64,000 nucleotides of DNA from Alkalinema sp. FACHB-956. GTDB lineage: Bacteria > Cyanobacteriota > Cyanobacteriia > Leptolyngbyales > Leptolyngbyaceae. This document shows, piece by piece, positions 1 to 64,000 of this stretch. The notes beneath the pieces are model-generated. The model saw nothing but the letters and a program-made list of their open reading frames with translations. It did not search any database and was not told the origin of the DNA. The translations under genes and the position numbers were made by a program. The DNA lies in assembly GCF_014697025.1 (NCBI RefSeq), contig NZ_JACJRC010000001.1, positions 620,001 to 684,000 on the forward strand. Direction: 5' to 3'. The stretch's first letter is position 1. Every line of letters starts with the position of its first letter.

Positions 1-382
1 ACGTTGTTGCGGTCGCGCAGCTTGTCCGCCCTCAGAGCCGCGATCGCCCGTCAGTTTCGGGCCATTTCACCCATCCTTGCCTGGGTACAGGTTGCCTTCT
101 GGACGGCAGAACCCGTTGCACAAGACATTCCCATCGCCCCATGCCATCCCCCAGCGCTCGATCGTGATCCAGACCTGGGAATTAATCAGCGGATTTAATG
201 CGCGAGATTTACAACTATCATCGAACTTTATATTGCCAAGGGGTTCCCACCCATCTATTCTTAATAGGAGCAAGATTGAAACTTAAGACAAAATTCAACA
301 TCGTGGTTCTTCCCGTGGGATTTTGTCGCTTCAGTAAGCACCTCGGTGCCGATTACGAACTGATTGGAAGGGAGTTATTACG
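1..382. other. Non-coding region upstream of the carboxysome operon
   Basis: No convincing gene is visible here. The short open frames overlap each other, lack ribosome binding sites and resemble no family I know. The stretch nearest ccmK is presumably the 5' leader and promoter of the ccm operon, but I could not pick a clear -35/-10 pair. A purine-rich Shine-Dalgarno-like sequence (GGAAGGGAG) lies about 8 bases before the ccmK start codon. The left end is cut by the window, so an upstream shell gene cannot be excluded. Confidence 0.5.
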
Positions 383-724
383 ATGGCTATTGCAGTTGGA
401 ATGATTGAAACCTTGGGTTTCCCCGCCGTGGTGGAAGCCGCAGACGCAATGGTAAAAGCGGCTCGCGTGACCCTGGTTGGCTACGAAAAGATTGGTTCTG
501 GCCGTGTAACCGTGATTGTTCGCGGTGATGTCTCTGAAGTGCAAGCTTCGGTTGCTGCTGGGATTGAAAACGTGAAGCGTGTGAACGGTGGTCAAGTCCT
601 GTCTACCCACATCATCGCTCGTCCCCACGAAAACCTGGAATACGTTCTGCCCATTCGCTACACCGAAGCGGTGGAACCCTTTCGTGAGAGCGTAAGTGGT
701 ATCCGTCCCCTGAACCGTCCGTAA
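383..724 (+). CDS. ccmK: Carboxysome hexameric shell protein CcmK (BMC-H)
   Basis: This bacterial microcompartment domain protein forms the hexameric tiles of the beta-carboxysome facets; the central pore is thought to pass bicarbonate and sugar phosphates. A single BMC-H domain fills residues 1 to about 92, beginning [15 protein letters not shown]. The pore-lining loop reads KIGSGRVT and is followed by the [10 protein letters not shown] helix, as in CcmK1/CcmK2. At 113 aa it is slightly longer than CcmK2 (about 103), the extra residues forming a C-terminal tail. The stop lies 7 bases before ccmL, so the two are surely cotranscribed. Only one ccmK copy is in view; others may lie to the left. 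Family assignment is secure; the exact paralogue number is not. Confidence 0.97.
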
Positions 725-731
725 TGCCGTA

Positions 732-1031
732 ATGCAAATCGCCAAAGTTCGCGGCACCGTTGTCAGTACGCAGAAAGAGCCGAATTTAGGAGGCGTCAAG
801 TTTCTCCTAGTGCAGCTTTTAGATGAAGAAGGTAGTCCGTTGCCGGTCTACGAAGTTGCTGCTGATAAAGTAGGCGCTGGGGTAGGTGAGTGGGTGCTGA
901 TTAGTCGAGGCAGTGGTTCTCGCAACGTTGAAGGACATCGCGATCGCCCGATCGACGCCGCCGTAGTGGCCATTATTGACACAGTCACGGTTGATAATCA
1001 GCGCCTCTACGACAAAGGCACCCAATGGTAA
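732..1031 (+). CDS. ccmL: Carboxysome pentameric vertex protein CcmL (BMC-P)
   Basis: CcmL forms pentamers that cap the twelve vertices of the icosahedral beta-carboxysome shell. The 99-aa product has the usual length. It starts MQIAKVRGTVVSTQKEP and contains the EutN/CcmL-type beta barrel with KFLLVQLLDEEG, a DKVGAGVGEWVLISRGS segment, and the DAAVVAIIDTV strand near the C terminus. It follows ccmK after 7 bases and precedes ccmM, the canonical ccmK-L-M-N order. No anomalies were seen. Confidence 0.97.
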   Translation: MQIAKVRGTVVSTQKEPNLGGVKFLLVQLLDEEGSPLPVYEVAADKVGAGVGEWVLISRGSGSRNVEGHRDRPIDAAVVAIIDTVTVDNQRLYDKGTQW

Positions 1032-1137
1032 TCCACAGGTAATTCACAACAGTAATTCCTGTGTGAGATAGCGCCGGAGCTGACCTACCCTGTGCTTCCG
1101 GTGTTTTTGCATTGCAGCAGGGAGAAAAAATTTGAAC

Positions 1138-3081
1138 ATGGCAGCCCAAACTTCTTTTGCGGCTCCGCCGACTCCCTGGTCACGCACCCTAGCGGAACCA
1201 AAAATTCACGAGTCTGCCTATGTGCACGTTTTTTCCAATTTAATTGGAGACGTGCGGGTCGGAGAAAATGTACTCATTGCACCGGGTACCTCTGTCCGGG
1301 CAGATGAAGGAACCCCATTCCACATTGGTCGCAATACCAACCTGCAGGATGGGGTCGTGGTGCACGGCCTTGATCAAGGTCGCGTCCTGGGAGACGACGG
1401 TGAATCCTATTCGGTTTGGATCGGAAACAATTCATCCATCACACACATGGCCTTGGTGCATGGTCCTGCCTACGTCGGCGATCATTGCTTCATCGGCTTT
1501 CGCTCTACGGTGTTTAACGCACGGGTAGGCGCGGGTTCGATCGTGATGATGCATTGTCTCATCCAAGATGTGGAAATTCCGCCTGGGAAATATGTTCCCT
1601 CTGGGTCAATCATTACCAACCAGCAGCAAGCCGATCGCCTGCCAGACGTGCAGGAGCAGGACAAGCACTTCGCTAAGCATGTGATTGGAATTAACGAAGC
1701 GCTGCGATCGGGTTATCACTGCGCCGAAGACACTGCTTGTATCCTTCCGATTAAAAACGACATGGCTACTACCTATCAGTCTAAAAGTCCAGTAGCGGAA
1801 GTGGTGGATCACGTGCGTCAACTCTTGGCGCAGGGCTACCGCATCGGTACCGAGCACGCTAACAAGCGTCAGTTTCAGAACGGTGGATGGAAGAGCTGTT
1901 CTCCCATTCAAGCCACTGCAGAATCTGCGGTGCTGGGTGAACTTCAATCCTGTTTAGCCGATCACGCCGGGGAATACGTCCGGTTGATTGGCATCGACGC
2001 GAAAGCCAAGAAACGGGTGATGGAGAAAATCATTCAACGCCCAGAGGATGCACCTTTGACCTTTAGCGGTGCCGCTTCCAGCAATGGCTATACAGCAGCT
2101 CCTAGCTATGCTTCCAACGGCCACAAGCCATCGGCAGCAGCGGTCGATAGCTCTCTCTCGGCTCAGATCCGGCAAGTCCTGGGTCGCGGCGGCAAGATTG
2201 CGGTCGAGTACGCCAACAAGCGCCAATTCCAGACTTCCTCTTGGCAGAATGCTGGATTTCTCCAAGCTTCTGGGGAATCTGGGGTGGTGGCAGAACTGAA
2301 TCGCATCTTGGCTCAGCAAGCGGGCAATTACGTTCGCATTGTCGGCGTTGATCCGGTGGCGAAGAAACGCCTGCTGGAAGCGATCGTGCAGCGTCCCAAT
2401 GGACAAGCCACGGTGAGCACGTCTTCTGCCTCCTCCAATGGATTCTCTAGCGCGGCGAGTGTTTCTGCGCCTGCGGCCAGTAGTGATTTAGCCGGTCAAA
2501 TTCAGCAATTGCTGAATCAAGGTGCGGTAATTGGGTTGGAATACGCGGATCAGCGCCGCTACCGTGCGTCTTCTTGGACAACGGTTCCGCCTATCCAAGG
2601 TCGCAGCGCCGGTGAGATTGCCAACGCCGTGAGTAGCTTTATTGCCCAGCACGGCAATGATTACGTTCGCTTGATTGGGGTCGATACCCGTGCCAAGAAG
2701 CGTTTGGCTGAAGTCGTGGTGCATCGTCCCGGTGCGAAAGCGCCCGCAGCAGCTAGCAGCGCCAGCTATGGGGCTAGCTACAGTGCTCCGGCAGCCAGTG
2801 CTCCGGTTTCCGCAGGCAGCTTGAGTGCCCAGACTGTGGATCAGATTCGCCAATTGGTGCGCGCTGGTCACAAGATTACGCTGGAATACGCTGACCAACG
2901 TCGTTTCCGGATCAACTCCTGGCAAACGGCGGGCGTCGTGCAGGCAAGCAATGAGTCTGGCGCGATCGCCAATGTAGAGGCGATCTTGGCTGACTATGCT
3001 GGCATGTACGTCCGCATCATCGGCACCGACGGGTCTAAGCGTCGGGTGCTGGAAGCCGTTATCCAAAAACCTGGGAAATAG
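1138..3081 (+). CDS. ccmM: Carboxysome scaffold protein CcmM (gamma-carbonic anhydrase domain plus four RuBisCO small-subunit-like repeats)
   Basis: CcmM gathers RuBisCO into the procarboxysome condensate and links it to CcmN and the shell. I chose ATG at 1138 over the TTG two codons earlier because GGGAGAAAAAA lies about 8 bases before it. Residues 1 to about 210 form a left-handed beta-helix gamma-carbonic anhydrase domain with candidate zinc ligands His76, His103 and His108. Cys195 and Cys201 match the redox disulfide known to activate CcmM carbonic anhydrase. Four small-subunit-like domains follow at about 221-302, 341-420, 451-531 and 565-647, each with a Y-A-[ND]-[QK]-R-[QR]-[FY]-like core and joined by Ala/Ser-rich linkers. 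Only the first carries a cysteine pair (Cys254/Cys272). An internally initiated short form is expected from other cyanobacteria; an in-frame ATG at 1762 is possible but has no strong ribosome binding site. Confidence 0.97.
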
Positions 3082-3126
3082 TTCCTTAACCCTGGGAAGT
3101 AGTTCCTTCATTTTGAGCCTATCGCG

Positions 3127-4542
3127 ATGTTTCCGCAGTCCCTCCACTTTGAACCGATTAATACGACGCAGTACTGCGTTAGCGGTGATGTAGTGGTTCA
3201 TCCAGGGGCTGCGATCGCGCCGGGTGTTTTGCTGCAAGCTGATCCAGGCAGTCGGATTATTATTCGCTCTGGAGTTTGTATCGGCTTAGGGTCAGTCATT
3301 CATGCCTACCATGGCACCATCACCATCAATGAAGGGGCTAATCTTGGGGCAGGGGTTTTGCTGATTGGGGATGTGTCGATCGGGGCGCGGGCCTGTCTAG
3401 GGTCTGCGGTGACGGTGTTAGATGCCACAGTCAATGCGGGAACCATTCTAGAATCGGGAACGGTTGTCGGCGATCGTAGCCGTCAAACGGATTTGGATGC
3501 GCTGCTGAATGGCATTCCCATGAATGACGCTGAACCGGACAGCACCTCAGCCCATGGATATCAGAGCTCCCAGAGCGCTTCTTTCAGTCAGCAGGATTTC
3601 AGTAGCGGGTTTTATAGCCCGTCTAGTGCCGGATCAAAAGCCAATTCCCCCGCAGCCCAAAATTTAGACTTTTCCGATCCCTGGGGAACCCCTGAAGCTG
3701 ACCCTACAAGCGCTTCAGCCTCTGGATCAACCTCTGGACAGGGCATCCCTTCATCGCAGGATCCGATCGCTGAAAATCCTCGGGGCGTAACCGACAATTC
3801 TGGCCAACCCTGGCAACCCTGTGACCCAAATCCATGGGATCCAACAGATAATCCAGCGGGGGAAACAACCTGTCGGGTTTCCATGCCGGATCAGAGCTTT
3901 GAACCCTTTGAGGCCAATCCCTGGAGCGATCGGCCCCATTCTGCACCGTTCCCGCCCTATCCCAGTAATCCGAATCCTTCGACGGCCAGCCCCTTTGCTG
4001 ATCCGACGCCTCCTCCGGCGAGTGCCCACCCCCAACCGAATCATCCCAATTCCACTCAGTTTTTCTCGTCCTATCCCAACCCACCTGCCACATCCACGCA
4101 AACCAATTCCTGGTTGAACGATGGCGATCCGTCGCCCATTAGTGCCCATCCTCAACCCACCCACGCAACAGGCCAAGTTTGGCAAGGGAACGGGTCGATC
4201 GGCGGTAATTACAACTCTGGTAATTACGACCCTGGTAATTACAGCTCTAGTAGTTACAGCTCTGGCAACCACAGTGAGTCGGATCTTTCGGACACAGAAA
4301 TGCAGGGGGGATATGGGACTGGTGCATCGATCGGAGCGCCCATCGGAGTGCCCAATGGGTTTACGCAACCGGGTGCCTCCTGGGGACAGCCCAATTCCCA
4401 GAACAACGCTCAGCCTAACGTTCCCCCCAATCCCTCTGCGAACCCAGAAGACCCCACGGATGCCCTAGTTCCTAAGACCCCTAAGCAGGTTTATGGTCAA
4501 GCCTACGTGAACCAAATGCTTGGCAAAATGATGGGACGGTAA
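3127..4542 (+). CDS. ccmN: Carboxysome adaptor protein CcmN with very long linker
   Basis: CcmN binds CcmM through its N-terminal left-handed beta-helix and recruits the CcmK shell through a C-terminal encapsulation peptide. Hexapeptide repeats (VVHPGAAIAPGVLLQADPG, then IGLGSVIHAY and GAGVLLIGDVSIGARACLG) occupy about residues 15-110. The last 20 or so residues (VYGQAYVNQMLGKMMGR) form an amphipathic helix typical of encapsulation peptides. Between them lie over 300 residues rich in Pro, Ser, Asn and Gly, including GNY-type repeats near residue 360. At 471 aa it is roughly two to three times the length of textbook CcmN. It is the last gene of the ccm run and converges on the next gene. Confidence 0.92.
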   Translation: MFPQSLHFEPINTTQYCVSGDVVVHPGAAIAPGVLLQADPGSRIIIRSGVCIGLGSVIHAYHGTITINEGANLGAGVLLIGDVSIGARACLGSAVTVLDATVNAGTILESGTVVGDRSRQTDLDALLNGIPMNDAEPDSTSAHGYQSSQSASFSQQDFSSGFYSPSSAGSKANSPAAQNLDFSDPWGTPEADPTSASASGSTSGQGIPSSQDPIAENPRGVTDNSGQPWQPCDPNPWDPTDNPAGETTCRVSMPDQSFEPFEANPWSDRPHSAPFPPYPSNPNPSTASPFADPTPPPASAHPQPNHPNSTQFFSSYPNPPATSTQTNSWLNDGDPSPISAHPQPTHATGQVWQGNGSIGGNYNSGNYDPGNYSSSSYSSGNHSESDLSDTEMQGGYGTGASIGAPIGVPNGFTQPGASWGQPNSQNNAQPNVPPNPSANPEDPTDALVPKTPKQVYGQAYVNQMLGKMMGR

Positions 4543-4563
4543 AAGCTGAAAGTATTGGGTCAG

Positions 4564-5160
4564 CTATCGCCCTCGACACTTGAGAGTTGCATATTCTCTA
4601 GGAGATGGCAGGAAGGCTTGGTTATTTAGGTACCATACGTAAACTTCATGGATCAAATCCCCTAAAGTAGGCCATTTGCACTTTCCGATCCACTGGATAC
4701 CTATTTCATGGCCACTCTGCCAGTCGAAGAGATGTTTGTGGTGCTCATCGAGATGGCCTGGTCGATACCAATCTTGGTCTTGGTTATCGTAGCGCAGTAT
4801 GTTGCCATGGTCTTGAACTGAAGCATTGTAGGCATACCAAACTGTCTGTACAATGCGGTCCCCGTTAAGGCATTCAAGGGTACGAAGACTCTTTTCTGCA
4901 CGAATCAAGATTTTTCCTAAGCAGGCTATCTCTCCACTCAAAAGGATTCCTTTCTCTGTATCTTCGCTGAATGTCAGAGAGTCACAATCGACGAAATGAC
5001 TGTATTTTGACGACTTGAACTGCATCATACAGGTCTGGTGAATTTCGCGATAGCGACTCCATCGATTCGGGCCGTGTCGATCGGGACAAGAAAAGACATT
5101 GTCAGTACAAATCAACTGCTCTGCGGTCTGGATAACTTCTTGAGTATTTTCAGATAGCAT
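4564..5160 (-). CDS. DUF6516-like protein
   Basis: The middle and C-terminal parts resemble the DUF6516 family: NILRYDNQD, then a his-rich HLDEHHKHLFDW, a GIQW stretch, and a final helix beginning PTLGDLIHEVYVWY. These proteins are small, often horizontally mobile and sometimes found beside toxin-antitoxin-type antitoxins; no biochemical role is established that I know of. A longer frame beginning at TTG 5208 exists, but the ATG at 5160 is the more ordinary start; neither has a strong ribosome binding site. The gene converges on ccmN with about 20 bases between stops. No antitoxin-like partner adjoins it. AT-rich upstream DNA suggests acquired material. Assignment is by motif memory only. Confidence 0.6.
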   Translation of the reverse strand: MLSENTQEVIQTAEQLICTDNVFSCPDRHGPNRWSRYREIHQTCMMQFKSSKYSHFVDCDSLTFSEDTEKGILLSGEIACLGKILIRAEKSLRTLECLNGDRIVQTVWYAYNASVQDHGNILRYDNQDQDWYRPGHLDEHHKHLFDWQSGHEIGIQWIGKCKWPTLGDLIHEVYVWYLNNQAFLPSPREYATLKCRGR

Positions 5161-5545
5161 AAGATGTTGGACAGAATAAAAGGTTGAAAGTCTTGAACTT
5201 CTCCACAATGCTACGGATAGTGTCTACCTCGATTTTCTGGGGTCTTATACACAGAAAACTAGAGCACCCACTGTAGCGATACCAACTAGATATTGTGTAC
5301 CATCCAGCTAGGGATCTATTCTAAAGAGACTTTTGACAACTGACAACTATTGTGTATATAAACTACAAGGGCTATATATAGCGTCTACACTACGGGTGGT
5401 GGATGAATTCTTCTGCAATTGTTCGTGCTTATCTGAATTAAGTAGCCCCATCACTTGAAATAATCAATGGAGTTCTTCGGTAGAATCTACTTGTCTTGAT
5501 CAGTGGCCTCAATCTTCGTTTTTAGTCTTCAGGTTTGGCACTTTT
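5161..5545. other. AT-rich intergenic region between divergent genes
   Basis: About 385 bases separate the DUF6516-like gene (minus) from the Uma2 gene (plus), so both promoters should lie here. The DNA is visibly richer in A and T than its surroundings. I see no gene, tRNA, clear terminator or repeat, and I could not assign promoter boxes with confidence. Confidence 0.5.
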
Positions 5546-6184
5546 ATGACATTTTCTGTGCCTGTCAGTAAACCGATCAGTCAGCTTCAACTGGCTCCCG
5601 GTAGCCGTGTAACAATTCCTGGGGTCAGTTGGGAGGAATTTGAGGAGATTTTGCAAGAGTTGGGCAATCAGCGCTTAGCCCGCATTGCTTACAGTGACAG
5701 GACATTGGAAATCATGGTGCCGTTGCCTGAGCATGAAATTCCGACTGACTTAATCGCCGATATCGTCAAACTGCTGCTGCGATCGACGGGAACCCGCTAT
5801 CAACCCTTTGGCTCAACCACCTTCAAGCAACAGGGCCTCGCAGGGGTAGAACCCGATGCTTGTTTTGATATCCAAAACTGTGAGCGAATAATTGGTCGGC
5901 GTCGCTTGGAACCTGGCGATCCCCCTCCAGACCTTGCCATTGAAACGGATGTGACCTCAGCAACGACCCTTGCCGCGTATCAAGCGATCGCAGTGCCCGA
6001 AGTTTGGATCTATGCCAACGGCCATTTAACTATTGACTTGCTGCAAGCTGGAAATTATATTCCTTCCGCCACAAGTGGCCTTTTTCCTCAGTTGCCTTTG
6101 GTGGAATGGGTGGAACAAGCGATCGATCGGGCATGGCAAGTCGTTAGTTTACAAGCCTTAGACGAATTGCAAGCTAAGTTGTGA
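5546..6184 (+). CDS. Uma2 family (DUF820) restriction-endonuclease-fold protein
   Basis: Uma2/DUF820 proteins belong to the PD-(D/E)XK nuclease superfamily and are hugely expanded in cyanobacteria; their biological role is not settled. The N-terminal segment (TIPGVSWEEFEEILQEL) is family-typical. The putative active site is spread over GVEPDACFDIQ (about residues 112-122) and PPPDLAIETDVTSATT (about 139-154), giving the Asp-x(n)-Glu arrangement of the fold. A C-terminal segment with EVWIYANGHLTIDLLQ is also typical. At 212 aa it is full length. It stands alone, followed 33 bases later by a Nudix gene on the same strand, so cotranscription is possible. Confidence 0.92.
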   Translation: MTFSVPVSKPISQLQLAPGSRVTIPGVSWEEFEEILQELGNQRLARIAYSDRTLEIMVPLPEHEIPTDLIADIVKLLLRSTGTRYQPFGSTTFKQQGLAGVEPDACFDIQNCERIIGRRRLEPGDPPPDLAIETDVTSATTLAAYQAIAVPEVWIYANGHLTIDLLQAGNYIPSATSGLFPQLPLVEWVEQAIDRAWQVVSLQALDELQAKL

Positions 6185-6217
6185 AGGTCAGAAGTCCTAA
6201 CGCAATAATTACCGATT

Positions 6218-6655
6218 ATGAGAACCTCCCGCATTCGACCGATCGCCATTTGTCTATTTCGAGAGGGTCAACGTATTTTGGTCTCTGAAGGTTTTGATCC
6301 GGTCAAGCAGAGCCATTTTTGCCGACCGCTTGGGGGAGGCATTGAGTTTGGGGAATCCAGCGAAGCCGCGATCGCGCGGGAAATCCTAGAAGAAACGGGA
6401 CAAACCATCCAGAATATCCAACTGCTAGGCGTCTTGGAAAATCGCTTTGTTTACAACGGCACACTAGGGCATGAAATCGTATTTGTCTACGATGCAGAAT
6501 TTGTCGATCGCGCACTCTACGAACAAGGTGAAGTGGCTTGGTGCGAGCATGATGATGGCAGCTCCCCCGAGATCGCGCGCTGGCAAAGTCTAGAAGAACT
6601 CCAGGTTAGCCAGAGGCAGTTGGTTCCAGAAGCGCTGATCCAATGGTTGGGCTAG
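6218..6655 (+). CDS. Nudix hydrolase
   Basis: This 145-aa protein is a single Nudix domain, which hydrolyses nucleoside diphosphates linked to another moiety using Mg2+ or Mn2+. The Nudix box G-x5-E-x7-REUxEExGU is intact: it begins GGGIEFGESSEAA near residue 40 and ends REILEETG near residue 62. The substrate cannot be deduced. The preceding FDPVKQSHFCRPLGGG context fits the ADP-ribose/MutT-like branch in general. It follows the Uma2 gene closely on the same strand. No ribosome binding site stands out before ATG. Confidence 0.93.
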   Translation: MRTSRIRPIAICLFREGQRILVSEGFDPVKQSHFCRPLGGGIEFGESSEAAIAREILEETGQTIQNIQLLGVLENRFVYNGTLGHEIVFVYDAEFVDRALYEQGEVAWCEHDDGSSPEIARWQSLEELQVSQRQLVPEALIQWLG

Positions 6656-6886
6656 GCTCCTCATTTCTAGTAGCAGTCGGTGGCAAGAAGCCGGAGATTG
6701 AATCAGTCAACTGAAATCGATAGACCTATTCAGTTTTTTAATGCATAGAAATTTCTCAGACCCAGATTCGAGAATTCACAATCGTTCTCGGGCCAGCCAG
6801 TGCGCAAATTGCGGTATTTATAGAGAGGGCAATATCGCCTACATCTAAATAAATGCATTCACCTGTTCACAGTGCGTAATTTTTCT

Positions 6887-7453
6887 ATGACAATTCAATT
6901 TAATCGGAATCACTTTATTGTGCGTTCCTGCGTTGCAAGTGCAGTTGCGATCGTTGTTGGTTTTGCAGCGCCTATGCAGGCCATGCCCAGCAAAACCACT
7001 TCTGGGGTGAAAGAAACCAGTGCAAAGACAATTTACGCAGAAACGATGCCCTCAGCAGCGGCGGTAGAAGCGTTGGGTACGGCTTGGGGCAAGGCTTTGG
7101 CCAGTCGCGATCCGCACAAGATCCACGCTTTATACGATAAAGAAGCCGTTCTTCTAGCAACATTTACAAACGAATTGGACACCCCTACGGAAATCCATAA
7201 CTATTTTGTGGGTTTAACCAAGCGAGAAGGATTGCAAGTTCAATTTGATGAGCAAAACATTCGCATTCTCGACAACGACACTGCAACCAATTCTGGACTA
7301 TACACATTCTCATTTATTGAAAATGGTAAGCGTGTGTTTGTTCCTGCTCGCTACACATTTGTCTATGCAAAACGCGGCAATGATTGGTTGATTATCGAAC
7401 ACCATTCTTCCGTTCGGCCTGAAAAAACCGAGGTGAAATCTGGACAAAAATAA
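6887..7453 (+). CDS. Exported NTF2-like (SnoaL/CaMKII-association-type) protein
   Basis: A signal peptide is clear: Arg and His, then the hydrophobic stretch CVASAVAIVVGFAAPMQA with a likely cleavage after AMQA/AM-type residues near position 33. The mature part is one NTF2-like domain of the kind annotated DUF4440, SgcJ/EcaC or CaMKII association domain: ALGTAWGKALASRDPHKIHALY near residue 60, IHNYFVGLTKR near 100, and FVYAKRGNDWLIIEHHSS near the end. Such domains make cone-shaped barrels that bind small ligands or form oligomers; no catalytic role can be assigned. I used the ATG at 6887, which keeps the signal peptide compact, rather than the GTG five codons earlier. A strong intrinsic terminator follows about 90 bases downstream. 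Confidence 0.82.
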   Translation: MTIQFNRNHFIVRSCVASAVAIVVGFAAPMQAMPSKTTSGVKETSAKTIYAETMPSAAAVEALGTAWGKALASRDPHKIHALYDKEAVLLATFTNELDTPTEIHNYFVGLTKREGLQVQFDEQNIRILDNDTATNSGLYTFSFIENGKRVFVPARYTFVYAKRGNDWLIIEHHSSVRPEKTEVKSGQK

Positions 7454-7540
7454 CCCACCCCGATTTTAGAACGCCAGTTTTTCAAAGTTCAGCGATCGTG
7501 CAGTCGATCGTACTTTGTTAACGATCTACCAGTTACTTCC

Positions 7541-7580
7541 GACGTTTTTGCAGGACTGGCCTGTAGAAACGTCTTTTTTT
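7541..7580 (+). terminator. Intrinsic terminator after the NTF2-like gene
   Basis: GACGTTT is complementary to AAACGTC, with an inner GCAGG/CCTG pairing and an ACTGG-type loop, followed directly by a run of T residues. This is a textbook Rho-independent terminator for the plus-strand gene ending at 7453. Confidence 0.85.
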
Positions 7581-7647
7581 CTAATTCCACCCTCCTGCTC
7601 TCCTACTTTCCTCCCCCCTCCTCCCTAGCTAGTGGCGCACTGTGGAT

Positions 7648-7706
7648 CACACGATAGATCGTGCTATGGATCGAACTGTAGATCGAACTACAGATCAAAC
7701 TGTGGA
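7648..7706. repeat. Degenerate GATCG-containing short tandem repeat
   Basis: Several degenerate copies of a 12-base motif (roughly GATCGAACTGTA) follow one another in the leader of the porin gene. The rest of the 7454-7795 intergenic region holds the terminator and a C-rich stretch and no gene. The repeat makes a spurious reading frame full of Asp-Arg-Thr, which I do not consider coding. Confidence 0.5.
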
Positions 7707-7795
7707 CAACGATCGTGCATTTGTGGGAATTCAGCCAACCAAAATTGCTGAGATCGGGTTTAATCTTGTGTGGAGAGGCGGGAGGAGTGAGAACT

Positions 7796-9523
7796 GTGAA
7801 GGGCGGCAAACGGTGGACAGTCAACCAGTGGTGGGTCAATTCATGGGCGATCGTAGGACTGGGTAGCCTAGTCGCAGGGCCGAGCGCCAGTTGGGCGGCG
7901 GGTTTACCCTGCCCGACCTTAGACGTTAGCTGCGCAGAAATCAGTGCGCCAGTTGCCCGACCAGACCCGATCGAGGATCCAGGTTATCTGGCAAATCAAC
8001 CACTTGCCAACAACCCATCTCCTGAGAACAGCGCAACCGTCGAACCGGGAACTGTCGAACCGGAAGCTGTTGAGCCGGGAACTGTTGAGCCGGGAACCCT
8101 TAACCAGATTGAACCGGGAACCGGGAATCAGACAGGGGTGGATCCTGCTCTCTCCCAGTTACCCCTCGTCTCCGAACTATCAGATATTCAGCCTTCGGAT
8201 TGGGCCTATAAAGCGGTCAAAGCATTGGTGGAGCGGTATGGCATTGTCGTAGGGTATCCGGATGGGACATTTCGCGGCGATCGACCGATTAATCGGTATG
8301 AATTTGCTGCGATCCTGAGTCAATTGCGCGATCGCATTGAGCAGTTTATTGAAGAGTCCCAAAATGAAGGAGCCTTGGGAGACTTAGCGACCGTCAGGAA
8401 TCTCCAGAATTTTTATCAAGAGGCGTTTGATGAATTACAGAACCGTCTGACTAACACGATCGAACCCTTGACCGCTGAGTTGGAAAGGCAGCAGTTCTCC
8501 ACCACCACCAAGTTGGGCATCCGCAGTGACCAACTGTTGACGAATGGGACTCGGGGGAAAGCCACGTTCGTATCCCGGACTCGGCTGAATTTAAATACCA
8601 GTTTTTTGGGCAATGATCTGCTGGTGACGCAATTGGAAGCGGGAAACCAGGGTCGGGATGCCATCTCGGAAAATCAACGGCAAAAAGGGGGCGTGCTGGA
8701 AACCCTAGGCATTTTAGCTGATGGTGGCGGATTGGATCCAGTGACCAGTGAAGCCGGGATACGCCTGCGCAAGCTGTACTATAGCTTCCAACCGATCGAG
8801 AACTTGACGGTGGCCGTGGGCACCGCTTTACCGCCGAGCGCTTTTGTGGATCACAATACCTTTGCCAATGACTCCGGGCAGAACTTCATTTCCAGCTTTT
8901 TCAGCAATAATCCGCTGATTGTGCAAAATGAAATCGATCGCGTTGGGGGAGCAGGGGTTGCGGTCAGTTGGCAGGTACAGGAAGCGTTGACACTGCGGGG
9001 ACTGTTTGTGGGGGCCGATGCCAATGATCCGACACAAGGGTTATTCCACGATCGCTATCAAGGCACGATAGAAGCCGAGTATCAGTTTGACCAACCCATC
9101 ACCCTACGCTTGCAGTATACCAACGGCAATGTCAACGGCAGTGTGATTAATGCCTTTGGAGCCAATGCTGAATGGGCGGTCAACCGTCAGTTTGGTGTAT
9201 TTGCACGGGTGGGAATCGGCCACTACCAAGGCTTTAATCGAGCGCTGGGAGATGATTTGGATTTAAATCCTAAAACCTGGGCGATCGGAGGCATTTTACG
9301 GAATTTTGTGATTCCGGGATCCAAGGCAGGGTTAGCGATCGGTCAGCCATTTGTCACGAAGGATTTGGGCAATGCAACCCAAACGAATGTGGAAGCTTAT
9401 TTTGGCTTGTTATTAAATGACTACATTAACTTCAGCCCCTCGGTCATGGTGTTGACCAATCCAGATAATCGCAAGGGAGCAACGGTGTGGCAATGGTCTT
9501 TACGGATGACCTTTGAGTTTTGA
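7796..9523 (+). CDS. Iron-uptake-type outer-membrane porin with SLH domain
   Basis: The protein is a cyanobacterial OprB-like porin (often annotated iron uptake porin). GTG at 7796 is preferred because GGAGGAGT lies about 8 bases before it and the product then starts with a compact signal peptide ending GPSASWA. A Glu-Pro-Gly-Thr-Val repeat linker (about residues 80-110) precedes an SLH domain (LSDIQPSDWAYKAVKALVER, then GYPDGTFRGDRPINRYEFAA), which ties the protein to peptidoglycan. A coiled-coil segment and a C-terminal beta barrel ending in Phe (WSLRMTFEF), the usual outer-membrane signature, follow. It allows diffusion of ions or small solutes across the outer membrane. The longer frame from GTG 7715 would spoil the signal peptide. 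Confidence 0.9.
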   Translation: MKGGKRWTVNQWWVNSWAIVGLGSLVAGPSASWAAGLPCPTLDVSCAEISAPVARPDPIEDPGYLANQPLANNPSPENSATVEPGTVEPEAVEPGTVEPGTLNQIEPGTGNQTGVDPALSQLPLVSELSDIQPSDWAYKAVKALVERYGIVVGYPDGTFRGDRPINRYEFAAILSQLRDRIEQFIEESQNEGALGDLATVRNLQNFYQEAFDELQNRLTNTIEPLTAELERQQFSTTTKLGIRSDQLLTNGTRGKATFVSRTRLNLNTSFLGNDLLVTQLEAGNQGRDAISENQRQKGGVLETLGILADGGGLDPVTSEAGIRLRKLYYSFQPIENLTVAVGTALPPSAFVDHNTFANDSGQNFISSFFSNNPLIVQNEIDRVGGAGVAVSWQVQEALTLRGLFVGADANDPTQGLFHDRYQGTIEAEYQFDQPITLRLQYTNGNVNGSVINAFGANAEWAVNRQFGVFARVGIGHYQGFNRALGDDLDLNPKTWAIGGILRNFVIPGSKAGLAIGQPFVTKDLGNATQTNVEAYFGLLLNDYINFSPSVMVLTNPDNRKGATVWQWSLRMTFEF

Positions 9524-9678
9524 GACGGGGTTTTGAGACCGGAGGTGAGTTTTGAGGATCCTGGAATGTTGAACGGGTGGATGTTCCTGAAGGGGCGACT
9601 GCCCTTAAAATAGGATGTCTAGACCCTAGGCGGTCTACTGACTCTCTCAATTCACTGACCCGTCATTCCCTGGAGCCA

Positions 9679-12366
9679 ATGCAACCGACTGATCCGAGCA
9701 AGTTTACCGAAAAGGCATGGGAAGCCATTGTCCAGTCCCAAGATGTTGTTCGTCGCTACAAGCACCAGAACTTGGAGGCTGAGCATGTGATGGTGGCACT
9801 GCTGGAACAGGCTGATGGTCTGGTGGGCAAAGTTCTGACCAAGGCGGGCGTAGATGTGACCCGCTTCTTCCAGCAAATTGATGACTTTACCCAGCGCCAA
9901 CCCAAGCTAGGGGCAGTTGACCAATTATATGTGGGCTATAGCCTAGAGAAGCTCCTCGATCGGGCGGAAATTGCCCGGAACGCAGCCCAGGAAACCACGA
10001 TCGGTGTGGAGCACTTGCTGCTGGGCTTTACGACCGACCCGCGCTTGGGGATTCGGCTGTTTCGGGCATTCAATCTAGATAGTAAGCAATTAGAAGTCGC
10101 AATTAAGGAAGCCAAGGCCACTCAAAAGGCCCTGGAAGCGGCAGGGGATACGGGTCGAGTGGCAGGTTTACCCAGTGGCGGGTCTAGCAATGGCCCCACT
10201 TCGGCCTTGGAACGGTTTGGCCGTGACCTAACGGAACTGGCGCGGGAGGGCAAGATTGATCCCGTGATCGGTCGAGATGAGGAAATTCGGCGGGTGATTC
10301 AAGTTCTCTCGCGACGGAGTAAAAATAATCCGGTCTTGATTGGAGAACCGGGGGTGGGCAAAACGGCGATCGTGGAAGGGTTGGCCCAGCGGATTATTGA
10401 TGGGCAGGTGCCAGAGTCACTCAAGGATCGACAGTTGATTTCCCTAGACATGGGATCGCTGATTGCGGGGGCCAAGTACCGAGGCGAATTTGAGGAACGG
10501 TTGCGGACGGTGCTCAAGGAAGTGATGGCCTCGGAAGGGCAAATTGTGCTGTTCATTGATGAGTTGCACACCGTCGTGGGCGCGGGGGGCAACCAAGGCT
10601 CTATGGACGCCAGCAACTTGCTGAAGCCAATGTTGGCGCGGGGTGAGTTGCGCTGCATTGGCGCAACAACGCTGAATGAGTACCGTCAATTTATTGAAAA
10701 AGACGCGGCTTTAGAGCGACGATTCCAGCAGGTCTTGGTGGAGCAGCCGACGGTGGATGATACAGTCTCGATCCTGCGGGGACTGAAGGAGCGCTATGAG
10801 GCGCACCATGGCGTGAAAATTGCGGATTCGGCCTTAGTGGCAGCGGCGCAATTGTCTTCGCGCTATATTGCCGATCGGTTTTTGCCGGATAAGGCGATCG
10901 ATCTGGTGGATGAAGCCTCGGCCAAGTTACGCATGGAAGTGACCTCGAAACCAGCGGCGTTGGAATCGTTGGAGCGGCGGTTAGCACAATTAGAGATGGA
11001 GAAGCGGTCGTTAGAGGATGAGAGCAAGTCCCCAACGGCATCGGCATCGGCCAAGAGTCGAGTCGAGAAGATTGAGAAGGAAATTGCGACACTAGAAGTT
11101 CGGAAGAATGATCTCAGCAGTCGTTGGGAGTCAGAAAAGCGATTGCTAGATGAACGCAATGAAGAACTGAAAAAGGAAGAGCAATTACGCAATCAAATCA
11201 AACAGGCAGAGCGAGAGTTTGATTACAACAACATGTATCGTTTCCGCTATGAGTTGGAGAAATTAGAATCGGAACGGGCTGCACGGGAACAAGAGATTAC
11301 TAAGCTACAAGCGCAGGGTTCGACCCTGGCACGGGAACAGGTAACGGAGTCGGATATCGCAGAGATTGTAGCCAAGTGGACCGGCATTCCCGTCAATCGG
11401 TTAATGGAATCGGAGCGGCAAAAGTTACTAAACCTAGAACGGCATTTGCACGGTCGGGTGATTGGGCAGAATGATGCGGTGGAAGCTGTGGCAGCGGCAA
11501 TCCGGCGAGCCCGATCGGGTATGAAGGATCTCCATCGTCCGATCGGCTCCTTTCTCTTCATGGGGCCTACGGGCGTCGGCAAGACGGAGTTAGCGCGGGC
11601 CTTGGCGGAAATTTTGTTTGACGCAGAAGATGCCATGATCCGGCTGGATATGTCGGAATATATGGACAAAAGTTCGGTGATGCGGGTGATTGGTGCCCCT
11701 CCGGGCTATGTGGGTTATGAGGAAGGTGGGCAACTCACCGAGGCCGTGCGGCGCAAACCCTATTCGGTCGTCCTGTTTGATGAAGTAGAAAAAGCGCACC
11801 CGGATGTGTTTAACATTCTGCTGCAAGTGTTAGATGATGGGCGAATTACCGATGGACAGGGCCGCACCGTCAGTTTTAGCAACACGGTGATTGTGATGAC
11901 GAGTAACATTGGCAGCGAACACATTTTAGAAGTTGCTGGAGATGATGGGCGCTATCACGAAATGGAAGCTCGGGTGATGGCGGCCTTGCAAAAGCATTTT
12001 CGTCCAGAATTTCTGAATCGGATTGACGATACGATTTTGTTCCATCCCTTGAGTCGCCAAGAATTGAGCAGCATTGTAGGCTTGCAGATTCAAAAGATTG
12101 CGGGCTTGTTAGCGGATCAAAAGATTTCGCTGGAAATTACGGATGCGGCGAAGGTGCACATTGCCGATGCAGGCTATGACCCAACCTATGGCGCACGCCC
12201 CCTGAAGCGGGCGATTCAGCGACAGTTACAGAACCCGATCGCGACGAAGTTGCTAGAAAATGCCTTCGCAGCAGGAGATACGATCGTGATTGACTGTCAG
12301 GATGGGAAATTAACGTTTGGTCGCAAGGTGAGAGCTGACAAGAAGGAAGAAGTCCCGATTTCCTAG
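9679..12366 (+). CDS. clpB: ATP-dependent protein disaggregase ClpB
   Basis: ClpB is a cytosolic hexameric AAA+ chaperone that extracts proteins from aggregates together with DnaK. ATG 9679 gives the canonical start [17 protein letters not shown] and has CTGGAG upstream. The Clp N-domain spans about 1-150. The first AAA+ module has Walker [10 protein letters not shown] near residue 221 and Walker [12 protein letters not shown] middle coiled-coil domain (about 420-545) distinguishes ClpB from ClpC. The second AAA+ module has GPTGVGKTE near residue 629 and [13 protein letters not shown]. The length (895 aa) is slightly above ClpB1 and nearer the second cyanobacterial paralogue, so this may be ClpB2, which is uncertain. 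No CIRCE-type inverted repeat was seen upstream. Confidence 0.97.
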
Positions 12367-12432
12367 GGCGAGTTCGATTCCCTGAATATGCAGAATCTCA
12401 ATATTAATGACTTGAAGATGAATGACCTATGG

Positions 12433-12468
12433 GGGACTTTTGGTGACAAGAGTCCCTCCTTGTTCTCT
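12433..12468 (+). terminator. Probable intrinsic terminator after clpB
   Basis: GGGACTTTT and AAGAGTCCC form a stem with one mismatch and a 6-base loop, followed by a T-rich tract. It lies about 70 bases after the clpB stop. The remainder of 12367-12796 is AT-rich with no gene visible and presumably holds the promoter of the kinase gene. Confidence 0.5.
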
Positions 12469-12796
12469 ATTGTTTTTGTTACTGTATAACTTTAGTTTTT
12501 TTATAGTTTTTGCTGAAGTCCTAGAGGTCGATCTTATTGCAGAATGGGTAGTCTAGATCAACACATTCAGGATCGATCAATTATTGAATCATTTCTAGGT
12601 TGATTAATCTTGAACTTGTCGAATTTTTTAAGGTGTTGAAATCGTAAGTTCTCTGATTTTTTGAAAATTGTATTTTCACAGTTCAGTAATTTTACGATTT
12701 TTCAGCAGCTCTTTTGTCCTTTTTAAATTTTTCTCACTCGCTTGCCACAATTGCCTTGTCCCTATCTTCGCTCTTGAGTTTCTGCGAGATTTTAGT

Positions 12797-15610
12797 ATGC
12801 TTCTTAATTCCGCACTTCAATCAGATGAACTGAGTTCTGTCTCTCAGCAATTAATGCTGCTCGAACAGGAAAACCAATGGATGAAGGAAGCATTACGGGA
12901 AGCGTACGATCGGTTGGCGATCGCTGCAAAACGACAACTTAAAACGATCAGTACTCGAGATGGCATTTCAGAAGCATTTTCGCGAGCGGCAGGTATTCGC
13001 TATGAATTACAACGATATAAACAAGAACCTCGGGATAGGAGTTGGCAAGAACCCATCCCCTCTGAGCAGGAACAGTTTTTGCGATCGATTTACGATGGTG
13101 TGGATTATCCTATCTTTGTGATTGATGTGATAGGCGGGGATGAGTTCCGCTATGCAAGCTGGAATCGATCGGCGGAACAGGTGGCGGGGCTATCCAGTGC
13201 AGAGGTGATGGGCAAAACGCCGGAGGCCATTCATGGGGTCGAAGCGGGAGCATTAGCGCGGCAGCGGTTGCAGCATGTAGTGCAGACGGGGTTGCCGTTG
13301 CAGTATGAGGAATCTCTGGTTTTCCAAGGGAAAGTCACTTGGTGGATGACGACCTTGAATCCAGTGAAGGATGAGCAAGATCGGGTCTATCGGGTGATTG
13401 GAACTGCCTTTGACTGGACGGAACGGAAACGCCACGAGGAAGCTTTGCGGTTGGTTGTAGATGGAACCAGTGCAAGTACCGGAGATGAGTTTTTTCGATC
13501 GTGTGTGAAATTCTTGGCAGAGGCTTTGCGGATGCCGTTTGCGTTCATTACGGAATTTATTGATGACACGCGATCGCGGGCAAGAATGTTGGCAGTCTGG
13601 GCTGGGAAGGATTTTGCTGAGAATTTTGAATATGATTTGGCGGGAACCCCCTGTGCCGTTACAGTTCGGGAGGGGTTTGCCCGGTTTCCCCATTCTCTAC
13701 AAACGAGATTTCCTGAGGATCACGATTTAACGGTGTGGGGAGTCGAAAGTTATTTAAGTATTACGTTGGTGGATAGCCAGGGTCGTTTACTCGGCACGAT
13801 GGGGGTGTTGGGCACCCAACCGTTGAATGAGGACGATCGCACCCAGGAGTCGATTTTGCGGATTTTTGCGGCGCGGGTGGGGGCTGAGATTGAGCGCAAG
13901 CAAACCGAAGCCAGCTTACGGCAGCAGGAGGCACAATACCGGGGCATTGTGGAAACGGTTACGGATGGGATTGTGATGACGGATCTGGCAACGCATCATG
14001 TGGTTGAAGCGAATCCAGCGGCCTGTCGTATCTATGGGTATCCCTACGAGGCATTAATTGGCCTGGATACCAAAGATGTCATTGTCCCGGAATATCAATT
14101 TCAGTTGACTCGATTTTTTGATTGTATTGACCAAGGACAACCCTTTTCTGCGGAGTCTAAGTATTTCCGGCGGGACGGCTCGATCGTGGATGTGGAGGTG
14201 ATTGGCACGCCCTATTTATATCGAGGGAAACCCCATGCTTTGTCGGTGATCCGAGATATTAGCGATCGCAAGTTGGTGGAGCGGGCGCTGAAGCAACAAC
14301 AACGGGAATTTCGCCAGTTGGCTAAAAATATTCCGGGCATTCTGTACCAATTTTTGTTGCGTCCAGATGGCTCACAAGAATTTGTCTATGTCAGTCCCCG
14401 GTGTTGGGATGTGTATGAAGTTGCGCCGGAGATGGCTGTTGCTGATCCGAATGCATTGTGGAGCTTGGTGCTTCCGGAGGATGTTACAGCGCTGAATCAA
14501 TCCGTTATGGTGTCAGCGCAAACCTTGGAACCGTGGTTTTCGGAACATCGAATTCGGACGGCTTCCGGCATTATGAAATGGATTCAAGGGCAATCCATTC
14601 CAACGAAGCGGGAGAATGGGGACATTATTTGGGATGGTTTTTTGTTTGATGTGACGGAGCGGAAGCAGGTCGAAGAAGCGCTGAAACAGTCGGAGGCCCG
14701 ATCGCGGCGGCAGGCGATCGATTTGGCGATCGCGATTAAGGAGTTGAAACGGACGCAAACGCAGTTAGTCCAAAGTGAGAAGATGTCGTCCTTGGGGCAG
14801 TTGGTGGCGGGGGTAGCCCATGAAATTAACAACCCGACGAGTTTTATTTACGGCAATTTGGGCCATGTGGAAGCCTATGCCCAGGGCATTTTAGGTTTGT
14901 TGAAGTTGTATCAGCAGCATTATCCGCAGCCTGAGCCAGCAATTCAAGCTTGGGCTGAGGCGATCGAGTTGGATTTTGTCGTTGAGGATTTTCCTAAAAC
15001 GCTGCGATCGATGCAGGAGGGGGCGGAACGGATTAAGCAGATTGTGTTGTCGTTGCGGACGTTTTCTCGGTTGGATGAGGCGGATTGCAAGTCGGCAAAT
15101 TTGCATGAGGGCTTGGATAGTACGTTGATGATTTTGCAGCATCGGTTAAAGGCCAATGCGGATCAACCGAGTATTCACGTGGAGAAGGTGTATGGGGATC
15201 TGCCACTGGTGAATTGCTATGCGGGGCAGTTGAACCAGGTGTTTATGAATCTTTTGTCCAATGCGATCGATGCGGTGTTGGAGAAGTTTCCGAGGGTGCA
15301 ACCGGAGGTGATGGAGCAACCGAAGATTACGATTCGGACGGAGGTGAGTCAGCCGGGATGGGTGAAGATTACGATCGCGGATAATGGGTGTGGTATTGCG
15401 CCGGAGCATCGATCGCGGTTGTTTGATCCATTCTTTACAACGAAGCCCGTGGGTCAAGGGACAGGGATGGGGCTATCGATTAGCTATCAGATTGTGACGG
15501 AGAAACATCAGGGGCGGTTGCGGTGCTGTAGTGGGCCAGAGGGGGGAGCGGAGTTTGTGATTGAAATTCCGATCGATTTGGATCGGGTGCAGGGTAGGCA
15601 GGCGAGTTAA
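12797..15610 (+). CDS. PAS/GAF sensor histidine kinase
   Basis: A soluble multi-sensor kinase with no membrane segment. I start at ATG 12797 (MLLNSALQSDELSSV) because the 43 extra residues available from TTG 12668 are hydrophobic and unconserved in look. Order: short N-terminal coiled coil, PAS (about 95-215), GAF (about 218-372), PAS (about 378-497), PAS (about 505-625), then the kinase core. The phosphoacceptor is His675 in VAHEINNP. The following IYGNLGHVEAY segment and about 60-residue helical insert typify a cyanobacterial HisKA variant, shared with the kinase at 44967. The HATPase has NLLSNAIDAV (N box), DNGCGIAPE (G1) and GQGTGMGLSI (G2). No receiver is fused or adjacent, so its partner is unknown. 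Confidence 0.93.
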   Translation: MLLNSALQSDELSSVSQQLMLLEQENQWMKEALREAYDRLAIAAKRQLKTISTRDGISEAFSRAAGIRYELQRYKQEPRDRSWQEPIPSEQEQFLRSIYDGVDYPIFVIDVIGGDEFRYASWNRSAEQVAGLSSAEVMGKTPEAIHGVEAGALARQRLQHVVQTGLPLQYEESLVFQGKVTWWMTTLNPVKDEQDRVYRVIGTAFDWTERKRHEEALRLVVDGTSASTGDEFFRSCVKFLAEALRMPFAFITEFIDDTRSRARMLAVWAGKDFAENFEYDLAGTPCAVTVREGFARFPHSLQTRFPEDHDLTVWGVESYLSITLVDSQGRLLGTMGVLGTQPLNEDDRTQESILRIFAARVGAEIERKQTEASLRQQEAQYRGIVETVTDGIVMTDLATHHVVEANPAACRIYGYPYEALIGLDTKDVIVPEYQFQLTRFFDCIDQGQPFSAESKYFRRDGSIVDVEVIGTPYLYRGKPHALSVIRDISDRKLVERALKQQQREFRQLAKNIPGILYQFLLRPDGSQEFVYVSPRCWDVYEVAPEMAVADPNALWSLVLPEDVTALNQSVMVSAQTLEPWFSEHRIRTASGIMKWIQGQSIPTKRENGDIIWDGFLFDVTERKQVEEALKQSEARSRRQAIDLAIAIKELKRTQTQLVQSEKMSSLGQLVAGVAHEINNPTSFIYGNLGHVEAYAQGILGLLKLYQQHYPQPEPAIQAWAEAIELDFVVEDFPKTLRSMQEGAERIKQIVLSLRTFSRLDEADCKSANLHEGLDSTLMILQHRLKANADQPSIHVEKVYGDLPLVNCYAGQLNQVFMNLLSNAIDAVLEKFPRVQPEVMEQPKITIRTEVSQPGWVKITIADNGCGIAPEHRSRLFDPFFTTKPVGQGTGMGLSISYQIVTEKHQGRLRCCSGPEGGAEFVIEIPIDLDRVQGRQAS

Positions 15611-15695
15611 GAAAAAATAGCATTTGTCTACATGTTTCTACATGTGATTCGTTTTTTCTTTTTAGTGTTGAATCTAACGTCGATCGCAACTCTCC

Positions 15696-15728
15696 AAAAA
15701 CCGGGATTTTCTAAAAATCCCGGTTTTT
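15696..15728. terminator. Bidirectional intrinsic terminator
   Basis: AAAAACCGGGATTTT is followed after 3 bases by its reverse complement, leaving a T run on both strands. It sits between the histidine kinase (plus) and the 72-aa gene (minus), which converge here, and can end transcripts from both. Confidence 0.9.
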
Positions 15729-15760
15729 ATGCAATCCTTGGGACAACAGATCGATCACAC

Positions 15761-15979
15761 TTATTCTGTCATCCGATCGCGTTCCATTTTGCTGACATAC
15801 TGCCAATTGGAGCCGGGGACGGGAACGGGGGGACTCCAGCGCACCCGATCGCTGAAGCGCAACACGTACAATTGGTTGATGGTGGATTGGACTTCTTCGC
15901 GGGTGCCCAAGAGATAAAATTGCAGGGGTTTACGATCGTCCTCGATCGCACGATCGAGATCGTCAAAGCTAACGAACAT
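15761..15979 (-). CDS. Small conserved-looking cyanobacterial protein, unknown function
   Basis: The 72-aa product begins MFVSFDDLDRAIEDDRKPLQ and is soluble, with no signal peptide or membrane segment. The start is decided by a strong Shine-Dalgarno AGGAG (15988-15992) 8 bases before ATG 15979; the 17 residues available upstream in the open frame are read-through of the leader. It looks like the small proteins of about 70 aa commonly annotated as hypothetical in cyanobacteria, with an FYLLGT motif and a helical EEVQSTINQLYVLRF segment. Its upstream DNA is unusual: an intrinsic terminator ends only 37 bases before the start codon and is preceded by a highly structured candidate RNA, suggesting attenuation or an adjacent RNA gene. 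Confidence 0.75.
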   Translation of the reverse strand: MFVSFDDLDRAIEDDRKPLQFYLLGTREEVQSTINQLYVLRFSDRVRWSPPVPVPGSNWQYVSKMERDRMTE

Positions 15980-16015
15980 GGGGATTTCTCCTGTGTAGGG
16001 ATGGGAGGAAACCCC

Positions 16016-16056
16016 AAAAATTAAAGCCACCCTCTTTGCAGGACAAGTAGGGTGGC
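16016..16056 (-). terminator. Intrinsic terminator of the candidate RNA
   Basis: On the minus strand GCCACCCT and AGGGTGGC form an 8-bp GC-rich stem around a 15-base loop, followed by TTTAATTTTT. Its position between the structured RNA and the 72-aa gene would allow it to act as an attenuator. Confidence 0.8.
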
Positions 16057-16216
16057 CCGATCGAATGTTACAATCCGTGTCAGACCGCCTTGCTGGCCGT
16101 AACAGCTTGGGGGTTTAGCTGCCTTCCGTTGTTACCAGCAACTTAGGCAGCGCCTTAATTTTTGGGAGACAAGCTGATCGAATCGGGAAGTTAAACACGG
16201 TTGTAATCAGCTATGA
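16016..16216 (-). ncRNA. Candidate structured RNA with long-range helix and pseudoknot
   Basis: Read on the minus strand, TTACAACCGTGT (16206-16195) pairs with ACACGGATTGTAA (16080-16068): 12 base pairs with one bulge, closing a domain of about 114 bases. Inside, TGTTAC/CAGCAA arms (16099-16104 with 16130-16135; 16090-16095 with 16136-16141) make a 12-bp hairpin with a 3-base bulge. Its loop segment 16118-16124 pairs with 16145-16151 (GCTGCCT/AGGCAGC), an H-type pseudoknot. AGCTGAT at 16206-16212 can also pair with 16172-16178, crossing the closing helix. The RNA ends in an intrinsic terminator and starts about 7 bases after a good promoter. I compared it from memory with tmRNA, 6S RNA, RNase P RNA, SRP RNA and glutamine riboswitches and matched none. 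It may be an independent RNA or a leader/riboswitch for the 72-aa gene. Confidence 0.6.
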
Positions 16217-16222
16217 GAAACA

Positions 16223-16251
16223 AGCCTACGGATAACGAGGGGAACTGTCAA
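16223..16251 (-). promoter_or_regulatory. Predicted sigma-70-type promoter for the structured RNA
   Basis: Perfect -35 TTGACA (16251-16246) is separated by exactly 17 bases from TAGGCT (16228-16223), which matches the -10 consensus at its first, second and last positions. The expected start near 16216 coincides with the beginning of the predicted RNA structure. Confidence 0.55.
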
Positions 16252-16370
16252 GCCTCGTGAGACACTTCGCAACAATGGCGATCGGCAACATTGATCGACT
16301 GAGATTAAAGGCAGGCTCTTGAGCAATCCCGATTCTGTGGTCAAGCAACTTGAACTCTGAAACTGATTGT

Positions 16371-19300
16371 TTAATCTGCTGCAAGAGCAGCTTGTAAAAG
16401 TTGAATTACCTGATCAACTCCAGTAATCGCTTGTGGACTACGTGAAAGGATAGTTGCGTCATTAAGAGCATTTCTCAGAGCAAATTTATCGGTACAGGAT
16501 TGGATCAGATTATTTAATCGATCGAAGCCATCGGTGGTATTGCCCAATGCTACTGTAAATACGCAATGAACAGCCTGATCCCAATCACTATCAGCAACCA
16601 TCAAATCTAGTCCTTTGTGCCAGGATTGTTTCGCCTCGTCTAATTCGCCTCGTTGAGCTTTAACAAGACCATAATTCAGCCAAGCTCGATCGAATTTTTC
16701 TTTTTCAATTACTTGCTTAATCAAACTTTCTGCTGTTCTGAAATCACCTTGAAGCAAGTTTAGATATCCTAAGTTACTACGAAAGGCTAAATTTCCCGGC
16801 TGTAGATCTAATGCTTTTTGAAAAGATAATAAAGATTCTGAATATTGTTCTAATTTATATTGAAGATGGCCAATTTGCTCCTGAACAGTAATATCAGACG
16901 GATTATTTTTTAGAGCTAATTCAAAATCATTTAATGCATCTTTGTAGCGTTTTAACGCTTGATAAGTCTGTCCACGAGATACAATAACCGAAGTATAACT
17001 ATCATCAAATTCAATAGTATCACTATCAATAAGTTCGATCACACGGTCAAAGTCCTGCAATGCTTCATCATATCGTTCCAGCAATTGATAGGTTTCCCCT
17101 CTATTAGCAAATACCGAAGTATAACTATCATCAAATTCAATAGTATCACTATCAATAAGTTCGATCACACGGTCAAAGTCCTGCAATGCTTCATCATATC
17201 GTTCCAGCAATTGATAGGTTTTCCCTCTATTAGCAAATGCCGATTTGTATTTCGGATCTAGTTCGATAGATTTTTCGTAAGCAGTGATGGCTTCACCATA
17301 CTTTTTTTGCTCTCTGTAGACATCACCTAGATTACTGTAGGCAAATGTATGAGCACTTAATAAGTCTGGTGATTCAAGAGCTTGACGATATGATTGAATA
17401 GCTAAATCATTTTTTTTAAGCTCTTGGTAGATGTTGCCTAAGTTATTGTGAGCAGGAGCAAATTTAGAGTCAATCTTAATCACTTTTTGGTAAGCCGCTA
17501 TTGCTTTATCAGATTGCTTCTGTTCTTTGTAGAGAATACCTAAATTGTAGTAAGTCATGGCATTTTTTGGGTCAAGTTCAATCACTCTTTCGTACGCCAA
17601 AATCGCTTCCCCATAGCGTTTCTGTTCTTGGTAGAGAATACCTAAGTTGTGATGAGGAGCAGCCCATTTCGAGTCGAGTTCGATCGCTCTTTCGTACGCC
17701 GCGATTGCCTCTTCATACCGTTTCTGTTCTCTGTAGACATTGCCTAAGTTTTTGTGAGGAGAGGCAAATTTCGGGTCGAGTTCGATCGCTCTTTGGTAAG
17801 CCGTGATCGCCTCCTCGCACCGTTTCAAGTGTTGACAGGTGGAAGCCAAATCAAACCAATAGTCTGAATCCTCTCCATCAATCTCTACCGCCTGCTGAAA
17901 ATCCTTCAGCGCAGCCTCCTCCTGCTGATTCCAGCGAGACCAACGCCCTCGCCGATAAAGCGCAACTGCCCGTAACTTCTCCTCAATTCCCGCCTCCGCC
18001 AACAGCGCCGTCAGCACTGGAATCGCCTCCCCATAGCGCTTCTCCTGCTGCGCCACCAGCCCCTCCCGCAGCCGCTCTCCCCAGCGCCGCAACCCCTCAC
18101 ACCGCGCCTCCTGCCCCGCCTGCACCATCACCCCCGCCCACTCCTGCGCAAACGCCCGCGACTGCCTCAACGCCCGCAAAAACCCATTCAGTGCCAGCCC
18201 CACCTTCCCCTGCGGAGCCACACACAACTCGTGATACAACCCCTCCAACGCAAACTCCCGCCACACCTCATCCTTCGCCTCTTTGCCCGCCTCCAGCCCC
18301 AACGCCCCCTGCCGCTCGGCGTAATACCCCACCAACTTGCCATGCACCTCCGCCCAGCGCTTCCCAGACCGCTGCATCCCATAGCGCACCATCTGCTCCC
18401 GCACCACCGAGTGATAGCGCCAACACGCCCCATCCCGCACCACAAACGCACAACCCTTCAACCACTCAAACGCCCCATCCCCCAACACCGCCGCCACATC
18501 CTCATTCAACACCCGCGCACAGGCCCCCTCCAGCGCCAACTGCCGCCGTGCCCCATCCTGCTCCCACTTCAAAAACCGCTCCACCGCCTCCTCACAGGGA
18601 TCCACCACCGCATCCACCGTCGTCGGAGCACTATCTGCCATCATCGACACCAACATCGGCAACCCACCCCCCGACAACCGCCAAATCTCCCCAATCACCG
18701 CCTCACTCATAATCCCCTTACTCGCCAAAAACCGCCGCGCCTCCTCCTCCGTAAACGGCTCCAACGGCGATCGGGCAATGCAATCATCCCAATCCTCCCA
18801 AGCATTGCGATCGAGCGGTTGCCGCCCCGCAATACACAACAACAACCCCACCCGAATCTCACCAAACTCATTATTCAAAAACGATCGCACCCACCCATCC
18901 AAAAACGGCCCCGTCACCTCATAGGTATCCAGCATCAGAACCACTGTCTTCTCTGCGAGTGCCTTCTCCGCCGCAATCCGATTAATCCCCTCCAGAAACA
19001 GCGGCGTTAACTCCTCCAGCGTTTCCTTCATCAACCGCTCATCATCCCGGCCCTGCAAACTCTCCCAGCCCGCATTCGCCATTTCCCCCACCCGCGCAGC
19101 GATCGGCTCACTATCAATCATGCCGCCCACCACCGGAATCGACGCCTTTCCCACATCCAAAGCAATCTTCGTCGTTCCCCGCACCACATCCGCCAGCAAA
19201 TTCTTAGACGCTTCCGGCCTCGCTTCTAGCTCCTGCTTCTTAACCCGATACTCCCGATAGCGCTTACGGAAACTATCAAACTTCAACCCCTGCTGCTCCA

Positions 19301-19601
19301 AATCCTCCACCAGCCGATGCATCGCCTCCGGGGTATCATTCACCAAATTCGTCGCCACCCCCTCACTCACATAGGCCACCAAATGCCCATTCTCCTCCGC
19401 AATCCGCCGAAACTCCTTCAGCAGCGTCGTCTTCCCCACGCCCCCCTGCCCCGAAATCCCAAAAATAATCTTCGCCTCACTGTGATCCGGCTCCAACAGC
19501 GATCGTCGAAACTGATCCTGCTGCACCAACCTCCCAACAAACGATCGAGCATTCCGCGCATCACGCCGCTCTTTAGGAGACTTAGGCCGTGGAGTAGGCA
19601 T
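16371..19601 (-). CDS. STAND-type P-loop NTPase with C-terminal tetratricopeptide repeats
   Basis: A large signal-transducing ATPase of the STAND (NB-ARC/NACHT-like) class. After a basic N terminus come FVGR and the Walker A GISGQGGVGKTTLL (about residues 48-61). A Walker B-like VVLMLDTYE lies near residue 225 and a sensor-like LLLCIAGRQPL near 265. A helical arm and winged-helix-like region follow. From about residue 520 at least ten TPRs (for example YEEAIAAYERAIELDS) run to the end. Such proteins usually oligomerise when the repeats sense a ligand; some defend against phages, but no effector domain is recognised at the N terminus here. ATG 19601 is preferred to TTG 19616. Two TPR units are near-identical at DNA level. 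The NTPase half is much richer in G and C than the TPR half, as if the two had different histories. Confidence 0.85.
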   Translation of the reverse strand: MPTPRPKSPKERRDARNARSFVGRLVQQDQFRRSLLEPDHSEAKIIFGISGQGGVGKTTLLKEFRRIAEENGHLVAYVSEGVATNLVNDTPEAMHRLVEDLEQQGLKFDSFRKRYREYRVKKQELEARPEASKNLLADVVRGTTKIALDVGKASIPVVGGMIDSEPIAARVGEMANAGWESLQGRDDERLMKETLEELTPLFLEGINRIAAEKALAEKTVVLMLDTYEVTGPFLDGWVRSFLNNEFGEIRVGLLLCIAGRQPLDRNAWEDWDDCIARSPLEPFTEEEARRFLASKGIMSEAVIGEIWRLSGGGLPMLVSMMADSAPTTVDAVVDPCEEAVERFLKWEQDGARRQLALEGACARVLNEDVAAVLGDGAFEWLKGCAFVVRDGACWRYHSVVREQMVRYGMQRSGKRWAEVHGKLVGYYAERQGALGLEAGKEAKDEVWREFALEGLYHELCVAPQGKVGLALNGFLRALRQSRAFAQEWAGVMVQAGQEARCEGLRRWGERLREGLVAQQEKRYGEAIPVLTALLAEAGIEEKLRAVALYRRGRWSRWNQQEEAALKDFQQAVEIDGEDSDYWFDLASTCQHLKRCEEAITAYQRAIELDPKFASPHKNLGNVYREQKRYEEAIAAYERAIELDSKWAAPHHNLGILYQEQKRYGEAILAYERVIELDPKNAMTYYNLGILYKEQKQSDKAIAAYQKVIKIDSKFAPAHNNLGNIYQELKKNDLAIQSYRQALESPDLLSAHTFAYSNLGDVYREQKKYGEAITAYEKSIELDPKYKSAFANRGKTYQLLERYDEALQDFDRVIELIDSDTIEFDDSYTSVFANRGETYQLLERYDEALQDFDRVIELIDSDTIEFDDSYTSVIVSRGQTYQALKRYKDALNDFELALKNNPSDITVQEQIGHLQYKLEQYSESLLSFQKALDLQPGNLAFRSNLGYLNLLQGDFRTAESLIKQVIEKEKFDRAWLNYGLVKAQRGELDEAKQSWHKGLDLMVADSDWDQAVHCVFTVALGNTTDGFDRLNNLIQSCTDKFALRNALNDATILSRSPQAITGVDQVIQLLQAALAAD
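16987..17238 (-). repeat. 126-bp tandem duplication inside the TPR region
   Basis: Bases 16987-17112 and 17113-17238 are almost identical (one obvious difference, TTTCCCCTC against TTTTCCCTC). Each unit encodes 42 residues, a TPR with an inserted acidic loop (DSDTIEFDDSY). The near-identity indicates a very recent in-frame expansion. Confidence 0.9.
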
Positions 19602-19736
19602 ACCAATCAATCCCAAAACGCTATGACAGAAGGAAACTACCCCCTGTTATAACACCACTCCCCCACTCTCCTACTCCCCACTCCCCAACACCCATCCCCT
19701 AAAATAAAAACACCCTCCTACCCTCCCACTCCCCCC

Positions 19737-20510
19737 ATGCCAACCCTCCCCCCCAACACCCTCCGCACCGTCCACCACATCGCCCTCAACGTCAAAGACA
19801 TGCAAGCCTCCTGCCACTTCTACGGCACCCTCCTCGGCCTGCACCAACTCTCCGGCGACGAAATCCCCTCCACCCTCAAAGACCTCGTCGCCAACGGCAA
19901 AGTCACCAACTTCAAAACCCCCGATGGCCTAATCCTCGACCTCTTTTGGGAACCCGATCTCCAGCCCCCCAACCCCGACCCCACCCAGCAATTCACCCGC
20001 GCCAATCACCTCGCCTTCGACATCCACCCAGAAAGCTTCGATCGCGCCGTCGAAATCCTCAAAGCCAACCACATCCCGATCGACGCAGGCCCCATCTCTC
20101 GCCCCACCGGACGCGGTATTTACTTCTTCGACCCCGACGGCTTCATGATCGAAATCCGCTGCGATCGCATCGACGAAATCTACCACATCACCACCGCCCC
20201 CGCTTGGCAACATGCCCAAACCAGCGGCACCTACCGCGCCCCCAGCCTCGACACCGAAGGCTTCATCCACTGCTCCACCCGCGAAAAAATTCTCTGGGTC
20301 GCCCACCAGTTCTACCGCGACCAACCCGACCTCATCCTGCTCTGCATCGACCCCCAAAAAATTACCGCCCCCTGGCAATTCGACCCCGTCCCCGACCTCG
20401 GCAACTTCCCCCACATCTACGGCGAACTGAACTGCACCGCGATCGTGCGAGCCTTCCCCTTCCAATCCCACACCCTAGAAACCCTGCTATCTAACCCACC
20501 CATTGATTAA
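19737..20510 (+). CDS. VOC (glyoxalase-like) domain fused to a DUF952 domain
   Basis: Residues about 8-138 form a vicinal-oxygen-chelate domain: VHHIALNVKDMQASCHFY at the start, NHLAFDI in the middle and RGIYFFDPDGFMIEIR at the end, supplying the His and Glu ligands used by metal-dependent VOC enzymes. Residues about 145-250 form a DUF952 domain: IYHITTAPAWQHAQTSG, GFIHCSTREKILWVA, and the diagnostic FPHIYGEL. VOC enzymes include glyoxalases and dioxygenases; DUF952 proteins are of unknown activity. Both domains look intact, so this is one 257-aa bifunctional or ligand-coupled protein. Codon use is extreme, with C at most third positions. It diverges from the STAND gene after about 135 bases. 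Confidence 0.9.
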   Translation: MPTLPPNTLRTVHHIALNVKDMQASCHFYGTLLGLHQLSGDEIPSTLKDLVANGKVTNFKTPDGLILDLFWEPDLQPPNPDPTQQFTRANHLAFDIHPESFDRAVEILKANHIPIDAGPISRPTGRGIYFFDPDGFMIEIRCDRIDEIYHITTAPAWQHAQTSGTYRAPSLDTEGFIHCSTREKILWVAHQFYRDQPDLILLCIDPQKITAPWQFDPVPDLGNFPHIYGELNCTAIVRAFPFQSHTLETLLSNPPID

Positions 20511-20597
20511 CTCATTAGATAACAACTTGATCGCGTTGAGTAAAGAGATCATCAAGACGGAAGTAATTAGTGGCTGTTAGTGGCGTAAACTCAGTCA

Positions 20598-21107
20598 TCA
20601 GAATGAACCTAGTTGTGACCAAGTTGTCCACACAAAAATTACAAGTGGAACGATCGTGAAAACGCCTTGAATAATGTTACCAACCACAGAACCGACAACA
20701 ATTCCCACACCTGCTTTCAGCGACTGCTTCCAATCCTTACAGTAAATAAACTCCCCAATCACCGCACCAATCAACGGCCAAATTAACAACCCCAAAATAC
20801 CCACCACAGGCAACGGAATCACACCGATCAAGCCAACAATCATGCCAACAACCGCACCAATTTGGCCCCACTTACTGGCTCCCGCTTGCTTAGCGCCCAG
20901 ATAGCCCGCCAGCAAATCCACCCCAAAACAAAAGACCAAAATCACGATCGCGGCAATCAACGCCCACAACACCTGCTGGAAACTCGTCACCACACCCCAC
21001 ACAACAATGGCCGCAAGGACGATCGACGGCCCCGGCACACCGGGAATAAACGCCCCCGCAACACCCACCACCATCAACGCAACCAAAACCCAATACAGAA
21101 TCAGCAT
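20598..21107 (-). CDS. DUF456 family membrane protein
   Basis: A 169-aa protein of four to five hydrophobic helices. The signature is FIPGVPGPSIVLAAIVVWG near the N terminus, followed by a GAKQAGASKWGQIGA loop and Gly-rich helices ending in IGEFIYCKDWKQSLKAG and a last hydrophobic segment. This pattern is DUF456, a family of unknown function in the cytoplasmic membrane. I start at ATG 21107, preceded by GTGGGAA and giving the usual length; the frame could be extended upstream to 21179 with a basic, unconserved leader. It is followed upstream by the membrane glycosyltransferase-like gene on the same strand about 105 bases away. Confidence 0.88.
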   Translation of the reverse strand: MLILYWVLVALMVVGVAGAFIPGVPGPSIVLAAIVVWGVVTSFQQVLWALIAAIVILVFCFGVDLLAGYLGAKQAGASKWGQIGAVVGMIVGLIGVIPLPVVGILGLLIWPLIGAVIGEFIYCKDWKQSLKAGVGIVVGSVVGNIIQGVFTIVPLVIFVWTTWSQLGSF

Positions 21108-21213
21108 AGGAATTCCCACAACCAACAAACAATCTCGCGCAATCAGTTGCAATAAACCGTTTTTGCGATGCCACCCCAACCCAGAGAATGCCTATAGCTT
21201 ACGGTGATTTGGG

Positions 21214-23304
21214 TCAGGATTTCACGTTCTCTGTGATACGGAAAACCACCGCAAGATTATCTTGATACACGACCTGAAAGAATTGGGGATTTTTTGCCAC
21301 TTCCAGGATTCCCGGTGGCACCCGACGACTAAAAGGATCAAGACTGATGGCTAAATATTGCGGATGCTCCCGCTGAATCACTGCCAAACCCTCCGCCAAC
21401 GTCCAATTTTCCGATCCCAGACTAGAAGCCACAATCTGATTGCGGTAGGGAAACCCATAGAGTCCATAGGGCCGTAACCCAACAGAGTAAATCTTGGCCT
21501 GATCTAGATTCTGCTGCACCCATTGATAAAGCTCAGTGGGTCGTGGCCCCACGGGAAACAGAATGCCATCGTGCCCCGGCAAGCCTTGAGGCGCTTGGTA
21601 ACTGTTGACCTGGAGCAGCAGCAGCAACAGCACTGATAGCCCCGCTCCACCCAGCCAGGGTAAGGTTTTTGATCCCGATGGTTCGCGGGTTGCTGGGTCG
21701 ATCGTTTCTAACGATTGTGCCAGCGATCGTAGGTCTGATCGATCGGTCAATCGTGCCTGCAATCGCTGACCGAGCCATTGCCCCAGCAGCCAAAGTACCA
21801 AAATTAGCGTCAACGGGAAAATAATGGCACTGTAGCGCAGTTGAATCAAAAACACCTTCCCACTACCCGCCAAATAGCCCGCACCACTCGGCGTTAACAC
21901 CAAAGCCCCCAGGGCGATCGCATTCCACCAGGCCACCAGTTGCACCCCAATCGGAAACCGCGTCGGCTGCCATCGCGCCGCCAGCAACGTCACGATCGTG
22001 ATCCCCAAACTCGCCAAAAACATCGCAAAAGGTGCATTCCAGTTATAGAGTTCTGGATTCAACAGATTGCGAATCATGCTGACTTCCATCGCCGATTGCA
22101 ATTGATCCGGCGGCGACAGATGCCCATCCCGTACCAAATTTCGGAAATACCAAAAGCCACCCAGCCCGATCGCAGGCAGCAACACCCGAGTCAACGCTAG
22201 CCTTCCCCGTTGCAGCAGCGTCCAACCCTGCCCCATCTGGTCTTGCCAAGGCAGCAGCGTCACTAGCCCCACCATGCCCACCAGGTAATACAGCCCATTC
22301 GGCTTCGTGCCAATCAGCCAACCCAAACTGATCCCCACCCCCCAGAGCCACAGCGGCGATCGCAGGTGAACTGTCATCGATCGGGGTTGCACCGCTTGGA
22401 ACAGCGCCCACAACGCCAGCAACTCCCAAAACATCACGGAAATGTCGTTGCGGCCAATATCAAAGAAAATTTCCTGAAGAGTCGGCAAATTCAGCAATCC
22501 CGCCAGCAGAACTAACGCAGCAATGCCCGACCCGACCCGCGACGGTGATTGAGACAAGGACTGAGATGGTGATTGAGACGAGGACTGAGACGAGGACTGA
22601 GACGAGGACGGCGATAAGGTTTGCCATAACAGCAACACCGACGCTAACAAACAGCCCACCCCCAGCGTTGCCGTTGTGAGGCCCAAAGCCCCATCCAACC
22701 GTAGCGGCATCATGCTCCACAGATTGAGCAACTCATTCCCGCCGGGATAGTGACCATAGGTGCCATGAACACGCCACAGGTTGCCCCCATCCATGTAATT
22801 CACCACATTGGGCAGATGGAAGCTCACCACATCCCAACTGAGGGGATGGACTTGATGGATTTGTTGCAGCCACTCTTGCAGCAGCGATCGTAGCGGCAGG
22901 AACAGCGCCAGCCCGATCGCCCCCAGCAACGCCAGCCCCCGAGGCCGCAAAATCCGCTCCGGCTCAATCTCCGGCTCAATCTCCGGTTCTGCCAGTCCAG
23001 ATTCCGCCAATACCTGTTCCGGAGCGATCGCGTCCGTCGCACCAGCCAGCCAACGCGGCAAACCAAACTGGCTCAACCCCACCAGCCCCAGACTCACGAT
23101 CGGCGCAGCAATCACTTCCCCGATCGGATAGAGCAGATGGCTCACCCCCAGCAGCAATTCAATCAGACTAATCTGCCCCAACACCAGCGCAATCAACAGC
23201 AATAGCGCAGCGCCCACCTGTCGGGGAAACCCCTTCGCCGCAATCCAAGCAGAACTGAGAACAACAAACGCACTGGGTAGAAGCAATTCAACGATCGGTG
23301 GCAT
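21214..23304 (-). CDS. Polytopic membrane protein, GT-C glycosyltransferase-like
   Basis: A 696-aa protein with about a dozen hydrophobic helices. After the first helices lies a large periplasmic-type loop with SWDVVSFHLPNVVNYMDGG and WRVHGTYGHYPGGNELLNLW, resembling the acidic first-loop motif of lipid-linked-sugar GT-C transferases. The C terminus holds a soluble domain of about 100 residues. This suggests sugar transfer to a cell-envelope lipid or polysaccharide, but donor and acceptor are unknown and the family is not one I can name. A Ser/Gln/Pro-rich stretch (about residues 230-255) comes from 12-base DNA repeats. The start codon lies inside the end of the next upstream gene (17-base overlap), so the two are translationally coupled. 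Confidence 0.7.
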   Translation of the reverse strand: MPPIVELLLPSAFVVLSSAWIAAKGFPRQVGAALLLLIALVLGQISLIELLLGVSHLLYPIGEVIAAPIVSLGLVGLSQFGLPRWLAGATDAIAPEQVLAESGLAEPEIEPEIEPERILRPRGLALLGAIGLALFLPLRSLLQEWLQQIHQVHPLSWDVVSFHLPNVVNYMDGGNLWRVHGTYGHYPGGNELLNLWSMMPLRLDGALGLTTATLGVGCLLASVLLLWQTLSPSSSQSSSQSSSQSPSQSLSQSPSRVGSGIAALVLLAGLLNLPTLQEIFFDIGRNDISVMFWELLALWALFQAVQPRSMTVHLRSPLWLWGVGISLGWLIGTKPNGLYYLVGMVGLVTLLPWQDQMGQGWTLLQRGRLALTRVLLPAIGLGGFWYFRNLVRDGHLSPPDQLQSAMEVSMIRNLLNPELYNWNAPFAMFLASLGITIVTLLAARWQPTRFPIGVQLVAWWNAIALGALVLTPSGAGYLAGSGKVFLIQLRYSAIIFPLTLILVLWLLGQWLGQRLQARLTDRSDLRSLAQSLETIDPATREPSGSKTLPWLGGAGLSVLLLLLLQVNSYQAPQGLPGHDGILFPVGPRPTELYQWVQQNLDQAKIYSVGLRPYGLYGFPYRNQIVASSLGSENWTLAEGLAVIQREHPQYLAISLDPFSRRVPPGILEVAKNPQFFQVVYQDNLAVVFRITENVKS
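22550..22610. repeat. 12-bp tandem repeat inside the GT-C-like gene
   Basis: Repeated copies of a unit close to GAGACGAGGACT add Ser-Gln-Ser-like residues in a loop between membrane helices. In-frame length (12 bases) keeps the gene open. Confidence 0.8.
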
Positions 23305-23956
23305 GATCTGTCGGGAGGGATTGACTCAGGGTATAGCTCAGCTTCTCCGCCACACCTGCGATCCAGGTTTCATCCTGTTGGGTATAGCTGCGAGGTGCAT
23401 TCGCCCCGAGAATCATAACGCCATCTGCCCCGATCGGCTGACAGATAATCCCTTGAATATTCTCTGGTAAGTAGTCAAACTCAATCCGTCCCGGATAGGC
23501 TTTCACATCCACGAGATAAATCGGCTTTTGCTTATCCAGCACCCGCTGCACGATCGGCCCTGGGGTCAGTTCCGCCGTAGCGGGCAAAATTCCCCGTCGC
23601 AGCAGCACTTTGCCTTGGTAATACAGCACGATCGTTTTAGTCACTGTATTCGTCAGCAGTAACCGCGAGACCCAGGCCAGTTCCGCCTGTACCGCTTCCG
23701 GTAACGTTTTATCCAGGTCAAAGCCCTCTTCCCCCACGAGCTGTACCCGATCGGGCAATTTCGGCTGGATCTGCTGCCAGAGCAGGCCCGTTAGGATGAG
23801 CAACGCACTCAGGATCACCCCCAAGGCATCCGATCGCGCTTGGGAATCACTCAACTCCGGAGTCAAAACCCGGTTGGTCAGCAGTAAAACACCCGCCACG
23901 GTTCCCGCCACGATCGGTAATCGTCGAAGCACTTGATTTTGATCGGGCTTTGCCAT
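23288..23956 (-). CDS. Cofactor assembly of complex C subunit B (cytochrome b6f heme attachment factor)
   Basis: This matches the cyanobacterial homologue of CCB2/CCB4, membrane factors that help attach heme c(n) covalently to cytochrome b6 in the b6f complex. Two N-terminal membrane helices (RRLPIVAGTVAGVLLLTNR and ALGVILSALLILTGLLW) are followed by a soluble domain with VGEEGFDLDKTLPEAVQAEL, RRGILP, YPGRIEFDYLPENIQGI and VMILGANAPRSYTQQDE. At 222 aa it has the usual length. The stop overlaps the start of the downstream membrane gene. A photosynthesis assembly factor between two envelope-type membrane genes is a curious setting. The assignment is from remembered sequence patterns. Confidence 0.82.
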   Translation of the reverse strand: MAKPDQNQVLRRLPIVAGTVAGVLLLTNRVLTPELSDSQARSDALGVILSALLILTGLLWQQIQPKLPDRVQLVGEEGFDLDKTLPEAVQAELAWVSRLLLTNTVTKTIVLYYQGKVLLRRGILPATAELTPGPIVQRVLDKQKPIYLVDVKAYPGRIEFDYLPENIQGIICQPIGADGVMILGANAPRSYTQQDETWIAGVAEKLSYTLSQSLPTDHATDR

Positions 23957-24083
23957 ATTGCCTCAAATTGCCTTACTGCCCGGATTGCGGGCGGAGTATT
24001 AGGGAGATCGCATGGATTGTAACAAAAAATCAGTCTGGCCGTTGCAACGCTAGGTGAACCCTGGAAATTATGGAGAATAGCAA

Positions 24084-26237
24084 TTATGGAGAATTCAATG
24101 CTTTGCGTCGCCACAGGCGGAACGCCGGATTTTCATAGGTCAGTTCAAAGTCTGGATCGATCGGACTGGCCCCCTGGAGACTGGCATCCTGGGTTAACAC
24201 AATTATGTCCAATCTTGGGCTGTCTAATTTTGAGTTCTCTAACTTTGAGCTCTCTAACTTTGAGTTTGATCCAGTCGGCCCAGGGGTTTGCCAATAGGTT
24301 TCCAACAAGCGACGCTGTTCACTGATCGGTAACGCAACACTCAGAGAATTGAGCAATCCCGTTCGCCCAATTTGCTGCTGCACAGCGGGAAAATAATCGG
24401 ATAAAGGCGCATAGGTATAGGCGCGCGAAGCTTGGTACTTCCCATGGCCCAACCAAAATAAATTGGTATAGGAACGGTTGATCAACCCAACAAACGCTTG
24501 GGGAGACAAATTCAACAACTTACAAAAGCTGAGTAAACGGGCTTCAATCTCCCGATCGCTCACCGTCGTCAAGGGTGCTTCCGGCAAATAGGAGGCTCCA
24601 TTTTGAAAGGTCACCCACCAGGCATACACTTGTACATCCAAGGTTCCCAGCACCTTGGCCGAGTGATATTCGGGTTTAGCCAGTTCCGCCACCAAGGCAT
24701 TGAAGTTGTGGCGATAATCAGGCAGAGCTTGCCATTCAGGGAAGTCAGCGCGGACGTGCTGGCCATTGCTAACCAGTGCCTGCGCCTCTCGGAATGGGAA
24801 AAGCAGCGCTAAGGCTAAGCCCGTCGCCAGCCCGATCGCCCGCCAGCGTTGCGGCAATCCCTCCGGCTGCACCCGCTGGAACAGTTGCCGTAATCCGTAA
24901 CTGCCATAGATCACCAGGCCAAAGCCCATCACCCGCAGGAAGCGATCGAAAAATTGATAAATTTGTACAGTTTGCCCCAGGATCACCGTTGAAATAGGTA
25001 AGGCAAAACAGGCCGCCACACTCAAAATCGCAATCAATCCCAAACCGCGTCGGCTTTGGGCCGATCGATCGCCCGCCAACCCAAGAAACCACCCCCATAA
25101 CAACAATCCAACCAACAGATAGTAGGGAAGTTCGCTGGGCAGAAACAGCAGATGTCCCCGATCGACCGGAAAGACGCCCAACCGGGTGGTCGCATCCGGA
25201 TTGGCCAAACTCCGTTGTATCCAAAAGGGAATACTGGTAACCATAGCCGCCAGAAAACTCACACCAATACCTTGAATGCAAGCGCGTTGCTGGCCGGATT
25301 GCTGTCGCAATTGCCAGCATAAACAGATCATGACTGTGCTATTTGCGATCGCGAGAACCACAGCAGAATGGAAATCGCCTTGGAGGAGCAGGCTAAAACT
25401 AATACCTAAACCAGCCCAAATTCGCCAATGGCCGACATACCGTTCCCGCTGCACAAATAATGCAGCCAAGCTGCCAAGCTGGAACAACCAGAATAATTCT
25501 GTAACAAAGGGCCGGGGAATGCGTCCGCCCCAAAAGGGAATGACCACCGACGAAAATAGCACCGGAAAAGTCAGTGCCATCGCCGCGATCGCCAATCGGA
25601 ACCACTGGTTTCTCCGGGAGCCCAACGCGGTAAATCGAACTGTGACATAGCTGAGAATGCAACCCAACCCAATGAGCAATACCAATAGCAAGCGATTGAA
25701 AGCGGCTGAGGGAATTTGGCTGAGATGGTTAAAGATGACATCAGAAACCTCAGCAAGCACCCCCCCAATAACCCCGGTCGTCAGCAATCCCGCCAAGCCG
25801 ATCTCCCAACCCAACCCCAACCCAAATGCCCGAAGAACCAGCGTCATCAAGCTGTAGTAGGCGATCGTAACGAGCCCATCCGCCACCCAAAAACCATGGA
25901 TTCCCAAAAATCGCTCCAGCAGTCCATGGAAACTGACGGATACCCAAGGAAAAGCCCCCACCCCAGTTTCTAATTTTTCCCACAGGGCAAATTCGCCCCA
26001 TTGCAACTGCCCCACCGCGTTGATCAACGGGTAATATTCCATATCCCCCCCGCGATACAACGCACTAACGGGTAGGGATTCCCCAGAATGCTGCATTCTG
26101 TTGAGCAACCAATAGCTCCAGCCTTTCCACAGCAAAACAAGGATCCCAACAAGGCCCCACTTGCCAGGGGGAAAGGGCGATCGCGGAGAGGATTGCAACG
26201 ACTGGCGAGCCCTCAAGGGCTTTTCGGTGCTGATCAT
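24084..26237 (-). CDS. Large polytopic membrane protein, unknown function
   Basis: A 717-aa protein with about twelve hydrophobic helices spread over residues 25-470, then a soluble C-terminal domain of about 230 residues. Sequence such as SALYRGGDMEYYPLINAVGQ after the first helix is reminiscent of GT-C-type enzymes, but I do not recognise the family. Near the C terminus a KLE-Ser-rich stretch (NSKLESSKLENSKLDSP) comes from a 15-base DNA repeat. I used ATG 26237 (MISTEKPLRARQ) instead of the TTG five codons upstream. It lies about 130 bases upstream of the b6f assembly gene on the same strand, so the three membrane genes may form one transcription unit. Confidence 0.65.
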   Translation of the reverse strand: MISTEKPLRARQSLQSSPRSPFPPGKWGLVGILVLLWKGWSYWLLNRMQHSGESLPVSALYRGGDMEYYPLINAVGQLQWGEFALWEKLETGVGAFPWVSVSFHGLLERFLGIHGFWVADGLVTIAYYSLMTLVLRAFGLGLGWEIGLAGLLTTGVIGGVLAEVSDVIFNHLSQIPSAAFNRLLLVLLIGLGCILSYVTVRFTALGSRRNQWFRLAIAAMALTFPVLFSSVVIPFWGGRIPRPFVTELFWLFQLGSLAALFVQRERYVGHWRIWAGLGISFSLLLQGDFHSAVVLAIANSTVMICLCWQLRQQSGQQRACIQGIGVSFLAAMVTSIPFWIQRSLANPDATTRLGVFPVDRGHLLFLPSELPYYLLVGLLLWGWFLGLAGDRSAQSRRGLGLIAILSVAACFALPISTVILGQTVQIYQFFDRFLRVMGFGLVIYGSYGLRQLFQRVQPEGLPQRWRAIGLATGLALALLFPFREAQALVSNGQHVRADFPEWQALPDYRHNFNALVAELAKPEYHSAKVLGTLDVQVYAWWVTFQNGASYLPEAPLTTVSDREIEARLLSFCKLLNLSPQAFVGLINRSYTNLFWLGHGKYQASRAYTYAPLSDYFPAVQQQIGRTGLLNSLSVALPISEQRRLLETYWQTPGPTGSNSKLESSKLENSKLDSPRLDIIVLTQDASLQGASPIDPDFELTYENPAFRLWRRKALNSP
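24222..24265. repeat. 15-bp tandem repeat inside the membrane-protein gene
   Basis: Three copies close to TCTAACTTTGAGCTC encode the KLE/KLD-Ser repeats in the C-terminal soluble domain. Confidence 0.8.
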
Positions 26238-26327
26238 AAGGACGCTCGGCAAAATGGACTGGGAACCGTTCGGTATGGACCTATTATTTCACCCCATTCC
26301 TGCAAAGCCGATCGTCCTAATGTTCCC

Positions 26328-26777
26328 TCAGGACGATCGGGCATCTTTGAGGGCGTAGTCGCGGAAGCGGTTCATATCTGCTTGCAGCGAGGATTCCACC
26401 ACTTTCCCCAACGCCAGACCATCCATCAATTGCCGAATCACCGTGGGTACCGAGTAGGCCACCGTCAGTTTGACGATGCTGCCCTCTGCCCCGCGATCGT
26501 AGAAGCGGATTGCGCCTTTATTCGGCAAACCATCCACCGATTCCCACTGGATAATCTGATGGTGGATTTGGCGAACAATTTTAGACTGCCAAGAAAATTC
26601 AAAGCCCCCCGAAGCCAATTTCCACACGGACAAATCCGGGTTATCAGGCCGCACCTTGACGGAATCAATCCACTTCATCCAATTGGGCATTTGCTCCAGG
26701 TCTGACCAGAGTGCCCAGACATGTTCGATCGTTGTCGGAATTTCAACCTGTACGGTGTGCTCAAGCCAGTCAGACAT
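26328..26777 (-). CDS. SRPBCC (START-like) family protein
   Basis: A 149-aa protein filling one Bet v1/START-like fold. It starts MSDWLEHTVQVEIPTTIEHV, continues with WALWSDLEQMPNWMKWIDSV, and ends in a long helix (LALGKVVESSLQADMNRFRDY), all typical of the polyketide-cyclase/SRPBCC superfamily, which binds hydrophobic ligands in a cavity. ATG 26777 gives the compact domain; the longer frame adds 29 unstructured residues. The gene stands about 210 bases upstream of zeta-carotene desaturase... in transcription order it precedes no other gene but follows zds, an adjacency also known for Synechocystis (slr0940/slr0941), which suggests a link with carotenoid metabolism, possibly ligand binding. 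Confidence 0.85.
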   Translation of the reverse strand: MSDWLEHTVQVEIPTTIEHVWALWSDLEQMPNWMKWIDSVKVRPDNPDLSVWKLASGGFEFSWQSKIVRQIHHQIIQWESVDGLPNKGAIRFYDRGAEGSIVKLTVAYSVPTVIRQLMDGLALGKVVESSLQADMNRFRDYALKDARSS

Positions 26778-26881
26778 AGCGGCAACGGGGGTAAGGGTGA
26801 GAGGAGCAGTGGGTAGCGGGAGATCTGTTATCAAGAATCGATCTTTTCTCCCAGCGTAGCGCACCCACTCAGATGCGCGGC

Positions 26882-26907
26882 GTTAGGAAAGGAACGGTTT
26901 TCCTAAC
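26882..26907. terminator. Hairpin between zds and the SRPBCC gene
   Basis: GTTAGGAAA and TTTCCTAAC form a 9-bp stem around an 8-base loop. There is no clear T run on either side, so it may be a terminator-like or RNA-processing element. A 13-base direct repeat (GAGATCGGTAACC, two copies) follows it. Confidence 0.4.
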
Positions 26908-26985
26908 TGAGATCGGTAACCGAGATCGGTAACCAGGGTCTGTCACCAAGATCTGGATCGTCTTGGCTGAATATAGATCCCCCAG

Positions 26986-28461
26986 TTAGGCGTAGGAGTA
27001 GCGGAATAGACCTTTGCCTTCCACCTTTTGGCCCAAGGGTTCCAAAATCACCGCAGCCGCTTGTTTACCGGAAATCGTCGCGCCTTCCATGCTGTCGATG
27101 TAGTCCTGTTGGGTGTAGCTACCGGCGAGGAAGAAGTTGGCGATCGGGGTCTTTTGGTTAGGACGGTAGGGATCCATGTCCGGTTTTTCGCGGTAGAGGG
27201 ACTGTGCCAATTTCACCACGCTGAACCAGGTCATCTCCAGATCGCGGGAGGAGGGGAACAGATCGTGCAGTTGCTTGAGGGCGTGCTGGGCAATGTCTTC
27301 GTTGCTCATTTTGATAAACGGATCACCAGGGGTCAGCACCACTTGCATCAAGGAACCCTGACCTTCGCGGTAGTAGTCCTTGGGACTGGACAGCGCCAGG
27401 TCAGAGAAGCAGGAAAAGTCTGCATCCGCACTGTAAAGCAGGTTGTCAATGCCAGCGGCGATCGCCTGCTTGCGTTTGCTTTCATCCTGCATTTCCGTCA
27501 CCCAGCCATTGAACCGCAACTGCACGGTCACCACGGGCACAGCTTCCAGTTTGTAGATATTGTCAAACTCTGCCATGCTGCGCCATTCCTGGGGCAGAAG
27601 CCGTTGGATTCCCGGCACATCGCAGGCTGCTAGGTAGGCATCGGCGGTGACGATTGCTTCCTCCGCGCCATCGGCGATCGCCAATCCTGTGACCTTAGTA
27701 TTGCGGCCTTCCCCTTCAAACAGAATCCGACGGGTCTGGCGACGGGTGTGGATTTTAGCGCCCTTAGCGGTGATGTAATCCACGATCGGTTTGCTGAGAT
27801 ATTCCCCCGGCGATCCGGCCAGCATATTCAGCCGGGAAGCTTCCGTTTTCGCAGCGAACATCATAAAGATCGTCAGCATACAGCGGGCGGAAATTTCCTC
27901 GGTGTCGATGAATCCCAAGGCCAAGGCGATCGGATCCCACATGCGCTTCAAGCTATTCTGCGATCCACCATGGCTGCGGAACCAATCGGCAAAGCTGATG
28001 TTGTCCAGCTTGCGGATCAGTTTCATCGCCACTTCGTAGTTAATCAAACCCGGCACGATCGGGCTGGTTCCCAAGGCGATCGCGTTCTGCACCTTGTCTA
28101 GAGGCGTTAACTGACCCGTGGTGAAAAAGGCCTTGAGGCCATGGAACGGTGCACCGACTAGGAAGCGGAAATCCAGCTTGCCAATCTGACCGCCGCGATT
28201 GATGAAGGTGTGGACATGCTCCTTAGGCAGCAAATTGTCGTAGGCCCCCACCTTTTTCAGCAGGGCAAACAGGTTGTAATAGTTGTTGAAAAAGACATGC
28301 AGGCCCATTTCGATGTGGTTACCCTCGGCATCCACCCAGCTTCCCACCTTGCCACCGACAAAGGGACGGGACTCAAAAATTTCCACCTCATGGCCAGCGT
28401 CCACCAGCTCAACAGCCGCCGCCAACCCTGCTAAACCCGCACCAACGATCGCAACACGCAT
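26986..28461 (-). CDS. zds: Zeta-carotene desaturase
   Basis: Zds (CrtQ, plant type) converts zeta-carotene via neurosporene to (pro)lycopene with FAD, passing electrons to plastoquinone in the photosynthetic membranes. The FAD-binding dinucleotide fold is at the start: [21 protein letters not shown], cut here to its core GAGLAGL, then [14 protein letters not shown]. The [20 protein letters not shown] block and the C-terminal [19 protein letters not shown] block are characteristic of plant-type phytoene/zeta-carotene desaturases. The 491-aa length is normal. The SRPBCC gene downstream is a conserved neighbour. No anomalies were seen. Confidence 0.96.
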
Positions 28462-28577
28462 TACGCCACCTAAAAATACGCTACCTAAGAACTTGTAAAG
28501 GCCGACTGTCCAGACAGCTTTACAGATTGTAATGGTTTGCGGGTCGGGAAAAAAGTCGTTGCAGAGGATTCTGGGTG

Positions 28578-28632
28578 CAACAGCCTCTACAACAGACAGC
28601 CTCTACAACAGACCGTCTCTACAACAGACAGG
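28578..28632. repeat. 16-bp tandem repeat
   Basis: About three and a half copies of a unit close to CAACAGACAGCCTCTA lie between zds and the next gene, just after the stop codon of the unknown minus-strand gene. No spacer-like unique segments are present, so it is not a CRISPR array. Confidence 0.8.
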
Positions 28633-28634
28633 CT

Positions 28635-29930
28635 TTACAGCAGGTACGCGTACTCCAAGGCCGTGCGACCCGCGCGACTTTCGGGAGAGTGACCATGCAG
28701 GGTTTTAGCCAGCATCCAGTAATTCAGGATCTCTAGGAGCCAGCGCAGATCCTCCTGAAAGCTCTGGCGATAGTGCTGCACCAGTGCGGCAAAGCGTTTG
28801 GCAATGCGATCGCAGGTGTGCTGCCAATTGCGCCGACAGACCAGAGCGAGCTTGAGCAGGAGGCCCACGGTAAAGGGCGCGCCCAAGCCGCCATGGAGTC
28901 CCATAAAGCGAACATGCTGCTCAGCGTGACTTTTGGGGTGGGCCAGCAATGTGTCGAGCAATTGCCAACTGACTTCCGTGAGCAATAAATCACTTTGCCC
29001 TAAAAAGCCTTTGGGAGAGGCGATCGTTTTCAATTGCATCTCCAGCCATTGACTGACAGAGGCTCCGCAATGGGGATGGTGGGCCTGCTGGGCAAACTGT
29101 TGGATGCTGGTGTTCAAATAGGTAGACAGGTGCTGAACCGCTTGGTGGTGGGCAGTGGCTCCGTCCCAAGCCAGCAAGAATTTCTGAGCACTCTCGCGAT
29201 AGCGCCCCGCTGCTGTTGATTTACCCGCATAGTGTTTGATGGCAAATCGGAGCTGTGGCTCCTCTAGCCCGGTCAGCCGTTGCAGCTCCGTCGAAAATTC
29301 TCCGGTGTGGTTGCGCAATAGGGCATTCCGTAGATATTGATCAAGGCATTGATCATAGTGATGTTCCCGTTGCCGTTGGAGATGCGAAACCGCTTCTTGT
29401 CCACTATCGCTCGTGTCTTCATTCAACAGGATATGGGGATATAGGAACGGGTACCGCCGCAATTCATCTTGCACCGATCGCCGATGATTCGACGCTTCAG
29501 GCTCATCCTCCGTTTGCGCCACATTGACCCGATCGAGCAGCGCCGTATATTGGGGAGACTGCGTAAATTGCGCCACCAGTTTCCGTAAGCGATCGATCAC
29601 CGGAACCCGACTTAACTGTGTAGGTTTGCGTTGAAAAATGAGGACAAAACCCGCCGTGTAACGCAAGTCCGATCGTGACCACCAATGGTTGATTAAGATA
29701 TAGCAACAGCGATTGAGCACATTGAGAAATTCCCGATCGGCCTGTTCTGAAGCCACTAAACGATAGACTATTTCTAGAATTTCTGGGTCATGATATTGAG
29801 TCCCTTCAATAAACAATTGAGTGAGGCGATCGAGAATATTGGGAAAGGGCAAATACCGTAACTCATACAGGTGCTGATACAGGGATTCAGCATCCTGGTG
29901 CCAAGGCAACCTGGAAGGATAGAAATTCAT
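28635..29930 (-). CDS. Cyanobacterial conserved-looking protein of unknown function
   Basis: A 431-aa soluble, helix-rich protein with many aromatic and His residues; it starts MNFYPSRLPWHQDAESLYQH. No signal peptide, membrane helix, nucleotide-binding motif or recognised domain is visible. The even codon use, good length and lack of low-complexity sequence argue for a real gene. A conserved-looking C-terminal segment includes RFMGLHGGLGAPFTVGLLLKL and CDRIAKRFAALVQHYRQSF. It lies upstream of zds on the same strand with about 170 bases and a repeat between, so cotranscription is possible. I cannot assign a function. Confidence 0.75.
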   Translation of the reverse strand: MNFYPSRLPWHQDAESLYQHLYELRYLPFPNILDRLTQLFIEGTQYHDPEILEIVYRLVASEQADREFLNVLNRCCYILINHWWSRSDLRYTAGFVLIFQRKPTQLSRVPVIDRLRKLVAQFTQSPQYTALLDRVNVAQTEDEPEASNHRRSVQDELRRYPFLYPHILLNEDTSDSGQEAVSHLQRQREHHYDQCLDQYLRNALLRNHTGEFSTELQRLTGLEEPQLRFAIKHYAGKSTAAGRYRESAQKFLLAWDGATAHHQAVQHLSTYLNTSIQQFAQQAHHPHCGASVSQWLEMQLKTIASPKGFLGQSDLLLTEVSWQLLDTLLAHPKSHAEQHVRFMGLHGGLGAPFTVGLLLKLALVCRRNWQHTCDRIAKRFAALVQHYRQSFQEDLRWLLEILNYWMLAKTLHGHSPESRAGRTALEYAYLL

Positions 29931-30440
29931 GGTAGAGCCACCTTAAGAAAGATCCACAGAGCACAGAGGGACGAAACCAGACAGCCAGGGAACAACGAGG
30001 GGTGCGATCTTGGACGAGTCAAAGGGCAAGGCAAAGGACAAGTCAAAGGGCAAGTCAACCAAACTATTCCAACTATTCCAACTAGAATGTCTTGCATTCT
30101 TGAAGTCAATCATTGAAATTTCGCAATAAATCCGCCATTTTGACGGAAAATTGCCGTTGGCGACGAGTCAACTATCACTTTTATCAACACCTATAACAAT
30201 GAGTACGGAAAATTACAGCAATACATGTAGGAATGATTCTAGGAATGGAGAATTGAGCTGTGATATCAGGGTCGGTGAAGCTGCTAACTGTTCGATCGCC
30301 AAGTTCGATCGCCGGGGTAAAAAGAATTATCTCAGAAATATATAAGACTCTGAGGTTAGATTTATGGGGCGTTGATGACAGTTTTTACACTGTCTATCAA
30401 GAAATTACAGGGACAGGTCAGTGAATTCCGGGGAGCAGGG
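29931..30440. other. Intergenic region with short repeats, no gene
   Basis: About 510 bases without a convincing gene. It contains small direct repeats (AAGTCAAAGGGCAAG-like, and ACTATTCCA twice). A 48- to 64-codon plus-strand frame beginning near 30151 or 30199 has no ribosome binding site and no recognisable sequence, so I do not call it. The right part must contain the 3' end of the RluA-like transcript. Confidence 0.5.
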
Positions 30441-31379
30441 TTAATTTGCGACGTTTTGGATGGCGGAAACCCGCAATTGGGAAGAGTCTGGTTCACAGGT
30501 GAAGCAGAGGGGTTCCTGCGATCGGGGATGCTGGAAGGCTAGCTGATAGGCATGGAGCCAGTAGCCACAATCGCCTGGAACTGGCACGTTATCGGCATTC
30601 GGCTGGGCAGGCACGATCGGCAACCCACCGACGCCATAGAGGGGATCACCCACCAAGGGAAAACCAGCGGCGGCAAGGTGGATGCGGATTTGGTGGGGAC
30701 GCCCGGTCAGGATCGTGACTTCCAGTAGGGTGTCTTGGGGATTGCGTTGCAGGACGCGGCAGTGGCTCTGGGCGAAGGAGCCCGTGGGGGTAGCGGCGTA
30801 AAGGGTGCCCAGGGCGGGATGGGAAATCGGGCCGATCGGTTCCTGGATGGTCAATTCGTCAGCGCTGACCGTCCCACTGGCTAAGGCGCGATAGATTTTA
30901 CGAATGGCCCGATCGCGCATTTGCTGAGTCAGGTGGGATTTGGCTAAGGGCGATCGAGCGAGTAAGAGCAAACCGGAGGTGCCGCGACCAAGGCGATGGA
31001 TGGGCACGGGGGGCTGCTGGGGATATTGTTTTTGGATTTGGTGCAGCAGGGTATGTTCCAAAAATCCGGCTCCCGGCAGGACGGGCAATCCGGAGGGTTT
31101 ATTGACCACCAGTAGATCGGCATCTTCGTAAAGCAGCTCGATCGTCAGGGGCACGATCGGTTCCTGCCAAGGGGGACGATGGTAGGCAAGACGATCGCCT
31201 TTTTGCAGGGGAGTATCCGGGGTGGTGGAACGATCGTTTAATTGCACTTGTCCAGACGCAATTTTGGTTTGCCATTCGCTGGCGCTGGAGTGGCGATAGT
31301 ATTGCGCATAGTATTGCAGAACCGTCAGTCCTACTTGTTGCTTACTGATGCGATCGTGGTATGTCCAGCCTTGGTTCAT
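30441..31379 (-). CDS. RluA-family pseudouridine synthase-like protein lacking the catalytic Asp
   Basis: The fold is RluA/RluD: an N-terminal S4-like segment (WQTKIASGQVQLNDRSTTP, about residues 38-56), then LLYEDADLLVVNKPSGLPV, the catalytic region PVPIHRLGRGTSGLLLLARS and the C-terminal TGRPHQIRIHLAAAGFPLVG. In RluA enzymes the motif is HRLDxxTSG and its Asp attacks the uridine. Here the codon is GGT, giving HRLGRGTSG. All other motifs are intact, so the gene is not decaying. I recall that some cyanobacterial and plant-organelle members share this Gly, which would define a natural clade of uncertain activity. ATG 31379 is chosen over TTG 31385. It is monocistronic. Confidence 0.9.
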   Translation of the reverse strand: MNQGWTYHDRISKQQVGLTVLQYYAQYYRHSSASEWQTKIASGQVQLNDRSTTPDTPLQKGDRLAYHRPPWQEPIVPLTIELLYEDADLLVVNKPSGLPVLPGAGFLEHTLLHQIQKQYPQQPPVPIHRLGRGTSGLLLLARSPLAKSHLTQQMRDRAIRKIYRALASGTVSADELTIQEPIGPISHPALGTLYAATPTGSFAQSHCRVLQRNPQDTLLEVTILTGRPHQIRIHLAAAGFPLVGDPLYGVGGLPIVPAQPNADNVPVPGDCGYWLHAYQLAFQHPRSQEPLCFTCEPDSSQLRVSAIQNVAN

Positions 31380-31698
31380 GGGCAATTGCTGAGAAAGATT
31401 TTTCTATCCTCCCGCACCTAATCGGAATGTTAGATGAATAACTTAGCAGAGTTCACTCAGATGTAACTTTAGCGTCCCATTCTATGGATTTGAAAGGTGA
31501 ATCTGAAGTGACAATAGTAGTGTGAGTGATCTTGCAGAGCTATCAATCCTAACGGTGACTCACCAATACGATCGTCATCGGTTCAACCTGAATTGGTCGG
31601 TTGTTAGTCCGATCGAACAGTGGGGAAGAAACGGCATTCCAGATCAATCAGCATCGATCGCCCCCACATCCGATCGGAATTGATCGATCGTTTCAGAT
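31380..31698. other. Intergenic region between RluA-like and UspA genes
   Basis: About 320 bases without a gene. It contains one short inverted repeat (GTGAGT near 31521 with ACTCAC near 31557) and should hold the promoter of the RluA-like gene and the 3' end of the usp transcript. Nothing else stands out. Confidence 0.4.
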
Positions 31699-32094
31699 CT
31701 AGGGAACCACCAACACCGGACAAGGCGACAAACTAATCACCCGATTCGTCACACTATCCTGCGCCCCTTCTCCCGTCAAACCCAGCCCTCGACTGCCCAT
31801 CACAATCAAGTCTGCACCCATCTCATCCGCCACATCACAAATCGTAAAGGCAGGCTTACCTTGCCGCTCCACCGTTTCCGCTTTAATTCCCTGTTGAGAG
31901 AATAGCTCATTGGCCCCTTTCAGCAACTCATCCACCGCATTCACTGACGCCATGGCCAAATCCTCCGACCCATCCTCCACCACTGAGAGAATGATTAACC
32001 GGCTCTTGTGTTGCTGCACCAACTCCGCCACCAAATTGGCCGCCTCACGGGATTCACGACTGCGATCGATGGGAAACAAAATGGTCTTAAACAT
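31699..32094 (-). CDS. Universal stress protein (UspA family)
   Basis: A single Usp domain of 131 aa. It starts MFKTILFPIDRSRESREAAN, the normal N terminus of the family, at ATG 32094. The C-terminal ATP-binding signature G-x2-G-x9-G-[ST] appears as GSRGLGLTGEGAQDSVTN with VMGSRG before it and ends SPCPVLVVP. These cytosolic proteins are induced by stress and often bind ATP. The open frame continues upstream for 33 codons, but that part is made of a 15-base tandem repeat (Arg-Phe-His-Arg-Leu units), so it is leader and not protein. Confidence 0.92.
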   Translation of the reverse strand: MFKTILFPIDRSRESREAANLVAELVQQHKSRLIILSVVEDGSEDLAMASVNAVDELLKGANELFSQQGIKAETVERQGKPAFTICDVADEMGADLIVMGSRGLGLTGEGAQDSVTNRVISLSPCPVLVVP

Positions 32095-32109
32095 AGCCTG
32101 TGCACAATG

Positions 32110-32167
32110 CCTATGAAAACGTAGCCTATGAAAACGTAGCCTATGAAAACGTAGCCTATGAAAACGG
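32110..32167. repeat. 15-bp tandem repeat in the usp leader
   Basis: Four copies of CCTATGAAAACGTAG (the last one diverging) lie just upstream of the usp start codon, in its presumed 5' untranslated region, where copy number could alter expression. About 260 bases beyond the repeat, up to the next gene, show no gene. Confidence 0.9.
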
Positions 32168-32425
32168 AACCGATCGAACTTGGGAGGATTCAAAGAACTG
32201 TTCCAAGTTCCTGCCCCCCCATTTGAAACTACCGCATACAGACCCCGTTTTCATCAGATGTAAACCCAATGTAATGTAACCAAGGCAACAATCCATCACC
32301 TCAAGGTTCACCCAGACACCCAATCCTCCCGCGCATCTCCTTTTGCTGAGAGCATCCCCCGTTGGATCCTTTAAGAATTGACCTTCCATCCACGGCCTCA
32401 CACAATTCCCACGGGCAGCATCTCA

Positions 32426-33574
32426 CTAAAGAAATTGTTGGAGAGGGGTTTTCTTCAACAAATCAATCGTGATGGTAGTCGCAATTAAAACCAACACCGA
32501 CACAATCAAAGGCACGATCGGCACCACCCCACCTAGCAAGAAAGCCCAACTATCTACATGATTTGCCAGCAGTAGGAACAAATACAACCAGTACTTATGC
32601 AATGCATAGAATCCTAAAGAATTCTGAGCCAAGCGTTGGAGCAGGAAGTTATTTTGCAAATTCGCCTGCATAGGATAAATAAATCCCAGAACCATTAAAC
32701 AACCATAGAGAACAGAAGCCCTTCCATAGAGACTTGTCTCCCAGACCATCATCCTGAGAATAATATCTTGCATTGAAAATGCAACAAACAGTGCTAGAGA
32801 TAAATATTTAAACTTTCCTAGAACATAACTTCTTATGCCTGAATTTGAAAGTTTCGCCGGAGTCTGAGCAATCGAAGATACAGTAGTCGAAGACAAAGTA
32901 GTCGAAGACAAAGCAGTCGTAAATAAATCAGCGACTGCAACATATACAAAAAAGTTGTCAAGTCGATAATAGGAAATTGATTGTCCAGTCAAGAGTAAAT
33001 ATTCAAAGTACAGGGTTGATGCCACAATCACTAAAATTGAGAAAATCTTTCTCTTCCCAGCCTGAACTTTTCGGTAGAAATAGGCCAACCCCACCAAACA
33101 CATCAAGTCAAACAGAAAGTAAAATACCGAATCCCCAACCAACGGCAAGCTAGGATAAAGTCCTATTAAAATTCGAATTGGATTCTGAGTTAACAACGAT
33201 CGAACCCCAGAGGCTTCCCCAAGAATCAATTGAGTCACACAATAGAAGACAAGATGAAACCCAGTCCAGAAAGTAAATATCTTCGCTAAGGTTGTCAGTC
33301 TTGTATAGAGGTATTGGGAGTTGGAATTTGCTTTTTTAAGAAACAGATGGAGCGAAATCACAAAAAACAGTGGAACTGCCAATAGAAATAATTGTTGGTT
33401 GATCGCATCAATGAAATAGCTAAAGTTCCTGGTCACTTGATTTTGGACATTCACCAGCTGAATAGGCTGCAAGTGCCACAGAAGAACTGCAATAATACTA
33501 AGCGCTTTGAGCAAGTCTAAGCCTTGATCTCTAGAAGGAGGATGAGCAGAAGCAGGAGGATGAACAGAAGCCAT
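32426..33574 (-). CDS. Acyltransferase 3 family membrane protein
   Basis: A polytopic protein of 382 aa with about ten hydrophobic helices. The N-terminal motif RDQGLDLLKALSIIAVLLWH contains the His used by acyltransferase-3 (OafA/NolL/WecH) proteins, and VPLFFVISLHLFLKK is the typical second helix. These enzymes acetylate or succinylate sugars of exopolysaccharide, lipopolysaccharide or other surface glycans. The DNA is AT-richer than neighbours and contains a small Ser/Thr-rich repeat (TTALSSTTLSSTTVSS), both suggesting foreign origin or relaxed constraint. ATG 33574 is preferred over TTG 33586. It stands alone. Confidence 0.85.
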   Translation of the reverse strand: MASVHPPASAHPPSRDQGLDLLKALSIIAVLLWHLQPIQLVNVQNQVTRNFSYFIDAINQQLFLLAVPLFFVISLHLFLKKANSNSQYLYTRLTTLAKIFTFWTGFHLVFYCVTQLILGEASGVRSLLTQNPIRILIGLYPSLPLVGDSVFYFLFDLMCLVGLAYFYRKVQAGKRKIFSILVIVASTLYFEYLLLTGQSISYYRLDNFFVYVAVADLFTTALSSTTLSSTTVSSIAQTPAKLSNSGIRSYVLGKFKYLSLALFVAFSMQDIILRMMVWETSLYGRASVLYGCLMVLGFIYPMQANLQNNFLLQRLAQNSLGFYALHKYWLYLFLLLANHVDSWAFLLGGVVPIVPLIVSVLVLIATTITIDLLKKTPLQQFL

Positions 33575-33752
33575 ACATGCACCCAAAGACTTTTATTAAT
33601 CGCTTTCTGCCTAACTATTTCGAATCCTTTACAAATCGTCCATCTACCCTGATGCAGATTTCTATTGCCGTAGATGTTTGAGAGAACGCAGAGTCAGGAA
33701 TTGAAGAGGAACTCGAAATAGCCATAGCCAACATCTAACGTCTTTAGATATT

Positions 33753-33956
33753 TCATACTTTGCTGATGGGTAATCCCCTGACCATTCGTTCTACAATCAA
33801 TGATGCAGGCGGTGCTGGAAGGGAGCGTGGCCAGTAGAGATAGATCAGAACTGCTATCACAAATCCCACCATGCCACAGAACCCACGCAAAATAGCCTTG
33901 ATGAAGCGATTGCGCCCTAAGTTCTGAGCTGCTTGAGATACGATTCTTGATATCAC
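33753..33956 (-). CDS. Small single-pass membrane protein, unknown
   Basis: A 67-aa product starting at GTG 33956, which has AGAGGAG 4 bases upstream, an unusually good ribosome binding site. It has a basic N terminus (RNRFIKAILRGF), one membrane helix (GMVGFVIAVLIYLYW) and a Pro-rich tail. It follows the DUF3298 gene by 29 bases on the same strand, so the two are probably cotranscribed. The competing longer frame in the same region (33694-34005) lacks any hydrophobic pattern. No family recognised. Confidence 0.55.
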   Translation of the reverse strand: MISRIVSQAAQNLGRNRFIKAILRGFCGMVGFVIAVLIYLYWPRSLPAPPASLIVERMVRGLPISKV

Positions 33957-33985
33957 CGATCTCCTCTACTGTTTTTACGCAGGAT

Positions 33986-34885
33986 CTAGGGTGCGTTCTG
34001 CTCACCTAGTAATTGGCTGAGAACCCCATTCGATCGAATAAACGGTTTGAGTTGGTCATAACTCAGTAGATAGCTATCCTCAGGTTCAGCAGCTTTCAGC
34101 ACATGGGGGAACCCGTATTCATAGTGAAAGATAATGCCCCGATCGGTAATGGTAAAGTGATTCAGATCTTTCACCCGAAACTGGTGCGCTGCATAGATTT
34201 TCAGATCGATTTCCTCCTCCCCATAGTCTTGCTTCACTTCCGCCATTTTTTTCTGAATTTCCGCCTGCATTACCTGATTGACTAACCGAGCCACCTGACC
34301 GAGCGCTTCCGTTTTAAACAGATGGTGGGCATAGATCACCGTCCCTGTTTTCAGGTTAACCGCAAGGTAGCGCTCAAATCCCGACGGATACGCCCCTGTG
34401 CCCCAGCCACGGTAGGTAATGTCCAAAATGGAGTGCTGGTTATAGTTGACGGTATAACTCAACTCATTCAGCCAAGCATAGTCCTCAAACTCAACACGCA
34501 TCTCCTCCACAGATTTGCCAAAGGCTTGTTGCAGCCCGATCGCTGCTTGCACCTTTTCCTGAAGTGCCGGATCAGCCATGCCCGAAATTTTCGGATACTT
34601 GACGATCGCCTCTCGACGACCTAGGGCATCCCCCTGATCGCGCACAAACTTAACCACTTCCTCGGTTACCGTCACTGGCTCTGCTGCCAGACTTGTCCTT
34701 TGAGGGGTTTGGGATGGATCAGTGAACCCCATAGCATTCCCAGGAGTCAACCCTGGATGAGACGAGCTAATACCCCCGCGATCGCTCAATTCGATGGATG
34801 GATGGGCGATCGCACCCACCCCAGGCAACCCACTCACCACGATTGCCAAAATCAGAAAAACTGTCGATTTCATACTCGTTACCAT
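33986..34885 (-). CDS. Exported DUF3298/DUF4163 (RsiV-like) domain protein
   Basis: A signal peptide (MKSTVFLILAIVVSGLPG, starting four residues after the first Met) leads into an Ala/Ser-rich spacer and a domain of about 200 residues. The DUF4163-like half has VVKYPKISGMADPALQEKVQ and the DUF3298 half has RYLAVNLKTGTVIYAHHLF, HFTITDRGIIFHYEYGFP and SYDQLKPFIRSNGVL. In Bacillus RsiV this domain is the extracytoplasmic part of an anti-sigma factor that binds lysozyme, but here no anti-sigma or membrane segment other than the signal peptide exists. Either ATG (34885 or 34873) could be used. The small membrane protein downstream is probably in the same unit. Confidence 0.82.
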   Translation of the reverse strand: MVTSMKSTVFLILAIVVSGLPGVGAIAHPSIELSDRGGISSSHPGLTPGNAMGFTDPSQTPQRTSLAAEPVTVTEEVVKFVRDQGDALGRREAIVKYPKISGMADPALQEKVQAAIGLQQAFGKSVEEMRVEFEDYAWLNELSYTVNYNQHSILDITYRGWGTGAYPSGFERYLAVNLKTGTVIYAHHLFKTEALGQVARLVNQVMQAEIQKKMAEVKQDYGEEEIDLKIYAAHQFRVKDLNHFTITDRGIIFHYEYGFPHVLKAAEPEDSYLLSYDQLKPFIRSNGVLSQLLGEQNAP

Positions 34886-34927
34886 TTCGCAAAACGCAAT
34901 TTTCTCAAGAGAGCAAACTGCAAACTA

Positions 34928-34966
34928 TTAGGGAAGAACCTTTAGGGAAGAACCTTTAGGGAAGAG
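34928..34966. repeat. 14-bp tandem repeat
   Basis: Three copies of TTAGGGAAGAACCT (the last diverging) lie in the 34886-35250 intergenic region between the divergent DUF3298 and glpX genes. The rest of that interval should contain both promoters; I see no other gene. Confidence 0.85.
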
Positions 34967-35250
34967 CTTGTAGAGACTCGCCCCGGAAGCCATGAAGGGA
35001 TCTGTCGTTAACTACAATTTTCTGTAGCTGACTACATTTATTTTGACGAAATTTCGGAGAGGTCGTTCGCAGGAAAGTCCGGGTTTTCCAGAGAATTCCA
35101 GGCATTTTCGTTAATCCCCTGCACAAAACTTTACACCGGAGCGAACCTCGGCACCTTCAAGCGTGTTACGCCCCTTTGATAGACTTGATAACTGAAGTCG
35201 CTGACATCTTTGTAACGTTGGCGCAACATCAGCAGTTTGGAGGACGCTTA

Positions 35251-36291
35251 GTGGAAAGCACGCTGGGTTTAGAGATTATCGAAGTCGTCGAGCAAGCCGC
35301 GATCGCGTCGGCTCGGTTGGTCGGCAAAGGCGACAAAAACGGTGCAGACCAAGCTGCCGTAGAAGCCATGCGGGAACGGATGAATAAAATCCACATGCGT
35401 GGTCGGATCGTGATCGGGGAAGGGGAACGGGATGACGCCCCCATGCTCTTCATTGGTGAAGAAGTCGGTATCTGTAACCAACCCAACGCCGCAGACTTCT
35501 GCACCCCAGAAGAACTGATCGAAATCGACATCGCTGTGGATCCTTGCGAAGGTACAAACCTTTGTGCCTATGGTCAACCCGGTTCCATCGCAGTGCTGGC
35601 AATTTCTGAAAAAGGCGGCCTGTTTGCAGCCCCCGACTTTTACATGAAGAAGCTGGCCGCTCCAGCAGCAGCAAAGGGCAAAGTAGACATCCGCAAGTCT
35701 GCCACCGAAAACCTCAAAATCCTGTCCGAGTGCTTAGATCGGGCGATCGAAGAACTGACGGTAGTCGTCATGAAGCGCGATCGTCACAATGACCTGATCA
35801 AAGAAATCCGCGAAGCCGGTGCTCGTATCCAACTGATTGGAGACGGGGACGTTGGCGCAGCCATCAACTGCGGTTTTGCGGGTACGGGCATCCATGCACT
35901 GATGGGCATTGGTGCGGCTCCTGAAGGGGTGATCACGGCTGCGGCCATGCGCTGCCTGGGTGGTCACTTCCAAGGCCAGCTGGTGTACGATCCCGCGATC
36001 GTGCAAACCAAGGAATGGGCTGACATGACCAAGGAAGGCAACCTAGCTCGCTTGGCGGAAATGAACATCGCCGATCCCGACAAGATCTATGAAGCAGAAG
36101 AGCTGGCTTCGGGCGAGAACGTCATGTTTGCTGCAACGGGGATCACCTCCAGCAACTGGCTGGAAGGCGTTCGCTTCTTTGGCGGTGGGATCCGGACTCA
36201 AACCCTGGTCATTTCCAGCCAATCCAAAACCGCACGCTTTGTGGACACCATCCACATGGCCGGACATCCCAAGAGCGTTCAACTGCGCTAA
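35251..36291 (+). CDS. glpX: Class II fructose-1,6-bisphosphatase/sedoheptulose-1,7-bisphosphatase
   Basis: The cyanobacterial dual-function F/SBPase dephosphorylates both sugar bisphosphates in the Calvin-Benson cycle and is redox- and AMP-controlled. The start is GTG 35251: GGAGGA lies 6 bases before it and the product then begins [20 protein letters not shown], as in homologues. The frame upstream to 35176 is leader. Metal and substrate-binding motifs are [30 protein letters not shown] and [13 protein letters not shown]; the end is the usual [12 protein letters not shown]. The 346-aa length is normal. It lies upstream of hemA on the same strand but a 200-base gap with a hairpin separates them. 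Confidence 0.96.
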
Positions 36292-36340
36292 GGATCAACC
36301 CTTTGCCCTGTCAATGCCCTAGGCCAGGTTTACAGGGATC

Positions 36341-36378
36341 CAGAGCATTGTGAACCCATGGCGAGGATCGATGCTCTG
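36341..36378. terminator. Hairpin between glpX and hemA
   Basis: CAGAGCAT and ATGCTCTG form an 8-bp stem with a 22-base loop about 50 bases after the glpX stop. No T run follows, so a role as terminator or mRNA 3' protector is only possible. Confidence 0.35.
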
Positions 36379-36487
36379 TTAGTAGATGGGATGGGAGATC
36401 GTTGGCCACGGTAACGAATTCGCCAATGCATCCCCCGTCCCCCTCATTACACGCTTTCGGACTTTTCTAAAACATCAACGATTTAAT

Positions 36488-37780
36488 ATGAATATCGCGG
36501 TTGTTGGACTGACCCATAAAACAGCGCCCGTTGAAGTGCGGGAAAAGTTGAGTATCCCAGAGCCTCAGTACGAAGGGGCGATCGCCGAACTCTGTGCCTG
36601 TCCCAACATTGAAGAGGTAGCTGTTCTCAGTACCTGCAATCGTTTAGAAATTTACTTAGTCCTGCGCGAAGTGGATGCAGGCGTCCGCGAAGTCATTCAA
36701 TTTTTATCCAACCATAGCAAACTTCCGATTTCCACCCTCCGCCCCTACCTGTTTACCCTGCTGCACCAGGATGCGGTCATGCATTTGATGCGTGTGTCCT
36801 CGGGGCTAGACAGCTTGGTCCTCGGCGAAGGCCAAATTTTGGCGCAGGTCAAGCAGTGCCACCAAGCAGGGCAGCAATGCACCAGTGTGGGACGGACGCT
36901 GAATCAGTTATTCAAGCAGGCGATCGCCGCTGGGAAGCGCGTGCGCACCGAAACCAGCATTGGCACTGGGGCCGTTTCCATCAGTTCCGCAGCGGTGGAA
37001 TTGGCCCAAATGAAGCTGGGGGATTTGGCTCCCTACAAAATCCTCATCCTGGGTGCAGGAAAAATGTCCCGCCTCCTGGTCAAGCATTTGGTGTCCAAAA
37101 ATGCGGTAGACATGACCGTCCTGAACCGCACCATGGGACGGGCGCAGGAACTGGCCAAGGAATTCCCCGAAGCCCATCTCAAGCTGGGCCTGATGGATCA
37201 GATGATGGCACAACTTGCAGAAGCGGATATTGTGTTCACCAGTACGTCCGCGACGGAACCTATCCTCGATCGGGCAAAATTAGAATCCGTCTTAGACCCG
37301 CAGCGTCAAGTGTCTCTCATTGACATTGCCGTTCCTCGCAACGTCGATGCCGATGTGAACGAGTTATCCCACGTCAAAGCCTACAACGTAGACGACCTCA
37401 AGGCCGTCGTGGCCCAAAACCAAGAAAGCCGCCGTCAAATGGCCATGGAAGCAGAGTCCCTGCTGGAAGAAGAAGTGGAAGCCTTTGAAACTTGGCTGCG
37501 ATCGCTCGATGCCGTCGCCACCATCAGCAGCCTCCGCAACAAGGTCGAAGCCATTCGCACCCAGGAACTAGAAAAAGCCCTCTCCCGCCTAGGGAACGAC
37601 TTTGGGGATAAGCATAAGGAAGTGGTTGAGGCCCTGACTCGCGGTATCGTCAACAAAATTTTGCATGATCCCATGGTGCAATTGCGGGCCCAAAAGGATG
37701 TCGATACCCGACGGCAAGCCATGCAAGCCCTCACCGTCCTGTTTAACCTGGAAGACGCGCAACAGGAAGTCCGGGCTTAG
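36488..37780 (+). CDS. hemA: Glutamyl-tRNA reductase
   Basis: HemA reduces glutamyl-tRNA(Glu) to glutamate-1-semialdehyde with NADPH, the first committed step of the C5 pathway to heme, chlorophyll and phycobilins. ATG 36488 begins [20 protein letters not shown], the family N terminus; the ORF extends 34 codons upstream without conservation. The catalytic Cys50 lies in [11 protein letters not shown]. The NADPH domain has [14 protein letters not shown], and [17 protein letters not shown] precedes it. A C-terminal dimerisation helix ends the 430-aa protein. The next enzyme of the pathway, hemL, is also in the window at 61.3-62.6 kb but not linked. Confidence 0.97.
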
Positions 37781-37973
37781 TGATTCCGGCGATTCCAGCG
37801 ATTGGGGAGATTCCATTGGGAAATTGCGTTCTACCCTGGGGATGCAACCGTTTTCCAGGCGGATTTTCCCAATTGCTGTTGATCCAAGCACGATCGATCC
37901 AATCAGCCAACACTCCGATCGCGAGCTTACTCGTGAGCTTATCAGTTAAATCGGATCGGTTAAATTGGATAGG

Positions 37974-39425
37974 CTAAACCGGAGCGTCACAGGATTCAAA
38001 GGAGGCATTTAAGGGCAACAGCACGGAAAACGTCGTCTGCCCAGCTTGGCTCATCACCGTCACTTGGCCACTGTGTTTCTCCACCAGTTTTTTGACAATG
38101 CTGAGCCCCAAGCCAGTCCCTTTACCCGCCGTCTTCGTGGTAAAAAACGGTTCAAAAATTTTTTCCTGAATCTCTGGAGCAACCCCAGGCCCATTGTCGG
38201 TAATTTGTACCACGATCGCTTGATCCACTTCCTTCGTAGTGACCGCCAAAGTACCCTGGTAGTTCATCGCCTGCAACGCATTGTGGATTAAATTATTCCA
38301 AACTTGATTCAGTTCCTCAGGGAAACAGCGCAGGGGCGGCAACGGTCGGTAATGGCGAATCACTTCCACATGGTGTCTCATTTGGTTGTGATACAGGGTC
38401 AAACTGGTTTCAATCCCTTCCGTCACATCCGCTTCGATCGGGACCGTGTAGTCTCGGTGATAGGCATAGCGACGCAGAGCCTGGACAACTGTCACCGCTT
38501 GATCCACCGCCTCCAAAATGGTTTGGGTACTGCGATGAAAACCAGCCAGCATATAGGCTTGTTCCAAAATCTCCATCGCATTGGGATCCGTGACCAGCGG
38601 CTCAAAGAGATCCAAATCTTGCAAAATCCCAAGATCCACGAGAATATCAGCAATTTCCTCGGCGGCAGCAATATTCTGCTCAGCTAACTGGGGCATGATC
38701 TGCCGTCGCCACTGGCGCTTTTCCCGGCTAGACATCTGCAAAATTTTCGGCGTATTTTCCCGCGATCGTGCCAGGAGATTCAAAAACAGCGATTGCTGCT
38801 CCGGGGAAAGGCTTTGAAGACAGGTCGGCAGCGTTGTTAATCGTTGCGTCAGTAATTGGTCTACGTTTTTGGCCGACGATCGAATCACCCCCAACGGAGA
38901 ATTCATTTCATGGGCCACCGAAGCTACCAATTCCCCCAAGGCGGCCATCTTCTCATTTTGGATCAACTGGGCTTGGGTCGCTTTGAGTTCGGTCAAGGCT
39001 TGGCTCAATTCAGAATTCTGAGCCTGCATTTGGCTTTGCAGCGATCGTAGTTGCAAATGGGTCGTAATCCGCGCCAACACCTCTTCGATCTGAAAGGGCT
39101 TGGTGATGTAGTCCACCCCTCCCACTTCAAAGGCTTTCACCTTATCCAACACATCCGATGCAGCACTGAGAAAAATGATGGGAATATCTTGAGTCCGGGC
39201 ATCGGCTTTGAAATAGCGACAGACTTCATAGCCGTCCATTTCCGGCATACTGATGTCCAACAAAATCAAGTCAGGCGGTAATCCCTGGGCCGCTGCGATC
39301 GCCTGTTTGCCACTCACGGCGGGACGGACGGTATACCCTCGCTGAGTCAATAAGGTCATCAACAGCCGCAGATTAGTAGGCGTATCATCCACAACTAGGA
39401 TATTGGCTAAGGAGGAAGAAGTCAT
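37974..39425 (-). CDS. Response regulator-histidine kinase hybrid (N-terminal receiver)
   Basis: A cytosolic 483-aa protein. Residues about 7-122 form a receiver with phospho-acceptor Asp57 (LILLDISMPEMDG) and the conserved Lys in DYITKPF. A coiled coil leads to a histidine kinase with His172 in SVAHEMNSPLGV, then a HATPase with NLIHNALQAM, DNGPGVAPEI and [10 protein letters not shown]. Such REC-HK proteins take phosphate from another kinase and modulate their own kinase activity. A helical insert of about 80 residues sits between the H box and the ATPase domain, similar in position to that of the other kinases here. It probably works with the hybrid kinase and response regulator encoded upstream. 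Confidence 0.93.
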   Translation of the reverse strand: MTSSSLANILVVDDTPTNLRLLMTLLTQRGYTVRPAVSGKQAIAAAQGLPPDLILLDISMPEMDGYEVCRYFKADARTQDIPIIFLSAASDVLDKVKAFEVGGVDYITKPFQIEEVLARITTHLQLRSLQSQMQAQNSELSQALTELKATQAQLIQNEKMAALGELVASVAHEMNSPLGVIRSSAKNVDQLLTQRLTTLPTCLQSLSPEQQSLFLNLLARSRENTPKILQMSSREKRQWRRQIMPQLAEQNIAAAEEIADILVDLGILQDLDLFEPLVTDPNAMEILEQAYMLAGFHRSTQTILEAVDQAVTVVQALRRYAYHRDYTVPIEADVTEGIETSLTLYHNQMRHHVEVIRHYRPLPPLRCFPEELNQVWNNLIHNALQAMNYQGTLAVTTKEVDQAIVVQITDNGPGVAPEIQEKIFEPFFTTKTAGKGTGLGLSIVKKLVEKHSGQVTVMSQAGQTTFSVLLPLNASFESCDAPV

Positions 39426-39581
39426 AGAGGGCGATCGCGCTGGTGGTTGGGGGGCTGGGGAAGTGGGGAATGGGCGTTATGGTGGAATTCGGTGGGATGG
39501 GATTGGAGGGGCTTTGGCTTGCATCTAGGGTTGGCTGGAGGCTCTAAGCTTGGCTGGGGAAGGCTCTGGGGTCAAGGAGGT

Positions 39582-39735
39582 GGCCAGTTAATCCCCTATG
39601 GCCAGTTAATCCCCTATGGCCAGTCACCCCCAACCCTATGGCCAGTTAATATGGCCAGTTAATTAGGTAGCAAGTCAATTAGGTGGAAAGTCAATAGGTG
39701 GCAATTTAGCTAGGTGCATTTAGGTGCATTTAATA
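39582..39735. repeat. Compound short tandem repeats (18-bp unit and decayed derivatives)
   Basis: GGCCAGTTAATCCCCTAT is repeated, then decays into TATGGCCAGTTAAT units, AGGTGGAAAGTCAAT-like units and TAGGTGCATT twice. The block fills most of the 330-base interval between two kinase genes; no gene lies there. Confidence 0.85.
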
Positions 39736-39755
39736 TTAATCAATCCCAAATTATC

Positions 39756-42626
39756 CTATCCTTGCACAGTAGATTCCTGGGTAATTGGAATGACCTCGGT
39801 GATGAGGTGCAGGATAACGTCGTACTCAAATTGATCGATTAGGGTGCGGAGTTTGGTTATGACCTCCGGAAATTGAGGTTGCAAATCACTCAACAGTTGC
39901 TCGATCGTCTCTACATCGATCGTCATCACAGCCTGATAAAACGATCGTAACCATTCGGGCGGTAAGGGTTGGAGTCCTTGGGCCGTGAGGGTCAACCATT
40001 GCATCGGAATGGATGCCGATAAATCCGTAGGCAAAGCAGCCTCTAAATCCACAGACGCAGCAGCCTCTGCCCCAACCATTTCGTCTTCATAACAATACTG
40101 CACCCCTAAGTGGGTCGTCATCGTGGCAAAAATCTCCGCAGCCCGAAAGGGTTTGCGCAGGAAATCATCACACCCTGCCGATAAAATCAGGGACTTTTCT
40201 TCTTCAAAGACACTGGCCGTCAGGGCAATAATCGCAGTGGCTTGGCCCTGATCCGTCATCCGAATGCGCCGGGTCGCCGTGTATCCATCCATCACCGGCA
40301 TCCGCATATCCATCCAAATCAAATGGGGCTGCCAACGTTGCCATTCTTCGATCGCCGCTTGACCCTGGGCCGCTTCCCGCACTTCAAACCCGATCGGTTG
40401 CAACAAATGCCGGAGAAGCTTACGGTTCGTCTCGGAATCATCCACCACCAAAATGCGATAGGACGGTTGACCTGGCTGAAGGCCCACCACCGTTCTCATC
40501 CCTTGAGGCGCGGGGGGCGGGGATGGCGCAACCGGCTCCATGGGAATCTGGAATTGGAAACAGGATCCCTGACCCAGTGTGGAACTCACCGTCAAACAGC
40601 CCCCCATCAATGCCACAAACTGTTGACTAATCGACAAGCCCAATCCCGTCCCCCCCTGTTGCTGTCCGGTGGCCGTCTGCTCAAAGGCCCGAAATAAGCG
40701 ATCGCAGTCTTCCGGCGCAATCCCAGCTCCGGTATCCACAACAGAGAACTGGAGGCATATAACCGCCGCCCCTGGGGCATCGCTGGCTAATCCTGGCTGG
40801 ACTGGAGCCGGCTGAACTGGAACCGGCTGGACTGGAACCGGCTGGACTTGCAGTTGCACCGACCCCTGTTCCGTAAACTTAATGGCATTGTTAATTAAGT
40901 TGATCAATACCTGCCGTAGTTTGACCCCATCTGCTCGAACCCAGCGGGGCACCTCGGACGATCGCACCACCTGCAAAGCCAAGTTTTTTTCCGCCGCCCG
41001 CAGCCGAAACATGTCCTCCAAAGTGGTGAGCAATTGATCCAAATCCAAATCGCCCAAATTCAGCGTTGCATGACCCGCCTCAATTTTGGAGAGATCCAAC
41101 ACGTTGTTAATCAAGGTCAACAAATGCTCGCCACTCGTCAAAATCATCCGGAGGTGATCGCGTTGGGGCGGGGGCACCAGGGGATCCCGATCGAGCAATT
41201 GGGCAAACCCCAGAATGCCATTCAGGGGCGATCGCAGTTCGTGGCTCATATTGGCCAAAAAGCGACTCTTGGCTTGGTTCGCGGCATCAGCCACTTGTTT
41301 CGCCTGCTCTAGCTGCCAGGTCCGTTCCCGAACTTTATCCTCCAGCGATCGGGCATAGGCTTCCAAACGCTGACGCGCCTCTTGGATGTCCTGCCCCATT
41401 TGCTGAAAGGCCGCCATCAAGACGGCAAGTTCCTGGATCCTCGATCGAAGCAACGGTGGAGATGCCTGACCTGCTGCCACGCTCCGGCTGGCCTGACTCA
41501 GACGCTCGATCGGGGCTGTAATCCAGTGGGCTAGTAACAAACTCACCCCGATCGCCACGCCCAGCGACAAACCACAAAGCACGATCGTGCGCTGGGTATT
41601 AGCCTGAATCTTCGCCATAAACGTCGATTCGGGAATGGTTGCCACCAACATCCAATCCAATCCTGTGGTCTGTGAGAGAGACACACAACGGAGAAAATGT
41701 TTCTGGCCATTCAGTTCCACCCGATCGGTATAGGAATGATCCAACGGCTGAACGGTCAATTGACTCAGCGTCGTCCGAGCGGCCAATTGGGTAAGGGGAT
41801 CGGGACTTTGGGTGGCCAACATCAGAGATGACGCTGGTTGAGAAGTTGATTGAGCAGCCGCAGGCGCGATCGAAGTGGCGACCAAGCGTCCTGAACGATC
41901 GAGAATCAACAAACGACTCTGATCGCCCCAACTCAGTTTTTGCAATAAATGGGAAATGTGGGTTAGCACAAAATCCACCCCCACCACCCCTAGGCGTTGG
42001 CCCTGGGGCGTCCGGACCACTTGGATGGCCGTAATTTTGGGCCGCTTCTCCAAAAAATCAATATAGATCTGGCTCCAGCGGGGTTGATGGGAGGCGATCG
42101 CCTGCTGGTACCAGGGACGACGGCGGGGATCAAAGGGCTTCGTTACCTGAATGAGCGACCCCAGCGTCCCGTCAGGGGTTAAGTGATAGTCCTGAAACCG
42201 ATAGTCTGTGGAGTCATTCACCAAACTGCCATGCCAAGTTCGATCGGACTGTAACCCAATCCCCACAAAGGATCCCGTTTCGCTGCCAAAGTAAATTGCA
42301 GACACACTCGGCGAATTAAAGGCTTGCCGCTGTTGCCAAAAATTTTGTCGCAGGGCTGCATGCTGAACGATCGACCGCTGGCCCGTCGCCAACTGCTGGG
42401 CATTCATCTGATTAATCGTCTGCGGAATGGCCAGGTACTGTTGGATGGCCTGATCCAAATGATCCCCCGTCTTCCTCAGCAACTGGAAGGACAGATCTGC
42501 GATCGCTGCTTGGCCATTGCGGAAAGACAGGTACCCCACCAAGCCAACAATGCCCAAAATCTGCACAACCCAGGTCAGACTCAATACCCAATTTAAAGGA
42601 ACCCGGAGCGATCGCCATCGAACCAC
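39756..42626 (-). CDS. Hybrid histidine kinase: Cache sensor, HAMP, kinase, receiver
   Basis: A membrane kinase of 956 aa. GTG 42626 is chosen because GGAGGAGGAGG lies about 7 bases upstream. A first membrane helix ([20 protein letters not shown]) precedes a large periplasmic double-Cache domain ([31 protein letters not shown]), a second helix near residue 355 and a HAMP domain. The kinase has [39 protein letters not shown] and [11 protein letters not shown]-terminal receiver has [13 protein letters not shown] and the phospho-acceptor Asp in [12 protein letters not shown] Val-Gln-Pro repeat from a 15-base DNA unit interrupts the ATPase domain loop. The C-terminal 100 residues are Hpt-like in helical character but no Hpt motif is evident. 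It follows the response regulator gene by 23 bases. Confidence 0.93.
40792..40856. repeat. 15-bp tandem repeat inside the hybrid kinase gene
   Basis: Copies close to ACTGGAACCGGCTGG encode a Pro-Val-Gln-Pro-Val stretch in a surface loop of the ATPase domain between the N box and the G1 box. Confidence 0.8.
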
Positions 42627-42649
42627 GCTGCAACCTCCTCCTCCCAACG

Positions 42650-43441
42650 CTACTCAGTCTTGGACTGAATGGCCAGTAATTGATCCAGCATGCTGAGTTG
42701 CAACTTGCTCAGGGCCACCAACTTTTCCAGCTTGGCCTTTGGCATCGGAACGTTGGACGGGATCGGTGCATTTGGTTCCCCATAGAGGGACTGTTGCAGG
42801 ATTTCCAAACTGTCCGCCACCGTAGGCCGGAGTTCCTGCACAATACGTTGACGATAGGCTTGGAGTTGTTGATCTTTTTGGTGCAGTTCTGTGGTCTGCG
42901 CTTGAACTTGACTCTCCAACCGAGTATTCAAAAGTTGCATTTCCTGATGGGCACCTTGCAACTCATTGAGAGATTGCTGCAAATAGCAATTCACTTCCAC
43001 CAATTGCGTAGCTTGCGCTTCTAGCTTTTTCTGGTATAGATAGTGGTGCAAAGCCTCGGAAACCGTTGCACCGAGTTCTTCTGATTTCCAAGGCTTCAGG
43101 ATATAGCGGTAGAGTTGTGCTCCCTCGATCGCATTCGAAATTCCTTCTAGATCCGCCTGTCCGCTGATCATAATATTGAGAGTGTTGGGCGATCGATCGT
43201 GAATTTGCTCTAAGAGTTCATCCCCTTTCAATCCCGGCATGATGTAATCAGCCAACACTACCGCAACTTCATAGCCATCGACCTGGAGTTCTCCAAACAA
43301 CTCAAGGGCCTCTTCCCCGTCTTCCGTCGTTTCAATGAGGTAGGCATCTCCCAAAATTCGTTTTAGCTCAGTTTTCAAGCTAGCGAGCACCATTGGCTCA
43401 TCGTCAACGCAGATAATGACAGGCTTTTTAGCAGCAGGCAT
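42650..43441 (-). CDS. Response regulator with C-terminal coiled coil
   Basis: The receiver (residues about 6-125) has [14 protein letters not shown], phospho-acceptor Asp65 in [22 protein letters not shown] and [11 protein letters not shown], a pattern shared with RpfG-type regulators. The remaining 135 residues form a Gln/Leu-rich coiled coil and a short helical end, with no DNA-binding or HD-GYP domain. It may recruit a partner, most obviously the hybrid kinase whose gene begins 23 bases downstream. At 263 aa it appears complete. Confidence 0.92.
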
Positions 43442-44075
43442 AGTACCATTGAACCAAAAACGAAGAAACGCTATGCAGCAGGGAGTGATCGATCGGCCCG
43501 AAGGAGGTCACTTTCCCGAAGATCCTGCTGGATAGTCTATGCAAAACCACCCAAAATAGCTAGCAGCTTTTCTCGCTTTCAAAAAAAGAAGAACCATCAA
43601 GCGAACCACAGGATAGGCATCTTTCATGATCTACTGAATAAGATCCATATGAAATCCATCAAAATAAAGGATTTTTCGGTAAAATATGTTGTTTTTTCGT
43701 AAAAGTCTTGGGTTGCAGTAGACATCTTGTCCAGAAGTGGACATAGTTAATGAGAAAGTGGAAATCGTAAGCGATAAGGTCAATTGAGATGAGGGCCATG
43801 GGCAACCTAACGTTTAGATCCTGGAGGCTTCACCCATTAACGTTTTTGACGCATTCTGTTGATCCACCGAGAATATTGGATATTTTGAATAAAACGCTTT
43901 GAATAAAACGCTTTGAATAAAACACCTTCAGACCAGACCCACTCGGCTCGATTGGCTGCCCCTAGATTCAACCCCTGACTCAAGACTCTACCTTGCCATT
44001 TCACTTCGCACACCGGATTGCCCGTAGGCTGAATCAGATCGCCCATAGGCTTCACCGCACTCCTTCTCTACTGTT
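43442..44075. other. Intergenic region with 14-bp repeat and a doubtful short ORF
   Basis: About 630 bases between divergent genes. A 14-base unit (TTTGAATAAAACGC) is repeated three times at 43884-43925. A minus-strand frame at 43837-44055 (72 codons, GTG start) has AAGGAGT just upstream, but its start lies only 20 bases from the start of the next plus-strand gene and part of it is made of the repeat. I do not call it a gene, though a short peptide is possible. AT-rich DNA at 43560-43780 may contain promoters. Confidence 0.4.
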
Positions 44076-44960
44076 ATGAAAATTTTTTTGTCCTCACTGT
44101 TCAGTAGCCTTGTTCTTTTGAGCCTCGTCGGTTGTAATCCCAGCCCGGTGAGTAATCGTACTGGATCCGAACAGTCTCAGGGCAGTCAACCCCAACCTTC
44201 CCCCCAATCCCAGACGCCCACGATCGTTAAAATTTCTGGTTCTAGTTCAACAGTGCTATTGCTAGAAATTTTGGCGGAAGCCTATCAAGCCAAAGTTAAC
44301 ACCGTCAAAATTGAATTTGTCACCAGCAACCAATCGGGAAGCTCGATCGCAGCTTTAACCAACAATCTCGTCGAAATTGCAGGCAGTAGCCATCCCCTCA
44401 AACCCGAAGAAAACAATGGCCAATTGCAGTACCGGGAAATTGCCAAAGATCCCCTGATGGTGGCCACCCATCCTTCCGTTACGGGCGTGCAGAACCTCAG
44501 TAAAGCCCAATTGCAAGGCATTTACAGCGGTACGATTCAGAATTGGAAGGAACTCGGTGGCCCGGATGCCGCAATCATCGTCCTCGATCGCCCCGAAGAT
44601 GAATCCGCCAAAAAATTACTCCGCAAACATTATTTAGGGGAGACCCCCACCACCCCCAAGGCAATCCTTCTCAAAAAAGAAGGCGAACTGATCCAGAGCT
44701 TGCGGGAAACGCCCTACGCGATCGGAGCCTTCTCCCATGCCTATGCCCAAGTCAAACAATTACCCGTCAACGCCCTCCGATTAGACAATGCGGAACCCAG
44801 CCCAGAAAACTGGAAACAGGGAACCTACCCCATGGCGCGACAAATGGGCATCGTTTGGAATAAACAACCTTCCCCAACAACCGCAGCGTTTGTGGAATTT
44901 ATTTTTAGTCCCGAGGCAGACAACATTTTGCAAGCTAAAGGGTTTATTCCCACGCGCTAG
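44076..44960 (+). CDS. PstS-like substrate-binding lipoprotein
   Basis: A periplasmic phosphate-binding-type protein of 294 aa. A lipoprotein signal (LSLVGCNPS, Cys about residue 20) is followed by a Ser/Gln/Pro spacer and a PBP-like-2 domain: VKISGSSSTVLLLEILAEAY, VEIAGSSHPLK, LSKAQLQGIYSGTIQNWKEL and IIVLDRPEDESAKKLL. GSSST and related serines match phosphate-binding loops of PstS. No pstCAB transport genes follow; instead a membrane histidine kinase begins 6 bases downstream. I infer that the protein delivers a ligand, probably phosphate or a similar oxyanion, to that kinase as a co-sensor, and is not a transport component. Confidence 0.88.
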   Translation: MKIFLSSLFSSLVLLSLVGCNPSPVSNRTGSEQSQGSQPQPSPQSQTPTIVKISGSSSTVLLLEILAEAYQAKVNTVKIEFVTSNQSGSSIAALTNNLVEIAGSSHPLKPEENNGQLQYREIAKDPLMVATHPSVTGVQNLSKAQLQGIYSGTIQNWKELGGPDAAIIVLDRPEDESAKKLLRKHYLGETPTTPKAILLKKEGELIQSLRETPYAIGAFSHAYAQVKQLPVNALRLDNAEPSPENWKQGTYPMARQMGIVWNKQPSPTTAAFVEFIFSPEADNILQAKGFIPTR

Positions 44961-44966
44961 GGGTCA

Positions 44967-46955
44967 ATGATGCAGTTTCTGAGGACGTATAGACACTTAA
45001 GCCTACGACAGCAAATCGTCTTGCCCTTTCTCGCAGTCTTTATGACAATTTTGCTGATTGGGTCGTTGGCGATCGGCTATTGGCTCACCCAGACCCTAGA
45101 AGAACAGCGCTATGTGGAATTGAAGGATTTTGCCCAGCGGGTACAAGCCGACCTCCAAGCCAATCAAGCCGCCTTACTTGCCAAAGCCCAAGTGCTAGCC
45201 GATCAACCCGCTCTCCAGCAGGCCGTAGAGAGTCAAGATCGATCGGCCTTAATGCAGATCCTGATCCCCACCAAGGCTGAACTCAAGTTGGATTGGATCA
45301 AAGTCATCAATACCCAGTCCCAAAGCTTGGTTGATTTGACCAATGAGACCATCCAGCAGAAAGGCGTCCTCGATCCCAAAATTTTTGCCAGTGCAGCCAA
45401 GGGCGTTACCCTAGACGACTGGCTCAGTACACCTGATAACTCCCGCATTTTGGGGGTTGTCACCGTACCCATCAAAACCAAGACCTTGATGGGGGGACTG
45501 GTGTTGGGCCAAGAGATGACAGAGGATAGCCTGACCCACATTGCCCAAGGTTCATCCAAACAAATTATCGTGATCTCTGGCCCACAGGTAGCGGCTTCCA
45601 TGGTGGGATCGCTGCGCGATCGCCTTCCCTTTCAGCCCCTGCCCCAGCAGCGAGTCAAAATCCAAGGACAAACTTTTTTGACCGTCTCCTTTGACATTCC
45701 CCGCTTGAGCGATCAGCCCCTCACGGGGATTGTCCTTTCCTCCACGCAACCCTTAGAAGCCGCTAAACAAACCCTCTGGCTCCGACTGTTAGGGGTGCTC
45801 GTGCTGGGAGGAACCTTGATTACCTTGCTCGGCCTCCGGATTGCTGAGATGATTGTTCGGCCCATTACAGCCCTCACCCAGGCAACCCAATCCTTGGCAG
45901 AGGGCAATCTCGATCGCGCCCTGCCCGTCGATCGATCGGATGAAGTCGGCAAGCTCAGCAACGCCTTTAACCAAATGGCAGAACAGCTACGGCACTTATT
46001 TTCTGTCCTAGAAGCCTCCAACAGTCAGCTAGAGCAACGGGTCGAAGAACGCACCCAGGAACTGTCCAAAGCCATCAGCCAACTGAAACAAACCCAAGCG
46101 CAAATGATTCAGGCTGAAAAAATGTCGAGTCTGGGCAAGCTGGTGGCGGGCATCGCCCACGAAATTAATAACCCTGTAACGTTTATTTACGGCAATCTAG
46201 AGCATTTGGATCCTGCAACGCAGCGGGTTTTGGAATTAATTGATCTCTACCAACAGTATTACCCCCAGGCTCCTCCTGAAATTGAAGCTCGCATTGCGGA
46301 AATTGAATGGGAGTATTTGCGGGAAGACATCCCAGCGATGCTGAATTCGATGCGGATTGGGAGCCAACGGATTCGCGAAATCGTCCTGTCGTTACGCAAC
46401 TTCTCACGCCTAGATGAAGCGGAAACCAAATGGGCCGACATTCACCAAGGCTTGGAGAGTACACTCCTCATTTTGCGCCATCGGCTCAATGCAACACCAA
46501 CTCGGCCCCAAATTGAAGTAGAACGCAATTATGGCGAACTCCCGCCCATTTTGTGCCATCCGGGGTTGCTCAATCAAGTCTTTCTAAACATTTTGACCAA
46601 CGCGATCGATGCGCTGGAAGACCGACTAAAAAACGACCCTAGCTTTACGCGACCCTATATTTTTATTTCGACGGGATTCACTCAAAGAAATCGCATCAAA
46701 ATTGTAATCGCCGATAATGGGCCAGGCATTCCGGAGGACATTCAATCCCAAATTTTTGACCCCTTTTTCACCACCAAACCGGTCGGCCAGGGGACGGGGA
46801 TGGGCATGTCGATTAGTTACCAAATCATTACTGAAAAGCACCATGGCAACCTCATCTGCCGATCGACCCCAGGCAATGGCTGTGAGTTTAAGATTCTGCT
46901 GCCTTACAATCCCCAAAGAACTGCGATCGCTGATATTCCCATGAACGCACCGTAA
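44967..46955 (+). CDS. Membrane sensor histidine kinase (Cache-like sensor, HAMP)
   Basis: A 662-aa kinase starting 6 bases after the binding-protein gene, so the two are surely one operon. The first membrane helix (IVLPFLAVFMTILLIGSLAI) precedes a periplasmic sensor domain of about 230 residues (SRILGVVTVPIKTKTLMGGLVLG). The second helix near residue 275 leads to HAMP (RPITALTQATQSLAEG) and a coiled coil. The kinase has His398 in GIAHEINNPVTF, then the same helical insert as the kinase at 12.8-15.6 kb (IYGNLEHLD, EIVLSLRNFSRLDEAE). The ATPase domain has NILTNAIDAL, DNGPGIPEDI and GQGTGMGMSI. No response regulator is adjacent. Confidence 0.93.
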   Translation: MMQFLRTYRHLSLRQQIVLPFLAVFMTILLIGSLAIGYWLTQTLEEQRYVELKDFAQRVQADLQANQAALLAKAQVLADQPALQQAVESQDRSALMQILIPTKAELKLDWIKVINTQSQSLVDLTNETIQQKGVLDPKIFASAAKGVTLDDWLSTPDNSRILGVVTVPIKTKTLMGGLVLGQEMTEDSLTHIAQGSSKQIIVISGPQVAASMVGSLRDRLPFQPLPQQRVKIQGQTFLTVSFDIPRLSDQPLTGIVLSSTQPLEAAKQTLWLRLLGVLVLGGTLITLLGLRIAEMIVRPITALTQATQSLAEGNLDRALPVDRSDEVGKLSNAFNQMAEQLRHLFSVLEASNSQLEQRVEERTQELSKAISQLKQTQAQMIQAEKMSSLGKLVAGIAHEINNPVTFIYGNLEHLDPATQRVLELIDLYQQYYPQAPPEIEARIAEIEWEYLREDIPAMLNSMRIGSQRIREIVLSLRNFSRLDEAETKWADIHQGLESTLLILRHRLNATPTRPQIEVERNYGELPPILCHPGLLNQVFLNILTNAIDALEDRLKNDPSFTRPYIFISTGFTQRNRIKIVIADNGPGIPEDIQSQIFDPFFTTKPVGQGTGMGMSISYQIITEKHHGNLICRSTPGNGCEFKILLPYNPQRTAIADIPMNAP

Positions 46956-47027
46956 AAGAGCGCCATCAAATAACCGTAAAACAGCACCATAAACTATATG
47001 CGCAATCCCAAAAACATATCCGCAATC

Positions 47028-47053
47028 AAAAAAGGACGTGTCTGCACACGCCC
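47028..47053 (-). terminator. Orphan minus-strand intrinsic terminator
   Basis: Read on the minus strand, GGGCGTGT, a GCAG loop and ACACGTCC form a stem with one mismatch, followed by six T residues. No recognised minus-strand gene ends here; the neighbouring genes on both sides run on the plus strand. It may end a short unannotated RNA transcribed leftward from about 47.15 kb. Confidence 0.6.
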
Positions 47054-47207
47054 TGAATCTACAAGTTAGCGAATGTAGGATCTCTACAGAGAACTCTACA
47101 AGGTGATTTGCCTCTATTACGGATCAATGTTCTATCATTTGTGGAATCTCTAGCAATCCAGTCTGAGTTGCAAGCATCTATCAAATACATACTCGCTAAA
47201 ACGCACC

Positions 47208-47858
47208 ATGCCAGAAGTCGATAACGTGGAGTCTTTGATCCAAATTGCTTGTAGTCATCCACCGGGAAGTCTAGAACGACAGCGATATCTCACGAAAGGA
47301 ATTCGATTGATTTCGCCGCGATTATGGCGAGAATCAGTCCCTTATTATCAAGATGCTTTGCAGCAAACTTGGGTTTTCTTCTGCCAAAACATTTGTGAAG
47401 CGGGTACAGGAGAAGCGTATAACCCAAAGCGAGGGAGCGTTGTCACTTGGTTGAACTACTACCTCAAACGACGGCTCCAAGATGGATTTACCCAAGCCCA
47501 ACACCAAAAGATCACAACCGCATCTGCCTACGCCCGAGTAGAACGATCGGGGGGCGAGGGGGACGTGGTTGACCCGATCGATCATTTGCCAGCACCGGAC
47601 AGCATTCCCCCCATTCTCGAAGCCGTGCAGACCTGGGCCAGTGCTGATGCAACGGGAGAGTTACGTCAAGTTTGTATCGAAGGGCATCCCCAGGTGAACT
47701 GCCAGCTCTTAATTTTGCGACGGCTCCCCCCAGAAAGCAGTTGGCAGGCGTTGGCGGCAGAATTTAAGGTATCGGTTTCGACGTTGAGTAGTTTCTATCA
47801 ACGGCAATGTTTGACCCGTTTGCGTAAATTCGGGGCAGCGGAGGGATATATCGATTAG
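47208..47858 (+). CDS. Atypical sigma-70 family (ECF-like) factor
   Basis: A 216-aa sigma-like protein of the cyanobacterial type linked to DUF1822 and CHASE2 genes. A sigma-2-like helical region spans about residues 30-105, including YYQDALQQTWVFFCQNICEA and GSVVTWLNYYLKRRLQDGF. A linker with VDPIDHLPAPDS follows. A sigma-4-like helix-turn-helix ends the protein: NCQLLILRRLPPESSWQALA and EFKVSVSTLSSFYQRQCL. It should direct RNA polymerase to a limited set of promoters; the four repeated elements at 52.2-56.4 kb are the obvious candidates, by inference. It starts an operon with DUF1822 and CHAT-CHASE2, which may sense a signal and control it. No classical anti-sigma domain was seen. Confidence 0.85.
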   Translation: MPEVDNVESLIQIACSHPPGSLERQRYLTKGIRLISPRLWRESVPYYQDALQQTWVFFCQNICEAGTGEAYNPKRGSVVTWLNYYLKRRLQDGFTQAQHQKITTASAYARVERSGGEGDVVDPIDHLPAPDSIPPILEAVQTWASADATGELRQVCIEGHPQVNCQLLILRRLPPESSWQALAAEFKVSVSTLSSFYQRQCLTRLRKFGAAEGYID

Positions 47859-47931
47859 CCCATGAGTCTTCATCACAGGGAGATGAGGATGACGGGTAGG
47901 CAGGCTGTTGAGTGCATAGGAGAAAGCCAAG

Positions 47932-48921
47932 ATGAATGCCCAATATTTTGAGGAAATTGCCTTACCGATGCCGTTAACCCAGAGCGCTTTCGCGATCGCC
48001 GATCGCTTTGCAGCAGCTCAACCATCGGGCAGCAAGCGGGATCAAGTCCGCCACAATACCTTAGCCGTGCAAGTGGTGGCGGACTATCTGCATTTAATGG
48101 GAATTGCGACTGCTGTCTCAGACGGTGATAGCTGGAATGCCGTGACCCAACTCTGTAGCAATGTTGCGGATTTAGTCATTCCTGGGGTGGGGCGTTTGGA
48201 ATGTCGGCCTGTCACTGATTTCCCCGCTGATTGCTATATTCCTGCCGATGTTTGGCACGATCGCATTGGCTATGTCGTTGTTCATCTTGATCTGGATGTC
48301 AAACAAGAAGGTTTAATTCTGGGTTTTGTTCCTGCGGTCACCCAAGAAAATTTGCCCTTGAGTCAATTGGGCACGATCGATGACCTATTGAGCCATTTAT
48401 TTGCATTACGCACGCAGTCGGTAACAGAAACTCAAACAAGTTCAACAATGGCCCAAGCATCACTGGAGCGAACTAAGTTAACCCAATGGTTAGACCAATT
48501 GGATCAGTGGGTGGACAGGGGTTGGCAGGCGATCGAACAGTTGTTATCCCCCGCACAACTGGCTCCCGCCTATGCCGTGCGTCATGACCCACAAGATCCA
48601 GATACCGTCGAATTTGTCACTCAAGCGAAGCGGTTAGATTGGCAGCGGGGAGACATTCCAGTGATTTTCATTGCGGGGGTGGCCGAATTACCGGAAGCCG
48701 TGAGGATACGCATCCAAGTTTTCGCGATCGAGCCAACTAGCAATCTCCCCCAGGATTTGCGGCTGCAAGTCTTGGATGAGATGGGTCATGTTTTTCTGGA
48801 GACGGTTTCTGGTCATCACGATCGGGGATTACAACTAGTATTTGAGGGAGAGAGGGGAGAGGTTTTTGCAGTGCAATTGGGTTACCAAGGTGAGATGATT
48901 GTGGAGCACTTTGAAATCTAG
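47932..48921 (+). CDS. DUF1822 family protein
   Basis: A 329-aa soluble protein with the DUF1822 pattern: N-terminal IALPMPLTQSAFAIADRFA and SKRDQVRHNTLAVQVVADYL, then CSNVADLVIPGVGRLECRPV and VWHDRIGYVVVHLD, and a C-terminal beta-rich part. The family is confined essentially to cyanobacteria and nearly always lies between a sigma-like gene and a CHASE2/CHAT gene, as here. Its role is unknown; a regulator of the sigma factor, or a CHAT protease substrate or partner, is an inference from this association. AGGAGA lies about 8 bases before ATG. It begins 73 bases after the sigma stop and ends 32 bases before the next gene. Confidence 0.93.
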   Translation: MNAQYFEEIALPMPLTQSAFAIADRFAAAQPSGSKRDQVRHNTLAVQVVADYLHLMGIATAVSDGDSWNAVTQLCSNVADLVIPGVGRLECRPVTDFPADCYIPADVWHDRIGYVVVHLDLDVKQEGLILGFVPAVTQENLPLSQLGTIDDLLSHLFALRTQSVTETQTSSTMAQASLERTKLTQWLDQLDQWVDRGWQAIEQLLSPAQLAPAYAVRHDPQDPDTVEFVTQAKRLDWQRGDIPVIFIAGVAELPEAVRIRIQVFAIEPTSNLPQDLRLQVLDEMGHVFLETVSGHHDRGLQLVFEGERGEVFAVQLGYQGEMIVEHFEI

Positions 48922-48953
48922 CTGTAAGAAATTTTGAAATTCTTTTAAATCTA

Positions 48954-51449
48954 ATGGCGGCCTTAGTTGTCCTAAAGTTTACAGAAGGCAGTTGGGAACA
49001 GGGGTTTCCAGTGGTGTTGCAGATCGCTGAGGCAGGACAGGCGATCACCACAGAAATGGCCGGAAAACTTCCCGCGAATCCCCATTTGCCGCAACTTTAT
49101 GGGCAATGGCAAGCGGCCTATCAAGCCCTCGTGCATACCCCACGGCTTTCCGCCAAGCTTGGACAAACTACAAAAATTCCGAGTACTTCAGGCTTGCAGC
49201 AGCTAGCCCAACAACTCCAAGCCGAATTTCAACAATGGTTAACGGCAGAGTCTTTTCGGGGAATTCGGGAAACCTGGTTGGAAAAATTGGCCAGTGATCA
49301 AGCCGTTCGGGTGGTTTTGCAAACCGCTGATTCGATCGTTCAAGGTCTCCCTTGGCATCTGTGGGATATTGTGCAACGGTATGGTCAAGCGGAAATTGCG
49401 CTGAGTCGGCCCTCTTTTGATCGGATTGCTCCAACCGTAAAACGATCGAATAAAGTTCGTATTTTAGTCATTATTGGCAACAGTGAAGGGATTGATACAA
49501 CCACTGATGTAGAGTTACTCAGACAACTCCCACAGGTTGATTTAGAAGTGCTCCAAGAGCCGTCCCGGCGTCAGTTGAGCGATGCGTTGTGGGAACAGAC
49601 TTGGGATATTTTATTTTTTGCGGGTCACAGTTCGAGCCAGCCCGATCGCGCTAAGGGACGTTTAGCCATTAACGCGCAGGATCATTTAAGTCTGAGTGAA
49701 TTGAAATATGCCTTAGAACGCGCACTCAACGCCGGATTAGAGCTTGCCATTTTCAATTCCTGTGATGGGTTAGGTTTGGCGCAGGAATTAGCTACCCTCA
49801 AGATTCCAGAATTGATTGTGATGCGGGAGATGGTACCCGATCGAGTAGCCCAGAAATTTTTGCAATATTTTCTCAGTCATTTTTCCCAAGGGGATTCACT
49901 CAGTGTATCGGTGCGACAGGCAAGGCAGCGTTTACAGGCATTAGAAGACGAAGCGCCCTGTGCGACCTGGCTACCCGTTTTATTTCAAAATCCTGCCCAC
50001 ACCCCACCCACTTGGCAGAGTCTGTGTCAGGGTAAAGTAGACCCTGCGGATCTAGTGCCAGATCCCCAAATTTCCCCAATTCCCAACATTTCCCCGATTC
50101 CACCGATTCCCGCAGCAGGCTCGCCCAACGCCCATCGAGTTTCCCAAATTCTTAGGTGTACGGGATTGGGTTTCCTATCGGGGTGTGTAATGCTGGCCTT
50201 ACGGAGTTTGGGCGCATTGCAAGACTGGGAGTTGCAAACCTTGGATAGGATGATGCGAATGCGACCGGCGGAACCCACAGATAGCCGCATTTTGTTAGTC
50301 ACGATCGATGAAACAGATATTCAAGAACAACCCGATCGGGGCCAAGGTTCGCTATCCGATACGGCATTAAATCAACTATTGCAACAGCTAACCTCCTACC
50401 AACCCAGAGCGATCGGGCTAGATTTGTATCGCGATTTTCCCACGAATGTCCAGCAGCTAACCAAGCAACAATCACAATCCAAGCAACAATTACAACCTAA
50501 GCAGCAATCACAACCTAAACAGAAATCACAACCTAAACAACCATTCCAGCTCAAGCAACAACTGCAACAATTGGATCATCTCATCACCCTCTGTAAGCAT
50601 AGTGACGCTGAAGGAAAGCAAGCAGGCATTGCAGCTTCACCGGATGTCCCGATCGAACGGGTTGGCTTTAGTGATTTCATTAGTGATCGGGATGGCGTTT
50701 TACGACGGCAATTGATGTTCATGAATCCTGACCCAGCATCCCCTTGTTTAGCGACCTATGGATTTGGGACACGCTTGGCGATCGAGTATTTATTTTCAGA
50801 AGGCCATGAAGCTGAATTTACCCCCGATGGCAAACTGCAATTTGGCAAAACGTTGATTCCGACCATTCGCCGTCCGATGGGGGGCTATCAAACGATCGAC
50901 GATCGGGGTGGCCAAATCTTATTAAATTATCGCAGTGGGAATCGACCGTTTCAGCAAGTTAGTTTGATGCAAGTTTTGCGGGGCCAAGTTGCGCCAGAGT
51001 TAGTTAAAGATCGCGTAATTTTGATTGGCACGATTGCCACCAGTGCTGGGGATTATTGGATGACACCGCTGGGACGATCGACGGATGCACAGTTACAAGG
51101 CGTCGTGATTCAAGCCCACATGACGAGTCAACTTCTGAATCATGTACTCGATCGGCGGCCTTTAATTCACAGTTGGTCAAAGGGGGACGAAATTGCTTGG
51201 ATACTGGGTTGGACAGTGGTGGGAATTGGTTTGATTTCCTGCGTGCAACACTGTTGGCTCAAGCATTCTATTTTGGGAACGATCGCGATTTTCGGAGTGT
51301 TTTGGGGTGGATTTTTGTTCGGGGGGTATGCTTTGCTGCTGCGGGGCCTGTGGGTTCCTGTCGTGCCACCCATCGCAGGAATCGGGCTGGCTACGTTAAT
51401 CCTGGTAGTCAGCCCGAAACATTTGGGGGATTATGAAAGTAACCGCTAA
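48954..51449 (+). CDS. CHAT (caspase-like) protease domain fused to CHASE2 membrane sensor
   Basis: An 831-aa protein joining a clan-CD peptidase domain to an extracytoplasmic sensor. The CHAT domain covers about residues 80-350; the catalytic pair is His225 in FFAGHSSS and Cys270 in IFNSCDGLGLA. After a Pro/Ile-rich linker and one membrane helix, the CHASE2 domain begins LQDWELQTLDRMMRMRPAEP and RILLVTIDETDIQEQ (about residue 440). Three C-terminal helices end the protein. A Lys/Gln-rich insert of about 35 residues (SKQQLQPKQQ units) interrupts CHASE2. The design suggests that an external cue sensed by CHASE2 switches CHAT proteolysis, with the sigma and DUF1822 proteins as likely targets; this is inference. 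Confidence 0.92.
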   Translation: MAALVVLKFTEGSWEQGFPVVLQIAEAGQAITTEMAGKLPANPHLPQLYGQWQAAYQALVHTPRLSAKLGQTTKIPSTSGLQQLAQQLQAEFQQWLTAESFRGIRETWLEKLASDQAVRVVLQTADSIVQGLPWHLWDIVQRYGQAEIALSRPSFDRIAPTVKRSNKVRILVIIGNSEGIDTTTDVELLRQLPQVDLEVLQEPSRRQLSDALWEQTWDILFFAGHSSSQPDRAKGRLAINAQDHLSLSELKYALERALNAGLELAIFNSCDGLGLAQELATLKIPELIVMREMVPDRVAQKFLQYFLSHFSQGDSLSVSVRQARQRLQALEDEAPCATWLPVLFQNPAHTPPTWQSLCQGKVDPADLVPDPQISPIPNISPIPPIPAAGSPNAHRVSQILRCTGLGFLSGCVMLALRSLGALQDWELQTLDRMMRMRPAEPTDSRILLVTIDETDIQEQPDRGQGSLSDTALNQLLQQLTSYQPRAIGLDLYRDFPTNVQQLTKQQSQSKQQLQPKQQSQPKQKSQPKQPFQLKQQLQQLDHLITLCKHSDAEGKQAGIAASPDVPIERVGFSDFISDRDGVLRRQLMFMNPDPASPCLATYGFGTRLAIEYLFSEGHEAEFTPDGKLQFGKTLIPTIRRPMGGYQTIDDRGGQILLNYRSGNRPFQQVSLMQVLRGQVAPELVKDRVILIGTIATSAGDYWMTPLGRSTDAQLQGVVIQAHMTSQLLNHVLDRRPLIHSWSKGDEIAWILGWTVVGIGLISCVQHCWLKHSILGTIAIFGVFWGGFLFGGYALLLRGLWVPVVPPIAGIGLATLILVVSPKHLGDYESNR
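50461..50570. repeat. 18-bp tandem repeat inside the CHASE2 domain
   Basis: Degenerate copies of an 18-base unit close to CAACCTAAGCAGCAATCA encode Gln-Pro-Lys-Gln-Gln-Ser repeats between DFPTNVQQL and LDHLITLCK. The insert is in frame. Confidence 0.85.
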
Positions 51450-51465
51450 ACGTAATAATTTTGGA

Positions 51466-52053
51466 TTAGGGTTTGATTACCGCTTGCTGAATGTCACGAA
51501 GGTCAAATTCTTGGACAATTCCGTTTTTTAATTCAACCCGAAGTTTGCCTTGACTCGGCAGCGGAACCACTTTTCCAGCACTAGCTTGGTTCAGATCGAT
51601 CGCGCCTTCTAGTTTGATTTTGTAATTGCCACCGTAGCCTGTGCCCTCGGTGAGGCGCATGAGAATGCGTTGACGACGGGAGATCTGGAAGGTGACAGTT
51701 TTGCGATCGCCGCTGCGGCTATTGGCAGTCGGCATCAGGGGGACAGGAAGGAGTTCATTGTTGTTGTCATCGTAGAACTGGAGAGAGGCAACGGCAATGC
51801 TGCCTGTGGAAGGTTTGAGGTCAATGGTCACTTTGACATCGCCCGCATTGGCATCAAACCCAAAGAAAACGTCAGATTGGCGGGTGAGGGTGCCTTTAAT
51901 TTCGTTGCTTTGGATCAACGTGGGGCGATCGCGATCGGTGGATTGGGCCTGGGCAGGCATCGTCGATGGCGCAAAGCCAATGATGCCGACGGTGGTGAGG
52001 AGTGCAAGGGTGGGAAGGCTAATCGTACGGTTGATAAATGCTTGATAGGACAT
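51466..52053 (-). CDS. Exported protein, unknown function (PPC-like beta sandwich)
   Basis: A signal peptide (ISLPTLALLTTVGIIGF, cleavage probably after PAQAQ near residue 37) precedes a beta-rich domain of about 155 residues. EIKGTLTRQSDVFFGFDANAG and TVTFQISRRQRILMRLTEG resemble pre-peptidase C-terminal (PPC) folds, weakly. GGAGAC lies about 8 bases before ATG. It converges on the CHAT-CHASE2 gene with 16 bases between stops. It lies about 180 bases downstream of promoter-like element A and a 13-codon leader peptide, so it is probably expressed from that element. No enzymatic motif was seen. Confidence 0.75.
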   Translation of the reverse strand: MSYQAFINRTISLPTLALLTTVGIIGFAPSTMPAQAQSTDRDRPTLIQSNEIKGTLTRQSDVFFGFDANAGDVKVTIDLKPSTGSIAVASLQFYDDNNNELLPVPLMPTANSRSGDRKTVTFQISRRQRILMRLTEGTGYGGNYKIKLEGAIDLNQASAGKVVPLPSQGKLRVELKNGIVQEFDLRDIQQAVIKP

Positions 52054-52134
52054 GATGGGAAGTCTCCAAAGTTGTGTTTAAACGTGTGGGCAGGTGGGAA
52101 GGTGTGGAAGGATGGGAATGATTGAGAGATTTGC

Positions 52135-52176
52135 TCAAGCGATCGGGGCTGCGACTAAGAAACGAGTCATCTTCAT
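52135..52176 (-). CDS. 13-codon leader peptide or truncated exported peptide
   Basis: AAGGAG precedes ATG 52176 with good spacing, and the peptide reads MKMTRFLVAAPIA before a TGA. It strongly resembles the start of the 63-aa peptide at 53.1-53.3 kb (MKIVRCLMATPIV), and both are preceded by the same 41-bp element. It may be a regulatory leader of the exported protein downstream or a paralogue truncated by an early stop. Confidence 0.5.
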   Translation of the reverse strand: MKMTRFLVAAPIA

Positions 52177-52232
52177 GATGGAAATCTCCTTGGTATGTTT
52201 TAGAGTGAGGTGGTTTGCGTGTAATCTGTTTC

Positions 52233-52273
52233 AGATAGCTACCTATCGGAGTGAGAGGCAAGTATTACGCAAA
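52233..52273 (-). promoter_or_regulatory. Repeated promoter-like element, copy A
   Basis: On the minus strand: TTTGCGTAAT, 15 bases, CGATAGGT, then AGCTATCT. It stands 57 bases before the 13-codon leader peptide. Identical core and spacing occur in copies B, C and D. GATAG and CTATC form a palindrome with a 4-base centre. Confidence 0.75.
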
Positions 52274-52384
52274 TATCGAAAAGTTTTTGAGAAAAGTTTT
52301 TGAGAAATATTTTGCGGACGCTCATGGCGTCCATCAAAGTCCTTTAGAATAGGCGTTAGGTGAAACAGAAGACCTGATCGATCG

Positions 52385-53116
52385 ATGAATCTTCAAGAAG
52401 TCAAGCATCAATTTCCAGAAGCGGTAGCTGAGATCGAGGCACTTGAAAATCTAGGGTTCGCCTCGCGCAGTCTTGATTGGATTGATACCCTTGACTTGGA
52501 GCAGGCAAAGACAGCTTGCTGGTTAGTCGGAAGAGTCGGTGACGATCGAGACGCTGATGCCCTGATCAGTATTTTGTCTGGTCACCGTCGTGAATTATTC
52601 ATACAAGCAGCGACCTCCCTAAGTCTCATTGCAACTGGGAAGCACATCCAATCCTTATTATCAATTCTCGTGACTAGTTCTGATCCGACACAACGAAACA
52701 GTGTGGTGTATGCACTTTCGTTTCTAGCAAATCGCGAAAGAGAACAGGATGTAATTAGTACGCTGATTGAAATAGTAGCCAACAAGGCGGATACTTCTGT
52801 GATTAGAGCGCAAGCATTAGAAGGAATTGGTAATCGGCTCTCCACGGAATTACCAGAAAATCTATATCAGCGAGCAGTGGATGTAATGATTCAATCGTTG
52901 GATGATACGGAAGCTGAGGTGAGGTTTTGGGCCTGTTTTGCTGCGGGTGCGACCCAAACCAAGGAGGCATTACCCAAGCTGCAAGTACTGGCACAGACCG
53001 ATCGTACAATCCTCTCCGGGTGGTGGGCGGTGGGCGAGGAAGCCCAAGACTCAATCACGCTGATCAATGGAGGAACTCCTCCACTTCGTCAACCCTATAA
53101 ACCATCTATGCCCTAA
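52385..53116 (+). CDS. HEAT-repeat protein
   Basis: A 243-aa soluble protein of alpha-helical repeats. Pairs of helices such as TACWLVGRVGDDRDADALIS, FIQAATSLSLIATGKHIQ and VRFWACFAAGATQTKEALPK follow the HEAT/PBS-lyase-like pattern of about 31-35 residues. Such repeats mediate protein binding; in cyanobacteria some are phycobilin lyases, but the catalytic pattern of the E/F lyases is not evident. It lies alone on the plus strand among minus-strand exported-protein genes and overlaps the end of the 63-aa peptide gene by 4 bases, tail to tail. No membrane segment or signal peptide was found. Confidence 0.85.
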   Translation: MNLQEVKHQFPEAVAEIEALENLGFASRSLDWIDTLDLEQAKTACWLVGRVGDDRDADALISILSGHRRELFIQAATSLSLIATGKHIQSLLSILVTSSDPTQRNSVVYALSFLANREREQDVISTLIEIVANKADTSVIRAQALEGIGNRLSTELPENLYQRAVDVMIQSLDDTEAEVRFWACFAAGATQTKEALPKLQVLAQTDRTILSGWWAVGEEAQDSITLINGGTPPLRQPYKPSMP

Positions 53117-53304
53117 TCCCGTAGGGGGCAGGTGAGATAAGGGTTGCAACGAGAGTTTGTCATATTGCTAACGGTTATTTGAGTCGTGGTCATCTCTGTT
53201 GTGCGCGATGCTGAAGGATTGTTGCTATTGGCATTGGATAAATTACAAACATACAACGCGATCAACACGATCGGGGTAGCCATTAAACAACGTACAATTT
53301 TCAT
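53113..53304 (-). CDS. 63-aa exported peptide, unknown
   Basis: The product has a short basic start and a hydrophobic signal segment (LMATPIVLIALYVCNL), then an Asn/Ser/Thr-rich mature part of about 38 residues with two cysteines near the end (SRCNPYLTCPLRD), which could form a disulfide. AAGGAGA lies about 9 bases before ATG, so translation is likely. It starts 70 bases after promoter-like element B. The N terminus resembles that of the 13-codon leader peptide. It may be a secreted signalling or structural peptide; no known family is recognised. Confidence 0.65.
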   Translation of the reverse strand: MKIVRCLMATPIVLIALYVCNLSNANSNNPSASRTTEMTTTQITVSNMTNSRCNPYLTCPLRD

Positions 53305-53373
53305 GATTCTGGGTCTCCTTGATCATTTGAGTCAAAGCTGTTGGGAGTCTCTGGGGAAGTCTTGCTTTGCTCC

Positions 53374-53414
53374 AGATAGACACCTATCGGCTTGAGATTC
53401 AGGTATTACGCAAA
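53374..53414 (-). promoter_or_regulatory. Repeated promoter-like element, copy B
   Basis: On the minus strand: TTTGCGTAAT, 15 bases, CGATAGGT, then GTCTATCT. It stands 70 bases before the 63-aa peptide start and has the same palindrome as copy A. Confidence 0.75.
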
Positions 53415-53552
53415 AATCTCAAAAATCTCTTTTGCACTTTGCCTGCAAGATGGTTAACCCTGCAAAAAGCCCGTCCGATAAGACTTTCACCAAATTGGTA
53501 AGAGTCCGATCGAACGAGCTAACGATTGGGACAACAATTCAATACAGCAAGG

Positions 53553-55655
53553 TTAGGCCGTGACTGTGGCATCCCAACTATGAAAGTCCTCTAGAAGCTG
53601 GCTCGCTGTCTTGTAGACGATGGGATATTGACCAGTTGGGTTGTTTGCGCTTTCTGGATTACTGTGCCAGGGATTGTAGAGACTGAAGTAACCCGTATTC
53701 GCATCATACCCAGCGAGGATATAGGCATGTTTTCCGACAACATCAGCATTGTCGGGCCGAGTGGTATTGACGACCACCATCCGACCTTGATTGAATGCGG
53801 TCATCATTTCAGCGATCGTATTACTGGCCCAGAATAAGGCTCCGCTGCTGAGATCCTGATGTGGCATCGCATTGAGTCCTGTGATGTGAGTCAGTGCATT
53901 GAATGCCCAGCCCCCTGAGATACCCTCGTAAGTATTGCTACCATCTTGACTAATTCCCAATAAGCCTAGGGCTGGCAGGTTAAAAGATTCTTGGTTGAGT
54001 TGAGCGTAGGCTTTTTCGGCTAAGGCGACCCAGAGTTCATTCCGGTCATCCCAATAACCCAAGCCCGAGGCATCATTGGCATAGACAAACTTTCCGTTTG
54101 CTTCATAGGTTGGCAGATAGCGATCGACGGTCACATAGTTTTCTTGGCCATCAACAAAGAAACGGACGGTGAAAGTACCATCAGCGTTATCTGTGAACAT
54201 ATCAGCAATTCGGTTGGGCGCATGTAACGCAACCGCGCCAAGGCTAGCCAGGAAATAGCAATCACCGACTGCACCTTGATCAATATCGAAGTAGCTAATC
54301 CCATTCTGAAAGAGTGAGCCTTCAGCTTTTTGGTAAGCGATCGGAGCCTGATGGTATACAGGCAGTAGCACACCGTTTTCTGTGGATAATGTAACTGAAT
54401 CAATCGTCCTGGGAATTCCGGGTCGATCGGTTCCTAAAAACCATTTCTCAATCAGTTGTTCCAAATGGGCCGCACTACTTCCAGCCCCAAATCCACCCAG
54501 ATTCGACTTATCATTGGCCAGGTTCCAGTTCAAAACTTTATTGGCTAAGACCTGAGTGGATTTTGAAATTCCAAGGTTGCTGCCTTGATTCACGATTTTC
54601 TGGAGATCCCCCAGTTCCGTGGCATCTACAATGAATGCGTCTTGGGCTTGGCGCAGAATATCGCGCATTTCAGTATGGCTGATTACGCCATCTCCGATAT
54701 AAGCTGCCCGAGCCGTTGTTAAAATTGCGTCATCCGTGATGGAATTACTAAACCAATCACATCCCATCATGATCTGATAGTTGCTCTCACTGCTATACAT
54801 CTGGCTTTGATTGACTTGCAGAAAATAGCTACCTTCCCCTAATTGACGGTGCATCAAGGTGATTGGCTGATTGGTCTGACCTTGGTAGTAGTAGTCAGCA
54901 ACGACTTCTCCTTCATCCAGCCGACCATTATTGTTCCCATCACGCACAAGCCGGAAATCTGTCGTGTTTGATGCACTAGTTAGGCTGAGATGGAAGTTCT
55001 GAGGTTGATCGAGCGTGAAATGATAACTGTCAGAGCTATTGGAATTATTAACAGTTCCACTCGCGATCGTGGCACCTGTGAAATTCATTTCTCTGCTTAG
55101 CACATCATTGAATTGTTCATAGGACACCTTCAACTTGTAATCACGACTGATCGGGGAGGTATTTCTAATTTCAAGATAATACTCACCCATGTACATCCCT
55201 GAAAAATCGAGCGTTGCGTCAATAGTATTGTTCCTTGCCCACGCACGGCCCAGAATCTCATCCTCTTCGATTTGCTGATTGCCATTTGCATCCCGGAATA
55301 AGTGAATATTCGCATCCCCTGAAAGACTAATGTGAATGTCAGCGCCCCCCATGTGGTAGAGCGGAACATTAAACTTGAGCATATCGATCGGGTCAACCCC
55401 CCCTACTGCATCACTCATTTGCCATTGACGGTTACCCATCGTGGATGCTAGCGGAGTCCCCGCTTGTGCAAACGTGTCCCCATAGCGATCGTATTTAAGT
55501 ACCGTCCCCTGACCGACGTCTAACAAGGAACTTGCTGCATTGGATTTGAAGGTGCTAATTGCGCTTAAATCACTGGGGCTGAGTGCGGTGATGGGGGACG
55601 CTTGCAGCGGTGTTGTGGCATTTAAGGGATTGCTCGATCTCATGAGGGTATCCAT
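53553..55655 (-). CDS. Calpain-family (C2) cysteine protease with PPC-like domains
   Basis: A 700-aa protein. ATG 55655 has ATAGGAGT 6-7 bases upstream; the ORF upstream of it from TTG 55691 is leader. Residues about 25-310 hold two PPC-like beta domains, each with a calcium-loop-like sequence (DANGNQQIEEDE and DGNNNGRLDEGE). A helical region follows. The C-terminal calpain domain has the full triad: Cys466 in GAVGDCYFLASLGA, His643 in VGKHAYILAGYD and Asn661 in SLYNPWHS. It therefore looks active and calcium-responsive, as in other calpains. There is no classical signal peptide; export could use another route. It begins 56 bases after promoter-like element C. Confidence 0.9.
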   Translation of the reverse strand: MDTLMRSSNPLNATTPLQASPITALSPSDLSAISTFKSNAASSLLDVGQGTVLKYDRYGDTFAQAGTPLASTMGNRQWQMSDAVGGVDPIDMLKFNVPLYHMGGADIHISLSGDANIHLFRDANGNQQIEEDEILGRAWARNNTIDATLDFSGMYMGEYYLEIRNTSPISRDYKLKVSYEQFNDVLSREMNFTGATIASGTVNNSNSSDSYHFTLDQPQNFHLSLTSASNTTDFRLVRDGNNNGRLDEGEVVADYYYQGQTNQPITLMHRQLGEGSYFLQVNQSQMYSSESNYQIMMGCDWFSNSITDDAILTTARAAYIGDGVISHTEMRDILRQAQDAFIVDATELGDLQKIVNQGSNLGISKSTQVLANKVLNWNLANDKSNLGGFGAGSSAAHLEQLIEKWFLGTDRPGIPRTIDSVTLSTENGVLLPVYHQAPIAYQKAEGSLFQNGISYFDIDQGAVGDCYFLASLGAVALHAPNRIADMFTDNADGTFTVRFFVDGQENYVTVDRYLPTYEANGKFVYANDASGLGYWDDRNELWVALAEKAYAQLNQESFNLPALGLLGISQDGSNTYEGISGGWAFNALTHITGLNAMPHQDLSSGALFWASNTIAEMMTAFNQGRMVVVNTTRPDNADVVGKHAYILAGYDANTGYFSLYNPWHSNPESANNPTGQYPIVYKTASQLLEDFHSWDATVTA

Positions 55656-55710
55656 TATGGGACTCCTATTGGGTGTGAGTATGGAGGGCAAAAATTGAAG
55701 AATTGAATTG

Positions 55711-55751
55711 AGTTAAAGACCTATCGGGAGCGCGATCGAGAATTACGCAAA
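55711..55751 (-). promoter_or_regulatory. Repeated promoter-like element, copy C
   Basis: On the minus strand: TTTGCGTAAT, 15 bases, CGATAGGT. The distal palindrome arm is not kept (TTTAACT in place of CTATCT). It stands 56 bases before the calpain start codon. Confidence 0.7.
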
Positions 55752-55769
55752 ATCGCTAATTTTTTTTTG

Positions 55770-56312
55770 CTATTCCGTATCAGGGCAATCGCTGCTTCCT
55801 TCCAGACTCAGGTTATCCACTTGCACCCAAGCATCCGCGCCCGGTGCCCAGAAGCCAGCAAAAATGTTGTATTCCGTGGCGTCCCCTGTACGAAAGCGAA
55901 CCGTTAACTGTTTGTACTGCGCTTGTGGCCCAAATTTCACTTCCGCCAAAACCGCTTGATTCCCATGGCGCACCCCAAAATAGCCATCCTGCACATTGCC
56001 CGAAGTCCTGACATAAGCACGAATGACATAGTTGCGATTCGGGACTAACCGCACCTTCTGCCGGAGTGCATTCCAACCCGATGTATTGCGCAACCAGGCA
56101 TTATTGCGCCCTTCATAGCTATAGCCTTGATTAATATCGATTCCAGCACGGCCTTCCGCAACCCAAGGGGGCAAAATCCGGCCAATTTTCTGTTCTTCAA
56201 AGCGGCTATCTTTGAGCGGATTGGCACACATCGCTTGGGCAGAAGTTGCGGCCAAATTCCAGCCGAGCAAACCCGTTAAAAACGCGATCGAGCAATGAGC
56301 TTGAAATTTCAT
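55770..56312 (-). CDS. Exported jelly-roll protein, carbohydrate-binding-module-like
   Basis: A signal peptide (HCSIAFLTGLLGWNLAATSAQA) precedes a single beta-sandwich domain. N-LLKDSRFEE-type start, IDINQGYSYEGRNNAWLRN, QKVRLVPNRNYVIRAYVRTSG and the end WVQVDNLSLEGS follow the CBM4/9-like plan found in glycan-binding modules, where the last Asp and aromatic side chains help binding. Its ligand is not known. AGGGAGG lies 4-5 bases before ATG. It begins only 23 bases after promoter-like element D, so it should have a very short leader. The calpain gene downstream has its own element. Confidence 0.75.
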   Translation of the reverse strand: MKFQAHCSIAFLTGLLGWNLAATSAQAMCANPLKDSRFEEQKIGRILPPWVAEGRAGIDINQGYSYEGRNNAWLRNTSGWNALRQKVRLVPNRNYVIRAYVRTSGNVQDGYFGVRHGNQAVLAEVKFGPQAQYKQLTVRFRTGDATEYNIFAGFWAPGADAWVQVDNLSLEGSSDCPDTE

Positions 56313-56334
56313 AGGGAGGCTTCTCCATTGGCAA

Positions 56335-56375
56335 AGATAGTCACCTATCAGGGCAATGGCTGGGCATTATGCAAA
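56335..56375 (-). promoter_or_regulatory. Repeated promoter-like element, copy D
   Basis: On the minus strand: TTTGCATAAT, 15 bases, TGATAGGT, then GACTATCT. One base differs from the others in each half. It stands 23 bases before the jelly-roll protein start. Confidence 0.7.
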
Positions 56376-56419
56376 GTCTTGAAATTTTTTTGAGCCATTT
56401 TTCAGCAGCAGCGATCGCA

Positions 56420-58780
56420 TCAACGCCGATCGTGCCCCATCATCAAAAACGGTGCCCAATTCAGCGGTTCTGGATAGGACTTCATGGTTTCCAACATCGC
56501 CGATCGCAGAGCCTGAGCATCAGGAGCCTTCTGTCGTTCTGCATAGAACTGCTGCATCAGTTCCGCCGTTGAATCATCCGGCACCTGCCACAGCGAAACC
56601 ACCACCCGCCTCGCCCCCGCAATCATGAAGGCCCGCGACAAACCAATTACCCCATCCCCACTAATCGTTCCCTGCCCCGTATCACAGGCACTCAACACCA
56701 CCAAATCCGCTTGCAACCGCAGTTGAGCAATTTCATCACTGGATAGAAACCCATCATTGCCCGCACTCGGCGCAAGCGCGAGGGCACCGGGAATTCCCGA
56801 TCGCCGGAGATCATCCAACAAGCCATGGGTAGCGAAATGAATCAGTTGAGCCTGGGGCATTTGGGACAGAACCGTCGATTTGAGCGCGTGGGCTTGGGTC
56901 AGAACAGGCACCTGTAACCGTTGTCCGATCGCGATCGCTTCTTTTTCAGCAAAGGGCAAATTGGCGAGTTGCTCCGCTGCGTTGGTCGCTAAATTCCAGG
57001 TGGTTGGCATGACTGGATTCCCCACAATCAAGGCTGCTGCTGTGGCGGTTGGAGACGTTTTTTGAGGCGAACTCGCTAAATCTAGGACTTGAATGGAAGG
57101 CGCATGGACGATCGTATGCCGCTCAATCAAAAAACGGCCTTGTCGATCTTGCAAGGCCGCAAAAGGCAAGACAAATAAACGCTCCTGCGGCACAAAGACA
57201 ACAGTTTGAGCCGGATCGGGCGGCAGCAGATCGACGATCGGGGTAACTAATAGCTCATGCAACTTTTGTAGGGCTGGATGGTATGGCACTTCCCCCTTGT
57301 CGGGTGGCGGAAATTCCTGGCGCAAGGTTGTCAACAGCTGACCACAGGTCTCCGGATCGCTAGCCGATCGCATAATGCCACAACGGGCAACCTCTAGTAA
57401 CTCAGCAAAATCACTCTGCTGCTGCCATAAAAACGTTAAATCGACCGTCCGAACCTGCACCGTCCCATTCGGCTGCACCACCCAAATATATAAGCCCGCC
57501 GATCGCCCCCGCTGTTTGCCTTGAAATTGAAAAGCCTCATCCGGAACCAAGGCATATTCAACGATCGTGACTTGTTGGGCTTGGGCAATGCGTTTGATTT
57601 GGGCTAAATTTGGCGCAAGATTGCTGGGATCAAGATTAGGCAATCGTGCCGATCGTGCGCCCGTCGTTGCTCTTTGCTGGGCCAATTGTTTGGCAAACGC
57701 TTGCGCCCGACCTTGTTCTGAGACTTCTAAGGCCAGTTCCGGCTGTTTTTTAGCCATTAAAACCTGCTGCAACAAATTGTAAGTGGCCACTTGGGTATCG
57801 AATAGCGCGATCTGTTGCCGATCGCTCAAGCCTTGGCGGAGTTTGTCGCGTAATTGCACCGCTTGTCGCAAAGCAGCCTCTGCCCGATCGAACTGTCGAT
57901 CTCCCAAATAGGCATGGCCTAAATTATTCAACGCTGCCGTCTGCGTCACAATATCTTGGCTATCCTGGGCAATTTTTAAACTTTGTTGCAGGTAGTCGAT
58001 CGCGGGTTTGTAATCGCCTTGATAGGCCAAGGCCAGCCCCATGTTATTGAGCGCCTGCCGCATTCGGACGAAATCTTGATGGGTTTGAGCAAGGGTAAGC
58101 GCTTGCTGATAATCAGTCATCGCAGCAGCAAATTGCCCCTGCACCTGCTTGATATTGCCCAAATTCAATAACGTTGAACTTTGCCCTAAGGGATTATTTC
58201 GTTGGAGTTTAAGGCTTTGCTCATACTGGATCAAGGCTTGTTGATAATCCCCCAAAGCCGCATAGACAACCCCTAAATTCCCCATTACTTTGCTTTGATG
58301 TTCCCAATCCGATTGTTGTTTCGCGATCGTTAAACTTTGTTCAAACTGTACGATCGCGACTTCATACTCTCCTAGGTAAACGTAAATATTGCCCAAACTA
58401 TTCATCGCCTGCATCTGGCCTAGGGCATCTTGTAAGGTTGTCGCGATCGTCAAGGCTATCTGAATTGCACTCAAAGCGGATTGATAATCCCCGATCGCCG
58501 TTTTTCTCAGCGTCATGTTTTCCAAGTCAGCTTGGATAACACGAAGATTCGATCGAATCGCCTCACTGGATTCTCGATCGTGATTGGCTTGAAATAACTG
58601 GAAGGCTTGGAGCCAAAGCTGGGCCGCTTGTTCTAGCTGACCCTTCTGATAGGCATTAACCCCCTGCTGGAAGACGATATCTGGATCAGGGTTCGCCGTT
58701 ACCGCGATCGTGGGTAAGCAATGGAAGCTGAGTAATAGAAAGCTTAGCAATGCGATCGATCGACCACGGCTACATTTCAT
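56420..58780 (-). CDS. TPR-CHAT protein (caspase-like peptidase), exported or membrane-linked
   Basis: A 786-aa protein with an N-terminal signal segment (RSIALLSFLLLSFHCLPTIA). Tetratricopeptide repeats fill about residues 35-330 (for example GDYKPAIDYLQQSLKIAQ). The CHAT domain covers about 450-786 with His652 in HFATHGLLDD and Cys699 in VVLSACDTGQG, the catalytic dyad, followed by RAFMIAGARRVVVSLWQVPD. The TPRs may bind the substrate, as in the CHAT protease of type III-E CRISPR, which acts on a partner protein. It is the last gene of an operon with the haemagglutinin-like and DUF928 genes (3 bases separate it from the former). Confidence 0.93.
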   Translation of the reverse strand: MKCSRGRSIALLSFLLLSFHCLPTIAVTANPDPDIVFQQGVNAYQKGQLEQAAQLWLQAFQLFQANHDRESSEAIRSNLRVIQADLENMTLRKTAIGDYQSALSAIQIALTIATTLQDALGQMQAMNSLGNIYVYLGEYEVAIVQFEQSLTIAKQQSDWEHQSKVMGNLGVVYAALGDYQQALIQYEQSLKLQRNNPLGQSSTLLNLGNIKQVQGQFAAAMTDYQQALTLAQTHQDFVRMRQALNNMGLALAYQGDYKPAIDYLQQSLKIAQDSQDIVTQTAALNNLGHAYLGDRQFDRAEAALRQAVQLRDKLRQGLSDRQQIALFDTQVATYNLLQQVLMAKKQPELALEVSEQGRAQAFAKQLAQQRATTGARSARLPNLDPSNLAPNLAQIKRIAQAQQVTIVEYALVPDEAFQFQGKQRGRSAGLYIWVVQPNGTVQVRTVDLTFLWQQQSDFAELLEVARCGIMRSASDPETCGQLLTTLRQEFPPPDKGEVPYHPALQKLHELLVTPIVDLLPPDPAQTVVFVPQERLFVLPFAALQDRQGRFLIERHTIVHAPSIQVLDLASSPQKTSPTATAAALIVGNPVMPTTWNLATNAAEQLANLPFAEKEAIAIGQRLQVPVLTQAHALKSTVLSQMPQAQLIHFATHGLLDDLRRSGIPGALALAPSAGNDGFLSSDEIAQLRLQADLVVLSACDTGQGTISGDGVIGLSRAFMIAGARRVVVSLWQVPDDSTAELMQQFYAERQKAPDAQALRSAMLETMKSYPEPLNWAPFLMMGHDRR

Positions 58781-58783
58781 AAC

Positions 58784-60394
58784 TTACGGTGCTGGCACAA
58801 TCTGAAGAATCTGCCCAGATTGGGCGGGGAGTGCAACTTTATCCGAAGTACAAGTGACGCTATTGTTATTCGATCGAGCCTTCGCAATCCTATTCTGCCC
58901 AACGGCACAACTAATTTCCGGCGGGCGTGGGGATGTCACAGTCCCTTTGGGTCTCAGGGTGGTGACAATTGTGATATCACGAGTCCCGCGAAGGCTACTG
59001 TCTTGCAGACTTCCCAGTAAAGCCCCATTGCCTTCTGAATCCTGCACAATCACCAGCCCCTTGGCATAGTTCGCTAGACTATCATCCTGACTTAAATTAA
59101 AAGTCGGGTCAATAAATGTCGTTAAGCTCCCATTCACATCCTGATCAAACGACAGCCCTGTATCCTCATATTTGAATAGGGTTTCCGGCTGATTAGAGTC
59201 ATCATTACGCTGCCCATTCAATAAAACCCTGCGCCCACGCTGATCCCGTAACACCACACCGCTTGTGTCACGTTGATATCCGATCGCTTCGACAAAAGGG
59301 GCACCACTATGGCGAATAGTTAATGTTCCAATAGTACGGATACTGATGGGAAGCGAGACATTCTCTCCATTACTTTTATTGGTATTTACAAATTGCTGGG
59401 GCAATATGCCCACGGCTCGGAAAGTATTCTGTGCATCAACCCAAATATCATAAACATCACCCTGCCTATTTTTGTTCAAAATCTTAATTGCATGCACAAC
59501 AATATCACCCGAACGAATCGTGATGGGCTGGGGATTCGTAGCAGATAAAATAATACGACCAGTCCCATCCGTCGTAATTTGGGTTGCAGTTTGAACATCG
59601 CCCCCCGTCAATAATTCGGGCAAAGTCGAGATCGGGGTTGTCCAGCGATTGGGAATCGCATTTCCCACTTGCATAGGGGTAACCTTCACCGCCAGTCTCA
59701 AGAGTCCCCCCGGCAACGTCAGCTCCACCACCTGCGCCCCTTCAACGGTCACCAGCGCCAATGCCCCTTTATTTTCCCAAGACTGCGTCGCCACGATCGT
59801 CCCCCCAATCAACGCTAAGGGCTGATCATTCTGGGTACTCAACTTTCCTGCATTAACAATCACACCGGAGTTACTTTCTGTAAAAGCAAACTGAGTTGGC
59901 ACGCCCGATAATTGCGCAAAATTATTTTGGCCCCTGGCACTAAACCATTGGCCATTGCCAAAACCAATGCCATTGGCCGTAGTCCCCACAAATGCTGCGG
60001 GTAAATTCAATGTTGCATTATTACCAAATACAATTCCAGCGGGATTCATCAAGTAAAGATTACTATTGCCCCCCGTCAGTTGGATGCGGCCATCGACGAT
60101 CGAAGCGGCTCCCCCACTCACCCGCGCCAACACATTCTGAACCTCTGGCGACACCACAAAATTCGCCGTCTGCCCCGTCCCAAGATTGAATTGCTGAAAA
60201 CTGTGGAATAAGTTATTTCCCGATCTCGTCCCGTTCGTAATATCCAACTGATTGGGCGTTGGACTGTTATTGACGATCGTACCAATGCCATCCCCCGCCG
60301 CACTCACCTGAGCTAAACCGGGTAAACCGAGTAGCCCCACCAAGCTGAGCAGCGAAAGGGGAAGACTCCAGAGCCAATATTTGGGAAATCCCAT
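58784..60394 (-). CDS. TpsA-like filamentous haemagglutinin N-terminal domain protein
   Basis: A signal peptide (PLSLLSLVGLLGLPGLAQ) precedes a TPS secretion domain of about 250 residues: NGTRSGNNLFHSFQQFNL and NLYLMNPAGIVFGNNATLNL are the family hallmarks. The protein is a secreted beta-helix, normally exported by a TpsB-type outer-membrane partner; no TpsB gene lies in the window. It is short for a haemagglutinin (536 aa), with only a limited passenger region after the TPS domain. It lies 19 bases after DUF928 and 3 bases before TPR-CHAT. Cyanobacterial genomes often join these three families, which suggests that CHAT processes the secreted protein. Confidence 0.93.
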   Translation of the reverse strand: MGFPKYWLWSLPLSLLSLVGLLGLPGLAQVSAAGDGIGTIVNNSPTPNQLDITNGTRSGNNLFHSFQQFNLGTGQTANFVVSPEVQNVLARVSGGAASIVDGRIQLTGGNSNLYLMNPAGIVFGNNATLNLPAAFVGTTANGIGFGNGQWFSARGQNNFAQLSGVPTQFAFTESNSGVIVNAGKLSTQNDQPLALIGGTIVATQSWENKGALALVTVEGAQVVELTLPGGLLRLAVKVTPMQVGNAIPNRWTTPISTLPELLTGGDVQTATQITTDGTGRIILSATNPQPITIRSGDIVVHAIKILNKNRQGDVYDIWVDAQNTFRAVGILPQQFVNTNKSNGENVSLPISIRTIGTLTIRHSGAPFVEAIGYQRDTSGVVLRDQRGRRVLLNGQRNDDSNQPETLFKYEDTGLSFDQDVNGSLTTFIDPTFNLSQDDSLANYAKGLVIVQDSEGNGALLGSLQDSSLRGTRDITIVTTLRPKGTVTSPRPPEISCAVGQNRIAKARSNNNSVTCTSDKVALPAQSGQILQIVPAP

Positions 60395-60413
60395 GATCTA
60401 AACCTTGGATGAT

Positions 60414-61199
60414 TTACAAACCAAACTGAGTCGGGTCAAGATCCACCGATCGTAACAACGCTTCCCAATTGGCCTTTAAATTCGGATCATTCTGTTCACA
60501 ATCACTCAGCAAATCCAACGCTTCAAACCAAATCCCCTGTTCCGCATACGTTTGGGCTTGGCCGATTGGGCTGACCTCCGCTGCAACTTGTTGCTTGACA
60601 GTGTCTGGTAAATTCACCCGATGCACCATGCCCTCCACGGTCAAGGGAACGCCTTTGCCTGCTTCCCGGCAATCGATCGACAAGGCCCAATAATAAGACC
60701 GATCGATCTGTAAGGCAGACATTTTTTCCGGCAGCGTGACCTTCAACAAACCCGGACGGGACGGTAATTGAATCGGCAAACGCGCGATCGTGTCACCATG
60801 TTTATTTTTCTGACGAAGCACAAAGTAGGTCTTGAAGCGATCGCCCTGCGGATAGGGACTATAAAACCAAAAGTTGGGCTTTTCTGATGCAGTGAGGCCC
60901 CAAACATCTTCGATGACTTTGCCATTGCGCGATCGCGGCGTCACGGGGACCAATGCCGTCAGAGGCACCCCCGCCTCCGGGCAAGTATCGCGCCCACCCC
61001 CACCGCGCCGTCTGCCACCGGGAGGATCCCCCGGTGGGAGCTTGGGTAATTTGAGTCTGACTTTCGGCGATCGCGCTTTCTGCGATTGCTTTAGGGAAAC
61101 GGGTTGAGCCAGGGCCGCCTGCGGAACGATCGCCGTCAGGAAGACGACGAGGCACAAGGGCAGGCTGCTCATCTTCCGTAGCCAACTAGAACGATTCAT
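60414..61199 (-). CDS. Exported DUF928 family protein
   Basis: A 261-aa protein with a signal peptide (SSLPLCLVVFLTAIVPQAALA). A Pro/Gly/Arg-rich stretch with GDPPGGRRRGGGGRDTCP is followed by LTALVPVTPRS, PNFWFYSPYP and FVLRQKNKHGD, the DUF928 core. The C-terminal part has a helical TYAEQGIWFEALDLLSD segment. The family is cyanobacterial, periplasmic and of unknown role. ATG 61199 avoids 44 unlikely residues in the longer frame. It is the first gene of the DUF928-haemagglutinin-CHAT operon. The promoter-like element found at 52-56 kb is not present upstream, so this operon is probably regulated differently. Confidence 0.92.
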   Translation of the reverse strand: MNRSSWLRKMSSLPLCLVVFLTAIVPQAALAQPVSLKQSQKARSPKVRLKLPKLPPGDPPGGRRRGGGGRDTCPEAGVPLTALVPVTPRSRNGKVIEDVWGLTASEKPNFWFYSPYPQGDRFKTYFVLRQKNKHGDTIARLPIQLPSRPGLLKVTLPEKMSALQIDRSYYWALSIDCREAGKGVPLTVEGMVHRVNLPDTVKQQVAAEVSPIGQAQTYAEQGIWFEALDLLSDCEQNDPNLKANWEALLRSVDLDPTQFGL

Positions 61200-61230
61200 A
61201 AGTTCACCCAGAAACCCCATCGTCTTGTGC

Positions 61231-61265
61231 GGGGGGAGCCATCGCTGCACGCTGGGACTCCCCCC
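61231..61265. terminator. GC-rich hairpin between hemL and DUF928
   Basis: GGGGGGAG and CTCCCCCC form an 8-bp stem with a 19-base loop about 70-100 bases after the hemL stop on the minus strand. No T run follows, so intrinsic termination is uncertain, but it may separate hemL from the DUF928 operon. Confidence 0.4.
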
Positions 61266-61331
61266 ACTTCTCAGACACCCTGCTTGAAATCCCCCACCCC
61301 CGCTGAGGCTGAGGGTAGGGAGGATTTTCAA

Positions 61332-62633
61332 TTAAGCCAATTTGGAGAGCACGGTGCGCGCCGCTTCCAGGGTGCGATCGATATCCGCATCCGTATGCGC
61401 CAAGGAGGTAAAGCCCGCCTCAAACTGGGACGGAGCCAGATAAACCCCTTGCTCTAACATCGCACGGTGGAACTTGCCAAATTTGACAGTATCCGCCTTC
61501 TTGGCATCTTCGTAGCTGTGCACAGGGCCTTCACAGAAGAAGAAACCAAACATCGCACTAATGGATCCGCCACACATGGCATGGCCCGTTTCCTTCCCGA
61601 TCGCCAGTAGGCCGTTGATCAGCTTTGTGGTGATCTTATCGAGATATTCATAGCTGCCGGGTTGCCTCAGGATTTCCAGGGTCTTGATCCCCGCAGTCAT
61701 CGCCAAGGGATTGCCGGACAGCGTACCCGCTTGGTACATCGGGCCAGCGGGAGCCACCAGTTGCATGATCTCCCGCTTACCGCCGTAGGCTCCCACGGGC
61801 AGCCCCCCGCCAATCACCTTACCCATCGTCGTCAGGTCAGGCGTAATGCCAAACTTCGCCTGCGCCCCACCGTAGGAGATACGGAAGCCGGTCATCACTT
61901 CGTCGAACACCAGCAAAGCACCATGTTCCGTGGTCAGTTCCCGCAGACCCGCCAGGAACCCTGCATCGGGCGTGATAAATCCCGCGTTCCCCACGATCGG
62001 CTCCAGAATCACCCCGCAAATTTCGCCAGGATTTTCCTCAAACAGCTTCCGCACTGCATCCAGATCGTTGTAGGGCGCAGTCAAAGTATTCGCCGTCGTG
62101 GACTTGGGCACCCCAGGGGAATCGGGCAAGCCGAGGGTCGCCACACCGGATCCCGCCTTGACCAGGAACATATCGGCATGTCCGTGGTAGCAGCCTTCAA
62201 ATTTGATGACTTTTTCCCGTTGGGTATAAGCCCGCATCAGGCGCAGCACCGCCATACAAGCCTCGGTGCCGGAATTTACAAAGCGCACCATTTCCACACT
62301 GGGAACGGCGTCGATCACCATTTCGGCCAAGATATTTTCCAGCGCACAGGGGGCACCAAAGCTGGTCCCTTTTTCCGCAGCGGCTTGGATGGCCTTAATC
62401 ACGTCGGGATGGGCGTGACCGCAGATGGCAGGCCCCCAGGTACCCACGTAGTCAATATATTGGTTGCCATCTACGTCCCAAGCGTAGGCATCCTTCACCC
62501 GATCGAAGACGATCGGCTGGCCACCCACAGATTTAAACGCTCGAACGGGAGAACTCACACCACCGGGCATGAGCTTCTGGGCCGCCGCAAAGATTTCTTC
62601 TGATTTGGTTGTTTTGAAAGTCCCCGTGATCAA
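61332..62633 (-). CDS. hemL: Glutamate-1-semialdehyde 2,1-aminomutase
   Basis: HemL moves the amino group of glutamate-1-semialdehyde to give 5-aminolevulinate, the second step of the C5 tetrapyrrole pathway, using pyridoxal phosphate or pyridoxamine phosphate. The 433-aa product has [44 protein letters not shown] and the PLP lysine Lys272 in [12 protein letters not shown]. The start is a TTG at 62633: AAGGAGAGA lies 6 bases upstream and homology begins there (SEEIFAAAQ about residue 11). It lies 45 bases after the adenine methylase gene, so the two may be cotranscribed. Confidence 0.97.
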
Positions 62634-62678
62634 AGCTCTCTCCTTAAAAGTGCGTCTGCAATGAGGGTCTGTTTTGAA

Positions 62679-63641
62679 TTATCCCACGAGGTTGGAGTGT
62701 GCGGCATCGCAGCCCGTCTCAGGAACACCCCCCACAACCGGGGAAGCGATCGGGGGCGCGATCGAGGACGAGATCGGGGCAGCACATTCCGGCGCAATCA
62801 CGAGGGCTTCGGCGATCGCCCCCCGCAGGGTTTCAAAGGAGCCGACGTGGTAGAAATGCTGGGTCGATCGCAGGTCTAATCCGCCCCAACAGTCCGCCAG
62901 ATGGGTGTTGTAGCGGTGGGCGTTGGACAGCCACATGGAGAGGGCAAAGCCACAGGGCAAATTTTTCGTGATCTCTGCCAGGGCTTCGGCTTCAGCAATC
63001 GACCATTGGTTGAAGTAATCCGTATGGCGGCCAATGTAGGGTGGATCGAGATAGACAAAATCCGTCGATCGCGCCTGAGCCAGCGTTTCCCGCCAGTCCG
63101 CTACTTGGAACTGCCACTGTTTCCCTTGCATTTGCTGGGCCACCCAAGCCACTTGGTTGACAATTTTGGTGATGTAGGCCGGGGTAAAGCGCTGGGGTTT
63201 GCGGCAAAAGGGCACATTAAATCCTCCCTTGGCGTTAAATCGCATCAGGCCGTTGAAACAGGAGCGATTTAAAAAGAGAAAATCTAAGGAATCAGGGTGC
63301 TGGTTGAAGCGATCGCGCACCGCGTAGTAGTACGCTTCGCCTTGACTGCGCAACTGTTCCCCCGCCTGGGTGAGAAATTCGCGCACTTGGCCAGGAGTCA
63401 TCTGCCCCTGTTGGATCGATCGATAGAACTGGATCAAATGGCGATTAGTGTCACAGAGCAGCGCATGGGTCGGAGCTAGATTAAACGCCACGACCCCGGA
63501 TCCCAAAAAGGGTTCGATCCAACGGGCCTCTGGTGTCGGTTGCCAAGCCAGATTAGCCGCAATAAAGGGCACCAGCTTCGTTTTGATGCCCTGGCACTTA
63601 ATGGGCGGGGCTTTCACCGATCGGACAGAACAAGGCAGCAT
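62679..63641 (-). CDS. D12-class adenine-specific DNA methyltransferase (Dam-like)
   Basis: A 320-aa N6-adenine methylase of the Dam/D12 class. The AdoMet-binding motif is WIEPFLGSGVVAFN (residues about 41-54) and the catalytic motif DPPY is at 199-202 (TDFVYLDPPYIGRHTDYF). LNRSCFNGLMRFNAKGGFNVPF is a typical D12 segment. Many cyanobacteria have such an orphan enzyme for GATC, and no restriction gene is adjacent, but the target is not provable from sequence alone. The Ala/Pro/Ser tail after residue 285 is unusual for Dam. It diverges from hisI and precedes hemL by 45 bases. Confidence 0.92.
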   Translation of the reverse strand: MLPCSVRSVKAPPIKCQGIKTKLVPFIAANLAWQPTPEARWIEPFLGSGVVAFNLAPTHALLCDTNRHLIQFYRSIQQGQMTPGQVREFLTQAGEQLRSQGEAYYYAVRDRFNQHPDSLDFLFLNRSCFNGLMRFNAKGGFNVPFCRKPQRFTPAYITKIVNQVAWVAQQMQGKQWQFQVADWRETLAQARSTDFVYLDPPYIGRHTDYFNQWSIAEAEALAEITKNLPCGFALSMWLSNAHRYNTHLADCWGGLDLRSTQHFYHVGSFETLRGAIAEALVIAPECAAPISSSIAPPIASPVVGGVPETGCDAAHSNLVG

Positions 63642-63748
63642 GGGCGAGCACTCACATCACAACGGAGAGACGGGCAAGGCAAGAAGAACTTTCAAAGGGG
63701 AGGAGGGCTGTGAAATAATATTGATTTGGTCATTTCCAGGATATCGCC

Positions 63749-64000
63749 ATGTCTGACGTTGTTTCTGCCCAGTCCATTCCTGTTGAGAAAATTAAATATA
63801 ACGAGCAGGGGTTAGTACCCGCGATCGTGCAGGATTATCTGGATGGGACGGTGCTGATGATGGCCTGGATGAATGCGGAGTCGTTGCAGAAGACCTTGGA
63901 AACCGGGACGACCTGGTTCTGGAGCCGATCGCGGCAGGAATTTTGGAATAAGGGAGCAACCTCCGGCCATACACAAAACGTCAAATCGATTCGCTACGAT
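63749..64000 (+). CDS. hisI: Phosphoribosyl-AMP cyclohydrolase HisI (or HisIE), cut by the window end
   Basis: The first 84 codons are visible, ending at the window edge in frame. The sequence has [20 protein letters not shown] near residue 25, then [20 protein letters not shown] and [11 protein letters not shown], the HisI signature that holds part of the metal-binding site. HisI opens the purine ring of phosphoribosyl-AMP in histidine biosynthesis. In cyanobacteria it is often fused to the HisE pyrophosphohydrolase; whether this is so lies beyond the window. Confidence 0.95.

Follow-up and report, generated by a model that had tools for sequence, protein, structure and literature searches.

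The minus strand of the window, by which we mean the whole analysed stretch of 64,000 nucleotides from Alkalinema sp. FACHB-956, carries a promoter sequence, a structured RNA region and a small ORF of 72 amino acids, which was absent from the preliminary description and starts with an ATG at 15979. The structured RNA is best read as the ~240-nt 5' leader of this ORF, with a Shine-Dalgarno (SD) sequence ~20 nt 3' of the closing helix P1, followed by the ATG. The leader and the ORF lie between genes at 12668–15610 (plus strand) and 16371–19616 (minus strand), which encode a sensor histidine kinase with a PAS domain and a TPR-repeat AAA ATPase. The elements are, in the order of the minus strand, as follows.

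16246–16251, minus strand: –35 element TTGACA, from the sequence.
16223–16228, minus strand: –10 element TAGGCT, 17 nt after TTGACA, from the sequence.
16172–16212, minus strand: 5' hairpin P0, in which AGCTGAT (16206–16212) pairs with ATCAGCT (16172–16178) over 7 bp.
16155–16166, minus strand: 5' strand of the closing helix P1, CCCAAAAATTAA, from covariation.
16118–16153, minus strand: hairpin P2, stem GCGCTGCC...GGCAGC with an inner GTTG-loop-CAAC, from covariation.
16085–16113, minus strand: hairpin P3, CCCCCAAGCTG-loop-CAGCAAGGCGG, from covariation.
16063–16076, minus strand: putative small hairpin P5, GGAT-TGTAAC-ATTC, from inspection of the alignment.
16026–16058, minus strand: hairpin P4, GCCACCCT...AGGGTGGC, previously taken for a terminator stem, from covariation.
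16013–16024, minus strand: 3' strand of P1, TTAATTTTTGGG, with 12 pairs to CCCAAAAATTAA, from covariation.
16004–16015, minus strand: 5' (anti-SD) strand of helix P6, GGGGTTTCCTCC, overlapping the GGG of P1, from duplex energies and co-change of the strands.
15980–15991, minus strand: 3' strand of P6, GGAGAAATCCCC, which includes the SD and abuts the ATG, from duplex energies and co-change of the strands.
15761–15979, minus strand: small ORF, 72 aa, from paralogues, dN/dS and homologues elsewhere.
15696–15728, minus strand: inverted repeat AAAAACCGGGATTTTTAGAAAATCCCGGTTTTT, 3' of the ORF, from the sequence.

What stands out about this RNA is how often it recurs in a single genome. The leader DNA gave 18 matches in the host genome at 79–100% identity and the ORF gave 71, and the host copies formed four subfamilies, namely A (to which the window copy belongs), B, C and a distant D, in which the 61-aa protein is barely recognisable and the same RNA stands in front. 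Using a covariance model built from 35 host copies (R1), we found at least 75 host copies at 68 bits or more, together with one degenerate copy; as 150 of 2022 candidates were scored, 75 is possibly a lower bound. The RNA was present in 11 of 386 cyanobacterial genomes with R1 and in 12 of 386 with a broader model (R2), the host included. Elsewhere, G246 had 12 copies, G002 up to 6, G134 and G365 4 each, G383 2, and G012 and G035 1 each. With R2, the RNA was also recognised ahead of homologous ORFs in G246:C73 (at 65 bits) and G049 (at 32 bits). The named genera with homologues were Microcoleus, Tychonema and Lyngbya, and the window protein gave no match when it was searched against the GTDB and viral collections.

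The linkage of the RNA and the ORF was found from either side. An ORF of the family followed 70 of the 71 host copies with enough downstream sequence, the exception being the degenerate copy, and essentially every RNA match at a complete locus in the other genomes. A protein search with a Microcoleus homologue yielded 36 Microcoleus-type loci. These were found by the protein alone, and the RNA preceded the ORF in all 36, of which one is interrupted at the end of its contig. The spacing between the RNA and the ORF was usually ~33–45 nt and was longer where a block had been inserted. The covariance models also matched the reverse complement of some copies with up to 45 bits, as at L101:1291–1449 and, on the opposite strand, at window:16012–16167, because the RNA structure is nearly symmetric; therefore, the assignment of the strand needs the ORF.

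The promoter TTGACA-17-TAGGCT, as predicted in the preliminary description, is present in the sequence (16223–16251, minus strand), and TTGAC-17/18-TA(G/C)GCT was conserved upstream of nearly all copies in the host genome and in other genera. An operator-like palindrome, GGGTATCAAATGATACCC, was observed ~20–45 nt before the –35 box in many type B and C copies (L080, L082, L089, L098, L101 and others), the remaining copies having other upstream modules. In G246, copies on C53, C21 and C16 (L169, L171) were alike up to just before the promoter, some being at contig ends, and these shared flanks suggest recent duplication. At the other end, the inverted repeat AAAAACCGGGATTTTTAGAAAATCCCGGTTTTT is the probable end of the transcription unit, in which the leader would be transcribed together with the ORF, and a similar repeat was found 3' of many type A copies.

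The leader is a real structured RNA, as had been proposed. The 213-nt stretch had a folding energy of –74.3 kcal/mol, which corresponds to z = –3.66 when compared with dinucleotide shuffles, and 0 of 200 shuffles were equally stable. Both-side changes, the predicted mark of its helices, were observed in 35 of 49 base pairs among 37 sequences from several cyanobacterial families, and the double-change cells numbered 193, compared with a mean of 64.7 (sd 9.1) after shuffling and 12–32 for slid structures, in an alignment that was fitted to the covariance model and hence favours the structure; a within-genome MAFFT alignment agreed, with 77 versus 42 double-change cells. The closing helix, which had been drawn from two distant segments, was confirmed as P1 (16155–16166 with 16013–16024), in which 12 of 14 pairs had double changes and 96% of cells were paired. 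Changes on both sides were likewise seen in 12 of 14 pairs of P2 and in 7 of 10 pairs of P4, with 93% of cells paired in the latter. On inspection of the alignment, the P5 loop appears to belong to a conserved type, UUUAAC/UUUAGC.

The U-tract after P4 is the 3' strand of P1 and is absent in G035 and in some G246 copies. As G035 retains P1 (GCTTAAACA/TGTTTAAGC) without a U-tract, this helix is itself under selection rather than the by-product of a terminator. Thus, the earlier picture of a free-standing RNA of ~200 nt ending at an intrinsic terminator was not upheld, since the structured region runs on into the ribosome-binding site and the ORF. The proposed H-type pseudoknot was also unsupported. 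Its 7-bp pairing (AGCTGAT/ATCAGCT) is present but crosses nothing, because both strands (16172–16212) lie 5' of P1 (16013–16166) and form the separate hairpin P0; other lineages also have a 5' hairpin at this site, differing in sequence and retaining complementarity. Similarly, GCTGCCT and AGGCAGC are complementary as described, but they are the two sides of one stem with compensatory changes and not loop bases that pair outside it. We considered further tertiary pairings: mutual complementarity of the P2 and P3 loops, compared by eye, was seen in few copies only, and a pairing of the P0 loop with the P3/P4 joiner, which in type A would join CAACCGTG to CACGGATTG, may exist but was inconsistent across lineages.

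The P2 loop was hypervariable from copy to copy. Diversifying selection was not favoured as the cause, because synonymous sites are strongly diverged too and some loops are mutual reverse complements, as expected from loop inversion. One copy (L020) has the loop CTTGGAAC, and others (L027, L077) have GTTCCAAG, which is precisely the reverse complement of it, as if the loop had been inverted between the stem repeats. Some Microcoleus-type copies (L155, L162, L170, L191, L193, L197, L206) have an insert, CCCTCCGCTTCGCTCCG(CCC), within P2.

The preliminary description had matched the RNA to none of tmRNA, 6S, RNase P, SRP and the known riboswitches, and the database check agreed: Rfam 15 gave no credible match at gathering or permissive thresholds. 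The models of the glnA and Downstream-peptide RNAs (RF01739 and RF01704) gave no gathering-score match in the window or in eight homologous loci. They also gave no match around the window copy when the cutoff was relaxed to E ≤ 10, nor in six loci searched at E ≤ 1. ARAGORN found no tmRNA or tRNA, and no description of this RNA was found in literature searches of open-licence papers.

Downstream of P1, a stretch that begins from the GGG at its end is complementary to the SD region, in the window GGGGTTTCCTCC with GGAGAAATCCCC-ATG, and this helix, P6, would hide the SD. P6 was better than with shuffled 5' strands in 30 of 30 type A, 23 of 24 type B, 6 of 6 type D and 6 of 10 type C units. A P6 duplex of –10 kcal/mol or lower was found in 98.7% of 75 units, whereas it was found in 2% of 47 control genes, which were ordinary ORFs of the window. 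The strands of P6 co-change between subfamilies (GGGATTTC/GAAATCCC, GGGCTT/AAGCTC and GGGTTTTCC/GGAAAACCT), and the pairing is kept in some B and C copies that have ~65 extra nt between the strands; this block (CCTCATCCCCGGCCCTTCTCCC...) was noted in L081, L083, L086, L087 and L108. G035, which has no U-tract, still has the SD hairpin in addition to P1. The Microcoleus copies have a longer hairpin instead, in which the 3' strand of P1 is used in full, CTGGGTTTTTGGGTTTT with AAAACCCAAAACCAG, adjoining GAG, and which reaches the SD at its edge only. No strong P6 was seen in the long-spacer leaders of G246.

In the predicted ensembles, the SD was paired with a probability of ~1, and in the host copies it stayed paired with or without a complete P1, whichever of P1 and P6 takes the GGG. 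Therefore, the competition of P1 and P6 alone does not free the SD, and the switch is putative. The overlap of P1 and P6 is, at the level of sequence, what the expression platform of a riboswitch type would look like.

The ORF paralogues are under purifying selection. The median dN/dS was 0.15, 0.06, 0.15 and 0.02 in types A, B, C and D, respectively, at a median dS of 0.35–1.1. The small proteins had no family match above chance in Pfam, NCBIfam, PHROG or PADLOC, the tests with Pfam, NCBIfam and PADLOC covering 15 family members, and no sequence relative in the PDB. Two AlphaFold models had a beta-alpha-beta core with a mean pLDDT of 77 and 82, and neither had a significant Foldseek match, VIA-align giving Z < 5 only. 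The weak best matches of the first model include nucleic-acid-binding beta-alpha-beta domains (Alba, the C-terminal domain of IF3 and S10), none of them significant, and the second model had no trend to nucleic-acid-binding folds. The neighbouring genes in Microcoleus are mutually unrelated (a methyltransferase, an AcrB-type transporter, RF3 and PIN proteins).

Some ORF homologues, in Nostocales and on plasmids, lack this leader. Those encoded by Nostocales plasmids carry the annotation of hypothetical proteins; plasmid homologues without the RNA include L225 (Trichormus variabilis ATCC 29413 plasmid D) and L226–L229, and some adjoin a ParG or recombinase gene. Among Nostocales-type homologues that lack this RNA (L051, L052, L063, L067, L072, L055), several have a different leader in common on their upstream side, with a hairpin like GGCGATCG...ATTCCGCCAAGAA...CGATCGCC, and it is possibly a second leader class.

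The best reading of these results is a cis-acting mRNA leader, because the RNA lies consistently ~33–45 nt before the ORF and, in most lineages, is followed by a helix that hides the SD. We consider it probable that this leader, either riboswitch-like or autoregulated by a protein, controls the translation of the small protein. The covariation and the position before the ORF in nearly all copies give it the conserved, structured 5' UTR domain by which riboswitches are recognised. A monocistronic mRNA for the 72-aa protein would be transcribed from the sigma-70-type promoter, with the window region as its 5' leader. The transcript would begin with P0, continue with a multi-branched domain of P2, P3, P5 and P4 closed by P1, and then pair the pyrimidine-rich stretch directly after P1 with the SD region, forming P6. 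As both helices share the GGG at the 3' end of P1, completion of P1 would weaken P6, and in the Microcoleus relatives the whole 3' strand of P1 could be used by either. The ribosome site would be hidden by default, and the binding of a partner to the conserved domain would shift the balance. This partner may be a metabolite, as for riboswitches, or the product of the ORF, and we give these two about equal weight.

The strict linkage of the RNA and the protein could also come from a shared complex, in which the RNA is processed or terminated to a free form and the small protein of the adjacent ORF binds it. OLE RNA, an ornate RNA, immediately precedes the gene of the small protein OapA, and the present locus is alike in this respect, although the size, lineage and proteins differ. 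The elaborate structure with closed ends, the U-tract after P4 in most copies and the nucleic-acid-binding domains among the non-significant best matches of the first protein model would suit such a stable module. However, a conserved helix that overlaps P1 and hides the SD ties the RNA to the translation of the ORF and fits a leader rather than a free RNA; moreover, the U-tract is not conserved, the 3' end of the RNA is merely ~33–45 nt from the start codon and the second protein model does not share the trend of the first, and we thus consider this explanation unlikely. A type III toxin-antitoxin system (ToxIN-like) has the order of promoter, structured RNA, terminator-like hairpin and protein gene that is found here. 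As a candidate it was rejected, there being no tandem repeat in the RNA region (15650–16400) and no match of the ToxN, CptN or TenpN type in Pfam, NCBIfam or PADLOC for the 15 family members.

Transcription attenuation, in which P4 with the U-tract would act as an intrinsic terminator, with the domain before it setting whether transcripts end there or run on into the ORF, is quite improbable as the main mode of control, although it could operate alongside the SD-hiding helix. The promoter is far upstream, and types A and B have a strong stem followed by UUUAAUUUUU or UCUAAAUUUUU, but the U-run is 4 nt off the stem in type D and Microcoleus and missing in others, a terminator scan did not include P4 and the U-tract among its calls, and no alternative anti-terminator pairing was found. 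We regard as highly improbable a mobile or selfish, non-autonomous repeat that merely happens to carry the RNA and a short ORF. The ~75 dispersed copies in one genome and the common flanks of some G246 copies are in its favour; against it, no target-site duplications were found (the mean longest shared flank word was 7.1, compared with 7.4 for shuffled partners), the flanks had no common terminus, the Microcoleus copies are at shared genomic positions between strains, and the high dS combined with low dN/dS of the paralogues does not suit such a repeat.

For the cis-acting leader, the nearest known kind is that of the glnA and Downstream-peptide RNAs (glutamine riboswitches), which are likewise structured leaders before small ORFs in cyanobacteria, although the new RNA matches neither model. 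Downstream-peptide RNAs were described by Weinberg and colleagues as preceding short cyanobacterial ORFs of 17–100 aa of an unknown family (PMC2864571), and the small protein IF17 is controlled by a glutamine riboswitch (PMC7760959). The new RNA differs from them in its closing helix of 12–14 bp, its interior of three hairpins, the conserved SD-hiding helix downstream, the protein family and the copy number, and it had no cmscan match to them; by analogy, it may work like the glutamine leaders in outline.

With ~75 units in a single genome, the paralogous small proteins may form a large regulon that shares one kind of RNA control. We tentatively propose, with somewhat less than even confidence, that the RNA is an undescribed class of riboswitch or autoregulated leader that acts ~75 times in the genome, each time on its own family member. 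If true, a single signal would simultaneously set how dozens of these paralogues are translated. The RNA would be a structured family that Rfam lacks, and it would combine strong covariation with a conserved small-protein partner of its own and a very high copy number in one genome. It would give a handle on the signal sensed by the RNA and on the role of a cyanobacterial small-protein family without an assigned domain, and, as Microcoleus and Tychonema, which are common mat formers, carry the RNA, it is testable in cultured strains.

Follow-up and report, generated by a model that had tools for sequence, protein, structure and literature searches.

What does a calpain do in a cyanobacterium, and what keeps such a protease under control? 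The question is raised by a gene in the 64,000-nucleotide stretch of DNA from Alkalinema sp. FACHB-956 that we analysed here, referred to as the window. The part of PMC9380684 considered here describes the role of bacterial calpains as unknown. A sequence-only reading of the locus had taken the gene for a calpain with an intact catalytic triad and with PPC domains that carry calcium loops. It had further suggested that the calpain acts together with two neighbouring CHAT proteins, in a proteolytic cascade or a cell-death-like pathway.

The features of the locus are collected in Table 1, and residues are numbered from the ATG at position 55655. A TTG at position 55691, where the calpain frame is still open, is an alternative start further upstream. 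The Pfam family Peptidase_C2 covers residues 446-555 (E 1.9e-21; 76.8 bits, with a curated cut-off of 23.8), and the human calpains are the best solved structures found by phmmer (E 3.1e-08). An AlphaFold2 model built from 46 aligned sequences (mean pLDDT 79.6, pTM 0.67, below 50 at residues 1-53 and over most of 421-435) contains the two-subdomain fold of the protease core. Using VIA-align, we could superimpose residues 367-700 of the model on the core of human calpain-3 (6bgp) with Z 22.9 and an rmsd of 3.0 over 238 residues at 24% identity. Structure prediction, which had been proposed as a check, thus recovered the calpain core. The assignment of Cys466, His643 and Asn661 as the triad proved exact; these residues as well as Gln460, Trp663 and Asp457 are invariant in the 46-row alignment.

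Table 1. Features of the calpain locus, with positions in the window.
Feature	Position	Strand	Remarks
Calpain-type peptidase gene	53553..55655	minus	700 aa; ATG at 55655, stop at 53553-53555
Calpain protease core	53556..54338	minus	about residues 440-700; Pfam, phmmer, predicted model
Catalytic Cys466 codon	54258..54260	minus	invariant, 46 rows
Catalytic His643 codon	53727..53729	minus	invariant, 46 rows
Catalytic Asn661 codon	53673..53675	minus	invariant, 46 rows
Conserved all-helical linker domain	54420..54761	minus	residues 299-412, about 115 residues; no Pfam family
PPC-type beta-sandwich 1	55119..55490	minus	residues 56-179; model alignment
PPC-type beta-sandwich 2	54762..55088	minus	about residues 190-298; weak Pfam PPC and model alignment
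First DxNxNx6E loop	55257..55292	minus	residues 122-133
Second DxNxNx6E loop	54906..54941	minus	residues 239-250; compatible with a 12-residue EF-hand-type loop
Small CBM-like protein	55770..56312	minus	N-terminal signal-like stretch; just upstream of calpain
TPR-CHAT protein	56420..58780	minus	PF12770, E 2.3e-66; kept in one relative
CHAT-CHASE2 protein	48954..51449	plus	PF05226 and PF12770; 66% identity in L031
DUF1822 protein of CHAT island	47932..48921	plus	58% identity in L031
Sigma-like protein of CHAT island	47208..47858	plus	weak sigma-70 match, E 0.057; 79% identity in L031

A contig scan with the window protein alone returned no relatives, while the scan with alignment A1 (the window protein and 17 of 24 other ORFs) yielded the best 80 of 155 relatives used below. 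Alignment A2 holds the window protein and 45 of 54 references, the 54 being left from 66 ORFs once over-long, near-identical and fragmentary rows had been dropped, and alignment A3 holds the window protein and 54 of 66 references. The Cys-His-Asn triad is complete in 79 of 85 related ORFs, and the residues of calcium site 1 in the core are kept in 81 of them. In the window protein this site consists of Gly452, Asp457 and Glu540, equivalent to Gly91, Asp96 and Glu175 of calpain-2 according to the phmmer alignment and the site list in the portion of PMC4631099 that we drew on. The acidic residues of core site 2, which follow the NPW motif, are out of place by eye. It has been described that some bacterial calpains, cyanobacterial ones included, have site 1 only (Rawlings 2015, PMC4631099, covered in part). 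EF-hand_1 and EF-hand_6 scored 13.2 and 12.3 bits (cut-offs 25.4 and 25), and by Pfam the window protein has no penta-EF-hand domain. In this respect, and in the PPC-type domains in front, it differs from the eukaryotic calpain-1, -2 and -3, with which it shares the fold of the protease core and the catalytic residues.

Active-site residues vary in several relatives. The protein at L019 (G025) is without catalytic Cys and His, and Ser replaces the catalytic Asn in L061, L070 and L072, which belong to the chromosome and a plasmid of Calothrix sp. PCC 7716 and to Calothrix sp. HK-06. Asp stands at the Asn position in two of the three calpains of L102. A third calpain in the genome of the nearest relative (G010:C276:23487-25265) is interrupted by two TGA and two TAA codons and is likely a pseudogene.

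It is fair to call calpains uncommon in bacteria, as the sequence-only reading did, but they are not rare in this group, since Peptidase_C2 was matched in 27 of 97 related genomes. In a profile search of the window genome the window calpain is the single match. In the part of their paper considered, Veselenyiova et al. (2022, PMC9380684) reported that 10 of 50 cyanobacterial species have calpains; the triad is present in all of these proteins and N-terminal PPC domains in most. The window protein adds one more to these published PPC-calpains: as in the sections of PMC9380684 and PMC4631099 covered here, the PPC domains are N-terminal, the CysPc domain is C-terminal, and the Cys-His-Asn triad and core calcium site 1 are present. 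The position inside a CHAT island sets the window gene apart from them.

In front of the core, both D-x-N-x-N-x6-E loops noticed earlier are real. Two such loops arose in 2 of 2000 shuffles of the window protein, and each sits in one of two PPC-type domains. The naming of these domains as PPC is borne out by the fold, but not by the Pfam cut-off: PF04151 reaches 18.8 bits instead of 25.9 and covers residues 208-281 only. In the model, residues 56-179 match the collagen-binding domain of ColG (2o8o) with Z 13.1 and an rmsd of 1.8 over 102 residues, and residues 180-298 match a Bacillus PPC structure (5sv5) with Z 11.5 and an rmsd of 2.5 over 104 residues. From the VIA-align matches we therefore conclude that the protein has two PPC-type domains in addition to a full calpain core. 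The loops are not special to calpains, because the region of the second one resembles many non-calpain proteins in the same family of genomes and because a loop of this type precedes the linker in only 18 of 66 related ORFs. As an argument for calcium control, they would be weaker than site 1 in the core.

Between the PPC-type domains and the core lies a helical linker, most of which is modelled with pLDDT above 90. Asp308 and Glu347 are invariant in the 46-row alignment, and Asp322, Arg327, Asp339 and Asp350 are nearly so, in agreement with A3. The linker carries five conserved acidic residues. Pfam gave no match to the linker of the window protein even at E 1, and for 55 linker members it gave scattered weak matches only, among them EF-hand_6 in two members at E 0.056 or worse. 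The best Foldseek match has a probability of 0.25, and EF-hand matches, which would fit the idea of the linker as an EF-hand pair, stay at 0.13 or less; the absence of a clear match does not mean a new fold. With VIA-align the best row of any kind reaches Z 4.6, and a search for solved sequence relatives gave no clear one (best E 0.21). The linker profile has 37 matches in 33 of 194 genomes of the class, and 36 of the 37 directly precede a Peptidase_C2 match, the exception being in G101. The linker is also found ahead of calpains of Planctomycetota. In the first ORF set its motif is present at 25 of 30 loci; the other five, L023-L027, some of which are fragments, are without it.

Clustering of all neighbours of the 80 loci revealed a protein family of about 150-190 residues, encoded directly downstream of the calpain at 19 loci. 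Using profile A4, made from 20 of 21 rows of this partner, we found the gene behind 22 of 85 calpain ORFs, on the same strand and at -1 to 228 bases, and no further copies elsewhere in the calpain loci. The loci with the partner are L032, L039, L050, L063, L064, L069, L071, L073, L074 and L077, and further L079, L091, L092, L094, L095, L097, L102, L103, L106 and L107. At L102 (2539-11602, Xenococcaceae MO_188.B32) three calpain ORFs follow one another, two of them with a partner gene of their own. Partner-less calpains of L034, L035, L037, L042, L043 and L049 and of the Calothrix loci have another frame behind them, of about 350-450 aa, on the same strand, about 240-560 bases past the calpain and with an N-terminus common to these loci.

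Among the 194 genomes, A4 gave 20 matches in 18 genomes, namely 18 of the 33 linker-bearing genomes and none of the 161 others. Sixteen of the 20 matches lie at most 460 bases downstream of a Peptidase_C2 match, one lies at 1.4 kb (G173) and three are on contigs without such a match (G016, G051, G084); A4 was collected around calpains, so that adjacency in its source genomes is given by construction, which does not apply to the 161 other genomes or to adjacency in non-source genomes such as G023, G043, G067 and G094. Pairwise distances among the partners correlate with those among the calpains (r 0.64, a value reached in 0 of 2000 permutations), and genetic linkage alone can give such a correlation. 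The N-terminus of the partner is hydrophobic and ended by Cys in 16 of 20 rows by eye (13 of 22 with a stricter pattern), which points to a small exported, mostly lipoprotein-like protein. The family was not found in Pfam, NCBIfam or the PDB, apart from weak Ig-like and other matches, and a search against PDB sequences gave no match at E 5.

The nearest known arrangement is that of small inhibitor genes beside papain-like protease genes, as in the staphopain-staphostatin and SpeB-Spi pairs. The inhibitors of C10 proteases in Bacteroides (Btp/Bti) are exported and in part lipoproteins, as stated in the portion of PMC3462683 considered. By analogy, the partner is probably a cognate inhibitor of the neighbouring calpain; a chaperone, an anchor or a substrate would be possible as well. 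As with the C10 and C47 proteases and their staphostatin-like inhibitors, a papain-like protease stands beside a small gene, here in the 22 related ORFs and not in the window. The protease families are different, however, and the likeness concerns the gene arrangement.

The exported partner argues for calpain action outside the cytoplasm, and against the reading of PMC9380684, which in the part covered here places cyanobacterial calpains in the cytosol. A regulatory role in the cytosol, as most eukaryotic calpains have it, is unlikely for the window protein. Such a role would fit the lack of an evident signal peptide, of which none is apparent by eye, but not the signal-like or lipobox-like start of the partner beside related calpains. 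Moreover, the sections of PMC9380684 and PMC4631099 that we drew on describe PPC domains as a typical feature of secreted proteins.

Could the calpain instead be an antibacterial or contact-dependent effector, with the downstream lipoprotein of its relatives as the immunity protein? The pair is tight and co-inherited, its second protein appears to be exported, and several calpain copies can occur at one locus, as at L102. However, most calpains are without the partner, and the window, which has none, would be left unprotected. We therefore regard this possibility as improbable. Of the 85 related calpain ORFs, 63 have no partner gene, and A4 found no match in the window genome and none behind the window calpain; thus, the partner is not needed for all calpains.

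We favour an exported calpain restrained by its partner, and for the window this raises the question of what became of the partner gene. In a quick tree of 86 calpains, calculated without bootstrap, 21 of the 22 rows with a partner fall into a part of 40 rows that includes the window. L031 is the sister of the window protein (100), and L039 (97), a locus with the partner, comes next. Since the window calpain groups in the partner-rich half, beside the partner-bearing L039, loss is the simplest reading, and the window lineage has probably lost the gene. The gene at 55770..56312 was considered as a stand-in and rejected; it occurs in 6 of 194 genomes, and outside the window no match lies near a Peptidase_C2 match.

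The two CHAT genes within 9 kb that the earlier reading had pointed out are indeed present and flank the calpain at 0.8 and 2.1 kb. A common pathway with them, proteolytic or leading to cell death, is nevertheless very unlikely. Of the calpains searched, the best 80 of 155 relatives, 5 have CHAT genes at a distance of up to about 10 kb (6 CHAT genes in 1.346 Mb); contig ends truncate many of these loci, and the CHAT profile had 14 seeds. Complete tallies of 14 related genomes (369 matches in about 86 Mb) let about 6 be expected near 80 loci, a rough figure, as a single family of genomes provided the density whereas the loci are from many. The number near calpains is thus about what chance would give and provides no support for a CHAT-calpain cascade, although CHASE2-CHAT genes are also found near calpains in L063 and L073. 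In the window genome, 38 CHAT matches stand against the one calpain.

One point in favour of the cascade comes from Alkalinema sp. RU_4_3 (L031), the nearest relative. Its sigma-like, DUF1822, CHAT-CHASE2, calpain and TPR-CHAT genes have the same order and orientation as in the window, with 60% identity for the calpain and 81% for the end of TPR-CHAT, while outer neighbours and intervening genes differ. In L031 the frames beyond the sigma-like gene do not match anything in the window, and the three window genes between CHAT-CHASE2 and the calpain have no counterpart in L031. A survey of neighbours had been suggested as a check, and it found the CHAT-calpain-CHAT order outside the window in this relative only. 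At least five other islands with CHAT, CHASE2 and DUF928 genes exist in the window genome, none of them with a calpain.

Because the order is local to L031 and the sister islands are without a calpain, the island looks like a recurring unit of cyanobacteria that took up a calpain in one lineage. The window shares with other cyanobacterial CHAT/CHASE2 islands the sigma-like, DUF1822, CHAT-CHASE2, TPS, DUF928 and TPR-CHAT genes, a set found again, wholly or partly, in its genome, but it differs in having the calpain and three further genes between CHAT-CHASE2 and TPR-CHAT. At L139, L140, L142, L145 and L146 of the window genome, CHAT, CHASE2, DUF928, DUF1822 and TPS genes again form islands, and a single long open frame of L142 (5618-12055) matches both TPS and CHAT profiles. 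For the window itself, the combination of CHAT genes and calpain is a local one.

It is scarcely credible that the window gene encodes a non-catalytic remnant: active-site residues have been lost in some relatives, such as L019, and the window pair has a long stem (0.56) in the 86-calpain tree, but the window protein keeps all five active-site residues and those of the core calcium site, and its nearest relative also keeps the triad.

Overall, as judged from sequence, the window gene probably encodes an active, exported and calcium-regulated PPC-calpain, many related calpains would be restrained by their partner, and the window lineage has probably lost it; we give this reading as a whole a probability of roughly 0.55. 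The N-terminal PPC-type domains would anchor the enzyme to a surface or a substrate, where their loops may bind calcium, and the helical linker would lead into the calpain core. Calcium at core site 1 (Gly452, Asp457, Glu540) may then align Cys466 with His643 and Asn661 for cleavage. In many relatives the downstream lipoprotein-like partner, whose association with the calpain is observed, most likely restrains the enzyme in the periplasm and, by analogy with protease-inhibitor gene pairs, would guard this compartment against its own calpain. In the window lineage the partner would be gone, with the calpain placed inside a CHAT island whose order is common to one relative.

A more far-reaching version can be proposed only tentatively. 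Cyanobacterial calpains might be an exported, PPC-anchored protease system with a dedicated helical regulatory domain and, in many lineages, a cognate exported lipoprotein inhibitor from the gene just downstream; the window lineage would have lost this inhibitor, and between the CHAT genes control may have passed to new neighbours. If this is true, the partner would be a bacterial counterpart, in role, to calpastatin.

Relative to the databases and the portions of the literature searched, the helical linker domain and the downstream partner gene are new. Neither a linker domain of calpains nor a partner or inhibitor gene downstream of bacterial calpains was found there, including, for the partner, the covered parts of the main texts of PMC9380684, PMC4631099, PMC13413365 and PMC3034196. 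If the partner inhibits its neighbour, these calpains act outside the cytoplasm, where they have to be restrained, and bacteria would have an independent version of the calpain-inhibitor pairing known from animals. Almost always found with a calpain protease, the linker domain is a second clear target besides the co-inherited exported partner, which offers a concrete handle on the function of calpains in bacteria.
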